The notes beneath the pieces are model-generated. The model worked only from the letters and a program-made list of their open reading frames with translations, did not search any database and was not told the DNA's origin. A stretch of 64,000 nt of DNA, from NCBI GenBank assembly GCA_018417955.1, contig JACTVC010000017.1, forward strand, positions 62,001 through 126,000. The letters are read 5' to 3'. Source of the DNA: Laccaria trichodermophora. Its lineage: Eukaryota; Basidiomycota; Agaricomycetes; Agaricales; Hydnangiaceae. Both the position numbers and the translations under genes were made by a program. Positions 1 to 64,000 of the stretch are shown here, one piece after another; the stretch's first letter is position 1; the number at the start of each line of letters is the position of its first letter.

Positions 1-1026
1 CAGAATTGTGATGTGTCATTACACAGATATCGAGTAATAGACCCCAATTGTCCATGAGCGCTTTCGAGCTCTCCGGGGTAGCCGACATCGATGAAAGATT
101 ATTTTAGCTCTGCGACTCAAGTCGGGTTGAGGGAACCACAGGCGATATGTCAGTGTTAGGGTAAAAACTCTAGGCCAGTAAGTGATCTATTAGAGCTCGA
201 GGAAAAAATGGACCCCTACTTACGAATTCCAGCGTTCTCAGATTCGGCGCCGCCGATGCTAAAATTGAGCCAATATCCTCTCGGCGTCACATCAGCGGCG
301 CCGAACTTTCTTGACTGCCTTGGCAGCCACAGGATGCCTCTGTGTCACCTGTTGTAGGCCGTGAAGGGGGTAATTTTGCACACGGAGAGGTCTTGGGTGC
401 ACTCATTCGTGTATGCTCCGAGATGTTGATGATACACATCACACTCCGCTTTCCCCAGAGCCACCACGCATTCCGGCGAATTTTATCGCCTCCTAGGCAG
501 CACCCTACTGGCTCCTCGTCACTTATGGCGTATCGCGTATCTTGATTCGTCTGGCAGACATCGGTGGTTGTATACATACGCGGAGTGAGGATGTTCCCGA
601 AAGAAGCTGCAGGGGTAAGCGAGGTACACCTAAGGCATGACACCAATTAGTGACAGGACCCCTTCTAAGGTCCATTCTTTGGCAATGAGTAATTGGCCTC
701 CCAAGGCCTAGTGCCCGCGCACTCCTGGTTATAAATAGATGACATCCCATCTCAGATCCTTTGCCACTGCGAGGGCACTTCCTGTTGCTGGTCTGAACAC
801 TTCCTGTTGCCGGTCTGAAAAGTGTCAGCGCGCTAGTAGCTGCCACTCCTAACAACTGAGATATTTCTAAGTCCTTAGCGCCCAGTTATATTCCCACACC
901 GCCTAGTAAACTCTCTGAGTCGTTAGCGCCCACTTGGCGCCTCCCTGCTATATTCCCACACCGATCTTCCTCAACAAGCCACATCGTCTCGACTTCTACG
1001 CGTCTCCCCCTCGATTTACCGTCACG
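1..1026. other. Upstream region without a gene; short local duplications
   Basis: No convincing coding sequence is seen. Two local duplications lie just before the KDZ gene. A CTTCCTGTTG..GGTCTGAA unit of about 20 bp is repeated at about 776-820. A block with TTAGCGCCCA and TATATTCCCACACCG occurs at about 872-900 and again at about 921-963. They could belong to the promoter or the left end of the KDZ element; I could not define a terminal inverted repeat. Confidence 0.4.
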
Positions 1027-4000
1027 ATGGCAGGCGCAAATCGTTCTGGACGTCTGAAGAAACCATTCACAGGGGGAATGGGAAAGGTTTACACAAGTCC
1101 GGTGAAGCGACGCGCAAGAACGAAGACGACAACGATCGTGAACCACCTGGGGCAATACAAGAAGATAGAGGCCCTCGAAAAGAAACTGGCGTCCCTTCAA
1201 AATCCCCCTCCGACTTGCACCGTTGAGGAGGTGTTTGACCAAGATGTTTTACCAGAAGACCTTCCCGCCATCGACGTCGACAAACGTGACTCTGAGCCAG
1301 AGCTGGATACCGATATACCTATGGACGCAGATCCGGCGCCTGATGCCCATACACCTCCCATAACTCTTACCGTTGCGTTTCCTCGCAAACCTCGCGGCCT
1401 CTTGCCTAACAATGACGCACACAAGCTCTCTGATCAGTGGAAGAAGGTGCTACCTCAGCTGGTCGAGTCCCTTCTGTTCTATATTTCCACCACTCTCGGC
1501 AAGAAGTGGATTACGGTGACCAACGTTGCATCTCAATGCCGCCAACCGAGCTCATGCACGATTCGGAAGAAAGAGGTACTTTGCTTGTTTTTATGCCGTG
1601 CGTAGTCTTTCCATATCGTTGTAACTACTCTCACATTGTTAGCAGACTTCGAGACGCTTCAAGTGTTCTCATGCGAATGCCAGGACGTGCTGCAGACGCT
1701 CGTTTGCAACGGCCTTTTCCCAACTTCACCATGTCAACCTCGAGTGGCCGTTTCCATCGACCTTCTTGACTTCTATCGATGTCTGTTCGAGCGCTCGTGC
1801 GATGCCGTGAATGCACTTGCCGGTGCTCTCGATAACTCCTACACTCGTCGTGGCTTTCATTATCGTAATTCCAAGGTTCATTCTTGCTTGACCGGGTGAA
1901 TAGCCATGCTTATTGTGAACAGGGAGAAGTCGTCAAGGACCCATTTCGTCGGGGCATTGGAAACGCAGTCCAATGGTACGACAGTCTTCAGTCGCTACTC
2001 GCTGAACAAGTCGAAAACGCTTTGAAAACTGCTGATGAAATCGTCACAACCATCAAGACCACTCACGCTGGACCACCTCCCGCTCATGTCGGACCATTCC
2101 CAGATCCGTCATTGAAAACTGATCCCCCTTCGTCGACGGATGGTCAAGCCCCACCGTCACCGTCACCCTCAAACGCATTCCTTTCTCCTCTCACTGCTCG
2201 CATGGAGTGTGCTAGAATACTCCAGCAGCGGTGTCCAGCGTGCTTCGCCCTAACGAGTTTTGGTCGTCCACCAGAGCAGTGAGTCTGGCCGTTGTCATTT
2301 CTTATTTGTAAAGAGAGCTGATGGTTGGATTCAAGGGGTTCGGACTTTGTCGTCGCCACCGACGGCAACTTCAGTCAACGACATCTCGCTTCTGCCGGCG
2401 ATTGCCCAAAGTTCTACGAGCCCCTCTACTTTCTTCCCAAGGAATTTGTCGATGAGGTTGGCTTACGTATTGAGGCTGCTCGACCTAAACGACGCCCCCG
2501 AACGGTTGTTCCTGATGAGGCTGTCGATCTTTGTGAAAGTGGACATGTCGCCGGCAAAGGAAGCAATGTGAAGAGCAACTCAGCTCAGTTTGACGATGGG
2601 GGCGTCATGGCATTGATATGTCGCCATGACATTCCATTGTTCCTTGCCAACATCGATACTCCAGGGGAGCAACAGAAGTACTCTGTTGCATTGACTGAAC
2701 ATCTTTTTTCCCTAATTCCTGCGAATGCGACGGTTTCTGTCCTTTATGATGTTGCGTGCGTGCTTGACCGTACTCTACAAAAGGTACGTCGACATTGTTT
2801 ATTCAGTTGCCGAGGCTCTGAGGAACTTTTTCTAGTATGACATCCTTCCTGAGGATGTGCTTGCCAGGTTGACTCTTGGGACTAGCGCCATGCACGCGTA
2901 TGGACACCAATGGGCTTGCCAGCTTGTCTACAACCCCCGCATCCGCAAAGGGCTAGGCCTCTCGGATGGTGAAGGGACGGAACGGCTTTGGTCCAAGCTT
3001 CGCAAGCTGATATGTATCACGCGGCAAATGGCTGTAGGGACTCTCCTAAATCTGATGCCTACCACTGGCTGATAGCATCCGCAGAGATCGCGCCGAATTT
3101 GGGTGCTTGATAGGCAAACTATATCTATTGGAGCTGAGATGCGCGATGAGCTCGGTCAATGGATTGCTAAACGCAACAACAACATCACTAAACAGGAAAA
3201 ACAGGCTCGCGACATCCTCTTGGAATGTGGAGTCCCAGAGCATGAGCTCCGTCAGTTATGGGCCGAGCAACGAGTGGCTCAGCTATCACTACGTGCTCGT
3301 AAGTCTGATTTCCGAATCTCTATTGTCACTATTCATCTGCCACCACAGACGCTCCTGCCCGTTTGAAAAAGGAGCTGGATACAGTGCTCAGCCTTCAAGG
3401 AGACCTCGACACCGTTGAAAACGCAATTGAGGCCCTTGCGAAAACTGGTGATATGGACGTTCCAAAAGAAACTCTCGAAAGCCTCCGACGAACACATGAA
3501 CGCCTCAAAGACAAAGTCGAGGAACTCTACGCTTCGCTGAATGTCCATGACGCTTTTCCTGAGCTTGCGGATGTAGATCTCGAATTCGTGCGAACACTTT
3601 TTATGGCTCGGGACCTCAAGATCAATATCAGAAAGCGTGCTATTGGTAGTTTTTTTGAGTGGGACAAACTTGATCAGGTGACCAAGGGTCGCCACCAGCC
3701 GCTTGGTAAGCACGTTCCTGACAGTTGGTCGGGTGATCTCTGATTGTGATAGCAGGCACAAAACTGCATCAAAGCACTCTCAAGGCGATACAAAAGAGAA
3801 AACCCGCACTGATAACTGCGATCCGCAAGTTCAACAAATACTGCGCGACGCTAGCTGAGCTCCACAAGCCCGAATGGGGGATTCCGCTTCCAGCTCCACT
3901 TCCAGTAACACTCGACGGCCTGCGTGGTAATGGGAGCACGGTCTTAATGGAGGACGTTTGGATTAGCCGAACGCCTGGAACTCTTCCGAGATGGCTGGAG

Positions 4001-5489
4001 GATTCTGACGTGCGCGAAGGGATCAGGGCGATGCTCAAGATTGACCGATGCAGGGAGGAACGCCAGCGGCTCGGGATAGAGGCTGACAACCTCTGTCGTT
4101 GGTTTGGACGGGAACTTTCGGCAGTGGAAACGGCGCTCGTATTGCCATCAAGTGCGTTCTGTATTTCATTCGTTCATTTGCTCTAATCTCAACCACCTTC
4201 AGGTGAATCAATAAAAATGCTGTTACAACAACACCGAACTCGCATTCGCTCGCTCAAACCACAATGGACGAATCCCATGGCGTCCAGCATTCGTTTCGAC
4301 TCGCATTTGCACATGGCAATCCATATCGCCACTCGAGTGGCAGCCGTGACGGGTGTACGACCCTCAAGCCCGAACGGAAACCCCCTTACCTGGTTGGAAC
4401 CATACACCACCGATCATCAACACCATGCTGTTTCCAACGACCTCGATGATGAAGCTGAGAACATCTCAACCGAGCTCCGCCTCCCAGAATCAGATGACGG
4501 TATCGACGACATTGCTACATTACTTGGTGACTTCGTTGTCGAGGATACCGAAGACAGTCCTACTTTCCAACCACCCTCACCAGCCGCTTCCCAACCACCC
4601 CCTGCTATCCAGCTCAGATGGGAGCTACCTGTATGTGAAAGTTTACAAAATGGATTCAACTAAAACTCACCTCATTCATTCTAGCCGTCAGTCTCATTCG
4701 ATGCTGGCTTACTTGAAGCACTCGAATTCCAAACATTTAGTCCTCTCCCAACAAATCATACTCGTCGATTTGTTCCCCTAGTGGCTGGAAGGCCTCGTTT
4801 CGATTTCGAGCCGGCTGACATCGAGCGCCTTCAATCTGACGCCACGATGCTAAACGACGTGTGTATCAATAGCAGCGCGGTGCTTCTTCAAGGACTCTGG
4901 TCACTACCTGGCAGTATCAGTGAGAAGTCCAGTTGCCGCTGTGCAGTCTTCTCTTCCTTCGATCTCCTAATGACACGGTACCATGCTACCACACAAGAAG
5001 TATACCAACGAACGAAAAACTTGGAGTACTGGGATAAGGATATATGGATACTTCCCATTCACCGGCATTCGCACCAGCATTGGGTGTTTTGCATCATACA
5101 TATCAAAACATACGAGGTCCTACTTTTTGACAGTCTTGCTAGCCGCGCCCCTTGGAAACGTGAGATCCATGTGAACTATTCTAGTGCCTTCATCTATGCG
5201 TCTTCGCTAATTTATTTTGCAGGAGATCATGGCACTTGTCAGGGCACTAGTCCTTGCTGCAAATGTGAATGGACACCCTCTCCATGTCGTCACTGAGGAG
5301 GGATGGACAGCGCGGCCTATTGTCACTGCTCCACTGCAGACGGGACCCGTCAGTTGTGGTCTCTGGGTACTAGCAGGCATCGCAGCAGTTTTGCGCGGTT
5401 ATCATCTTCCCAGCCTGACCGAAAGTGATATGTCGACACTGCGCCATTCCCTTCATCGACACGTCTTGTACCTACCATCTCATCGGTAG
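1027..5489 (+). CDS. KDZ-family transposase with C-terminal Ulp1-like cysteine protease domain (multi-exon)
   Basis: Predicted transposase of the Kyakuja-Dileera-Zisupton group, acting on DNA in the nucleus. The start is the ATG in CACGATGGCAGG; a basic N-terminus is followed by an acidic stretch. The Cys-rich region that accompanies KDZ transposases is visible (CECQ, later RCPACF), then the core motifs CRHDIPLF, DTPGEQQKY, LYDVACVL, AMHAYGHQWACQLVYNPR and GEGTERLW. A helical region follows with RALKINIRKR-like sequence (ARDLKINIRKRAIGSFFEW). The last third (about 4780-5489) has Ulp1-type triad landmarks: His in HQHWVF, Asp in LLFDSLA and Cys in GPVSCGLWVL. Introns of about 50-70 nt splice in frame at, for example, 1576, 1878, 2280, 2784, 3028, 3300, 4151, 4631 and 5170. 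I met no in-frame stop. Functional activity is inference; the terminal repeats were not found. Confidence 0.88.
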
Positions 5490-5536
5490 CTAGCTTACCA
5501 TCTGTTCCGTAGCAAGCAATTTTTGAATTCAATATC

Positions 5537-6281
5537 TTACTCCTTCTGATACATGAACTTCTTCCCGAGGTAGAAAGCTTGGAATGAGAGCAATCCGACC
5601 ATTGACTGGCACAGGAGCTCCTCCAACCATACGATAACCTCTGTGACTTCTCGCGACATCCTCTCTGCCTTTTCCAACCCTGGACCAACCCCTTCCAGCT
5701 GCAGAATCTCTCCCTCGTACCGACGGAATGATGATTGGAACTTTGTGAGATGCTCAATTTGTTTGGAAAGTGCGTTCTTCGTCGTACTATCGCAGATATA
5801 TCTTTGTTGCGCTTCCTTTTCGCATAGATATCTTTGCGCTTGCTTTTCGAGGAATTCCTGTGGAGTCCCAGCGTAGTGGAGCCTGAGCGCGATGGTCTTA
5901 CAGTTGGTGTGATCAAGCCAATATCCAATGGTAGATCTAGTGTTTTGTGTCAGAGACGGCTGTTTGGCATCGAGAACATGTACCTGTCCATTGCGCGGCC
6001 AGGAGGGGCTTGCGTGTTCGAAGAACTGCATGGTAGCAAGGACCTAGACAATCTGAATACATGTACATAGTGGTACACAGGAGGTTGACGAAATAGCGAC
6101 TCACTGTGCATTGCATGCTTTCCTCTTCGCTAATATCTTTTCCCTGTTCCTGAATGAGCATTAGGGGCGGTTTGCAAATGCCAAGGTGAGCAGACTGGTA
6201 CTTGAGATTGTGCCGAGCATTCTTGAGCTGCTTGGCTTCTTTGCGTTGCTCGGCGGTGTGGTACAATTTCGGGCGTCCCAT
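5537..6281 (-). CDS. Small basic/coiled-coil protein, probable KDZ companion ORF
   Basis: The N-terminus MGRPKLYHTAEQRKEA is a basic GRPK-type start that I recall from many short Agaricomycete proteins found near KDZ transposases. Two exons are proposed, joined across an intron of about 60 nt near 6045-6105 (donor GTGAGTCG, acceptor TCTAG). The rest is rich in Glu, Lys and Gln with helical character (for example EKQAQRYLCEKEAQQR) and a C-terminal hydrophobic patch. It lies tail to tail with the KDZ gene, with the stops only 47 bp apart, so it is plausibly part of the same element. A DNA-binding role is a guess from the basic start; no catalytic motif is seen. Confidence 0.6.
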
Positions 6282-6317
6282 CGGAAGTGGAGGTTGAGGT
6301 TAGAGTTATACACGAAA

Positions 6318-6825
6318 TCAAGCCAAGACCTCGTCTGCAGTCAGACCTTTACTTAAGTTTAGTTTTCTCTGCAGAAAACCCCTCAAACTCTTTGCAAGAA
6401 CCCTAAGTGATGATGTCAGAGTAAGTTCCAGGCAAATGTAGACGGCTAAATGTCGGGGAATCAACAGGAAGAGGCATTCAATGTATTTGTTTTTCCGGCT
6501 ATCTAGATTGCCGGACAGCCTGGATGCTTCAATTAACAACATTTTGGGTGCGTCAAACCCGTCCGACTTCATCTCATTACTGGCAAGGTATGTGCAAACG
6601 AACAAAATCTCATTTAGGCTAACTACTGTCATTTTTCTGCGTAAGATATGTAATTTTTCCATGTAGGATACGAATCTTTCTTTTCTTCGATCGAACTCCG
6701 GGGGTGATAATGACAGCGTCATCTGAATCCAGTTCCAAATGTGCCAAATTCTCGTGGAGCGCTTCTCCATCTAAAGTCTCGTGGAGCGCTTCTCCATCGT
6801 ATGCAGGATCGGCTGGTGTTGTCAA
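6318..6825 (-). CDS. Hypothetical small two-exon protein
   Basis: The ATG at 6825 opens a reading frame with a tandem heptad-like peptide repeat (DGEALHETL, DGEALHENL) encoded by a 27-bp duplication at about 6755-6805. It continues into a basic stretch SKKRKIR. A 46-nt intron (GTATCC..GACAG, about 6664-6619) joins it to a second open stretch ending at 6318. The product would be about 150 residues and I do not recognise it. The short exon, weak donor and closeness to decayed repeats make it uncertain. It could be part of the KDZ element cargo or a chance ORF. Confidence 0.3.
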
Positions 6826-7949
6826 CTGAAAATCTTCGCAATCAGTTGTTTCCCTATGAAGGAAACGGTCAGATGGTTACAAGGATGATGTGACGCGAAC
6901 GAACTGAAAATCTTCGCAATCAGTTGTTCCCCTATGAAGAAAGGTCAGATGGTCAGCTATCAGACTCAGGGATGAGGCTAGGTGACGTGAATGACTGACC
7001 CTGACAGACCGAACCCTGTGGAGGGGTCAACGATTATCCCGGCGGAGAGCCACATTATAGCTTTCCACTGGGGACAAGATGCGTATTGGTTGACGAGTGC
7101 TATGGCTTCCAACTTCTTATGAATATCCTGTATGTTCGATGTGAGTGCAAGATGTACTCAGAATTTGATGTCAAGTTTTAAACGTACCTTCTCGAACGCT
7201 CTCACTGTATAATGGTCGGTCCTGATGGAAATATCAGGAGGGTCGGTGTTCCACAAAGCCTCGCGCGCTAAAGCAAGGAACAGGTCGACTTCGCCGTCTG
7301 CTTTCGCTTGGTTATACTGAGAACCCATTGCCCTCAGGGGCATGTACATGTGGGGTGTGAGTGACATTCTCGGTGACTGATTTACTTCCGAGAACCCTAG
7401 ATCGATCATTGACGGAGATATCAAACATATGAAATAAACACACCTCGTCAGATCGTTTACAAGATGAGCGACTAAAACCCTAGATCGATCATTTATGGAT
7501 ATGTGAAACAAATGAAATAATGCACCTCATACGAAGGAATGTGCAACGGTATGGAATCGCCACCGTGCTCAGCAGCGTAACTTTCCAACCCCATATGCAG
7601 TTATACGGACACTGCCGAGGAACTGTATAGTTGCCAGCCACCGGGTGCACATACCACTTTCCAATGCCACATGCGGTTGTACGGACATTGCCGAGCAACT
7701 GTATAGTTGCTCCTTTATTAATGCGACGCCCCTGCATCTGATCAGCATCTCACCAATTGCTTGGAATGATGTGTCCTCACCAATCACTTGGCATGATTTG
7801 TCTCGCGTGCCCTTCAGGATCCGTTCGTGAGTACCCCACATTGACCCCGAGGCTCTACATAACTCAATTATCCCAACAGCCGTCAAGTTAATGGTCTCTC
7901 GTGAGGACGCTTCATCTCCTGTGCATGCATGACCTAATCCAGCCAACAG
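6826..7949. repeat. Patch of short decayed tandem duplications, no gene
   Basis: Three separate local duplications are visible. AACTGAAAATCTTCGCAATC occurs at about 6826 and about 6903. A block starting CCCTAGATCGATCATT occurs at about 7393 and about 7481, with ATGAAATAA-type continuations. A block with ACTGTATAGTTGC occurs at about 7600 and about 7670. Period lengths are roughly 75-90 bp. No reading frame of substance and no known family was recognised. Confidence 0.5.
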
Positions 7950-8478
7950 CAAAACAGGTCATCGACGTCGAAGGTAAGCCCACTCAGTCCCTGCAGGTAC
8001 AAAGCTGAAAGTGTTCCATAGACAGTCCCCCGACGTCACCTTCCGCCGAGGCTCCTCCTGTAGTTTCGAACGATCCTCCAGCGTAGCTGGAGGAAATACA
8101 CAATGCGGCCTCTGCCAAGACTCCCGCTGCTGCCGGGGTCAATCCTTGCTACGGAACGCTCCTCAACGGCGGAACCTCGTCTGATGAAGACTTACTCGTG
8201 ATCCAATGTGGCGGTTGCAGCACCAAAAATCTTGTCCCGCTTGGGAAAGATGTATGGTATGCTGTTTTCAGTGGCGTTGGGGTCGGTGTTCAACGGGATA
8301 TTGTAAGTTTATCTCCTGTGAACATTTGCCCTCGACTGAATTCAAACAGGACACTGTTAACTACCTTACCAAAGGCATTCGCGGCTCCAGCCACAAGAAA
8401 TACAGAACGCGTGAAATGGCGGAAGAGGCGTTTAACAGTGCACGCGAGCGCGGTCTTGTTCAGTATCTCATGCGTTAG
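7950..8478 (+). pseudogene. RNase HI N-terminal (viroplasmin-like) domain gene, probably broken
   Basis: The segment at about 8240-8475 encodes a domain like the N-terminal hybrid-binding domain of RNase H1 (caulimovirus viroplasmin fold): VWYAVFSGVGVGVQRD, then YLTKGIRGSSHKKYRTREMAEEAF. An intron with donor GTAAGTTT at 8303 and acceptor CAG at 8349 splices it in frame. Upstream, the same frame runs through Pro/Ala-rich sequence but meets TAG at about 8086 (in CCAGCGTAGCTG). An earlier exon can be attached via GTAAGCCC..CATAG near 7973-8023. Agaricomycetes carry many such proteins. The in-frame stop makes this copy a likely pseudogene; the alternative is a short intact protein starting downstream of the stop. 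Confidence 0.6.
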
Positions 8479-8861
8479 TTCATGTAGTAGATCCTCATTC
8501 CCTCCCCGCCTCGCCCTACTACTTTGATGTTCTGTAACAAAAATATTGAAATTATGAACCGGCAAAGTGAAATCTACACAAGGTTTTCATATCCGAAATA
8601 TCCTGAAATAGAGGGTCTAGCCCAGATACATCAGTCCATCATCTCGTCTGACAAGTGACAACTGATCAGCCCATCATCTCGTCTGACAAGTGACACTGTC
8701 CCCCGTCTCATCAATCCATCTTCTCTCGTCTGACACTGTCCCCCTCCACACCGCAGGTGCACTTCCTCACCATGAAGCTGTAGTAAGCGATGCACTGGGT
8801 CTGTAACTGGAATTTTGTTACTCACGGCTTTGCGACTAGATGGGTCATCATCGGAAAGGGG
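8479..8861. other. Spacer with CATCATCTCGTCTGAC repeats, no gene
   Basis: The only structure seen is a unit CATCATCTCGTCTGACAAGT present twice at about 8638-8692, with a third weaker copy near 8712-8730. It leads into the larger tandem duplication downstream. Confidence 0.45.
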
Positions 8862-9330
8862 GGCGGGAGACGAATCATACATCAATGGCGTGCAAAGGCG
8901 GATCTGGTGGTAACTAGGTAAGTTGACTTGATAGAAGCTCCTTCACATTCTTACTGATGATGACTAGGTGATGGACCGATGATAGCGCAGCGCCACATGG
9001 CGCTTTGCCCGCCCACCCCTCTCGACCACCCCTCTCGATGCTCCTCATCTTCCCCTTTGAAAGTATGATACAAATGTCAAGAAAAAATCTGCTTACCCTC
9101 TCCATCTCTCTGCAAAAGAGGGGCGGGAAACGAGTCACACACTAATGGCGTGCAAAGGCGGACATCTGGTGGCAAATATGTAAGTTGACCTGATAGAAGC
9201 TGCTTCGCATTCTTACCGATGATGACTAGAACCGATGATGGCGCACCGTCACATGGCGCTTTGCCCGCCCACCCCTCTCGACCAACCATCTCGATGCTCT
9301 TCATCTTCCCAATACCGATGTCAAGTAAAA
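8862..9330. repeat. Tandem duplication with a period of about 258 bp
   Basis: Two diverged copies start with GGGGCGGGAGACGA (about 8862) and GGGGCGGGAAACGA (about 9120). Both contain AATGGCGTGCAAAGGCGGA, GTAAGTTGAC, TGATGATGACTAG, ACATGGCGCTTTGCCCGC and a closing CATCTTCCC. A partial third start is visible near 9360 (GGAGGCGAAAAACGG). There is no coding signal. A decayed repeat or the remains of a repeat-rich element are both possible. Confidence 0.65.
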
Positions 9331-9419
9331 TCCTGCATCCTCTCCCCATCTCTCTACAAAATCGGAGGCGAAAAACGGATGCGGAGGGCTACCTATGATT
9401 CACTTGACGGCGAGAGTCC

Positions 9420-10004
9420 ATAGTGTCTCAAGAAGTTCAAGAACCCTTCTTTCTTGCTTCATCAACGAGGATCAAGCAGGTAATGTATCCATTTGTGTTG
9501 ATTGCCTAAAGCTAACCGACTTCCGCTGTGCTTCTTTCCAGGCCGTGTTTTCGACTTAACATGTAGTGCCTTTCAGCCCTCAACTGCCAACCGCCTTCAC
9601 ACTATTCCCCCCACAAAAAAACCCACCTATTCGCTGTGCACCCTCCAATTTGCTCAGCGAACTCGCTTCAATCCTACCTTTTTCAACGTGTTTCGTCTGG
9701 CACGCTTTTTCGCAACGCGTCTCGTTTGACGCGCTTTTTCCTACGCGTCATCGGCAAAATTTCTGCATCCTCCGACTCAATTTCTTTTTCTCAACCTACT
9801 TCCTCCAATTCTTGGTCCTAACCACGTCGCCAGCTATCTTTCTGCAAAGCGTTTCGTTCGACGCATTTCTTCCATTTTTTGACGCATTTCTTCCGTTTTT
9901 TGATGCGCTTCCCTTAACTCAACGCGCGTGTCTTGTAACCGTAAGTATCTTGCATGCGTAAACATGTACCATTTACTAATTTATCTGATACAGGACAAAG
10001 AGCT
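9420..10004 (+). promoter_or_regulatory. Pyrimidine-rich leader/promoter with ACGCGT boxes and a 5'UTR intron
   Basis: A long C/T-rich tract precedes the split gene, as is common at basidiomycete transcription starts. Two ACGCGT motifs lie 28 bp apart (9715-9720 and 9743-9748), embedded in repeated GACGC/CTTTTTC units from about 9690 to 9920. ACGCGT is the MCB box bound by MBF in yeast; that it works here is inference. A probable leader intron runs from GTAAGTATC (about 9942) to CAG (about 9993), with a TTACTAAT branch-like site 12 nt after the acceptor distance typical of this genome. The proposed ATG follows at 10005. Confidence 0.5.
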
Positions 10005-10927
10005 ATGCAAAACGGCCAGGTTGGTGGAGGGTCGGGGTACGGCCTACGGAAGAAAATCCAGACAACCCCGAAAGCCCACCAAACTTTGATTGATTCTGCA
10101 TCCAGACGCGCCATCCGCTCTCCATCGCCTGAGGATCTTCCAGAATTACCCCTCTCTCAGCCTGATTTCGGCATCCTGCAGTGATCTCCTGATGAAGTCG
10201 AAGACCTTTTTCTTCAAACAAGCACTCCGCGTACCCCACGCACAAACACTTTAAATGCCAGTCAGTACGCAGATGCATACACGGCTGGGTACGGCCTTGA
10301 GGAATATCTTGGGCCAGGCGCAAGTGATACAGACATGCGATCATTCTGTGTTGACGCGAACATTTCGCTCAGCCCTGATCCTGATCCAGCGCCATCTCAA
10401 CTTCTTCTTCCACATACCGCTCCACATCTTATCTCACCAATCCATTCGTTCACTGCAGAGGAGCAAGCGCAGTCTGATAGAGCTATCCAGGCCTTTTTTG
10501 CGTCAAATGGATTTTCCGAGCCCGGAGTGGCGGTCGAGCCACAAGCGTCCAGCTCCGAGTCTGCGGCAGTTGATTACGATGCCCCTGCCGATGACGAAAA
10601 CCTCTCGGACCTTGGCTTGGATTCCAATGCTTTGCAGGCGCCAGAAGAGGAAGAAACACACTCCTTACCCTCTGGCTCATCCAAGCGTGGCCAAAACGCA
10701 GGACGGATTTCTGCAGAGATCTGGGAACATTTGCGTAAAGGTTTTCTCCAGATCGACGCAGTCTTTGACCAAATAGCCCTCGAAAGTGGTCGCACGCGCG
10801 ACAACATCATATCCCTCTGGCAAAACACGCATTCGTTCAAACGAGCACTCATGTCCGCCTGGAACATGTATCAGAAGTATTTTAAGGACAATCGGCATCA
10901 GGAGCACATGCGAACCGGTGATCCGAC
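10005..10927 (+). pseudogene. Split host gene, piece 1 of 3 (N-terminal exon)
   Basis: First exon of a gene now in three pieces. It starts at ATG 10005 (MQNGQVGGGSGYGLRK). The frame contains an in-frame TGA at 10182-10184 and then stays open to 10927, where the foldback element begins. The end of this piece (HMRTGDPT) continues in frame on the minus strand from 16490, giving DPTANC followed by a good donor GTAAGTGA. The encoded part is acidic and ends in a helical region (IWEHLRKGFLQIDAVFDQIA.., WNMYQKYFKDN). I recall similar sequences as a common Agaricomycete family of unknown function; no catalytic motif is visible. The TGA sits where CGA (Arg) would fit, so a C-to-T change is likely. Confidence 0.75.
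10919..10927. repeat. 9-bp target duplication TGATCCGAC (outer copy)
   Basis: TGATCCGAC lies just left of element A. Its partner is not at the right side of A but at the left side of element B (16482-16490, read as GTCGGATCA on the plus strand). This is the swapped arrangement expected after inversion between A and B. Confidence 0.85.
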
Positions 10928-12109
10928 GAGTGGTAGCTACCACTTTTATGATAAAATACAGTCAAGTGCCTGCACAACTTTTTGGTAAATGGCACTGTGG
11001 TCTTATGAAATGAGAAACATGGGGGAAATCTAATGAAACATGTTTCATTTTTGGCCCAGACCATTTCATATATATCTCATTGTTTCCCTAGCAATATTTC
11101 TTTGCCATTTCTTTCCCATTTCATTGGCTGACTGGCTATATTTCTTTTCCATTTCATTGGTTGCCTGGCCATATTTTTTTTCTATTTCATTGTTTCCCTA
11201 GCAATATTTCTTCGCAATTTCATTCCTATTTCATTGGCTGCCTAGCCATATTTCTTCCCCATTTCATTCATATTTCTTTTCCATTTCATTGTTTCCCTAG
11301 CAATATTTCTTCGCCATTTCATTCCTATTTCATTGGCTGCCTAGCCATATTTCTTTCCCATTTCTTTTCCATTTCATTGTTTCCCCAGCAATATTTCTTT
11401 GCCATTTCTTTCCCATTTCATTGACTCCCTAGCAATATTTCTTTGCCATTTCTTTCCCATTTCATTGGCTGCCTAGCCATATTTCTTTCCCATTTCTTTT
11501 CCATTTCATTGTTTCCCTAGCAATATTTCTTCACCATTTCTTTCCCATTTCATTGGCTGCCTGGCTATATTTCTTTGCCATCTTGTCAGGGTCCATCCAA
11601 TGGGTCATCAGGAGGGTGGTCACATGACCAATTTCCTAAAATAGTCAAAATACAAAATTAATAGCCCTGAATTGTAGCTTTCAGAATCTGTTTGAATTAT
11701 GTTCTAAAGTGCTCTCATTGTGGAGATATGAGGCAAATGAATTTTTACAGCACCGGCTTTTTTCAACCTTTTTGTCTTTTTCTCCAGGAAAACAACACCA
11801 AACAATATAATTTTAACATATTTAGAAAGCTAAGAAAAGGGGCTACAATTATCATATTATAGAAAAATTGACTCAAAAAGGAAGGTGCATAGCCTAAAAG
11901 GGACATGCACACTAGTAGACTACAAAAGTCAGACCTAGAATAGAAATTTTACCAATAGGTTTACCAATAGATTACAAAAGTCAGACATAGAATACAAAAA
12001 TGAGTAATGCACTACAAAAGACTACAAAGAGCTGGACATAGACTACAAAGTTTACTAATGGGCTATGACAGACTTCAAGAGTTGGACATACACCACAAAA
12101 TCCGCTTTT

Positions 12110-12530
12110 CTCATTAAAAAAGTTTTAGTGTCTGCTTTTTTCATTACAGCAGTTTGTAGTGTCCGCTTTTTTTATTACAACAGTTTGTAGTGTCCGCTTT
12201 TTTATTAGAACAGTTTGTAGTGTCCACTTTTTTTATTACAACAGTTTGTAATGTCCGCTTTTTTCATTACAACAGTTTGTAGTGTCCGCTTTTTTTATTA
12301 CAACAGTTTGTAGTGTCTGCTTTTTTTATTACAACAGTTTGTAGTGTCCAATTTTTTTATTGCAACAGTTTGTAGCATCCGCTTTTTTCATTACAACAGC
12401 TTGTAGTGTCTGCTTTTTTTATTCCAACAGTTTCTAGTGTTCGCTCTTTTTATTACAACAGTTTCTAGTCTCTGCTTTTTTAGACTACAACAGTTTACAA
12501 TATCCACTTTTTAAGACTACTAAGTTTGTA
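12110..12530 (+). repeat. Array of ~30-bp units in left arm of A
   Basis: About twelve degenerate copies of ACAACAGTTTGTAGTGTCC followed by a T-rich spacer and ATT. Units vary by single substitutions and by T-tract length. The mirrored array lies at about 13085-13495. The same arrays occur in copy B (about 18627-19047 and 17662-18072). They could be subterminal transposase-binding repeats. Confidence 0.75.
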
Positions 12531-13084
12531 GTCTGCTTTTCCAATTTAGTTTGTGGGTATGGGTTTATGACATGTGAGATGAGTTGACTTTTGCCAATCA
12601 TGCCCAACTGTTGGCTTTCATACCAGTGGAGCCTGCACTGTGTTTTCAAGAACAACAGCTCTACTCATGGTCAACCTGGAAAAGATTCACCAGATTCCAG
12701 CTTGTATTCACCTGAGTAGACTAAGAACATAATAGGAATAGACAACCTTTCATTGTTCACTCCTAGTACTCTTGAATGGCTTTCAGTGAAGATTGGCTAG
12801 GATGAATGGTTGGACAGTGAAACCTTATCATAATTTGACTTGACAGAGAAGACCAATGAGAGACACTCATTATAGGACAGTAGCTACTGATATCAATAGA
12901 TGTTTGACTGAGTCCAGAGAGATGGGATAGTGGCTGGTCAGCTGAAAAGAGAGACAGGCACCACTGATGTGAAAGACAACAAGTTGGGCATGACTGGCAG
13001 AGTCAATTCATCTCACATGTCATAAACCCATACCTACTACAAACTAAATGTCAGAAAAGCAGACTACAAACTTAGTAGTCTTAA

Positions 13085-13495
13085 AGAGTGGATATTGTAA
13101 ACTGCTGTAGTCCAAAAAAGTGGATTCTACCCACTGTTGTAGTCCAAAAAAGGGAAGACTACAAACTGTCATAATCTAAAAAAACGGACACTAGAAACTG
13201 ATGTAGTCAAAAAAAGCAGACACTACAAACTGTTGCAATAAAAAAAGCAGACACTACAAACTGTTGTAATGAAAAAAGTGGACACTCAAACTGTTGCAAT
13301 AAAAATTGGACACTGCAAACTGTTGTAATAAAAAAAGCGAACACTACAAACTGTTGTAATGAAAAAAGCGGACATTACAAACTGTTGTAATAAAAAAAGT
13401 GGACACTACAAACTGTTCTAATAAAAAAGCGGACACTACAAACTGCTGTAATGAAAAAAGCAGACACTAAAACTTTTTTAATGAGAAAAGCGGAT
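13085..13495 (-). repeat. Array of ~30-bp units in right arm of A (inverted)
   Basis: Reverse-oriented counterpart of the left-arm array (unit read as GGACACTACAAACTGTTGT plus A-rich spacer). The number and order of variant units differ slightly from the left arm, so the two arms are not perfectly identical here. Confidence 0.7.
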
Positions 13496-14666
13496 TTTGT
13501 GGTGTATGTCCAACTCTTGAAGTCTGTCATAGCCCATTAGTAAACTTTGTAGTCTATGTCCAGCTCTTTGTAGTCTTTTGTAGTGCATTACTCATTTTTG
13601 TATTCTATGTCTGACTTTTGTAATCTATTGGTAAACCTATTGGTAAAATTTCTATTCTAGGTCTGACTTTTGTAGTCTACTAGTGTGCATGTCCCTTTTA
13701 GGCTATGCACCTTCCTTTTTGAGTCAATTTTTCTATAATATGATAATTGTAGCCCCTTTTCTTAGCTTTCTAAATATGTTAAAATTATATTGTTTGGTGT
13801 TGTTTTCCTGGAGAAAAAGACAAAAAGGTTGAAAAAAGCCGGTGCTGTAAAAATTCATTTGCCTCATATCTCCACAATGAGAGCACTTTAGAACATAATT
13901 CAAACAGATTCTGAAAGCTACAATTCAGGGCTATTAATTTTGTATTTTGACTATTTTAGGAAATTGGTCATGTGACCACCCTCCTGATGACCCATTGGAT
14001 GGACCCTGACAAGATGGCAAAGAAATATAGCCAGGCAGCCAATGAAATGGGAAAGAAATGGTGAAGAAATATTGCTAGGGAAACAATGAAATGGAAAAGA
14101 AATGGGAAAGAAATATGGCTAGGCAGCCAATGAAATGGGAAAGAAATGGCAAAGAAATATTGCTAGGGAGTCAATGAAATGGGAAAGAAATGGCAAAGAA
14201 ATATTGCTGGGGAAACAATGAAATGGAAAAGAAATGGGAAAGAAATATGGCTAGGCAGCCAATGAAATAGGAATGAAATGGCGAAGAAATATTGCTAGGG
14301 AAACAATGAAATGGAAAAGAAATATGAATGAAATGGGGAAGAAATATGGCTAGGCAGCCAATGAAATAGGAATGAAATTGCGAAGAAATATTGCTAGGGA
14401 AACAATGAAATAGAAAAAAAATATGGCCAGGCAACCAATGAAATGGAAAAGAAATATAGCCAGTCAGCCAATGAAATGGGAAAGAAATGGCAAAGAAATA
14501 TTGCTAGGGAAACAATGAGATATATATGAAATGGTCTGGGCCAAAAATGAAACATGTTTCATTAGATTTCCCCCATGTTTCTCATTTCATAAGACCACAG
14601 TGCCATTTACCAAAAAGTTGTGCAGGCACTTGACTGTATTTTATCATAAAAAGTGGTAGATACTAG

Positions 14667-14675
14667 TGTGACTGG
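14667..14675. repeat. 9-bp target duplication (inner copy, TGTGACTGG = CCAGTCACA inverted)
   Basis: Lies right of element A. Its direct partner CCAGTCACA is at 20230-20238, right of element B. Re-inverting the segment between the elements would place the two copies as direct repeats around B. Confidence 0.85.
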
Positions 14676-16481
14676 CGCCGCTATTTCACTGACGGCTTGG
14701 GTAGTAGCGGCCGCTGTCTCCATGGCCGATTTCTTGATGGGGCGTGGTCGGGGTTTCTGTGAAGGCGCGTTGCCAGGAGCGGATGCTGATTGGGCACGCT
14801 GGTTGACAGTGTCAGGTTCAACACTGACCGCCTTGTTTGTCTTGCCTGTGGGCGCAATCTTTGCCATTTCAGGTGCCTTGGTAGGTTTTTCAGCGCCATC
14901 GTCGTCACTGCTGTTTTCCACGTCTTTTGTGACCGCCTTGCCTTTCATAGCCTTAGTGGCCTTGGCCTTCGTCGGCTTTGTTGCTTTAGGCTTCGTAGCT
15001 TTTGCCGCAGTCGGAGCCTTGGATGTTGTACGTTCCTTTCCACCATCATCGTTGTCACTACTGAATTCTGCATCTGGTGCTGCTTCCTTTGCCGCTCGTT
15101 TCATTTGTGCTTTAGCGGTTGCTTTCTGCACCTTGAGTGGTTCGTCGTCGCTGTCAGAGACTGGATCGGGGATGGTACTCCCTTGCGGCGAGGTGGGAGG
15201 AGGCGGCGAGGTGGGAGGCGGTGGTGGCTTGGTTGCTTTGGGACCTTTGGTGTCGCATTGACCTCCAACGAAGAAGCGTTTGGCGCCAACCTTCGAGTCA
15301 TAGGGGGCCGGTTCACAGATAATTATGGGAATTTTGCCCGATTGCATTTCTAGTAGTAGATTAGATATCATGAGTAGATAAGAGGCCAAAGGGACTTACG
15401 TTCTTTACCCGCAGATTTCGCAGCAATCTTGCATCCAACAACTTCGAATGCCTCTGCGAGAACTCGAGTTTGGAATGTTCCTATGTCCTTGATCCCCTGG
15501 CACGAAACGCGGCCAGTTGTCTTCAGCTTTTGAGTGGGGAAGAGAACGCCGGTCGGCCAGCCCTCGATCTGGACACCATGCCTGACGAGCCACTTCGGGA
15601 GACCGCTCCAGGTAAGGTTGCCTCCAGCTGGAGGCTCGACTTTGATATTAGCTGTAGCCAATTAGTTACAGGAAGGAAAGCCAGATAAGTGAGACACTTA
15701 CTGAGGATCCTATCGATACCGTTTTTGATTATAGCTTTGGCCGCCTTGAAGGTGGCTGACGATGCGGTACTGGCAGATTGGTCATCTTCATCTTCGTCAA
15801 CGAACTCGTAGTCTGAGCTTGGGTCATCGGGCAGTGGAGTCAAGGGGCCGTCGTCATCTTTGTACTCCGTTTTTGATTTTTGGTTCCGTCCAAACTTTTT
15901 CGGTGAGATGGAGATATCTGGACACTCCTTCAAGGTGGCGATGATGGATTCTGAAAGCTGTTCGGCAATAACGTTGCTACTCACAGTAGTTCAGCACACG
16001 GAAAAGTCATGGAAGGCGGCGATGCTTACCAAACATGGTTGCGGAAGAGACCCGAAAATGAGTCATGGTCGATACACAAGCGGTCCTTCAAAAACTGCAA
16101 AGAATGATTAGTGACAGACAGTGTTAAAGGGGGTGAAAAGTACTGACTGTCTCGGCACCAGGACTCGCATATACCTTGCACAGCCCAGCATCTTCATGCA
16201 CGCAATTGCCGACTGTCACTATCAGCGTCTCGAAGCCGGATAAATTCGAAGCGTTGAGGGCGAGTGAGCAGAGTCCGCTCGTGTGGGTGTTGAATCGGCA
16301 GTTGCGCAATTGGATGGTTGTAAGGGTCTTCTTTGAGTTTATGAGCTCAGTATGGGTCTTGAGTATTTCGAGCCAGTTAGGTTGATTCTCCTTGAAAGCT
16401 GCATAACATTTGGCGCCTGATAGATTTGAAGTTCAAGACGACCACGAACACCCAAGAAAGTTTAGTCACTTACAGTTGGCA

Positions 16482-16490
16482 GTCGGATCA
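16482..16490. repeat. 9-bp target duplication (inner copy, GTCGGATCA = TGATCCGAC inverted)
   Basis: Lies left of element B. It matches the duplication left of element A after reversal, so A would be flanked by direct TGATCCGAC copies in the ancestral order. Confidence 0.85.
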
Positions 16491-19400
16491 CTAGTATCTA
16501 CCACTTTTTATGATAAAATACAGTCAAGTGCCTGCACAACTTTTTGGTAAATGGCACTGTGGTCTTATGAAATGAGAAACATGGGGGAAATCTAATGAAA
16601 CATGTTTCATTTTTGGCCCAGACCATTTCATATATATCTCATTGTTTCCCTAGCAATATTTCTTTGCCATTTCTTTCCCATTTCATTGGCTGACTGGCTA
16701 TATTTCTTTTCCATTTCATTGGTTGCCTGGCCATATTTTTTTTCTATTTCATTGTTTCCCTAGCAATATTTCTTCGCAATTTCATTCCTATTTCATTGGC
16801 TGCCTAGCCATATTTCTTCCCCATTTCATTCATATTTCTTTTCCATTTCATTGTTTCCCTAGCAATATTTCTTCGCCATTTCATTCCTATTTCATTGGCT
16901 GCCTAGCCATATTTCTTTCCCATTTCTTTTCCATTTCATTGTTTCCCCAGCAATATTTCTTTGCCATTTCTTTCCCATTTCATTGACTCCCTAGCAATAT
17001 TTCTTTGCCATTTCTTTCCCATTTCATTGGCTGCCTAGCCATATTTCTTTCCCATTTCTTTTCCATTTCATTGTTTCCCTAGCAATATTTCTTCACCATT
17101 TCTTTCCCATTTCATTGGCTGCCTGGCTATATTTCTTTGCCATCTTGTCAGGGTCCATCCAATGGGTCATCAGGAGGGTGGTCACATGACCAATTTCCTA
17201 AAATAGTCAAAATACAAAATTAATAGCCCTGAATTGTAGCTTTCAGAATCTGTTTGAATTATGTTCTAAAGTGCTCTCATTGTGGAGATATGAGGCAAAT
17301 GAATTTTTACAGCACCGGCTTTTTTCAACCTTTTTGTCTTTTTCTCCAGGAAAACAACACCAAACAATATAATTTTAACATATTTAGAAAGCTAAGAAAA
17401 GGGGCTACAATTATCATATTATAGAAAAATTGACTCAAAAAGGAAGGTGCATAGCCTAAAAGGGACATGCACACTAGTAGACTACAAAAGTCAGACCTAG
17501 AATAGAAATTTTACCAATAGGTTTACCAATAGATTACAAAAGTCAGACATAGAATACAAAAATGAGTAATGCACTACAAAAGACTACAAAGAGCTGGACA
17601 TAGACTACAAAGTTTACTAATGGGCTATGACAGACTTCAAGAGTTGGACATACACCACAAAATCCGCTTTTCTCATTAAAAAAGTTTTAGTGTCTGCTTT
17701 TTTCATTACAGCAGTTTGTAGTGTCCGCTTTTTTATTAGAACAGTTTGTAGTGTCCACTTTTTTTATTACAACAGTTTGTAATGTCCGCTTTTTTCATTA
17801 CAACAGTTTGTAGTGTTCGCTTTTTTTATTACAACAGTTTGCAGTGTCCAATTTTTATTGCAACAGTTTGAGTGTCCACTTTTTTCATTACAACAGTTTG
17901 TAGTGTCTGCTTTTTTTATTGCAACAGTTTGTAGTGTCTGCTTTTTTTGACTACATCAGTTTCTAGTGTCCGTTTTTTTAGATTATGACAGTTTGTAGTC
18001 TTCCCTTTTTTGGACTACAACAGTGGGTAGAATCCACTTTTTTGGACTACAGCAGTTTACAATATCCACTCTTTAAGACTACTAAGTTTGTAGTCTGCTT
18101 TTCTGACATTTAGTTTGTAGTAGGTATGGGTTTATGACATGTGAGATGAATTGACTCTGCCAGTCATGCCCAACTTGTTGTCTTTCACATCAGTGGTGCC
18201 TGTCTCTCTTTTCAGCTGACCAGCCACTATCCCATCTCTCTGGACTCAGTCAAACATCTATTGATATCAGTAGCTACTGTCCTATAATGAGTGTCTCTCA
18301 TTGGTCTTCTCTGTCAAGTCAAATTATGATAAGGTTTCACTGTCCAACCATTCATCCTAGCCAATCTTCACTGAAAGCCATTCAAGAGTACTAGGAGTGA
18401 ACAATGAAAGGTTGTCTATTCCTATTATGTTCTTAGTCTACTCAGGTGAATACAAGCTGGAATCTGGTGAATCTTTTCCAGGTTGACCATGAGTAGAGCT
18501 GTTGTTCTTGAAAACACAGTGCAGGCTCCACTGGTATGAAAGCCAACAGTTGGGCATGATTGGCAAAAGTCAACTCATCTCACATGTCATAAACCCATAC
18601 CCACAAACTAAATTGGAAAAGCAGACTACAAACTTAGTAGTCTTAAAAAGTGGATATTGTAAACTGTTGTAGTCTAAAAAAGCAGAGACTAGAAACTGTT
18701 GTAATAAAAAGAGCGAACACTAGAAACTGTTGGAATAAAAAAAGCAGACACTACAAGCTGTTGTAATGAAAAAAGCGGATGCTACAAACTGTTGCAATAA
18801 AAAAATTGGACACTACAAACTGTTGTAATAAAAAAAGCAGACACTACAAACTGTTGTAATAAAAAAAGCGGACACTACAAACTGTTGTAATGAAAAAAGC
18901 GGACATTACAAACTGTTGTAATAAAAAAAGTGGACACTACAAACTGTTCTAATAAAAAAGCGGACACTACAAACTGTTGTAATAAAAAAAGCGGACACTA
19001 CAAACTGCTGTAATGAAAAAAGCAGACACTAAAACTTTTTTAATGAGAAAAGCGGATTTTGTGGTGTATGTCCAACTCTTGAAGTCTGTCATAGCCCATT
19101 AGTAAACTTTGTAGTCTATGTCCAGCTCTTTGTAGTCTTTTGTAGTGCATTACTCATTTTTGTATTCTATGTCTGACTTTTGTAATCTATTGGTAAACCT
19201 ATTGGTAAAATTTCTATTCTAGGTCTGACTTTTGTAGTCTACTAGTGTGCATGTCCCTTTTAGGCTATGCACCTTCCTTTTTGAGTCAATTTTTCTATAA
19301 TATGATAATTGTAGCCCCTTTTCTTAGCTTTCTAAATATGTTAAAATTATATTGTTTGGTGTTGTTTTCCTGGAGAAAAAGACAAAAAGGTTGAAAAAAG

Positions 19401-20229
19401 CCGGTGCTGTAAAAATTCATTTGCCTCATATCTCCACAATGAGAGCACTTTAGAACATAATTCAAACAGATTCTGAAAGCTACAATTCAGGGCTATTAAT
19501 TTTGTATTTTGACTATTTTAGGAAATTGGTCATGTGACCACCCTCCTGATGACCCATTGGATGGACCCTGACAAGATGGCAAAGAAATATAGCCAGGCAG
19601 CCAATGAAATGGGAAAGAAATGGTGAAGAAATATTGCTAGGGAAACAATGAAATGGAAAAGAAATGGGAAAGAAATATGGCTAGGCAGCCAATGAAATGG
19701 GAAAGAAATGGCAAAGAAATATTGCTAGGGAGTCAATGAAATGGGAAAGAAATGGCAAAGAAATATTGCTGGGGAAACAATGAAATGGAAAAGAAATGGG
19801 AAAGAAATATGGCTAGGCAGCCAATGAAATAGGAATGAAATGGCGAAGAAATATTGCTAGGGAAACAATGAAATGGAAAAGAAATATGAATGAAATGGGG
19901 AAGAAATATGGCTAGGCAGCCAATGAAATAGGAATGAAATTGCGAAGAAATATTGCTAGGGAAACAATGAAATAGAAAAAAAATATGGCCAGGCAACCAA
20001 TGAAATGGAAAAGAAATATAGCCAGTCAGCCAATGAAATGGGAAAGAAATGGCAAAGAAATATTGCTAGGGAAACAATGAGATATATATGAAATGGTCTG
20101 GGCCAAAAATGAAACATGTTTCATTAGATTTCCCCCATGTTTCTCATTTCATAAGACCACAGTGCCATTTACCAAAAAGTTGTGCAGGCACTTGACTGTA
20201 TTTTATCATAAAAGTGGTAGCTACCACTC
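16491..20229 (-). mobile_element. Foldback element copy B (3,739 bp), inverted relative to A
   Basis: Starts CTAGTATCTACCAC and ends GGTAGCTACCACTC, that is, element A read backwards. The length is the same as A to the base. The arms are about 16500-18198 and 18525-20220 around the loop 18199-18524, whose sequence is the reverse complement of A's loop. The diagnostic variants in the ~30-bp array appear in the same order. Such identity means two recent insertions, gene conversion between the copies, or an assembly duplication. It has no coding capacity for a transposase. Confidence 0.9.
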
Positions 20230-20238
20230 CCAGTCACA
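20230..20238. repeat. 9-bp target duplication CCAGTCACA (outer copy)
   Basis: Immediately right of element B; partner at 14667-14675 in inverted orientation. Confidence 0.85.
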
Positions 20239-21264
20239 CGCCCTGCGAGTGTCGCTCCCCAACGTGCTCATCCCCAAGCTACTCCAGCAGTCAGTGGGAT
20301 AGATGCACCAGTCACGCGCCCCCCGAGCGCTGCACCACAACTACTGACGGGACCAGCCACACGCCCCATGATTGCCACTCCTCAACTACTGACAGGACCA
20401 GCCACACGCCCTACGGGTGCTGCTCCGCAACTACAGACACAGGATCCAGTCCCAGGCGGTCATCAAAGGGGCCATGTGATCCCCCCCCGCTCAACGCGAC
20501 CCATGGATGACCGGGAACGCAATATTGGGCCTCCACCAGTGCCCAATATGTCAACACGGCCCCGACCACCATACTCTTGACCACCAGCACCAAACGCGTC
20601 TCGACCGCCACCACCGAATGACTCTCGACCACCACCAGCGCTGAACATGCTGTCTCGTCCACCTGGTCCCAACATGGCTTCACGACCACCAATGCCAACG
20701 TCTGCTCGGCCACCTGCACCAAACCCACCTCCTCAATCACATGTTGCTCCGAAACGCTCAGTGGAGGCGGATGCAGACACAAACGTCCACAAGCGCCTGA
20801 GAAACAACTCGGGTTTTGCAACCATTCGGGGAAGTCCACCTGACGATGAAACCCAGGAGTACAACAGCAACAACCCTTACCCGGCACCACGCCGTCCTCG
20901 TCGAATGCAACCGCCACACCAGCCAGAAGAGGGTCGTAACTGGAACGGCTCTCACCACCACGAGAATCAGGGTTATGATCGGGTTCGTCGAGATGACAGC
21001 CATCAGTGGGCGCACAGTCGCGCCCCTTCGCGCGGTCACCAGTCTCAGTACCGAGATCAACAACACGATCGGGCGTATTATGAGCGAGAGGACAGTGCGC
21101 CGCCCCAAGAGTACCCCTACCAGCATGAAGACGAACAACACTATAGTCAGCAGGGGGGTTGTTACCCACCACACCAGCATCCCATCCCCTCTATACCAGA
21201 GCATAACGAGGACGCTTATGGTAATGCTGCCGATGCTTACGACGACGCTCACTATGAGTATTAA
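20230..21264 (+). pseudogene. Split host gene, piece 3 of 3 (C-terminal exon)
   Basis: Continues piece 2 in frame through the 9-bp duplication (APVT then RPASVAPQ). It is Pro/Arg-rich, with degenerate peptide repeats of the type NxxSRPPxP, then a basic region (KRSVEADADTNVHKRLRNN) and a His/Tyr/Gln-rich tail ending AYDDAHYEY at the stop 21262-21264. One repeat unit reads TCT TGA where its neighbours read TCT CGA, giving a premature stop at 20578-20580. With this stop, the one in piece 1 and the inversion, the gene cannot make a full protein in the form shown here. Confidence 0.72.
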
Positions 21265-22280
21265 GATGAGCCGACATCCAATATCGAGTGCCATCCGTAT
21301 TAAGCTCCCTCCACTCTCGCGGTGTGGCACCATGACGACTTCTTGAACCAACGACGATCTTGAACCGACCGGCATTTACTGACATCTTGCACCATATTGA
21401 TTTCCCTCTTGTTTTGCTCACGAATCTTGCACTGCTCGCCCCGTCGTATTGTACTCTCTGTCAATTTGATAGCTTGATCGTTCGTAGACTGCTCAATAAA
21501 TCATTTGACAAAAAAAAACATGTGAAACGAGCCGAGAAATATACAATGACGTTAAAAAAATAGCGAATGTGCCCGAGAATTACACAATGGGATTAGAAAG
21601 ACATAGCCAGCAAAATCTAGGAAGTACCAAAGACAGACATTACTCAACACGTTCAGATATACCGCGTGGAAACGTTGACAAGAGGAAGTGCAAGTGCCAG
21701 CCACTCAAGGGAGTGCAAGTGCTAGCCACTCCCACTCAGTCGCACCCACTCGCACTCGCCGTAGCCACTTCCACTCGTATTGGCACTGAGATCTGCCACT
21801 CGATGATTTTCTCGATTAGGATTTAGCGGCGAGTGCGAAGAGTGCCTATGACCTCGGAGGCCAATTCCCGATTGACAAAGAATGGGCCTTTGAGGTTTCA
21901 CGTGACGTCCAAACGTCATGCCAAGGGTGGCGAGGGTCGGCGACATCATGAATGCATAAGTCTCGTCCCTGATCAACTCATGCATAAACACCTACTAATT
22001 CGCCTTTGTTGCTGGCTAGAATCATTTGATTGGACGGCGTCGTGGTTGTTTGATGTTTGGGAGATGCTTTCGGCTTGGGGGTTCGACATGTTGGTAAGTT
22101 GTATATTTCCCTTTCCTTTCCGACCTGTTACTCATACGCTATGCATTGCAGTGACCTCCGATGGTGTTTTCCTATCATATCTTCAACCCAGTGTACCATT
22201 ACTAGCAGTAGCGCACTGTAACCTGTTGTCCTGTGATACGAGCAATATATAATGTTTTTTATCAGAATCACTTCAATATT
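21265..22280. other. Non-coding stretch with a CACTC/GAGTG-rich cluster
   Basis: No gene is supported. Between about 21685 and 21855 the words CACTC, GAGTG, GTGCAAGTGC and AGCCACT recur many times in both orientations, for example GTGCAAGTGCCAGCCACTC followed by GTGCAAGTGCTAGCCACTC. A short A-tract near 21510 follows the split gene and could mark its 3' end region. Confidence 0.4.
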
Positions 22281-23032
22281 GGTTAAATGGGTGACTTTCC
22301 GTAACACAAATTCTCTAGATTTGAATAAATCGACGAGATCTAGGGTCCTTTGCCGGGATGCCGAGTCTTGTAAGGGTTCAACTTTGATGGAGTCCCTGGT
22401 TGGAACCCAGTTACAAACCTTAATCTATTCAGAGGGTACGGACCCCTCGAACAGATTTCAAACGCACGAATAAACCCTGCCAAGAGGAAACCTTTCCTTC
22501 TCGGGCGCGTTTACTTCCCACCCGGCTTAGTCAGCTCTACCTCATCAGGCTATCCCCCATGCAATTCTCCTACGGCTGAGGACATTCTGCCCTCTCTGGT
22601 TGCAGTTTTATACCACTACAGAGTTCATTAGCAGTAGAAATTTATTGTGGATACAAAATTCCCTCCCTGAACATGTTTTTCCCTCCACAAACACTCTTCT
22701 CAACACCAACTCACTGGACCATGGTCCTTTTCAGCTCATTTGACATTTCCTGGGCTTCGTTTTTTGGGTGGCCTTACTTGTTGGCTGAGTGTATCAAGTG
22801 TCAGCTATGATAGACCCAACCATGGGCCTGCATGACCACAAAGTAGCCCAGATGGGAGGGAAGTGAGTTTATTGGAGGCAAGGAAATAAATCTAATAGAA
22901 TCTAATCAGTTGGCGTTACGGTTTATTCACTCCAACAAACTGTCGTGTGAAGTTCTCGTTTCAAACTCCGATAAGGGTCAGATTTATTCATTTTTATAAA
23001 TTTGAGTTACGGAAAGTCACCCAATATCAACC
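22281..23032. mobile_element. TIR element (MITE-like, about 750 bp)
   Basis: Inverted ends pair TGGGTGACTTTCCGTAAC (about 22288) with GTTACGGAAAGTCACCCA (ending about 23023), and the pairing continues inward over CAAATT and GAATAAATC. Weaker pairing of GGTTAAA with TATCAACC may extend the TIR outward. The inside is non-coding. I could not settle a target duplication, so family assignment is open. Confidence 0.65.
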
Positions 23033-23280
23033 ATCACTCAAGTTAAAACTAACCAATGATTGGTTGAAATCCTTTGGTTGAATTCAACCTTTGGTTAGTT
23101 GAAATTGACCGGTATAACAGCCTCAGAAACCTTAGGTTGAAAACGGCCATTGTAGGTTGTTAATCAACCAAAGTGACCCAGGTTGATCACCAACCTAAGG
23201 GTGATGAAAATCAACCTAAAAAGCGGTTGAATACGATCTATACTAGGTTGAAAACTTAGGTTGAACTTCAACCAGCGTGA
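23033..23280. repeat. GGTTGA/TCAACC-dense segment
   Basis: About a dozen copies of GGTTGA or its complement TCAACC lie in 250 bp in both orientations, several as close pairs such as GGTTGAATTCAACC. It adjoins the TIR element and may be another small foldback sequence. The stretch from 23280 to the ALDH start shows nothing further. Confidence 0.5.
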
Positions 23281-23770
23281 CCTGCACAGTGCAATCTTGA
23301 ACCGAAGTACTATGAGTGCCTCTCTCGCCCCCTCGCCGCTCGCTTTGCCAAGAACGATACATTCCCCTAGGATTCCGGATTTTTCGGTGACCAATTTACT
23401 GTCTACAACGACGTCAAGGCGGCCGGCGGTTAACACCAACACCCACATCTCCAAATCCATAATTTTTTGGTTACTAGTCACGCGACGCGTACGATAAACG
23501 GGTCAAGTGATCAGCTCAAGATCTAATTTGGCTGATAATTACAGCCTGAGATCAAATACACTTATACAGCAAGTTCCCACCCGGAATATACCTGGACTTT
23601 AACTGGAATGCAGGTAGGTGCCGGCAGTTTGTGTAGATGGGGGAGGATTAAGTACAGGTTTGATAAACAAACTTCTGTTTTTGGACGTTGCGGCGACGAA
23701 ATTCCGAAGAGTTTGCAGGGAGGTTTATAAAGGTGTAAGGCCATCAACATTCAGCCCTTCAGCATCTCTC

Positions 23771-25729
23771 ATGACCAAAACTCCAGACTGCACCCCCATT
23801 GCTGTGATCCCTAGTGTGCGTTAATTCCTTCTGCTTGCATAACTCGGTAACACCCCAGTCCACAGATTCACAGCACATTACGGACGACATTTCGTAGTGG
23901 CGTGACGAAGCCCATCTCCTGGCGTCGTCAGCAACTCCTCCAGCTCGCTCGTTTACTTCAAAACAATGTTGAGCTTTTCGCCGAAGCGTTGAGACTAGAT
24001 CTCGGGCGGCCAAAACAAGAGGTACACCTTATAGAGGTTGGCGGTTCAATTCAACGTTGCTTACTCAACGCGGAAAATTTGAGCGAGTGGACGAAAGACC
24101 ACGAAGTTGAAGTTGCAGATTACCAGAAGAGTTGGAAGGCGAGGTATCATCATTCCCCCAAAGGCGTCGTTCTCATCATTGTGTGCGTCAATTCGAAGAT
24201 GTTCGCTCCTCATTTCCTAATTTTTATGCAAAGGCCTTGGAATTATCCTGTCATTCTCAGTATTCAGTCCCTTTCCAGCGCGATAGCTGCAGGCTGCTGC
24301 GCTGTAGTGAAGCCGTCTGAACTCTCCCCACATTTTTCCACCCTTTTCGCCGAGCTTCTTCCGAAGTACCTCGATCCTGCAGCTTACAGCGTTATTCAAG
24401 GGGCTATCCCTGAAATGACCAAAGTTCTGGAATTTAAATGTGACTTGTCTCCTTGCTTTCCATTATCTTTGCTTTCAGCCTGATCATCTTTTAGGGGATC
24501 ATATATGTTACACAGGAAATGGCCGAGTGGCTCGCATTATTGCTGCGGCTGCAGCGAAACACCTTACTCCCCTCACACTTGAACTCGGCGGGAAATCACC
24601 CGTCATCATTGATCCAGCCACCAATATTGATCTTGCTGCGAAGCGGATCATGTGGGGGAAAATTAACAATTCCGGACAGGTGATGCTGGATTCTTCAGAC
24701 ACAAATTGATGACCGACTGACATATGAAATGGTGAAATAGACGTGTGTCGCTCCTGACTACGTACTTGCCGTCTCCTCGGCCGTTCCTGCGCTTGTGGAG
24801 GCCTTCAAGCGCCAAATTTGTGACTTCTTTCCGCAAAGGGCCCTGGATCCGGCTTCGACCTATGGTCGTCTGGTTTCTGAGGCGCACGCCGAGAGACTTA
24901 AATCTCTGCTTAGTCGAACTAAGGGCACCGTAGTGATAGGGGGACGGTCTGAAGGGGCGGATGCCACTGGAAAGCATGCCATGGAACCGACTGTGGTCAT
25001 AGATGTGAAAGATGGTGATTCGTTATTGGAGGAGTGAGTACTCGTGTTTATTTTATTTCCTCAATCTAATACAACTACATGACGAAAGGGAATTATTTGG
25101 GCCCATCCTCCCCATAATTTCGGTCGAGAGCATCTCCGAAGCTATGGAATTTATCAACTCCAGGTTCGTTCCATATTTCACGGTTGAACCTGTCCTTAAA
25201 CCTACTTGGAAGGGACCATCCTCTTGCGCTGTATGTATTCACAGATAACGAGGAGATCAAGCAAGAAGGTCACTGCGAATTTCATCCTGAAAAAATTTCT
25301 CAGTACTCAGCAAGACGACAGCCGGCGGCGTGAACTTTAACGACACATTCCAGCAAGTATCAAGTAAGTCAAAAGTTGAGCCCTACACAAATGCGCAAAC
25401 CTTATCTCTCATGCAGTAACTGGATTACCATTCGGAGGAGTAGGGGAGTCTGGATGTAGGCCTTCCTCTCATAACAATTTTTTTTTCTTGACCATGGTAT
25501 TCTAGACGGTCGTCAGTCCATGATCCACGGATTTGAAGATTTCTCCTATAAGAAGGGTGTCGTTGACATTCCGAAAGAGTTAAGTTTCTCGAACTTCCTG
25601 GCTCCCATCTGCTCAAATCAATATAATAGCGCGGAGCCTTTCTTTGCAAGGCGATACCCCCTGTACACTGCCGAGTCGCTAGATTTCTACACCACAATAG
25701 CCGTGAAGGTCCCCATTCCCGCCGAGTGA
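23771..25729 (+). CDS. Aldehyde dehydrogenase, class 3 / fatty aldehyde type (ten exons)
   Basis: NAD(P)-dependent oxidation of an aldehyde to the acid is the family reaction; the ALDH3 group often acts on medium or long-chain and aromatic aldehydes. Start ATG 23771 ([15 protein letters not shown]), then intron 23816-23865. Landmarks in order: [19 protein letters not shown] helix, [53 protein letters not shown], and the catalytic-Cys motif NSGQTCVAPDY formed across intron 24680-24740. Then follow [33 protein letters not shown] and a family-typical tail [12 protein letters not shown]. Introns at 24440-24494, 25034-25088, 25164-25212 and others keep the frame; one (25269-25303) is only 35 nt. 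About 480-500 residues, normal for the family. No in-frame stop found; no signal peptide. Confidence 0.9.
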
Positions 25730-26273
25730 CTGGTGTGGGAAAGTAACGTCCTGCGTTGTGCGACGCATCTGTATCATACAACCTGTAAATTGATCAACAG
25801 ACTGCGAACTGAACTAGGAGTTGACATTGTACAAGTAGCGCAGACACCCTTGCGACAATATTTGAAATGAGTTGAATCAACACCAAGTCGGTCATTTAAT
25901 GTCAAGGGATAATGGCTCCCAAAAATAGATCTATCCGTGAAATGACAAATACCCACAACACGGATTTCCGTTCAAGCTTTGAATTTGCCGCCTGGGGTTT
26001 GGCTAGTTTGCAGAGGATCTGTAAAAGCGACGGCTCTCATATAGGAACTCTCCGCCATTGCCTGACTCATCGACGTCGATCTTGGGTGTCTCTTCGGCCC
26101 CATGGGAAATATTTTAAAACCGCTGGAAGTATTAACGATATCCCTTCTTTCAACCACAAGCCAATGAATTAGACAGGACGATTAGCTGAAAGGTCGGAGA
26201 ATAATGCATAATAGTTTCGAGTCTACTGACGTATACGTCACAACTGGTAGAAAGGATTTCAAAATAGAAACAA
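25730..26273. other. Intergenic, tail-to-tail spacer
   Basis: Lies between the convergent ALDH and lysozyme genes. It presumably holds both 3' ends; no repeat, RNA or ORF worth naming was seen. Confidence 0.5.
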
Positions 26274-27964
26274 TCAACAAAGTGGGTGAGCAACAACATC
26301 CGACGGGGTTTGGAAGAAGCTGATCTCTCGATTTCTTCTATTGACCAACCCTTTCGAAACCTTCTTCTTAGCAATGTTCCACTTAGGGAGCTCCTGCGCA
26401 GCAACAGTATCTGGATCCTCTCCATTATTCAATCGCTTGACCAAAGTTGAGGTTCCCATCCCCTCACATCCCGCATTATACGTCCATGAGACAAGGGCCC
26501 CAAACTGGTTATCGTTGAGCACAACAGACTTGCTAATGGAACGATGCAAGCAGTTGATATACTGAGTCATGTCCTGCGCGAAGAGTTGAGAAGCCGTGGT
26601 AGAGGATAAGGGAAAGGGGAAGGTGACTTCAGAGCACTGGGGTTTGAGGCATTTGTGGCCGTAGCCGACTGTGAGGAGTCCTATGGGGTCTGGGGAAGGA
26701 ATGGGGACGAGGCTTTCGGAACCCTTGATGAAGTTTACGGTAGCGGAGGACATGCCTGAGGAGGAGGCACAGCGGGTGGGGGTATTGGATCCAAGGGAGA
26801 GGTTTTGAGGCGAAGTAGATTGCGATGAAGAACCTTTGGGGGGAGGAGAACTTTGCGCTACGTGAGTTGGAGTAGCTGCTGGGAGGGTGGTGGTGCTCGA
26901 ATCAGAATCGTCAGCGTCAGGGGTGGAACTGGGGCCAGCTGGTGCGGTGGAACTCCCGTCGGAGTCATCTGTTGGGTCTTCGTTGGAAGAAGAGGCTGCT
27001 GGATCAGCACCATCAGTACCATCGGGGTCCGTGATATCAGTTCCAGTGCCATCGGTTCCACCTGTGACTCCATCGGTCGCATCAACGCCGTCAGTCCCGT
27101 CAGGAACATCTACAATTTACGATCAGCATGATTGTGTAGACAAAAGATCGGGTTCTTACCAGAATCGTCAATGAAGCTGGTACCGTCATCAGCCCCGTTT
27201 AAACCGATCCCAGCACCATCATCAGGATCCAGGTTGTCACCATCATCAGCGCCGTCCACGTCGTTCAAGCCATCTACGTTGTCGTCGATAAGGTCCGCTC
27301 CGCCACTGGGGTCTGCGGAGTCTGCGACGTCATCACTGGGAGCTGGTGAATCGTCGGCGATGGTGTCAAATGAGTCGGGGAATCCATTTCCAATTACACC
27401 AACTGAGGTTTTGTCAACTGGGCCACCATTGGTGTCGAAGGAATCGTCGGTAGTGTCGAGCGAGTCATCAGCGAAGTCGGGGCCGTCATCGTCGGGGGCG
27501 TCAGAGGTGTCATCAGCAGCAGCTGCAAAGCCGTCATCGCCTGTAGTGGTGTCAGATGAATCGGGGTATCGATGGTGTCATCTATCATTATGGTTGTGTC
27601 GACAAAATCACTGGAACCGTCCCAACTGATACCCGATGAATCTGCGGAGTCAGCTGCATTGAAGGAATGATAAGTACGAAGGTTATCAGCAAGACCATGA
27701 GATTTACCTGCAAAGTCAAAATCATCATCTTGTCTCTTGATTCTCGGTGTGAAGATAGCGTCCGGTACGAGAGGACGGATGTGACGGGAGTCTTTGATCA
27801 GAGAGCTATTGACGAACCCACATTTCCCTAACAAGAATAGCTGAAAGGAGTGCGCAGCGGGGGTGACGATGAAGCATACCAAAAAGGCACCCAGGGGGAG
27901 TGATGACCGTCGGCACGCATTTGACCAGAGCGACGGCTAGAACAATGATAACGAGCGATTTCAT
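26274..27964 (-). CDS. Secreted GH24 lysozyme with Asp-rich N-terminal region
   Basis: Predicted extracellular muramidase of the T4-lysozyme family (GH24), which cuts bacterial peptidoglycan. ATG at 27964 opens a signal peptide (MKSLVIIVLAVALVKC). After a Kex2-like site (RIKRQ) there is a long Asp/Ser/Gly/Thr-rich linker of about 200 residues, including repeats such as DGTDGVDATDGV. The catalytic domain starts near 26745: the pattern E-x8-D-x5-T is present in GSESLVPIPSPDPIGLLTVGYGH. It continues with LNDNQFGALVSWTYNAGC, RLNNGEDPDTVAAQELPKW and a Cys at the C-terminus. Four introns splice in frame, including one with donor GTATCAGT and acceptor CTACAG that removes an apparent frame break near 27550-27645. 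No stop interrupts the model. Confidence 0.87.
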
Positions 27965-30900
27965 TTTCTTGACAGATGAGGGATAAAAAGAGGGTGCGTA
28001 TTTTGAAAACGGAAGGGACAGTGAGGGGTGAAACGAGTGGAATTGTTTAGGAGATGTGAGGCCTCAGGATGCACGCCCTTTTATTTTCCAAGCTGGCGCA
28101 CCAGTCGTCCCTGCGGAGGTATGTGAAACCAACAATTTACAACTGAAGTCAGACGTCAGATTCGACTTTGAAGAAAACTGATCGGATCCGTCAAACTCAC
28201 CTCTCTGAGTGCTTATATACAGACGCTGCCTCCTTGCGTATGTTATGAACAGTTGAATGCCCACTCTACAAATCAGAGCAATGCAAATTTCTTCAAAACC
28301 GCAGTTGGAGTAAGCCCAACAAAAACTCAGGCTAATGCAAAGGTCGACGACGCTCTATGACTTGTGTCAGATGTCAAGCCCAGGTTAAAATTTGAAAGAC
28401 TGATCACATCTTTCAAGCTCACCTTTATCGTTATGGGCCCTTCTACATCCATTCTCCAAATCGTTCATCACATCGGAATCAATATATGGCTGTCCTATTC
28501 TTTAAGTCAGAACCATGTTTCAAGTTCGATAGACTGATCGTCCAACTCACATGGACACGTATACAACTATGCTGGCTCTTAGCGGGCGTCCCGAATTAAT
28601 CAAATTCGAACGATTCCTCGAACGATGCGAGTCTTTGAAACCTCGTGAAACCTTCCTTCGCTCAACGAGTTCAGCTACATTTTCGACGAAAGTGGAGACT
28701 AATGACACACCTTATCGTAATGGCGTATCATCATTGATACAATGATTCCGTGATGTAGCCACTGCACATCGTCGCTAAGATGTGGCATCTGTAAGGAAGT
28801 CATTATCAGCTCATTGGGAAAGCTAGTATCCGTTTTGTCATTTACATTGCTTGTTACGCGGCATTTGCTTGCCTCTACAAATCCTAGAGTTACGTGCAAG
28901 GACGGTGTTGAGGTTTGGTTGAGGTGTTGGAGAAGAAGTTTTAATGTCACACAGTCAATGTGACTGTGTGACACGTTCAGCAACCTCCAGCAACTCGGAC
29001 AACCATCCTTATCACGCGCTGAGCGCTTGAGCCTGAGCTTGACCTTGTTCTGTTTGTATTGAAACTGTTTGCGGGTGGATAACTCAGGGTAACTGTGGAA
29101 CCCCACGGAGAAATCAGTCACAAGCTAAGTTCCTCCGAGTTTCCATTCAGGTTGCTCTCCATCCAAGTTCCTCTTCATTTCAGTCCCTCTACATTCTCTG
29201 TCAGCGTCATCTGACACCTCCAGTTTTGACGCCAGTGGGCCCGCAGTCTCTAGTGCGATGATTTTCGATCTCATCATAATCTTTCAAAAATTCTAGACTC
29301 ATCTTTATCGCTTGGATCTACTGAGGCGTCAACTGTTCCCCAAATCATCGTGAACCGCCTAAAGCAGTAGAAGGACGCAGAACTGGGCATTGAGAAGGTC
29401 AATACAGCACTTCCGTCGTTCGCGTCGACTTGTGTAACCAACTACAGCGCCCAGCGTGAGTTTACGTTTGTCGTTACCCGCACTTTCCCTTTCGCCCCGT
29501 TTCTTCCCTAGTTAACCCTCTCCCTCCGTTATCCATTTCCTTTTCTCTTCTGATAGTAGTCATACTCCGACAGCCTTGGTGCCAAGGTTCAGATTTGGGA
29601 GCACAATCACGTGAAAACTTCTATCGGACCTCTGACGTACCAGCTCCAACTTTCATATTTCATCACCGATGTTCGCCTCGAATACCTCATTTCAACGGGT
29701 GGAATCATGCTCCAGGGCGATAACTTACAGGCGCACAGCGCTGTGAAGGCCTGTCTGGAACTGCCCGATATGACAGGTTCTCCGCTTCGTTCTTAAGAGT
29801 GGTGACTCTTGCTAGGCAATGTAGGCCCCAAAATGTACTTGTGACACTTTAGGCCTTTAGAGGCTAGATGAGGCTCCACATCCGTTGAAGGAGCTTTGTA
29901 GCTTTGTTGTGACGATGGAAGACTAAGGCTGTTACCGCCTCTCCAAGCCTTAAGGTATGTTTCCATTGTTCTCCAACCTATGCTGGTTGCTCCCTTTTGC
30001 ATAGCTTGCGGTGGACCCCCCCTGTATTCGTTGTGTTGTTCAACATTTCACCATCCAACGTTTTAACGACTCAACATAGAAATCCGGTAATAACGCACAT
30101 GTATTTGTTGTTACGCAGCCGACACATCAGTGCTTCTACCCCGGGGATCTTTGCCCCAGATGTCTGCTCTTCTTGAATGCTCAACAGCCGGTTTCTGTAT
30201 GATTGACGGAGAGGTTCGTCGACCGACTGTTGCATTGCCCTACTCTGCGCCTCCGGCTTGGAACGAGAACGATCAGCGGTGTGATGACTTGATTTTTTTT
30301 GAGCTGGTCCTGTAATTTTTATCGCTCCCTTATATCCGATATGCACTGTCGTTGTGCATAATACAAAATTCCGAAATGTGAAGTTGGATCACCGGCTAGA
30401 GTAGCGATCAAAAAAATCGAGCAAGATTCCCACTGTGAAGCGCTGCCAATTGCAACTAAGTAAACCATAATTTACAGGGACTTCGACACAGAATAAGTCC
30501 AACTTGTCAATAATTGCATCGTGTTGCTCCCAACTACTGTAAATACATCTTTCCAAGGAAAGGGTTTGGGTGATTTCCCACACTCGCTACGATGATCACA
30601 AACAACAAGAATGATAGCCAGAAAAACAACAAGAGCGAAGCGATGATCCAGAACACACGCAATGGGCTGCAATGGGTTTATCAAATATCGTCACACTATT
30701 GGAAAGATAGGTGTGGAGATTATAACGAAGAGCCTCCGAGTTCACTTATCTCGAACCGTCACCGTGAGTCCAACTGCACGGAAATTTGCCAGGCACTCGA
30801 CATATCGATAAACAGACCGACGATGTGAGGAACAGTTTAAGATGTAGAAGCCTGTACCTCATTTTTCGAGTAAATAATTCTCATTGAGCACCTATGCGAG

Positions 30901-31746
30901 GCACAGCTAAATTGGGGTGTCGTCCCTCAGGTGCTTATTCTCTTGACCATTCTCAAAGAGAATAGTCACCTCATCCAACCATAACAGTGAGCACTGCCGA
31001 AACGCTTAAGAAATTGAAATTATAAACAATTGTCCAAGGGACTTGACCATTGAGATCTGAGATCGTGAGTTGACAGCAGTGGCAGAGAGTAGGGAAGTAG
31101 GTCTGGAGGGCATGTGCTATCTGGCCCGCGGGTTTCCACGAAAGCCTAGAGAGATGTCCCAGGTCCGCTGCCCGCGTGCGTGTTTAGTAGTAGACCACCT
31201 TAGACTCACTTTGCCAGCATCTTGATGCGGGACCCCCATACTTACCTGGTGCACAGCTTTGAGACAGCTTACTTACAGCACTTTGTTAATCTGTTTGTAT
31301 TTGTATTGACCTTACATGTCACTAGCGTGACATCAGTTTTTCTTGCACCGCGATCGAATTTTCAGCGCGACGATATGCGATTCCCCGACACTAGGCTGAT
31401 GCTGTAGTAAGTCGATCGCGACGTTTTTGCCCCATGGGTTTAACCTTATCTTGCAGGAAGGGCTCAGCTTTTGAGATCTGACATTCGCGGGCACTCCTGC
31501 TGTAGCCGCATAGCGACCCAGAATCAACGAAGTCAGAGCAGACTGACTCGTAGTGAGTCTAGTGACGACTAATAATTCTTGAAAGCACAAAAGGGGGTAG
31601 AAAATGGGGTAATCTCAAAACGTTGTCGTTTCTTATTGATACAGTTCAGGTGATGTGCTTCAAATGGTTGACTCACAGCATAATTTTGGTATATAACCAA
31701 TGGGTTACAAAGTTCTAACAGTGAAGCAGCGCCTTTTCACTCTACC
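27965..31746. other. About 3.8 kb without a recognisable gene
   Basis: Only short, unsupported ORFs were found. The lysozyme promoter must lie at the left edge. From about 28140 to 28555 a decayed repeat shows three times the pattern ACTGATC..CAACTCAC or CAAGCTCACC with similar flanks. A perfect 13-bp hairpin lies at 28945-28973. The rest shows no clear structure. Confidence 0.4.
28945..28973. repeat. Perfect 13-bp inverted repeat with 3-nt loop
   Basis: TGTCACACAGTCA, then ATG, then TGACTGTGTGACA. It could be a protein-binding palindrome or a small stem-loop; there is no gene next to it to decide. Confidence 0.7.
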
Positions 31747-32674
31747 ATGACATCAAATAGCCACCAAGGTACGCCGTTTATTTTATTTTATGCCTTTAGA
31801 TTCGCTCACCAAAAGTGCAGCTCTTCATATTCAGTCCCCCGAAAACGAGGTTGACGGTGGCAACGTCGTATATCCGATGCACCCTATAAGAAGCGACGCA
31901 ATACGTCGCTGGGCTAGCAATGTTGATCGTGAGCGAAACCCGAGCTCCCGTGTGAGCAACGTTAATTGCGCTGTTATGTGTACCGATGTCAATCCCGGCA
32001 CCCCACACATGTCGATAGAAGAGCCGAGCACGCCCAACGAGATTGAGGCGATGACCATTTGCTCCTCAGAAGATGCAGAGGACATACAAGATCGTTTGAA
32101 TCGCACGTCCCACCTCAACAACCTCGCAAATTCCAATATTTATTCCCCAGAACCACCACGCGTCGATCCCTCAGCATCTCCAAACATTCATTCCTCAGAA
32201 TCGCAATATTTATGCCGCCCCCACCCTCCAGCTCGACCCAAAATTACCCGGAAGATCAGTATGTTCTCAGGAGCGAGTAATATCACGCTTTCTGGAGGAA
32301 CTTTTACCAACTGTGGTGGCTCCGTGAATGTCACTTATGCGTCCAACGGTGGTCGTACAATCAAGAATATAGATTCGTTCGGGAATGTTAATGTTACCCG
32401 AATTGTAAATTCTGGAACAGTGGTCAATCCAGAGCGTGGCAGAACAGGTGGGAACTACGAAAACAAAACTCATATTGTTTTAGAATCAAACGTATTTTCG
32501 GGAATCAAAGATGCCGTGTTTACGGGAGGAAATTTCACTCATAGTCCCCAGTTCAATGTCGTCCAATATGGACAAAGCTCACCTGATACAATTAACGCCC
32601 GCCCCAATGGCCTTCCTCCCCGCCATCTTCGGGGTAGGTCTCCCCCTCCCCCTCCTTACAGCGCAAGAGAATAG
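31747..32674 (+). CDS. GGxF-motif protein of Agaricomycete type, unknown function
   Basis: An open frame of 294 codons from ATG 31790. An upstream ATG at 31747 with a very short 31-nt intron (GTACGC..TTTAG) would give a slightly different N-terminus. The first half is polar. The second half contains a Gly-rich motif twice: FSGASNITLSGGTFTNCGG and FSGIKDAVFTGGNFTHS. I recall this FxxASNxxxxGGxFxxVGG motif as a frequent leader in Agaricomycete NLR-like and orphan proteins, where its role is not established. The C-terminus is Pro/Arg-rich (PPRHLRGRSPPPPPYS). No signal peptide or enzyme motif is seen. A hAT element sits 80 bp beyond the stop and may have removed the native 3' end region. Confidence 0.6.
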
Positions 32675-32753
32675 TGCAACGCTGGGTGTGCCAGGAATAG
32701 AAGTTGATAATCTGCATAGTTATTCGGCCATTGTTCCTATCTATGGTGCACGT

Positions 32754-35700
32754 TAGTGTTGCCGTGGTTTGGCTTGGTTTCGGTTGAACCAATAAACCAA
32801 ACCAAAAATAAACCATTATAACCGGACCACCGGTTTCTCGCTTAATGTGGTTTAGTTACATGAAAAACCGGTTTTCGCTGGCTTGAACTGGTCACGCCAA
32901 CAGTTTGAGTCCTAATTCGGAAGTAGATGGTAAGCAGAGGGTCGCGCCGTCACGGTTGATCTCGTCGTAGATAACACCCTTGCGTTGAGGCCTCCTCAAT
33001 GCCACTTTGCTCCCGCAACGACCTTGCCGAGCGTTGTAGCGCCGAGGAGTCTCCGTACTGCAACTTGCGAAAAGCCTGGCCCTAAAGTTACACCTCTTTC
33101 ATGATATTCTTCGCTGTCAGTCCTTCTGCAACTCTCTGCCTTGTGCATTCCTTCCCAATTTTGTCCCTCCTATGCAGGCAAAGTCATCGCATTGGTCCAC
33201 AACTCAAAGCTGAGGTACACTTTCATCCAGACTCCCCACAATCGTGACTACGCTTACCTATCCCATCACGAACGTCACAGCCTACTTCTGCATTCTCCCC
33301 CCCAGCAACACCCCACTTCAGACGACCCACAAAACGGGGGACATCAACACTCCTTCAAACGGCCTCAATCTCGATCTCCAACGCCCCTGTCTCATAACAA
33401 CCACTCGCCTTTCAAAATTATCCGCCACCAGGTCGGCAAGCGGTTGGACCTCCTCAGCCCAGTGCCACACCGCCACAACACTCTCCTATGCCTGTAGACC
33501 ACACCCTTATCATTTGAAACCAAGGATGACTTTCCGCGTTCTTCAGCCAAGCAATGTGACGATTAGGGAGAAGTGTGATACGTTAGGTACATAGAGCATG
33601 GCTCACGGCAGGCATAGGTGAGTTGTCTGTCATTTCCGCTGCCTGCTGGAATTGAAACAACACACCTTTGTCGTTTCGCCGCAGTTAACATGAAACGATT
33701 TCTTGTACCCTCTTCCATATCCTCGATACATCCTCTCTTTCCTATTTTCCCTGTGATCAGTACATGCCAACGCGCTGCAGGCTGCTTTCCATGGAGGTTG
33801 TTTTCTGTTTCAAATAAATTAATAGAATGTTTGTAGGAAAGGGATTGAGACGTCGTGTGTTCCGCATTGTATTGGAAACAGATTCTTAATAAAAACCCTC
33901 TTTGACATGAAGTTGCCCCAGAAGTATGCCACCCCGTTCTAACAACACAAACAACTCACAGAATAATCGGCGCGGTCGTGGCCGTGGTCGCGGTCGTGGT
34001 CGAGGAGGCTCAGCAGACGTGCCAGGTACACACATTCATCCGAACGGAGCAGCCGAAATATGTTTTCAATTCCAACAAGGTGCATTTCATCTACTCCGTC
34101 TTTCAAGAAACAGGACTGACCAAACACTTGTTGTTGTAGCTACTTTGACTGATCAGTGTGAGCCTCAAGCAGCACAATCGGTCGGTGTTTCTGAAGTTCC
34201 TACACCACTCCAAGGTAACGCCCCTTTCTATGTGTACCATTGGTGTGCTCATGCTTTTCGGTCAGATTTTACTGTCCCAACTCCTGACAGTCCCTCGAAT
34301 CCGTTCATATCCACCGATGGCTTACCTCCTGGTGAAGGCTTCTTGCATCATCCGCACCCACCTAGATCTCCAAGCGAGGAATCTTTTGCTGAACCAAGCC
34401 CAAGCCACTCTATTTCCGGTTCGCCCCCACCGAGGAGCCGTGGTTCTCCACGAGCCGGCAGGCATAGTACAGCAAATCCTTCTCCAAGTCAGTCCTCAAC
34501 CACCAACCCCAGTGGGCCTACCCGTACCGCTAGAAACAACAGAAAGAAAGGTGCTCCCGATGTCCGTACCTTCTTCAAGATTGAGAACGAGAAACAAGTT
34601 TGCGCCTTTTGCGAGTAAGTCACTAATTTTTTATGACGCAAATAATCTGTTGACTGGTTTGTGCCATAGACACCAACATTCCGTTGATCCCACTTATGAA
34701 GTTTTTGGCTTCAGCCGCGAGACTGGAACCAGTTCGCTTCGTGCCCACCTTATGAAGTTCCATCTTGGACAGTGGGTTGATGGTTGTGACCAGTTCAAGA
34801 TTCCGATTACGGCTGAAATTTCCAAGCGCGCCGTAGCGAGTTATCGCGCCAGCAAAGGGCAAAGCAGTTCTCAATCAACGTCGTCGAAGGAGAGGCCGGA
34901 GGACATCCGTGAGTACTCATATGAGGCATTTGTAGATGCCATTACACAGTTTATTATTGCGGATGACCAGGTACGACTTCAGTTACTCTGGTGATATGTA
35001 TTAGATGATTTTTTCTATGGTAGTCATTAAATGTTATCGAAAGTCCTCACCTACGTCGAATCTTCTTGCTCCTTCGGCAAGATCTCAAGGATTCCGATAT
35101 TCCTCATCGGACCACTATTCGAAACCATGTGAAGGAAATCTGGGATGAGCATTTAAAAGGCCTTGAAGAAGAGATCAAGGTACGCCATACTTGTTTACAA
35201 TTGACTTTGTGCTTATCTTTCTTCCCTTCCGGAAGGATGCACTTGGCAAGATCTCAGTAACAACTGACATGTGGACGGATCCAAATCTATCACCATTCAT
35301 GGCTGTCACTGCTCACTGGATTGAAACGAAGGTGACACACACTCCAGAAGGGCCACAATATGAGCTTAAGTTGCGTGCTGAATTAATTGGCTTTCACCGT
35401 GTTCCTGGCCGTCACGATGGTGAACATCTTTGTCAAGCTTTTCTTTATATTATCGATCGACTTTCCATTGCTTCTGTGGTAAGCACTTGTTAATATGAAT
35501 ATGAAAGTTTTGCATCACAACAGGGTCACGGTAGATTGGCTGGGTGACGTTGGATAATGCGTCCAACAATGACACTTTCATGGTTTCCCTTGAACGTGAA
35601 CTTCGTGCACGTGGGATCCCATTTGACTGCACTAAAAATCGCATCCGGTAAGATCATTGTCAATTTAACAAGGATATTTAACAAGCTGATCGATTTAAGA

Positions 35701-37483
35701 TGTTTTCCTCACATTGTTAATCTTGCTTGTAAAGCAGTTATTGCCGCTCTGGCAAGATCCGACTATGGCTCCACTACAGGAGATCACACCGACCCAATCA
35801 GCACTCTCCGTGCACTAGTTCGGGCAGTATGTATTATTTGTCAGCTCTCCAAATTGACCTAATTACAATATCATAGGTGCGGGCTTCGTCGCTCCGCCGC
35901 CAGCACTTCTCAGAAATCTGTGAAAAATATGACCTTGATCTTCAGCTTTTACGTGATGTTGATACTCGCTGGTCCTCAACTCTATACATGATTGAACGGG
36001 CATTGCATCTAGAAAAAGTATGTGATTTAATTCACTTTTGACCACTTGATCATTTCTCTTACATTTTTGTAGCCTCTGGACGACATTTGCTCATCTGGAG
36101 AGTTTCAGGACTTGGAGAAGTTTAAACTCTCATCTGAAGAATGGGATGGACTTGCAGCTGCGCGGGAAATTCTCATGGTGAGCCGCAAAACTGCTTTTAT
36201 CTGGCTTTATTCTGACACGCTGAAAGGTGCCAGAAGCGTTTCAACAAAAGCTTTCTGCAGAAAAGACTCCTACTTTATGTAATGCATTGCCGGCCTTTGA
36301 TGCGATGGTTTCTGTGTGGAATGAGCTGCAGGAAAGTATGGATGAGCCATACTTTGATATTATTCAGGCCGGGATTGATAAGCTTGATGCATATCACAAT
36401 CGGGCTGAGCTCGTCCCTGCGTACATGATCTCCATGTGTGAGTTGAGCTTCCTTATTATACCTCAGATGATCTACTAAACTCTCGCACCAATTTTGAAAG
36501 TTTTGAATCCATCGATGAAACTTAGTCATGTTGAAAGCTCTCGGCACAGTCAAGTCAAAAATCTTATCCGGCAGACAGTGCGTCATTAATTGAATGCAGT
36601 GCTACCATTAAACTAAGAGATATCTGCTACGTCTAGCTTCTTCCTTATTACCAGAGGCGCACTGCTACATCACCCCAGTCAGGTGCACCCATCACACCAA
36701 CTGACCCACCAGAACCGGCGCCAGCATTGCGTGCTACTGATTATACCCCTCTTCGATCGCGAGCCATCCGGGGCCGCTCAATTCGAGGTTCATTGGCTCA
36801 CCGGACAGCAGACGACATTTTGGGCTTGTCAAGGCGCGATGCACACAGGAACAGTTCCCTGGATGACGAAATCAATCGTTACCTCAATGACTCATCAACA
36901 GGAACAAGCAATCTCATGTATTGGCAGGTGTGTTTTCGCTTTCCCTCCTTTTTTAGGTATCGCCGTATTGAGATACATTATATACATATAGGAAAATCAA
37001 CTTCATTATCCTACTCTTTTCCTGGCAGCCTTGGACTATCTAGCAATCCAAGGGTCTGCTGTTCCATGTGAAAGAGTGTTTTCATCTGCAAAGGAGACCA
37101 TGACCCATCGTCGAAACCGAATTGGCGAGGACTTGATGGAAATGCTGCAGATGCTAAAGTTTTCTCTAAAATCTGGTCAATCCTTAGATTTCACCCAGGG
37201 AACATCTCGAGAAGATGTCCTGGAGTTCATTAAGTCCATCCAAGATGGAGAGAATGCCGTTCCGGAGGATGTTAATGCGTATATTAAGTCTTTACTGGCA
37301 ACTGTAGAGTAGATAACCCTTGCTTTCCATATTAGGCTTGAAACTGATGGTTTACCGGTTTGAACCGGCGTTACAGTGAAATCGAACCTCATTACCCAGT
37401 TTGATTTGGATTAGCCATCAATTCATTACCTAAACCGGCAAAACTAGACTGTAACCGGACCTGACCAAACCGCGGCAACACTA
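32754..37483 (+). mobile_element. hAT-superfamily DNA transposon, apparently complete (4,730 bp)
   Basis: TIRs TAGTGTTGCCGTGGTTTGG and, inverted, TAGTGTTGCCGCGGTTTGG differ at one base. The 8-bp target duplication GTGCACGT is perfect (32746-32753 and 37484-37491), which is diagnostic for hAT. Both subterminal regions are full of ACCGG/CCGGT words. The element contains one transposase gene and about 1.2 kb of upstream sequence without a convincing ORF. Confidence 0.93.
33926..37312 (+). CDS. hAT transposase with BED-type zinc finger and hATC dimerisation domain
   Basis: Cut-and-paste transposase. The start is ATG 33926, followed by an Arg/Gly-rich tract and a Pro/Ser-rich linker. A BED-like finger is seen as VCAFCE, then LRAHLMKFHL, split by the intron 34615-34669. 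The RNase-H-like core has SVTTDMWTDPN (first Asp region), WVTLDNASNND, CFPHIVNLACK and VDTRWSSTLYMI. The C-terminal hATC dimerisation block reads LDYLAIQGSAVPCERVFSSAKE and MLQMLKF. I followed about eleven introns; the tested junctions keep the frame (for example SV/IGWVTLDN and WQ/ENQLHYPTLF), and I saw no stop or frameshift. The model between about 36440 and 36660 is the least certain. Likely autonomous. Confidence 0.88.
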
Positions 37484-38016
37484 GTGCACGTCACCTAGTC
37501 ACCGCTACTTTTGTACAAAGGATATTGACAGTCCAAATCTGATTCCTTTCCTTATTCCTTTTACAAAAGTGATGCATTTGATTGAAAGAACAAAACTGTC
37601 AGACGGTTTGGCAAAATATTCAAAATTGAGGGAGTTATAAATATTCACAAGCCCGATTTGGCCAGCTTACGTAATATTGTCCGAAAATGGCATATCTTAT
37701 CCTCTCTACCTCAGTATGTTCTTGGTATGTTCTGGTTCCAGAAGATGCGAAACTGTATGTACAATGGATCTGAGGTCATTTCAGCCACCCTTGACTGGGA
37801 ATAATACTAAATTTTCCTTCATGAAAGTTTAATGTATAATATTTTCCCTGAGATATGCTATTATGCATCTCAAAATCGTGCAAAAACCATGTAAATGCAT
37901 CTTCCAAGTCAAAAGAAATTTGCCTGCGGCGCCCCACTGCGGTATTGCAAAAAAAAAAAAATCCTCCACCGATTTGGCCGCTGTCCAAAGTAGCGGTGGC
38001 TAGGTGACGTGCACCA

Positions 38017-38606
38017 TACATCATCAAGGAAGAGTCAATTTGTGTTGGAATTTCAAGTGGATCTCGTTCATCAAATAACATTCGCATCGTTCTGTAGTTC
38101 CTATTCCGTTTGTTATCTACGCTTCATGTTATGACGTACCTAGGTATTACCTCGCGAGGGTCCCTTTTCTACCCAAGTTTTCACGACAACTTGAGCATTT
38201 CAACAATTTGTGTACGTACGCTGCAATCTAAATTTATCGTTGGGCATAAGTAGACTGAGCCATATCGAAGCACTGGTAGAAACCGCTTACCCACCATCCT
38301 CGAGGGCAACTCGAGGGCTTGCAATTACGACGCAATAAGTAACCCTGCGACAGTGGAGGCGGAACCACGCCAAGCCTTGCTGGGCCAAGAATAATGAAGC
38401 ATTTGACTGCTTCGCATTTAGAATTCAAGAAAATTCGTCACGAGTAGCCCACCGCGAGGGTCGAGCTCGTAGCCCAAATATGACGTCGACGCATAAGAAT
38501 ATCACCGTTGATCTAGATTGTTTGTGAATCTGAAGGCTAACCAATTCTCATGTCATGACGCAAAGACACATGCCTGACGAATGAAGGCGGGATCGAGGGG
38601 GATGCA
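38017..38606. other. Intergenic, nothing recognised
   Basis: Between the MITE end and the stop of the kinase-like gene. No ORF or repeat of note. Confidence 0.4.
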
Positions 38607-41072
38607 TTAAGTTTTGGAATCACTAGATACGGTTTCGGCCTTCTCCTTCTTCTGTTTCTCGAGCCACTGCTTCGTTTTGTCCTGCTCTTGTTTCCATTTC
38701 TCCTCCCCCTTTCTAAGTTCCTTCTGGTACTTTGATCTCAACTTTTCGCGTTTCTTGCTCTCTTTCTCCCACTGTAATCTTTCCCTTTCCATCGCCTTTC
38801 TCACCTTGTCCCTCTTCTTGTCGTCTTTAACACGCTGTTGCAATTTTTTATGCTCTTCCTTCCACGCGATACGCTCACGCTCAACAGTCTCCTTCAACAA
38901 TTTGTGCGCTTTCTCCTCCTCACTGAGCCTCACTACCGCCTTCCCACTTCCTGTCGGTTCAAACATGCTGAGGAATCCAAGAACGATTACAAGGAAAATA
39001 AAAAATGCAATCATTTTGAAATTGGCGTTTGAGCTATCGGGTTCGGTGTTCCTCCTAGCAGCACGTTGAGGAGGGGAATCGTTCCTCCACATTGGAGGAA
39101 CATTTTCGTACGGAGGGGGGGCCGCCCTGATTGAACAAGGCCTTCAAGACGAGCAGATGGAAACACGAAAACTTAGGACTTACCCTTTGCCATCCGTCTG
39201 TCTCGGCCTGAATGCGTGCATAAGAATATTGGTTGAAGGTTAAGAGGAGAGATGGCTTTAAGCGCTCAGGGACATGGTCATGATCAAAGACGGGGCTGTG
39301 TACCGTTGCCAACCAAATACAGATTTCAAGTATTACGTAGTTCTGAGAAAATTGTGTGGCTCCACTGCGGAAGCCGTCCTCTTCATTCGCTCAATTCGCC
39401 TTTTCCAGTAATTTAGAATAAGGTCAGCGCACCCATTGAGCTCCTGCGCGATCCAAGAAGGTTGGAAATACCAGTTGCACACGACGAACCATAGACAATG
39501 GAAAGAGAAGGTTTGCCAGAAGAAGAGATACACGAGGAAGAAAAAAACGAACCCCAGCGGTGAGGGTGCGGCTTCACTAGATTTGGGTGGAATTTGCAGA
39601 ATAATATCAAGACGATTCCATCCATGGATTTCGTCAAAGGCCGCGACGATAGATTTTGACGGATCAAAAGTCGGAACGAGTCGACTCGTAGACGAAGTTG
39701 TTGTAGCCACTCTTCGTTTATCATTCTTCAATTTCTCAAGCAATTCAATCCAATTGAGCTTTCCAGGCTGATTCTCGTAGGCACGTCTTCTCCATACATC
39801 TTCAAAGCGTGTCTTCATTGCCGAATAATGTGGCTTCTCGCCAAAAGCGAGGGAACGAATGTCCTTCCAAAAATGTAGAAAGGCGACATCCATGTCACGA
39901 AAAATGGTTGCAGCGGGCGTGGACAATTTTGCATGCAGACTATCACTGGACGTCCACGGCAAAGAGCCATGATAAAGGTACGCCAGGAGGTACGCTACAG
40001 ATTCAAGATCACAGCGCTGAGATTGCGCTAACGAGACAATATCAAAATATGAAAGAAACGCGAACGGGGATTCAACGTACAAACTCCGATATGAGACAAG
40101 GCGCTCATAAAGAGGCGGTTGCCGGTCCCTGAACCACATGTTGTGGATAGGCGGGGCTCGTTGACATCGAAAAAGCTCGAAAAGCCAAAATCAATGATGT
40201 AGAGGGTAGACCCGTTCGATTCGTCAGGGGATGGTGCAATGCAGATATTTTGGGGCTTCACGCCGTTGTGTACGATGCCTACGGCATGAATGGAAGAATA
40301 TCTGTCAAGCTGGAAGGTCCGATATTTGAATTGAAAAGTCGCCGAGGAAGGTTGGCAGATACTCACCATCTCAATCGCAACAGCCAGAACCATCTCCTCC
40401 GTAAATTTCCGCCCTGGGAGCCATTGTCGTACTGTTCCTAGAGTGGCCCCTAGATGCTCCATAACTATGGCTGCAACAGAGCACTGGTGGCAGTATTCGC
40501 TTTTCAGGACCCCGGGTGTTCCGCGTATGCCCGCCTTTTTAAGGATGGAGTAAGCCCGAGTTTCCGTTCGGCATTCTGGATCGCTGGGCAAAGACCATGC
40601 CTTGACGATGACTGATCGGGAGGTTGGGCATCCACCGTCGTGGCCAAAGTCATGGGCAAGGTATACGCCCATATAATGGCCTATTAACCTATACATAAGC
40701 GTTGGAAGACAAACTTCGAAGAAGGTACTCGCCATTATCTGCTTGAACGGTCTCGTAAACGCGATATTGTTTTAGAAGTATACCCTGGCGAACGTCGCTG
40801 TCGACATCCCAGTCCCTATCTACTTTTCCTTGGTTTGGGTAAAAGAAAGGCGCGTCTTCGTTAGAGAAGCCGCCGTAAATCTTATCCCAAGATTTGCAAA
40901 CCAACCGCAGCGCGTAGAATGGCCTAAGTGCCTCCGAGGAGATCTTGCAAGGGTATTTCAGAGAGCAATGATGCTTTTCGTGTAGGTCCCCGAGGGATTG
41001 TTGGTAGAGGAGTCGGAACACATGTTTGAGACTCCTTTCCGTGAAGAGAGCTAGGGGAGTAGTGTCCGTCAT
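38607..41072 (-). CDS. Predicted pseudokinase fused to membrane and coiled-coil segments
   Basis: N-terminal about 95 residues from ATG 41072 resemble F-box-associated sequence (ALRLVCKSWDKI). A 70-nt intron (40783-40714) leads in frame into a CK1-like protein kinase fold: nucleotide loop region LIGHYMGVYLAHD, Lys in VIVKAW, DFG in YIIDFGFSS, and RCDLESVAYLLAYLYHGSLPW. The catalytic loop reads HNGVKPQN instead of HRDxKPxN, so the catalytic Asp is replaced by Gly. After the kinase the frame stays open through a hydrophobic stretch (FVFFFLVYLFFWQTF, then LWFVVCNWYF). Via a 68-nt intron (39432-39365) it enters NYVILEICIWLATVHSPVFDHDHVPE. An intron near 39184-39125 joins WQR to APPPYENVPPMWRND. 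A further membrane helix (MIAFFIFLVIVLGFL) and a Lys/Glu coiled coil end at 38607. Two separate genes are possible, but no ATG was found to start the second. Confidence 0.65.
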
Positions 41073-44072
41073 GGTGGAATGGGTGATGAAAATATAGAGC
41101 GGCGTTATTTATATAATAAAATTGCCACAACGTGGACGATGGGACAATGGCATTGGGAAAAGTTCGAGTCATCTAGACCACATGACCGTGCAATGAGTCA
41201 AATTCAAATTGTTGCCACTCACAAGCCACAAGGCCAAGTTAAAGTTCTCCAGTGCCACGCGTTCCGTTTCGCATACCTGAGGAAATCAAGTAAGGGTTTG
41301 AGTGTCAATTTTTACGTCAAGACTACAAACTTGATCTGCCAGTAAATCTCACCAACGGAAACGATAGATGAATGATTCTTCGAACGAAAGGGGAAAAAGA
41401 ACGAAGTCTTTCAGTATCGGTACTACCTATCGACGGTCTCCCCGAAATCCTTGCGAAAAGGGCACAAAGGATCCTTTATTGCGCCTTTATCAGCCAAGCC
41501 TTGGCGATCTGAGTGTTGTGTAAATTAAGGAGATCACTTAAATAATAAACACGTCTACAGCGACACTAAAACGGACTTGGAAGTGCCTTGCGTAGATATA
41601 CTTTTCTTGTTGAAAAAAAAAAAAAAAAAACACAGGTCAAAGTCGTCGCGCAATCGATCAATTTCAGGTTCCCAAGTTCAAGGCGGGGTAGTACTTACAT
41701 CGACCCCCTATAAACATTTCACTCAAAACACAATCAAGAAACAAAAAGAGGCATTCAGAATAATCCCAGAAAGCGATCACTTTCGAGCTTCGAAGAGAGT
41801 AATGACCATCTCGCAAATCCGAGTCGTATATCAATACTTCTCCCACCGCAATTTATTCCCTAGAGCACGAGATCTGGGACCTTGTTGATTCCAATTGGTA
41901 GTGCGCAAATTATTCGCTTGATTTGGACATCTGTGGGGGACTCAGACCCGCCCAGGTACGTTGTCTACACCGGTGTCAACAGAACGGATTTGTCAGAGCC
42001 CAAATTTATTTTTATTCTTTATCATCAGTGGTTCCATTGGACGTCCTACTGGTTGTCAGGTCTTAATGACGCCGGACTCTGTGAATTTGGCTTTACATGA
42101 CGGGAGTGAGGGGTGTTTCGTTGCGTTGATAGGATCAGCTGTAGAAGGTTGATCAAGTACCGCAGGAGTGTTGGTGTACGCGTGTACTAACCATCGAAGT
42201 GGTGTTATTGGGAGTAGGTTCACTAGAGCCCAGCGGCCTCAGTATCTGAGAGCGAAGGGTGTGTAGCGTTTGATAGGATCCAGGAATTCGGCTAAATAAC
42301 AGATGTCGCAGAAGTTGGAACCATAGTGGGTGTGATAGGATCTAGGAAGGTTGTTCAGATATATAAACTGAATGACCGCAAATTTAGAGCCGTTGGTGAA
42401 CTGATCAATGAAGTTCGTCTTTGATTCTGTTATAAAAACTCGGGCCGAAAGATTTGTGATGCGCGAACGTGTCAGGCTTGGATCCCTTACGGAATAGATT
42501 AATTGTACTTAGCCAACTCTTTAGATTTAATTGAGGGTTACCTAGTAAAAAGGTGAAATACTATGAAGCACCGACCTCTCGGAACTCTTGCCAGTCGTAA
42601 TGCGATCCACACACGTTGAGAGCTGTTAGTGCTGAGCAGCAGTCAGATATCAATTTTTAAGAACAGAGATGAGATTAGATGCGTGATTCCGGCGGGGTCG
42701 GAATCCGGGTGGGTGTAATATACACAGGTGCTGAAGTGCGTGGCAAGTGTTGAAAAGGCGGGGTGGTCTTAACATTTTGACGCCGAAGAGGCTCTGTAGT
42801 CTTAGGTTCAGATTTAGCGCTGTGCGGCGAGTGCATAACGGATCAGAGTGGTTGTAGACCTGAGGGCATGGCTTTGGGACTGGGACTCGGACCCAAGGGA
42901 TGGGAGCGTTTTTACGGAAGGGGGTGGCCGCGTGTTTTGATCACGAGTTCCATGGTTGCGGTGCGGACGGGAGCCAGAGATTGGGGGTATTTTGGGAAGG
43001 GGGGAGTGCGTGAGATGGGTGGTGAATTATGGGCTTCACAGATGTGGTGCTGTTTGTATTGGGACGGAGGTTTGGGGAATGGGGGCGTTGTGGAGGGTTG
43101 ATTGGTTGTGGGAGCATTTGTTCAATTCTGAGGCACTGGCCTTTAGGGTACAGAAGGACATGTGCGTATGGTTAATAAGTTAGACTTCTGGTGGTTGCGG
43201 TAAGGGGTTACATAGAACGCGAGCGCTGAGGTTGCGTTAAGGTTTGTATTCGATTCATGCTAGGTTTCAATTGGCTGATTTTCGCATTCGGCTCCGAGAG
43301 AAGAACAACCTCGTCAGATCGTCTCAGTCTTCTTCCAGATGCCCAAAGGTGACCAGAGCACGAGAAGATGTCGCCATTCTTGGCCAAGTTGGTCCGTCAA
43401 AGATAAGATTTGAACTTTATGACTTGCAGGCGACGAAAAGCGTTGACATCACGCCGAACCTTGATGCATGAGGTTGATTAGTTATCGGAAATGCGGTTCG
43501 AGGTGTGTAAGTACTCACTGCTGGGATGTTTCGAGATAGTGCTGGAAGGATGTGGTAATCGTGGTGAGAGATTTTGTGATCAGCTGACCTGAAGTATGAA
43601 GTATGGTTGCCACGTCAGACATTTTCGGGGAATGCTTTGAGCCGGTTGGCGTTGTCTCCGTGTGCTGGTCTGAGCGTTGAGTGGATTAACGGTAGTGTCG
43701 AAGACCATCGCTAAGAATGGCGCGCTGTAATCTGATTACTGCCGATCAAGCCTGATCGAGCGCGATTTGTCGTTTTTGTGGGTCCCCCCTTACTATAAAG
43801 CATTACCGGGCCTTCTATATACTTTGGGAAGAGCAAGGGGTGTAGGTGCGCAATGGAACTGGTAGGAGTCATTATGGTGCTAGAGTTATTTGTTTGGCTT
43901 GGCTGTTCAATTTCAACATGTACTTGTCATTTTCATCTTGCTCCCTTACTACGACCAACCAATCAATACCTCGTCCTCGTCGTCCTCAGCGTCGTGCACA
44001 AGGTTCTTCTCATCGTCGCCTCTCGTATTGGTCAACAGTCCCGGGTCGCTTCCAACAACTACCTCGCCAAGG
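41073..44072. other. 3-kb spacer, no gene recognised
   Basis: Presumably the divergent promoter region of the kinase-like gene (left) and the large coiled-coil gene (right). An A-run of 18 lies near 41612. From about 42600 to 43300 the plus strand is noticeably G/T-rich. A TATA-like TATATAC lies near 43816, about 250 bp before the proposed start at 44073. No repeat or RNA gene was identified. Confidence 0.4.
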
Positions 44073-47000
44073 ATGCCGTCGTCGAGTGAAACATCATCCG
44101 GGAACCCCAACAACGCCCGTCGCTCATCTCGGGTCCCGAAGGTCGCCGTCGTCGGTGGAACGGCACATCTCCTCACTTCGCCGACGAAACAATCAAGAAC
44201 AAAAACTCATTTTACACCCGAGTCGTCCGCTTCTGATCATGATACGTCGTCCCTTTCGAGCCGCAGCGATAACAGTGGCGACAACAAAACCTCCTCTTCT
44301 CCTACCACCAACAATCCCGGCTCGTCAGAGGGGGAAGGGGGGACCTCCAAGCCGTGGAAACACCCCGCGGAGCTTGTATATGTGCGTCGTCAGGATTGGC
44401 CGCAGGACACGATGATCACGTATCTGCGCCAAAACGTCTTTTCGGTGCCACCGCGAGATAATAACAAGATTCAACAATTATTTGACGTTACTCTCCCACC
44501 TTCCGAGGGTTCAACTGAACAACGTGCGGTGTCCCTTCCAAAGAAATACCGCGTCCCCCTCTTGTTCGTCGCAAAATTTCAATGGGAGTCTCTTCGGCTC
44601 GTCTTGACGTCCGCCAACCCCCTCGCGGAGTGGGAAGAGTACAAGTTCGATATCGTACATCTTTCGAGGTTGTGTCAGCATTTTCTCCGCGATGCGCTCA
44701 AGATGAAGCAGGAGACTGGGACGATGGATAAATCGTGGAGATGTCCTATGTTTGATCGTGCGCTTACGAGGTTTTATAGAAAATGGATGGTTAGCAGGGA
44801 GTGGAGCGTTAGGAAGTTTTGGCTTGAGTTTGCGGAGGAGGAGTATGAGATCGATGTTCTCAAGTATGGTATGTTTCTGTAGTTCATGGAGGGTCTTACT
44901 CTTGCTGATGATGCTCCTGTAGATTGGGTCCGTTGGGCACTCAAAGGCCACAAGGGCTTTCTCTTGACTATGGATGAAGTCCAGCATGGAATCACAGCTG
45001 AACAGTTCACCATGGGCCTCAAAAAAGTCGACGGGGCTTGGACTTGGGGTAACGAGGAGTGGGAGCGGGCGAGGGAGTTGAACGCATCAGCTGACGTCAG
45101 TCCAACCCCCACTAACGAGGGTCAATCTACCGCGCCTCCTAAACGAAGTACGAAAAAAGTAAAATCGAAAAAAAGGTCGACATCGCATATGCCTATAGAC
45201 GTGAAGATTGAGCTGTTGGAGGAACAAGGCGGGTTGGGTGTTAACGGTACTGCTGATGAAGACTTTGGTGCTGTCAATGGTGATGAGCGGGCGCGTGGTG
45301 CTAATGGTTCAGCACGGGAGGCGGATTCGGTTATTGATTTGTCTCGCACTACTGTTGACCCAGAATCCCCACCTGCGATTATGGAGGGTGAGGGGTCGAG
45401 AGTGGAGGAGGAGGCGAAGGAGAAGGGAAAAGAGCAGGATGGTGAGGACGACGACGGTGAAGAGGAGGACGACGGTGAAGAGGACTTCTACGACGGCGAC
45501 GACTACGATCCCATGGATTATTTTGTTATGACTCCTCGTGGCCTTGTTCCCTTACCCTATCCTTTGGAGCCTGGAGACTCGGACGATGCGATGCAAGATG
45601 TTCGTCCAACTTCAAATGGTGGTTCCAGATCTATTTCTGTCGAGGGTGGAGTAAACGGATCGACGTCTACTACTCGTACCACTCCAAGTATCACTCCAGC
45701 ATCCAGTTTCCAGAGCATACCTTCCATCGTCCCCGCCAAGCAACCCGAGTCGACCTCCCCCATATCACCTCCTACTGCGATACCACCCAGTACCAGCCTC
45801 AAACGAACCCGCGAACCTACTCCGCCCTCGGATGATAATGCTGCTGAGCATCAAGCCAAGAAACCTAGGGTCGAATCTGTCCCTGAAATCCCTGATCCCA
45901 CAGCTCCCTCGTCTTCTCCTGCGACATCTTCATCGGCTCCTTCGGCTTTGACGACTCTTATTAAGGCAGGGGGTACCGCTCCATCTTTGTTGAACTCCCC
46001 AACTGCATCTGTTTCCCCTCCAACTACTTCGTTGATTCAGCCAACTCCTACATCTGTTACGGTTACCCCGTCGATATCTACCGTTACGGCCTTGGGCACC
46101 TTTGATTCGAACACTCCCACCACAGCCACAACCACTACGACGAACCAATCCTTACGTTCTCGCGCGACTCCAAATCGGACGGGAACGATGCCGTATGGCG
46201 AAGATTCATTGGGACAGGGGACGGCGTTTGTGAGTGAGAGTGGGGCTTCGGTGTTGGGGGTGGCCATGGGAGGACCGGCTTCATCTTTGGGAGTGGGAGG
46301 AGGAGTAGGGGGTTCGTCTACGTCTTTTGGAATGGGAATGGGGAGCTCGTCTTCGTCTTCATCATCATCATTGGGGACGGGAGGATCTTCTTCTGGGAAT
46401 GGGTTTTCTCCTTCGTCTTTGCCTAGGAGCTCATCTTCTTTTTTGGGTCTTGGGCCGACTATGATGGCTGCTAATATGTTGGGGCCTGGCGTGGGTTCGT
46501 CGGTAGGCATGTCTGCTAGTGCCGGGATACCTGCCGCTGCGGCAGAAACGCCGTCGAACGCGAGTGAGAGGACCTTGGACCCGACTACTTCCACTGCGAC
46601 CGCGACTGCAGGTGCAACGTCGTCAGGCTCGGACACCCAGCCTTTCACGGCTTCGTGGCATAGAATGCTTGCGACTATGACTTCGCACAAGGCGAACGAT
46701 CAGGCACAATCTGGGAATGTCGATGGGGGTTCGACTACTGGTATGCCTGTAGGTGCGCTTGGTGTGACACCAAAGGTAAATGGATCATCATCGGTCCTGA
46801 CTGCAAAGTTGGCGGCTGCACCTACGATGCCTGCTTTTCCCGAGCCAGTTCCTTCTTCGAGTATTTATGATATCACCCCTTCTACGACAACGGCCGTTAA
46901 TCCAGCTCCCGTTGTTTCTACCCCTTCCAATCTATCTCTAACCGCTCCTACCCCTTTGGATGCCACTACCACTTCGACCACCAACCCAACATTGGTCAAC

Positions 47001-50000
47001 ACTCTATCAGCCTTGGCACCTACATCTTCGATAACAACCGTCCAGTCACCCACACCAATTTGGGGGGACAGCGCACAATCAGTTATTGCTCCACCACCCT
47101 TCACCCCCATAAAATCTATGCCTATACCAATCATGGCTAGATCTCCAAGTCCATCGGTGAGCTCCACGGCATCTACCCCCCCTGCTGAGCGGACACCGGC
47201 TCCTGCTCCCCCTGTTGTGAACCCGTCTGTTGTACTACCCATGCGGTCGACGGCGAGTGCCCCTTCGATTTTTACGGCTACTGCTGGTGATTCGTCTGTT
47301 GCGACTACGGGAACTGAATCGTATACGACAACTGGCGTTGATTCGTCTTCTACAACAACTGGCGCTGAACTGTCTACGGCAACTGGCGATAGTCCGTCTA
47401 CGACATTGGTGGCTGGTGATATCTCGTCTACTAAACCTGCCACGCCTGCTCCGTTGGTGCCAGATGTTGTTTTGCCTCACACCGCTGCTCCTATTCCCTC
47501 CAGTGAAGTGCCGGCTCTTCCAGCCAGCCAAGAGCTAGCTGTCTCTTCGCCAGCCACAACGTCGTTCGCGCCCGTTCAAAGCCAAGTAGAGGAAGTATCC
47601 ACAGGCTCTGGATGGCCCTCAAACCTATTTTCTTCGGGAATGTCTCCTGGTGCTTCAACAATGCCTGCGTCCATCACGTCGGCTGCTCCCTCAGCAGCTC
47701 ATACATATGCAGGCTCGGAGGATATGGAGATGAGTGATGAAGACGATCTGAAGGAATCTCATGAGAAGCCTACGGATTGGTCGATGGACGAAGCTCCTCC
47801 AGCCCTGACTTTGCCTTCTGTGGATGAAGAGACTTCGCTCATGGACCAGGCTTCTCGATTGCTCGAATCCGTGATTGGTCCTCGCGTTGAAAAAAGAACT
47901 GATGGTATGTGGTTTATGTTCGCGACTGAGATTCCCCTATTAACGTTGTGGTTAGAAGCGCCTGTAATAACCGTACCTCCGGCTCCCGTTCTTCCTGAAG
48001 TCGAGCCGTTAAAGGATTTACCCGTGTCACATAACTCTTCGGGTATGTTTGCCGAAGTTTTCCGAGGATCGTCTTTTAAATGGGTTGTAGATGCTACTCC
48101 CACTGCCCCTGATCAGGTACCAGTAGCGGAGAAAGTCTTTGACGCTCCTCAACAAGCTATACCCTCTGGTATCCATCCACTGAAAATCTCTCCCTCTCTT
48201 ACTGACCGAGTTCCAGAACCCACTGTGGCTGCAGCCTCCCTCAGCCCCTTACCTTCTCTGGAGAAGGAATTTAGTACGTATCATTGAAAGATAGTCCAAC
48301 TCGTCGCTAACCTCTCATGACAGATCCTCCTCCAGTTGATGTATCACGTGGCCCAATTTCATCAGTCTTGTCACAGCCATCAGGTACGTGGAACAATTGG
48401 CATTTTCATCCCACGCTCACCATTCAATCGTAGTCCTTCCAACTCCTCCGCCTTCCACCGTTTTGACCGCATTTGCCCCGCCCGACAACCTGGACTCTCA
48501 GATCAACGGTACGCCATGGTTACCTTACTGGCCTTACTCCCTATTCACGTCCCATATTAGTGACGTCGATGAATATTGTTTCGGCTTGGGGAAAACCACC
48601 ATCACTGGCCAAGGCTTCCGTCATCAAATCACTCCTTCCCACTTTAGATCGCCAGATCATGCAACTTCTCACGCCTTTAGTATCAGCACTCGCAGCAGCT
48701 GTGCCGATGACTCCGGTGCCCGCTGCAGACCGAGAGGGTGTTCGCATCACAGCTACTCGAGTCCCTAGCGATCCTTGGGAGAGAGCTCTGGGTATCGCGG
48801 GCTCTATGCACAAGAGACGCGCGGCAGCTGATCCCAATGCGATGGACATTGATGTCCAGAGTTCCTCGTTGGGAGCTGAGGCGGAGAAGAGAGAAACGAA
48901 TGTGAAGAGTGTGGTTGAGGCGCGGAAGGCTCCGCGAGAGAAAGAGAAACAGAAGGAGAAAGAAACTGGGAAGAGCACGGGCGCTTCGCGGAAGGGTGCA
49001 GAGGCGGGCGGTAGTGGACAATCCACGAGGAAGAGACCGAGACGCGAGCAAGAGGAGGAAGCCGAAACAAACGCACCGACTTTTGCGGAAGTTCAGTCGC
49101 TAGAGGCGTTGTTGTCACTTCTGGAAGGCAGTCGGGCGTTGAAGGAGTCGGTCGCGGGTGGAAAGGTGGCAATGGAAACTCGGTTGGATGGTTTGGAAGG
49201 GCTGTTGGGGAACTTGAAGAAAAAGCTGGATGATGTTGGGACTGTGGATGCGAACAGGAGATTCACAGCAGTGGACGAGAAATTGTCGGGCATAGAAGGG
49301 AAGGTTTCGAGTGTGGAAATGGCTTTAGAGGATATCAAGTCCTTGTTGGAGGGCGCCTCAAAGAAGGTCGGAGAGTTGTCAGGGAGCCTGGAGGAGAGAT
49401 TACGTCTCCTGGAGCAAAGGACTCAATTTGCTGAGGGACGACTTGAAATCGTGGAAACTCGTCCAGTGATGTTGACGGCCAGTACCCAGACGGTCAGCCT
49501 ACCCCAAGAGGCAGGGATACAAACCGACGCACAGAGGGAAATGGAAGAACTTGATTACATCGACCGACAGGACCGCGATGTCACGATGGCAGACGTTTCC
49601 GAGGCTCACGCTCATAGGGTGAATGAGAGTCTGGCCGTCATCCGCGACGAGACTGTGACGAAGAAAGTGCTCTCAGTAATGAGGAACATGGCTGATCTCT
49701 TAGAGTTCACAAAGGATGGTGCTGTCAGCAGGAAAGGGAAGGAGAAGGAGGGCGAGATTGAAGAAGGAGAGCCACGCGAGGAGCAAGAAACCGTCTCTGA
49801 TGTTCAGCCGCAGCCCTCCACTGAGGAATCCGCTATTTCCACGCTTCTTGAAGAGGTCAGGGCTATGAAGGAGGAGTTGAGAAGTAGTGAACAACGCGCC
49901 AGGGACGAGGTCGAAGCCATACGAGCAGCGCATGCCGCAGAAGTGGAGAAGCTCAAGAATGAGATGCTAGCGAAGGAGGAGAGGGAGAGGGAAGAGCTTG

Positions 50001-50491
50001 AAGAAACCAGAAGGCGACATCTGGAGGAATTCAAGGCCCTGAAGGAAACTATGCAGGAGAGAGAGGTCAAGCAGCAACAGGCTGCCATTCAGGAGCAGAA
50101 AGTCCCACAGTCCGACTTGATTGATCTTCGCCGACGCCTTCTCTATCTCGAAACCCGGAACCGTGTTGACAACATGAGTCCCGATCTCCCTCGTTCGTCA
50201 CCGAGTTCGTCTACTCCTCCCTACAACACAATCGGGCGGGATTCATCGCACCCTCTCGCTCATCTGTTCGCCTATGATGCACCTATAAGCCCTGCTTCTC
50301 GAAACGGGCAGGGCTCACCCATGAAGGATGTTTCAACCCCAACATCAGCCACTCCCGCTCCGTCGTATGAAAAGAGCCACTTCTCTCTTCGTCCCCTAAA
50401 CGGGATAGGCGAATTGGACCACTCCGCGCCCTTGCCGATAAAATCTCAGCGGAAACACCAGTTGATGGCGTACCGAGCGCACGTAGAGTAG
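44073..50491 (+). CDS. Very large Ser/Thr/Pro-rich protein with C-terminal coiled coil, unknown function
   Basis: Proposed start ATG 44073 (MPSSSETSSGNPNNARR); further upstream the frame is open but lacks an ATG. A conserved-looking N-terminal block of about 250 residues (HPAELVYVRRQDWPQDTMI.., WSVRKFWLEFAEEEYEIDVLKY, DWVRWALKGHKGFLLTMDEV) is joined across intron 44869-44922. An acidic run (DGEEEDDGEED) and roughly 1,000 residues of Ser/Thr/Pro/Gly low complexity follow, with a putative nuclear signal (AKKPRVES). Short introns (47905-47955 and several to about 48660) lead to a long exon. This has a basic RKRPRREQ stretch, a Glu-rich coiled coil (about residues with LEERLRLLEQRTQFAEGRL and EEVRAMKEELRSSEQRARDEVEAI) and a Pro/Ser tail. 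About 2,000 residues in all. I do not recognise a family; nuclear or cytoskeletal scaffold roles are equally possible. Confidence 0.65.
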
Positions 50492-51207
50492 CAATACGGC
50501 GACGTTGTAAATTTATCGTTTATTATCATGTTTCATTCGAGTGAATACGTTTTGTTGGCGTGTCTCGTCACCGCGTAGCTACTTGTCGTGAGCCACGACC
50601 ACGCCATGTCAATCACCTACACGCCTCAACCGAAGGTCTTAAAACGCAGAAGACATCGAAGATGAATTCGATTCTAGCATTGCGTTGCATCTGAGAATGC
50701 ATGGTACGAAGATGTGCGACAAATAAGTACACGACTTCGCTCGTTCCAAGTTCCAAGTCTCGAATAGTAAAAACGTGCACAGCCACATCATCTTTTGTTC
50801 TTTGACGTCCACGTTAACGGAGAGCACAAGCCTAGTTCGCATTACTTGCATGTGGAAGCATTGCATATTGGGAACCTTGAAATATTCTCGGTGAGTCCTG
50901 AAATTGGATAGCCCACCGAAACGATACTTACAGCAAGGACACCGCAATGCATTCGCTCTGATCATTCTAGTATACGATCCTACGCCCACAGGACTTTCGA
51001 TTAAGGTTGAAAGTAAGGAATACGTTTTATGACACATTGTGTCAGAGCTCTAACTATCACTAGAGATACGCCTCCGAGCTCAATAATCTGTTAAATTTTT
51101 CTGAGGTCTTCGAAAACGGGTGAGTGCATATATCCAAAAAAAAAAAATCTTATCCCGGACGCCAGTTTGTCGCTGAAATCTTCAACCAACACTAACCCCG
51201 CCATGCA
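50492..51207. other. Convergent intergenic region
   Basis: Lies between the large coiled-coil gene and the ammonium transporter, which converge. A minus-strand ORF at 50639-51037 has a CPCC..H pattern but no other support and is not called. An A-run lies near 51135. Confidence 0.4.
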
Positions 51208-53108
51208 TTAGCCAACAACGAGCTCAGTTTCCTTCTCCGAAACGGCTTCCTGAGTCTGATTTTCCTGAGTCTGATTTAGTGTGTTGGAAGAGTCAGACTC
51301 ATCCACATCATCCACGTCGGCAATACTGTTATTCGCCTGTTCGGTAGTAGCAGTGGTCTTGGGGGCAACTTTAGGCTCGGAATGGATTGTGGCCGTAACC
51401 AAAAATGACTTGGGTCTTTCGGTCACCTTTTTCATCAAAGTTGATTTCGTTTCGACGTCCCGCCTGAGTTCAATGTAATCTGTGGCGAACTCTCCAATCT
51501 GCGTCGTTATTAAGCAAGATGTTTGGGCATGGTTTCAAGCCGGCGTACCTCGACTTCGTCCAGACCGAGAACCTCTGCTTCAGGCGCACACCGTAAGCTC
51601 AAACCAGGGATGGAATTGACGGTTTTGGCTATCAACGCGGTGAGGACGAAGGTGTAGATGGATGTTGCACAGACGTAAGCAAATTGCTTGGCCAGCTGCT
51701 CCAGCCATTGGTTTGGAGTGGCGGTAGTAACACCATCCATAGCCATGACCGTCGAAGAGGCAAAGAACGAGGTAAGTAGGAGTCCAATTATTCCACCAAT
51801 TGCATGCTCAGCAAAGAGATCCAACGCATCATCTACGCGGATCATGAATTTCACTGAAACGGGTCAGAGTTTACTTTGAATGCATAGTTACCAAACACCT
51901 ACACTTCGTTGCAAAATTGCACACGGCTCCAGATACGATCCCGACAAAGACGGATGCCAAAGGTTGGATATACCCCGAGGATGGAGTCGCTGCCACCAGA
52001 CCAGCAATGGTCCCTGAGCAAAGGCCTACCATACTCCAACGTCGTTCGACACGATAATCCAACAAACACCAGACGATCCCACCGAATGCTGCCGCTATCA
52101 TTGAATTCCAAACTGCGAAAATTGCACGTAGGTTGGCACCGAAGGCACTCCCTCCGTTAAAACCGATCCACCCAAACCATAACAAGGAAGCTGTCCGCAA
52201 TCAGGTAAGTGTCGCAAAGAACTGGCTCAAAAAGCTCACTTCCGAGTCCGACTAGGGAAACATTATGAGGTCTGAAATTAAGCAACTCTTGCTTTTGCCT
52301 TTTTCCAAGGACCCACGCGTACGCAAGGCCACCCATACCACTCCCAATCTCAACAGGACCTCCACCTAACGTCCAATCAGAATCAATTCAATTGTTGAAT
52401 TTTAGGTGTTGATCCCACTCACCGGCGAAATCGAGAACACCCAACTTGGCTGCCCATCCGTTAGCACTCCAGATCCAGCAAACAAGAGGGCAGTAGACGA
52501 GCGTCATCCATATAAGAATAAAAACCATTGCGGGCATCACTCTTCCGCGCTCAGCAATGCCCCCCACAAGGATACCAGCCGTCACACAAGCAAACTCCAT
52601 TTGAAAGAAGCTGTAGAGGATGTCGGGGAGGAGGGGGGTTCCTGGGGAAGGCTCTCCCAAGACATTCATCAGGCCAATATTTCTGAAGTTCCCGATAATA
52701 CCGTTGGTGGCCGTGGGTGAGAAGCCCAGAGAATAACCGCAGAGGAACCACTGGAAGATGACGACGACGTTGCTCGCTGAGACGACCCAAATGAGCGATA
52801 CTGACTAGACTTCAAAAGATGCTACGATTTCCAGAGGAAATGGTTACATACGTGCGCTTTTTCGCCGAGACAAGCCAGAATAAAGGAACGCTGTAATTTG
52901 ATACTGATTGGCGCATTGTGGTTCCCTGAAGATGTACGATTACGCACCTAGTCCCGGGACCATAAGGTAGACCATCGCTCCGGAAACTATGATGAATGAG
53001 AGATCCCCTCGGTCATATCTGTGAATGTACCAGTAAGCCTGAGATGTGGCACTCAAGGAAAAACATGGTTTCGTACGTGCTGGTCGGCACGCCTCGGCTA
53101 AAATTCAT
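51208..53108 (-). CDS. Ammonium transporter, Mep/Amt family (Mep1/3-like)
   Basis: Plasma-membrane ammonium uptake. The start is ATG 53108 (MNFSRGVPTS), spliced to YDRGDLSFIIVSGAMVYLMVPGL, the first membrane helix. Hallmarks: FLYSGLSRRKSA, FQMEFACVTAGILVGGIAER, DFAGGGPVEIGSG, LLWFGWIGFNGGSAFGANL, DDALDLFAEHAIGGIIG and a polar cytosolic tail ending ETELVVG. The first pore His of the twin-His pair is Glu here (VEI), as known in fungal Mep1/Mep3-type proteins; the second His is kept (AEHAIGG). Introns tested at the DFAG/GGPV joint (about 52425-52372), DEVE/IGEF (about 51550) and SA/LSLIW keep the frame. No stop is seen, and the length is normal for the family. Confidence 0.93.
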
Positions 53109-54228
53109 ATGAACGCACAAGATGAAGTGAATAGAACCGATTTGGCGCAGGCGCCACGAATACGCTAAGGTGTCAAGCGAGGGACGGGAGAAGGGGGAAA
53201 TAGCAGAGATGGCGTATTTATCTTGCAATGCGGGACTCCTCCGAGAAGAACCTGATCATTAGAACGATGGTAGAAGAGAAATTGATGGCGAGATAAGAAC
53301 ATATAAGTGCGGAAGCGGGGGAAGATAAGGATTTCTGCCGAGACGTTGGAACCTCCGCATGATCTGCCAGTTTAGTACCTTGTTATGTGTGGTTTTGGCG
53401 TCATACCTAAATCGTTGAAATGGAAGCTTGAGGGAAGCTCTCATTTCCGCGGTTTCTGCTCAGCCCTCTCCAGCCAATCACTTCCTGTTGGTCGCATTAG
53501 ACATACGAATTAAATCAATAAATTAAACTTAGGAAGGCGCGGGCGTGACACTGCTCAATCGTTAGGTCGCCCAGTGGGCGTTATTGTCAAGGGGAACTAC
53601 AATAACCCTTCAAGATTGTCGTTCTCTTTCTCTCTGTTTTTCTTTTTTTCAAAGGCGCAAAATGCCATTGAAAGACATCCCGAAGAATAGCCTGAGGCGA
53701 TTTCTCGGTAAAAATTCTTATCTCGTTGGGTAACCTGGATATAGTTCGCTGAAATGGGACATCGTTATCGTGAGGAATAGAGTCAATGGAAGGAGATAGC
53801 AGAAGGGTTGACACGGAACCCCATTCCGTCGTGACCGGAACCAAACGCACCGAATCCGAATGGGTGGATAACGAGCTCCAGTGATTTAAACGAGTTCTCT
53901 TGAATGTGGAGATTATGGTTGACTTTTTTTTTTCCCGCTCAAGGACGCGGGATCATAGGAAACGTCATAAATACGCTGAGCAGTGATATTCATCGCCTAG
54001 GGTTGCAATAACGCGATGTGGAGGTGAGATAGTATTTTTTTAGAAGGAGCGAAATCGGAAAAGTGACCATGCGGATACTTGACAGAAACTATCCACCAAA
54101 AAGGCTATGGTTGTGTTTTCATTTACAGGTTGGCTCAGATTCTGCGGGAAAAACTTGGAGCTTTACAGTTATAGTATATATGGATGATAACATAGGGTAC
54201 ACACGACGGAGAGATTACAGAGCGTCTC
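53109..54228. other. Upstream region of the ammonium transporter, no gene
   Basis: About 1.1 kb between the transporter start and the 3' end of the next minus-strand gene. Nitrogen-regulated Mep genes usually carry GATA sites upstream; scattered GATA and TATC words occur (for example near 53291 and 53740) but without a striking cluster. No ORF of substance. Confidence 0.4.
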
Positions 54229-55655
54229 CTACGCCTTGTCGTCGACAGCACGCTGCATATTGATAGTTATCGCTTGGGACCTGTGACCATCGAAAATCGC
54301 GTCTTCGGTTTCCTTCGATGCGGTGGTTGTAGTCCCCATAGCCTGCATAACGTACAGCGTGTTCCCACTTCCGGCACCACTCGTCTGGCCAACCGAGAAC
54401 TGATTGTCGGTCCCTGATAATTTTTTGTCAAATACCACTCTGCTGGTCTCGTTAGGGAGCCCTGTAGCTTCCTGTGCCCATCCAAGGCCTGCCCTGACGT
54501 TGATCATCATGCATGTGATGCCGGAAATTGGAGGCCAAGCGTCGACGATAAAGAAGCTGACGTATTGCCGAGCTAGGTATGTGACAAAAAATACGATTGT
54601 CCAAGCCCTGCTTTATGTCAACGGCCGTGCCTGCATGTTATGCGACTCCAACTTACGTGTAAAATAGAGCGCTCTCTATAATTATAGCCAAAACTGACTA
54701 TATTGGGTGTAAAAATCAAGCCTGAGAGCCCAAACAAAAAAACTTGCTTACGTTTAGACTAGATGAAGCGTACGCTTTGCGAGACTCCGAGTTGACAGAC
54801 CAAATTCGGTACGCAATGAGAGCTAATTCAGCGGTTCAGAATGCTTCAAGCGACGATATTCTGCCGTCACGCACAAGAACAGTAGACGTTCACACTGAAA
54901 GACATCAGCATGAGCATATGAATGAGGCTTGATCGCCGAGAAGGACTCACCACAAAGTAAACACACAGTCGCAAGTAACCCACCTGCCCGCCCCAGAATT
55001 AAATATGTCGTCTCCCAACTTCAGCTTCGTGAATTGATATGTAAGTCCGCCCCCCGCAGCTAACACAAAGAAGAGGTTTATGATATTATGATGGTAAGAG
55101 AGATGTACTGGACGCACCGATAAGACCCGCAAGGGCAGCCAGAGGGAACAGAACTACAAGCCTGTTGTAGCTCCACACGACCCATAGTCGATATATCTGA
55201 GAGAGAAGATTTATGCGAGCTTCGGAATCAAAAAAGGCATAACGCACAATAATTGCGTCCCCCAGGATGGCTGACGCAAAAAACATGGCCATAAACACTA
55301 CCATCGATGTCTTGCTCCAGTCTAAGTAGTACCGGAATGGGCCTTCGGGGGATTCAACCGCCGCAACCAGGCGGTAAGCCATAATGACAAAATGCTTCGG
55401 GGTGTATTAGCCACCGGATATAACGCGCAAGATACAAAAGAAACAAACCGAAGTTATGGTTATGAACATGCAGGAAGATCCAAATATCATCGGGGAGAAC
55501 ATAAGCGAGAATATGGAGGACCTTGGATTCGTCGTGCGGCTACGATTAATGAGCAGCGCCATCGACAAGAGGAATAGGATGAAGAAGATCCCATACAGGA
55601 CGCCGCCCAAACATGTCCCCGCCAGGCGCGAGATAAGGGGGTTGATTTGTGCCAT
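54229..55655 (-). CDS. Seven-helix membrane protein of Agaricomycete type, unknown function
   Basis: Start ATG 55655 (MAQINPLISRL). About seven hydrophobic segments can be followed across spliced exons: GVLYGIFFILFLLSMALL, SPMIFGSSCMFITIT, TSMVVFMAMFFASAILGDAII, LVVLFPLAALAGLI, the segment after TYQFTKLKLGDDIF, SVLAIIIESALFY and AWTIVFFVTYL. Family-typical words are DAII/IYRLWVVWSYN, GRWVTCDCVFTL and MMINVRAGLGWAQE. I recall hundreds of such paralogues in Agaricomycetes, described only as membrane or GPCR-like proteins; ligand and partner are unknown. Introns of 50-60 nt all splice in frame and no stop was seen. The soluble tail is Ser/Thr/Gly-rich. Confidence 0.85.
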
Positions 55656-58284
55656 GGGTTAGCATCGCACCGGGCTCCTGATCCCTGATTTTAATTGAAG
55701 ACTGGGGCATCGCTAACTATAATGAAGTGCGGAATCAGCCGACAGGAGAATGCGTACCGATGCTCCTGTCTGCGATTGCAAAAAGGTCAGGGGTGGCCAA
55801 GATGGTGTGTTAAGGCCAATTTCAACGAACCAACTTGATAAAGTCTATGCTGCCATGCATTGAAATGGAAATGGGTTTGCGAGAGCATTGAAAGGCATTC
55901 AATCTCAAAAGATTCGAGGCACAAACAGCTCGTCCTTCTTGGCTTAGAGCGATGGGCGAGCGCCGAGAACCCCAGTTCTTGGGTAAACCTACGTAGACGA
56001 TTTCAGCTGATACGCGTGACTCAACATCAGGTTCACAACCGATGCACCGTGCCTCACCTTCAGAATTTGACGATGTGTAGCGATGATATCCACGTGTGGA
56101 GTCGGTGGCATGACAGAACTGAAAGCAGAAGGCGGCAGAAAGGGGCACCAAGCGTGACTAAACATCAGGTTTACACCCAACGCGCCATGTCTCATCCTCA
56201 GAATTTGGCGCTGCGTAGCGATGATATCCTGGTATGGAGTCGGTGGCATGAAAGGACTGGAAGCAGAAGGCGGCAGAAAGGGGCACCAAAAAGATCTGAC
56301 TGCGCGGGAAAACTAAGTTCACATCAAGCTTCGGCTGTATAAGTAGTTTTTAGGTAATCGTTTCCATGACGAATTCCGCTTCTACCCCAAGACTCGAGAG
56401 CTAAGGAGGAAGAGTTCGCTCGTGGTCTTGCGAATGGGTGGGATACGCTGTTTGATTGGCCTTGGAGACTTAGTAGCGCAATTCTCCTACGCCCCATCTC
56501 CATCGCTAGTGTAGATGAGCCTTCAAGTTCCGCGATTGACAATGCTTTGCATCCGAAGCCATAAAGTGATGGCGGAACACATCGTCATCGTGCATGATTG
56601 TGTACAGCAGATATGTTGCCACGACTTACAGACTGTTGATCCCATGGAATGTACGTTCTGGATTTCAGAGGAGGTGGGCACCATCCGGAGAAGGATGGAG
56701 GGGTTCAACGTGAGGCCGACAATACCTAGGAGAGTTTGGACAAAAGGCCAAGGAAGAGGGGATTAGAGGCGTACCGGGTCGGGGTAAGGAGGTCGCCAAG
56801 GGCTTTAGGAGGTGAGCGCTATCTTTCTCGTCGATAAGATATGACCGGTACTAAACGGTTCTTTCCGACGTTTTCGGTATCCACTATTGAGTCTTCGAGG
56901 GCGTGTTCTTGAGCTGGTCGCCACTATGCATCAAAGGCATGAACTGTAGTTCGTTCCTCAACATATCGGCGACAAGGACGACTAGGGGTGTATTCAGAAA
57001 TGCACTTCAAGAGCCTACACAATGCTAGTCAATAACTAGCGATCTAGTAATGAACAAGGGGACGCACCTCTGACTCTTATGAGAACGGATGAATTCCCGC
57101 GTCGAACTGATTTTTAAAAGATCGATGATTCCGGCTTATGCCAAGGATAAGCGATGTGTTGGGAGAACGAGGAAGAAGGAGCAAAACACATACCTGGAGC
57201 ATAGGATGAGGGAAAGAACAGGGGGTCGTTGCGGTGCCTCGAGATGCCATCCCGATGCCCCTGCGGGTGTCTCGTTAGTCGTTGTTCGGTCAACTAGGAA
57301 GAGAGAAGAGAAGAAAGGGCGAGAAGGAAGAAAGCAAAGGAAGGACAAAGCGAACCAGAAGTAGGGGGCAAAATCTAGGGAAAGCGAGTGGACGGTCCCC
57401 CTCCCCGCCAACTGGCGTTTTTATCCCCATCGACATTTTTCTAGCAAGCGCCCTGATCACGCTGACTATTGTCGGATGGTCAGGCATATTGTCACAGGGT
57501 AAGATACAATCTAGGACTAAAACCCCCAATATAACACAAGAGACTCACTAGCTTCAGTTATAAAAGCTCGAAGGACTCCTGTCATGGGTTTAACGTTTAA
57601 CCCTAACCCTAGGCGTTGAGGGATGATGTACATGACGTTTGAGGGCAGTACTGCAGCTCTTGCCACGACCACTCTGTGGCACGAGATGGAGGTCAATACC
57701 AAACATATTCAAAAATCGACAACCCAAATCTACGCACCTTTGAGTCTTCACTAGCACTTCGGGGTGTTCCTATTCCACAAAAGAACCGTCAAGCTACGGT
57801 CGCCACCCCTCGCCGAATGCTGTCCGAAGGAAAAGGTATTACACTGCGCAGCGGAAGGGCGACCCGTTAGAGTGAATTTTGGTGATCGCGAAGATGCGAT
57901 GGTCACGAGTGCATATACGTAGAGGAGATTGGAAGAAGCGGAGGCGAAGACCTGAGAAGCCTGTGACAGGTGCGATGAGTTTGTGGTGATGGTCTTGGTC
58001 CAGGGAGCACGATGTACTTACGTTTTTATGAAGTAGAGGTTGAAAACCCCAGACATCCCGAACCTCTCGCCTTGGATTGCCGATGGTTGAGCTTTGTTGA
58101 GTTTTTGAGGGAATTCAGTGATCGTCAGCATTTCCGACTCCGACGGAAATCACCGATAAGAGCCCGTTATCTTATGTATCTCCAGGACCACATCAATTCG
58201 ACTTCGTCGCATAATGGTTGAGTACTGTAACGGCGCCGTCATGCTTCAAAAACACCAACGTCAAACAAAGTATGTAAAGTCCTC
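55656..58284. other. 2.6-kb stretch without a supported gene
   Basis: Contains the 138-bp tandem duplication listed separately and a short TAACCCTAACCCTAGG string at about 57599. Several ORFs of 60-90 codons overlap on both strands, but none has a recognisable domain or splice support. Confidence 0.4.
56016..56292. repeat. Two tandem copies of a 138-bp unit
   Basis: Each copy ends GAAGGCGGCAGAAAGGGGCA (at about 56128 and about 56266) and contains ATCAGGTT.ACA, CAGAATTTG, GTAGCGATGATATCC and GGAGTCGGTGGCATGA. Copies differ at scattered bases. Function unknown. Confidence 0.7.
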
Positions 58285-58581
58285 TTAACGAGGGCCAAAA
58301 TATCTCGGCATCTCAAAGCACCATCGTAGAGTTCCGGCAAGCCAAATACCAACTCCCTCTAAAAATGCCGCAACGCCGGAATCCATTGGCTTCCCCCATG
58401 ATGGCAAACGTGACTTCCCGTCTATGAAGCGATCGTAAAGTTCGCGGAATTTGACGCCGCTGTAATCTGCTGCAGATTGCAGTCGACGCACTTCTCGTGC
58501 ATACGACGGTAAGATAATTCCACGTCGCCTGTCCTTTAGCTTGTTCCTTGCCGTAGGAGCACACGTCCTTTGAAAAGACAT
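58285..58581 (-). CDS. Hypothetical 98-residue protein
   Basis: ATG at 58581 (MSFQRTCAPTARNKLKDRRR) opens a basic, Arg-rich frame with an RELYDRFIDGKSRLP segment and a C-terminal WLAGTLRWCFEMPRYFGPR. No family recognised and no splice evidence, so this may be a chance frame. Confidence 0.25.
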   Translation of the reverse strand: MSFQRTCAPTARNKLKDRRRGIILPSYAREVRRLQSAADYSGVKFRELYDRFIDGKSRLPSWGKPMDSGVAAFLEGVGIWLAGTLRWCFEMPRYFGPR

Positions 58582-58698
58582 TATTTTATTCCGGAAGAAA
58601 AAGCAGAGTACTTTACGTTCAACAACCAGGACAAGCGATGATAAAGACCCTCTTAATAAAGACACAAAACTTGAAATATTAGTTTCAAATAAATTCAC

Positions 58699-59787
58699 AG
58701 AAGGCTTCCGTCAACCAATTTAAGCCATCTTCGTATGGGCGGTGCATCCCAAGTTGACGTCCAAAATAAATCAGGCATCGCTTTTGGGTTAAAGCAGGCC
58801 CCAGTTCCGATTTGTTAACATGCATATTGTCATATAACGGTTAAGTACGTACGTACCTCATGGGCTGAGCCTTTGTATTATAATAGGTGAGATTATACCA
58901 ATAAGCCTGACCCACTTTGGCGCTTGTACGTCGTCGTACAACGATGTTCAGATAAGAGACCTCAAGTTAAGATGTAAAAAATGCCAACGCAAGAATTTTG
59001 AATGGATCGAGATGTTTAATGAGATAAGTACGCACACGATATTCCCCGTTTTGCGACTCAAGCACAGTTCTGGGATTTCGCTTGCATGAGTGGGGATCAT
59101 TCATATGTGCTTAGGTCATGGGACGGACAAAGTGCTTGTTGATCGATGATGGAAAGTTTCGCTGATCGCAATCCAATGAAAGGGCACATTTCTCTGGATT
59201 CTGGGTCACTAATGACCCAGAATCCAGACCGATCACTAGAAACAAACATTGCCAGGGAGTTAAATCACAAAATGGGAAAAGACGAATTGGAAACATGCGC
59301 GTTCTTTACCCTCTTTCTATCAACACTCTCCAATGCCATCCGTCACTTGAGCCGTCCAGGACGTTTATGGAGCCTTGTTCCCGGTAGATGGCAATCGCAG
59401 TGAGACGTGAACGCGTGAACGTTTGAACTGTAGATCCTCCGACGTCGAATCTTAGGCTCGTGACCAGCCATTTCACTCTCCGCTGCGCTTCCTGCGTGGT
59501 TTGAAGGGGGAAGGGGCCGCGTAATGAGATAACTGGTCGCGAGTCAATCTGCGACTATTCTCGGGTGTATGATAACTAGAGCGCTGCGCAAAACAGATAG
59601 CTGGCCACGCACAATAGAGTCGGATATTCTTTCCACATTCCTCGCTGTTCACCCCCTCCCCGCCCCAAGCCACGCTTCTTCTTCTTCGCCTTTCTTCACG
59701 ATTAATCTCCAGCATTCTTTGCCCAGTATCCTTGTAAGTTGTTGAACGGTGGAGTCGGAAGAATTTGAAAATTGAGTATGTAATACC
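58699..59787. other. Intergenic with a strong hairpin
   Basis: No gene supported. The region holds the 16-bp inverted repeat at 59193-59228 and C/T-rich sequence near 59630-59700. Confidence 0.4.
59193..59228. repeat. Perfect 16-bp inverted repeat with 4-nt loop
   Basis: TCTGGATTCTGGGTCA, then CTAA, then TGACCCAGAATCCAGA. It is the strongest short stem-loop in the window. No T-run follows and no gene abuts, so its role is open. Confidence 0.75.
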
Positions 59788-61611
59788 CACGATATATTAG
59801 TCCTGTTTTCTTCGCGCCCCAAAAACCGTGTCAGGAAATGTTTATGTAATCTTCGGACTTTGAAACCCTTGCGCGTCAACAACACGTCAACAACTGCGCG
59901 CTCCCTCTTAGCTTTTTACGTGTTTACAGCACTACCGTCCTCCCTTCCTATCCAATTTCAAATCTTTTTTATTCGAAACATCAATTATTATGGAAAACAA
60001 CTTCAGAAATGTCCAAACTTACAAGATAACGCCCTGGTTGAGGTTCCGGAAGCCATTATATCGCACGTTTTCTGCCGCCTACCTCGAATTCCCTCCTTCT
60101 TTCACATCCGAGTGAGCTAGGGGAACCGCCATCTCCCAAGCTGTTGTCGCCTCTTCTCGCCTCTCCTTTCAATGAGCTTTGTTGTCCAAGTGGATCCTCG
60201 AGTCAACCACGACTGATACAAACTCCACAAGACGAAGCGCAAAAGCTCACATCGAAATTTGATTGGATGGAGCAACCGCTCAGGGACTCTGGCTTTGACT
60301 CTGTTGGTGAGCTTCTGAAGGTTCTGTTCTACAACTTGAGCCACGTCCCTGGACAGCCTGATCCAAGAGGATGCGAAGTCTGTTGCTTGGTTTCTACAAG
60401 GGCGGAACAAGGTCAAAATTTCGGACATCATAACTCTTGTTGATAAGCACAAGCACAGCACGAAGTGTGCCTTCACCAAGCTTACCACATGCTTCAGAAC
60501 GTCATGTTCTATTCTCACCATCAGTCTCTCCTGTTGACATCTTTTACGCGCGTCCTTCTTTATTGAATCTCGTCGCTAATCATGTTCATTGTGAGATCTC
60601 CGAGCTTTGACAAACAGACGGCGTCCAATGAATACTGTCAATCTCGTTACCTGGGAAGCCTTGGGTTGAAAGTTTAGTATTGCTGCGCTCATGGAGAAAT
60701 ACAAAAGCCGTGCACCTGTTGCTTGGCATCTCACGGAATGCATGGCTGCCTCTCGCAAGAATGGCGTTGTGGTGGTAAAGAAGCAACGGCCACATCTGAT
60801 TGTATGTATTTTAATGGAGTCGAATATCTCGACCTCGCTTACCGGCTCTCTGTGATCTCTCTCCATTCCTCGTCGCACAGATTCTCCGGATCCACACATA
60901 TGACCTGCCACCTAACGGATTCCAAGATCTCTCGCACCAAATAAACTCCAACCTTTTGCGCGTTGCTGAGAGATTCATGGCAATAAAGAATGCAGATATG
61001 TTGAGTTGCGAAATTTCGTTCACCTAGAACGTTGTTAACGAGAGAACGTGTACAAAGAAGGGAAACAAATGATATTGCTGGCTAGTCTCTTTGTTGGTGT
61101 GATGACGACGCCAATTGGCCTTGAACGGGTGGGTAGATTGGCGGGATATGACTCGGGGTGTTGGTTGTACTCTGACTTGAAGCACGAGACATGGAATAGA
61201 AAAGGCTGCCCACTTCCCATCTCCAGTTGCAGTGCAGCAGAGAATATCTTGTCCATCAAGGATAGCTGAAACGAGGTTGAGCTGAACTGTATGCAGCCCG
61301 CTCGTCCACAGTGGTATGACCTTTTTGACAATGGTGAGTTGATGGTTTGTACTAGCCCTAGAGGGTCCTGCCAGCGGGGTTTGGCCATACTTTCATGTTC
61401 ATAATGCTTTGGAAGTAATTCAAAAAGACAAAAAGTCAGTGTTCAGGATGCATAAAGGGAAGAATGTATTCAAAACGCGTCAGGGCATGAAGGGAGCAAA
61501 CCAATATCGACGCGACGGGGGTCGGACCGCGATTTCAGAGTCCGAAGATTACATAAACATTTCCTGACACGGTTTTTGGGGCGCGACAAACAACAGACTT
61601 CATATATCGTG
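59788..61611. mobile_element. Decayed element with long terminal inverted repeats around a DUF6589-like remnant
   Basis: A block starting CGCGCCCCAAAAACCGTG (59813 onward, about 47 bp) recurs in perfect inverted form ending near 61585. Weaker pairing extends outward to CACGATATAT (59788) and ATATATCGTG (61611). The TIRs are therefore about 75 bp and enclose about 1.8 kb. No target duplication could be fixed. The enclosed gene remnant is listed separately. Confidence 0.75.
60140..60810 (+). pseudogene. Frameshifted remnant of a DUF6589-type gene
   Basis: Three fragments match, from memory, the large basidiomycete proteins with DUF6589. First, FDWMEQPLRDSGFDSVGELLKVLFYN ends in DPR. Then, after a frame change near 60365-60372, comes AKSVAWFLQGRNKVKISDIITLVDKH (to about 60465). 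Finally, in yet another frame, comes EKYKSRAPVAWHLTECMAASRKNGVVVVKKQRPH (about 60693-60800). Between them DIFYARPSL-like sequence (about 60537-60575) is interrupted by stops. The middle and C-terminal parts of a normal protein are missing. The family match was not tested by search. Confidence 0.55.
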
Positions 61612-61622
61612 AACCAAGGTAC

Positions 61623-62132
61623 GACTTCACATATATCACTTCAGGCAGCGACGGATATGAAGGGCCACATAGGTGTAAACATAGGCACTAAAAACTAGAG
61701 AATAGACAAAATCCAGTGTTCCCCTAACATATTTGCTCTCATTTTCTAAGTTTGGTGATGGAATTGTGTATCCAACATATGCATAAAACAAACTTACAAT
61801 AAAAAAAAGGATCAGATACAAAAAATGATTGAATAAATATGATCTAAATTCATATTTAGAATTTGCTGAACTTCCTGGGCCAAGATTTTGGCGTATTCTA
61901 AATATGAGCTCAGATCATATTTAATTGTTCATTTTTTGGATCTGATCCCTTTTTTTATTGTAAGTTTGTTTTATGCATATGATGGATGTACAATTCCATC
62001 ACCAAACTTAGAAATTGGGAGTAAATATACCAGGACGAAAGGGATTTTAGCGTATTCCACAGTTTTGAGAGCATATGTTTATACATATGTAGCCCTACAT
62101 ATTCGTCGCTGTCTCAAGTGTATCGAAGTCTG
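61623..62132. mobile_element. Foldback MITE of about 510 bp
   Basis: Left arm (about 61623-61862) and right arm (about 61890-62132) pair over most of their length. CAGCGACGGATATGAAGGGC matches, inverted, the right-arm sequence around 62098-62118, and GTAAGTTTGTTTTATGCATA in the right arm matches the left arm. Identity is about 80 percent by eye. The mirrored hydrophobic ORFs are a product of the palindrome, not genes. Confidence 0.7.
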
Positions 62133-63122
62133 TCTAGGAGAGACTAACGATATATCACCTGATACTGTTTGGCTTGTTTGTTGGCTTCTTCTTCTCCCGC
62201 ACGAAGCGCCTGGCAAGCGCCTTAACAACTTTTCCTCCGTCTCGGGGCGCCCTACTGTGACACATTGACTCTTGCGCTCACGGCGTACTTGGATCCACAG
62301 CACTTCAAGTGTGCGGCAGTGCGCACTTGCACCTGGTGACCCTCACATATCGGGTCAACGATCATCGAAATGGAATGGAGTTACGAGTACCATAGGGCGT
62401 GGAGTGGAATGGAGTGGATTCAGATCTCCGTCTTTAGCAGTATGATTACTCACTCGCGCTGATCTCGATTGCGTCCTCTTCAGAAACACACTCCCGCTTT
62501 TGAAGAGATCATCCATGATAAGAAATGTCATTCAGTCGAATAACGCTATTAGTTGTACTATATACATAGTACTCAGATATACTCGGGGTCATAACGCAGA
62601 AACAAACACGAGTAAGTAGATAATGATAAGTGGACTCCAAAGCATTACGATCAACGAAGGAACGAAAGCGGAACAAAGTAAACCGGCTTGTACTCGACAA
62701 GGCCGATAAATGTGATAATGGAAAAGCAAGTGGCATGGCTGGCCGACTGGGGCCTGGAGGCTCGTACTCGTGACAAGCTGAATCGTGCTATGTATGATAA
62801 TTGTGAGGGTGTGGGTGCCAATGACGATGTCGATGATAATGATGTGATAGATGCTGATTAGATGCGTGGATATATATGCTGGGGTGCACCGATTGACGGT
62901 GCGGGTATGGTTGTGTGGGCGTGGTGATGCAAACGTGGGTGGTGGTGCGTGAACATGAGTGGTGATGGGTGGTGATTGAGCGTGAGTGTTGGTGCCATGA
63001 GCGTGAATTAGTGAAACGAGATAGTTGGTGATGCGTGAAAAGGGTTGGTTCATGAATGGTGCGTGGTTCTCCGCGTTGCATGTGTGCGGATGGTGTCGTG
63101 ACGGTGTAAGCAGCCTGACGGC
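62133..63122. other. Spacer with GTG/ATG-rich strand-skewed tract
   Basis: No gene. From about 62790 to 63065 the plus strand is rich in GGTG, GTGATG and GCGTG words and poor in C; the complement would read as His/Thr-rich low complexity. It lies just beyond the 3' end of the MYND gene. Confidence 0.4.
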
Positions 63123-64000
63123 TCATCCATAATACACCCTAAATTTGGCAATGAGTACTATTTCCCCGAGAAATCTAATAAAGAACTCACCCCCTGGACG
63201 TCGTCGAAATTGGCTTAAAGTCCATTCTCCCACTCTCGACGAAGTGCGCAAGGACACTGGCCCAATCCTCCCTTGTATCCCAAGTGATCTTCGCAGGTGG
63301 GTCAACCTCGACGGGCATGACCTGGGAGACACCGCCGCATTGGATGATGACGACGAGAGTACCGATTCCCCCGCTATGTCTGCATCGCTCCTCGCGTCGC
63401 TGGATGTCGGCAATGACGAGTGGGTCACGGATGTACGTCCTCGGTACGATGTGAGTCGAGGCTATTGAAAAGCTAATTGACTCCGCGTTAGCATGATGAG
63501 AAAGTGAATTCAAAGACGGAAACGTACCGACGATGGGACTCGACGTGGTTATGGTAATTCAAGTCGATGAGCAACGCGTTCTGCCTAACATTGGCCGGAA
63601 TGCGTTTGAGTTGCAGAGCCTGGAAGCCAGCCCAGCCCAACAAAGACGTATGCGCAGAGGTGAACTTGCGGAGGTTCTTCGCGAGGTGCTCGTCTGCAGC
63701 TGGGGAGGATCCGGCGGTGAGGGCCACCTTGGAAACCTGTGACGCCGTGTGCTGGCAAATGGCTTTGTGGCCGGGCCAGTGTTCACGTTGGCAGTCTTGT
63801 GACTAGAGAGACGTAATCAGAGGTGGTGGTTTCCATAGTGTTGGCGGTACTCACGCAATATTGGGTCGTCATCTGGGAGGAAATCACGTTCATGTTAGAA
63901 GTTGCGAGGGAAGGATGTGAGAGGGACATACGCATCCACCGCACAAACGGAACTTGAGAGATGGCGTTTCGGGTGTGTGGCATTGGTCGCAGATACGGTA
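63123..64000 (-). CDS. MYND-type zinc-finger protein, 5' end beyond the window
   Basis: The right edge encodes the start of a MYND finger: CDQCHTPETPSLKFRLCGGC, then across intron about 63930-63872 MTTQYC, then across about 63853-63802 SQDCQREHWPGHKAIC. This is the C-x2-C..C-x2-C..H-x3-C pattern used for protein-protein contacts, often in chromatin regulators. The C-terminal part (HLAKNLRKFTSAHTSLLGWAGFQAL, PRTYIRDPLV, DFKPISTTSRG) matches a common Agaricomycete MYND family whose partner is unknown. Another intron (about 63528-63476) splices in frame when the AATTAG acceptor is used. A last intron leads to GVYYG and the stop at 63125-63123. No stop inside the model; the N-terminus is missing from the window. 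Confidence 0.82.

What the first reader, a model, noticed from the sequence alone, without database searches (positions are those of the whole stretch)
10005..21264. One gene cut in three and its middle inverted between two identical foldback elements, with swapped target duplications
The frame of 10005-10927 continues exactly on the minus strand at 16490-14667 and then on the plus strand at 20230-21264, with five good in-frame introns. TGATCCGAC sits left of element A and, inverted, left of element B. CCAGTCACA sits right of A (inverted) and right of B. Re-inverting 14667-16490 restores each element to a single pair of direct 9-bp repeats and restores the gene. This is a fossil record of two insertions followed by recombination between inverted copies. 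Such paired palindromes could flip the segment repeatedly.
Basis: seen in the sequence. Interest (0 to 1): 0.95.

Follow-up and report, generated by a model that had tools for sequence, protein, structure and literature searches.

The report
Gene middle flipped between twin transposons
In this fungal genome one gene lies in three pieces, its middle piece turned round between two letter-for-letter identical 3.7-kb palindromic elements whose 7-base insertion scars are swapped, which marks an inversion that was likely made by one faulty jump of a single element rather than by two separate insertions.

Summary
The core of the finding holds. Elements A (10928-14668) and B (16489-20229) are exact reverse complements over 3741 bp. 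The 1820 bp between them is inverted: in 6 of 6 paralogous genes the left and middle pieces lie on one strand. Corrections: target duplications are 7 bp, not 9 (16 of 19 other elements), and the left and right pieces each hold an in-frame TGA.

Swapped duplications fit several routes. A and B are identical through repeat arrays that no other compared copy shares; the best other match is 95.6% over 2428 bp. By the criterion printed for Drosophila Galileo (PMC2775673), identical rather than chimeric copies point to hybrid-element insertion: one element on two sister chromatids, one end from each, reinserted 1.8 kb away. I prefer this to two insertions plus crossover; gene conversion and an assembly flip are not excluded. 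A KDZ transposase match lies inside a 22.5-kb element with the same ends, so KDZ mobilisation is likely. Repeated flipping was not testable. New member of a known kind.

The parts
10005..10927 (+). left piece of the split gene (307 codons and 2 bases, in-frame TGA at 10182)
   Evidence: frame and stop; the part after the stop aligns to 6 of 6 paralogues
10921..10927 (+). 7-bp target duplication t1 (ATCCGAC), left of element A
10928..14668 (+). element A, 3741-bp palindromic element without long frames, GAGTGG end left, CTAGTG end right
14669..14675 (-). 7-bp target duplication t2, inverted (TGACTGG), right of A
14669..16488 (-). inverted middle piece of the gene with five introns (16417-16473, 16095-16147, 15977-16029, 15652-15701, 15350-15399)
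16482..16488 (-). 7-bp target duplication t1, inverted (GTCGGAT), left of B
16489..20229 (-). element B, exact reverse complement of A
20230..20236 (+). 7-bp target duplication t2 (CCAGTCA), right of B
20230..21264 (+). right piece of the gene, proline-rich, in-frame TGA at 20578, final TAA at 21262
   Evidence: weak homology only

Best explanation
The middle piece of one fungal gene is inverted between two identical 3741-bp palindromic elements with exchanged 7-bp target duplications, and this was likely produced by a single hybrid-element insertion: after replication a transposase, likely of the KDZ type, would have paired the left end of one sister's element with the right end of the other's and inserted that pair 1.8 kb away. 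Shown: identity and opposite orientation of A and B, exchanged 7-bp duplications, inversion relative to paralogues, one match only for each flank, 7-bp duplications as the rule of the family. Inferred: that one element gave both copies, that sister chromatids took part, that the enzyme is KDZ. The model gives, from left to right, t1, element, inverted t2, inverted middle, inverted t1, element inverted, t2, which is the order seen. Which site was hit first cannot be told. In this assembly the gene is broken by two 3.7-kb insertions, an inverted middle and two in-frame stops.
For: A and B are identical over 3741 of 3741 bases, while the best single stretch shared with any of the 19 other elements is 95.6% over 2428 bp (L036); among the others the best-scoring stretches reach at most 97.8% (L045/L039, 3081 bp) (L048 and L060 are one locus fetched twice). 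In one search the windows without arrays match their best-scoring other copies at 99.6-100%, those with arrays at 91.8-98.6%, so the arrays are the fingerprint. Exchanged 7-bp duplications; 16 of 19 other elements have matched ones. The Galileo paper states that the two copies are identical under hybrid-element insertion but chimeric under ectopic recombination (PMC2775673, section 10, part 1 of 2). Two ends on C1, 22.5 kb apart and of the right kinds and directions, carry the same 7 bp GCCAGCG, so they are read as one element; a KDZ match (126 bits) lies between them, and neither hAT nor MULE models hit there. Kyakuja elements of the KDZ group make 7-bp duplications (PMC12730594, passages).
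Against: Gene conversion between inverted copies 1.8 kb apart could also make two independent copies identical; the outer 1229 bp of A's two arms are identical, which hints at homogenisation, although A's arms over 1727 bp (95.5%) are within the range of the other copies (88.6-99.3% over their longest stretch). Nearby related copies exist: L051's best match is L050, 34 kb away on C67 (97.5% over 2830 bp; L050's own best by score is L043). Predicted exchange partners of two irregular copies (L042, L044) were not found, so no second case was found. The KDZ match may sit in a nested element, since the interior was not readable. Assembly orientation is unverified.
Confidence: 0.5

Rival explanations
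1. Two insertions of near-identical copies, then a crossover between the inverted copies or their palindromic arms inverted the middle and exchanged the duplications; gene conversion may have made the copies identical.
For: Exchanged duplications are expected from it. Palindromic arms offer inverted pairs whatever the orientation of the elements (follows). Outer arms of A are identical over 1229 bp. A related pair 34 kb apart exists (L050/L051).
Against: Needs a second insertion within 1820 bp (0.014 expected for 22 unrelated copies; a lower bound) by a copy with the same arrays, plus a crossover. No chimeric pattern is visible, though identical parents would show none.
Confidence: 0.32
2. Assembly error: the inner 1820 bp is really in gene orientation and was flipped between 3.7-kb identical inverted repeats. 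Then there are two ordinary insertions with matched duplications in one gene.
For: Identical 3.7-kb inverted repeats around a short unique stretch are a known assembly trap, and polishing can make repeats look identical (both recalled).
Against: 59 Mb in 77 contigs suggests long reads (inference); two identical insertions in one gene would still need explaining.
Confidence: 0.12
3. Intramolecular replicative transposition of one element, the route by which bacterial IS elements make adjacent inversions: same end product with two identical inverted copies.
For: Gives the duplication pattern in one step (inference from the strand-transfer scheme, recalled).
Against: I know of no replicative route for KDZ or other eukaryotic cut-and-paste families (recalled, not searched exhaustively; one search gave no eukaryotic case in its listing that I followed up).
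Confidence: 0.06

Closest known systems
Galileo (P superfamily, foldback-like) inversions of Drosophila buzzatii, PMC2775673 (passages and section 10 part 1)
   Same: Two inverted long-TIR elements at the breaks of an inversion, exchanged 7-bp target duplications
   Different: There the copies are chimeric, hence ectopic recombination; here they are identical. Host, transposase class and inversion size differ, and here both breaks lie in one gene
Hybrid element insertion of P elements (Gray, Tanaka and Sved 1996, seen only as a citation in PMC8225341) and alternative transposition of maize Ac/Ds (PMC8225341, passages)
   Same: Ends of different element copies used together, giving inversions with target duplications
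   Different: Other transposase families; here inferred from sequence alone
[quoted passage not shown] 2002, seen only as cited in PMC8225341)
   Same: Cited there as rearrangement by non-standard transposition in a fungus
   Different: Paper not read; element not compared
Kyakuja group of KDZ DNA transposons in Agaricomycotina (PMC12730594, passages)
   Same: 7-bp target duplications; KDZ match inside a same-ended element; a 174-aa frame 1.1 kb past that match on the same strand has two named Laccaria proteins among its 57 matches
   Different: Kyakuja-1/2_LB have CA..TG ends and no TIRs; this family has one CAC end, one GAG end and inverted arms of about 1.7 kb

Membership tests
Transposon-mediated inversion with exchanged target duplications | two copies in opposite orientation at the breaks | tested here: met
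Transposon-mediated inversion with exchanged target duplications | duplications exchanged between the copies | tested here: met
Transposon-mediated inversion with exchanged target duplications | segment between is inverted against a reference order | tested here: met
   6 of 6 paralogues for left and middle pieces; right piece inconclusive
Hybrid-element insertion | flanking copies identical, not chimeric | tested here: met
   3741 of 3741; gene conversion or polishing could mimic it
Hybrid-element insertion | parent chromosome carries one element only | not testable with these tools
   no relatives held for this genome; flanks found once
KDZ / Kyakuja DNA transposon | 7-bp target duplication | tested here: met
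   16 of 19 other elements, and the pair of ends 22.5 kb apart; reference value
KDZ / Kyakuja DNA transposon | 5'-CA..TG-3' ends | tested here: not met
   one end reads CAC, the other GAG
KDZ / Kyakuja DNA transposon | no terminal inverted repeats | tested here: not met
   long inverted arms
KDZ / Kyakuja DNA transposon | KDZ transposase in an element with the same ends | tested here: inconclusive
   PF18758 match inside the 22.5-kb element; interior not readable, nesting not excluded; the frames read at its edges have no Pfam match
Mutator-like foldback element | 8-11-bp, usually 9-bp duplications (recalled) | tested here: not met
   7 bp; no MULE match in the 22.5-kb element
hAT7 (7-bp hAT of rust fungi) | hAT transposase in a same-ended element | tested here: not met
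   none of 89 PF05699 matches lies within C1:3695051-3717510

The most novel reading that the evidence does not exclude
KDZ transposases perform hybrid-element transposition, and palindromic KDZ passengers use it to turn one insertion into a paired-palindrome inversion cassette inside a host gene: a first case of such a rearrangement route for this large fungal transposon group, with a segment that the pair could go on flipping.
Probability: 0.33. Interest if true: 0.62.

Novelty: new member of a known kind. Interest (0 to 1): 0.45.

Why it matters
It is an unusually clean sequence record of a transposon-made inversion: both breaks, both scars, paralogues with the original order and the family rule for the scars can be read from one genome. 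If made by hybrid-element insertion it would show that KDZ elements, abundant in this genome (182 transposase matches reported, a lower bound), could invert genes in one step. The paired palindromes also form a natural test locus for inverted-repeat flipping and conversion.

Tried and rejected
Nine-base duplication (Mutator-like): rejected, the family makes 7-bp duplications. Exchange partners for L042 and L044: one predicted junction each was sought and not found; the other predicted junction of each was not sought. L048/L060, whose flanks mirror each other, looks like an element with two C-type ends inside a longer repeat array, not a second case of swapped scars. Homologues of the middle piece in the large protein set: none at E 1e-3; Pfam gave nothing over its cut-off for the pieces, so the gene's function stays unknown. 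Against the nearest paralogue Ks is saturated in the left piece and 3.1 in the middle, Ka 0.47 and 0.34, which suggests past constraint. Literature: no fungal KDZ inversion with exchanged duplications appeared in the listings (listings with the start of abstracts, top 12-20 of each, open-licence library only).

Full report
WHAT IS THERE. The window lies in contig C9 of a 59.0-Mb, 77-contig assembly. Elements A (10928-14668) and B (16489-20229) are exact reverse complements over 3741 bp with 1820 bp between. Each is a palindrome: outer arms identical over 1229 bp, 95.5% over 1727 bp, with repeat arrays of 44-bp and 31-bp spacing; the longest stop-to-stop frame wholly inside is 110 aa, in the arrays. 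The three gene pieces each have one match in the genome, themselves.

THE GENE. Taken apart, the left piece (10005-10927), the middle on the minus strand (16488-14669) and the right piece (20230-21264) have agreeing frames at both breaks, and the middle carries five in-frame introns. One search found six further loci with related genes, fetched as L027-L032. In 6 of 6 the left piece aligns to residue 246-248 of 248 and the middle piece follows from residue 4-6 on the same strand after 62-72 bp, the size of the first intron plus a few codons. So the middle piece in the window is inverted. The right piece is proline-rich: best matches downstream on the expected strand in 5 of 6, with E from 1e-4 to 5e-3 without composition correction, in L030 tied with a hit upstream; in L027 the best one is on the wrong strand. 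Its homology is therefore inconclusive, while its frame agrees. TGA codons at 10182 and 20578 interrupt the left and right pieces. Against L027, Ka is 0.47 (left) and 0.34 (middle), Ks saturated and 3.1.

THE SCARS. Ends are GAGTGGTAGC.. on one side and CACTAGTATC.. on the other. Of 19 other paired elements fetched, 16 have perfect 7-bp duplications; L042 and L044 have none, and L048 (same locus as L060) has mirrored flanks. L052/L061 showed one end only and was not counted. Two ends on C1 (3695051 and 3717510, in L058 and L059) of the right kinds and directions carry the same 7 bp GCCAGCG and are read as one 22.5-kb element. A and B each lack a matched pair, but t1 (ATCCGAC) sits left of A and inverted left of B, and t2 (CCAGTCA) right of B and inverted right of A. 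Chance for two such matches at set places is 3.7e-9.

HOW IT AROSE. Exchanged duplications follow from (a) two insertions plus crossover, (b) hybrid-element insertion from sister copies at one site, (c) intramolecular replicative transposition, or (d) a false flip in the assembly. The Galileo paper (section 10, part 1 of 2) says that (a) predicts chimeric and (b) identical copies. A and B are identical throughout; the best single stretch shared with another element is 95.6% over 2428 bp. Windows of A without arrays match their best-scoring other copies at 99.6-100%, windows with arrays at 91.8-98.6%, so the arrays carry the information. Working through (b): cut at the left end of one sister's element and the right end of the other's, and insertion at t2 in the orientation that inverts rather than deletes, gives t1, A, inverted t2, inverted middle, inverted t1, B, t2 (inference). 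That is the order seen. For (a), unrelated insertions this close are expected 0.014 times among 22 copies; the copy count is a lower bound, and by hand 57 copies would give about 0.1. A related pair 34 kb apart (L050/L051, 97.5% over 2830 bp) makes local hopping plausible, and gene conversion could erase differences; A's arms are identical in their outer 1229 bp, though over 1727 bp they are no more alike than those of other copies. I put (b) at 0.5, (a) at 0.32, (d) at 0.12, (c) at 0.06.

WHICH TRANSPOSON. One search reports 182 KDZ transposase matches in the genome (lower bound); one (C1:3699621-3700007, 126 bits) is inside the 22.5-kb same-ended element. A 174-aa frame 1.1 kb further on the same strand has 57 protein matches, two named from Laccaria, though no Pfam match of its own. 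None of 89 hAT and 7 MULE matches falls inside that element. Kyakuja elements of KDZ make 7-bp duplications but have CA..TG ends and no TIRs (passages), so the family is not filed as Kyakuja. KDZ mobilisation is likely, not shown; the interior could not be read.

WHAT IT DOES. I found nothing that suggests a working switch: both elements stay inside the coding sequence in either orientation and two pieces carry stops. It is best read as a recent scar of aberrant transposition; whether the segment still flips needs reads.

Noticed in passing
L058/L059, C1:3695051-3717510: Two family ends 22.5 kb apart with the same 7-bp duplication GCCAGCG and a KDZ transposase match between them: a candidate autonomous partner.
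   Followed up: partly
L044 (C34) and L048/L060 (C8): Elements with two CACTAG-type ends instead of one of each; L044 has unmatched flanks, L060 has mirrored flanks of repeat-array sequence.
   Followed up: partly
L042 (C1:1763097-1767219): Element with two different 7-bp flanks; one predicted exchange-partner junction was sought and not found.
   Followed up: partly
window 36977-37162 (C9:98977-99162): Match to a hAT transposase dimerisation domain with one TAG inside.
   Followed up: no
contig starts or ends, e.g. C1:11599, C6:7843, C39:1683, C20:2008, C26:4878, C9:1259816: KDZ matches, several of equal score, close to contig ends, which hints at subtelomeric KDZ copies.
   Followed up: no
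genome-wide: The end motif with up to 3 mismatches has 422 matches against 79 for the reversed control (only the first places listed), among them CTGGTGGCTACCACTTTT, GTGGTCCCTACCACTTTT and GTGGTAGCTACCACTTAT: probably a larger group of elements with kindred ends.
   Followed up: no
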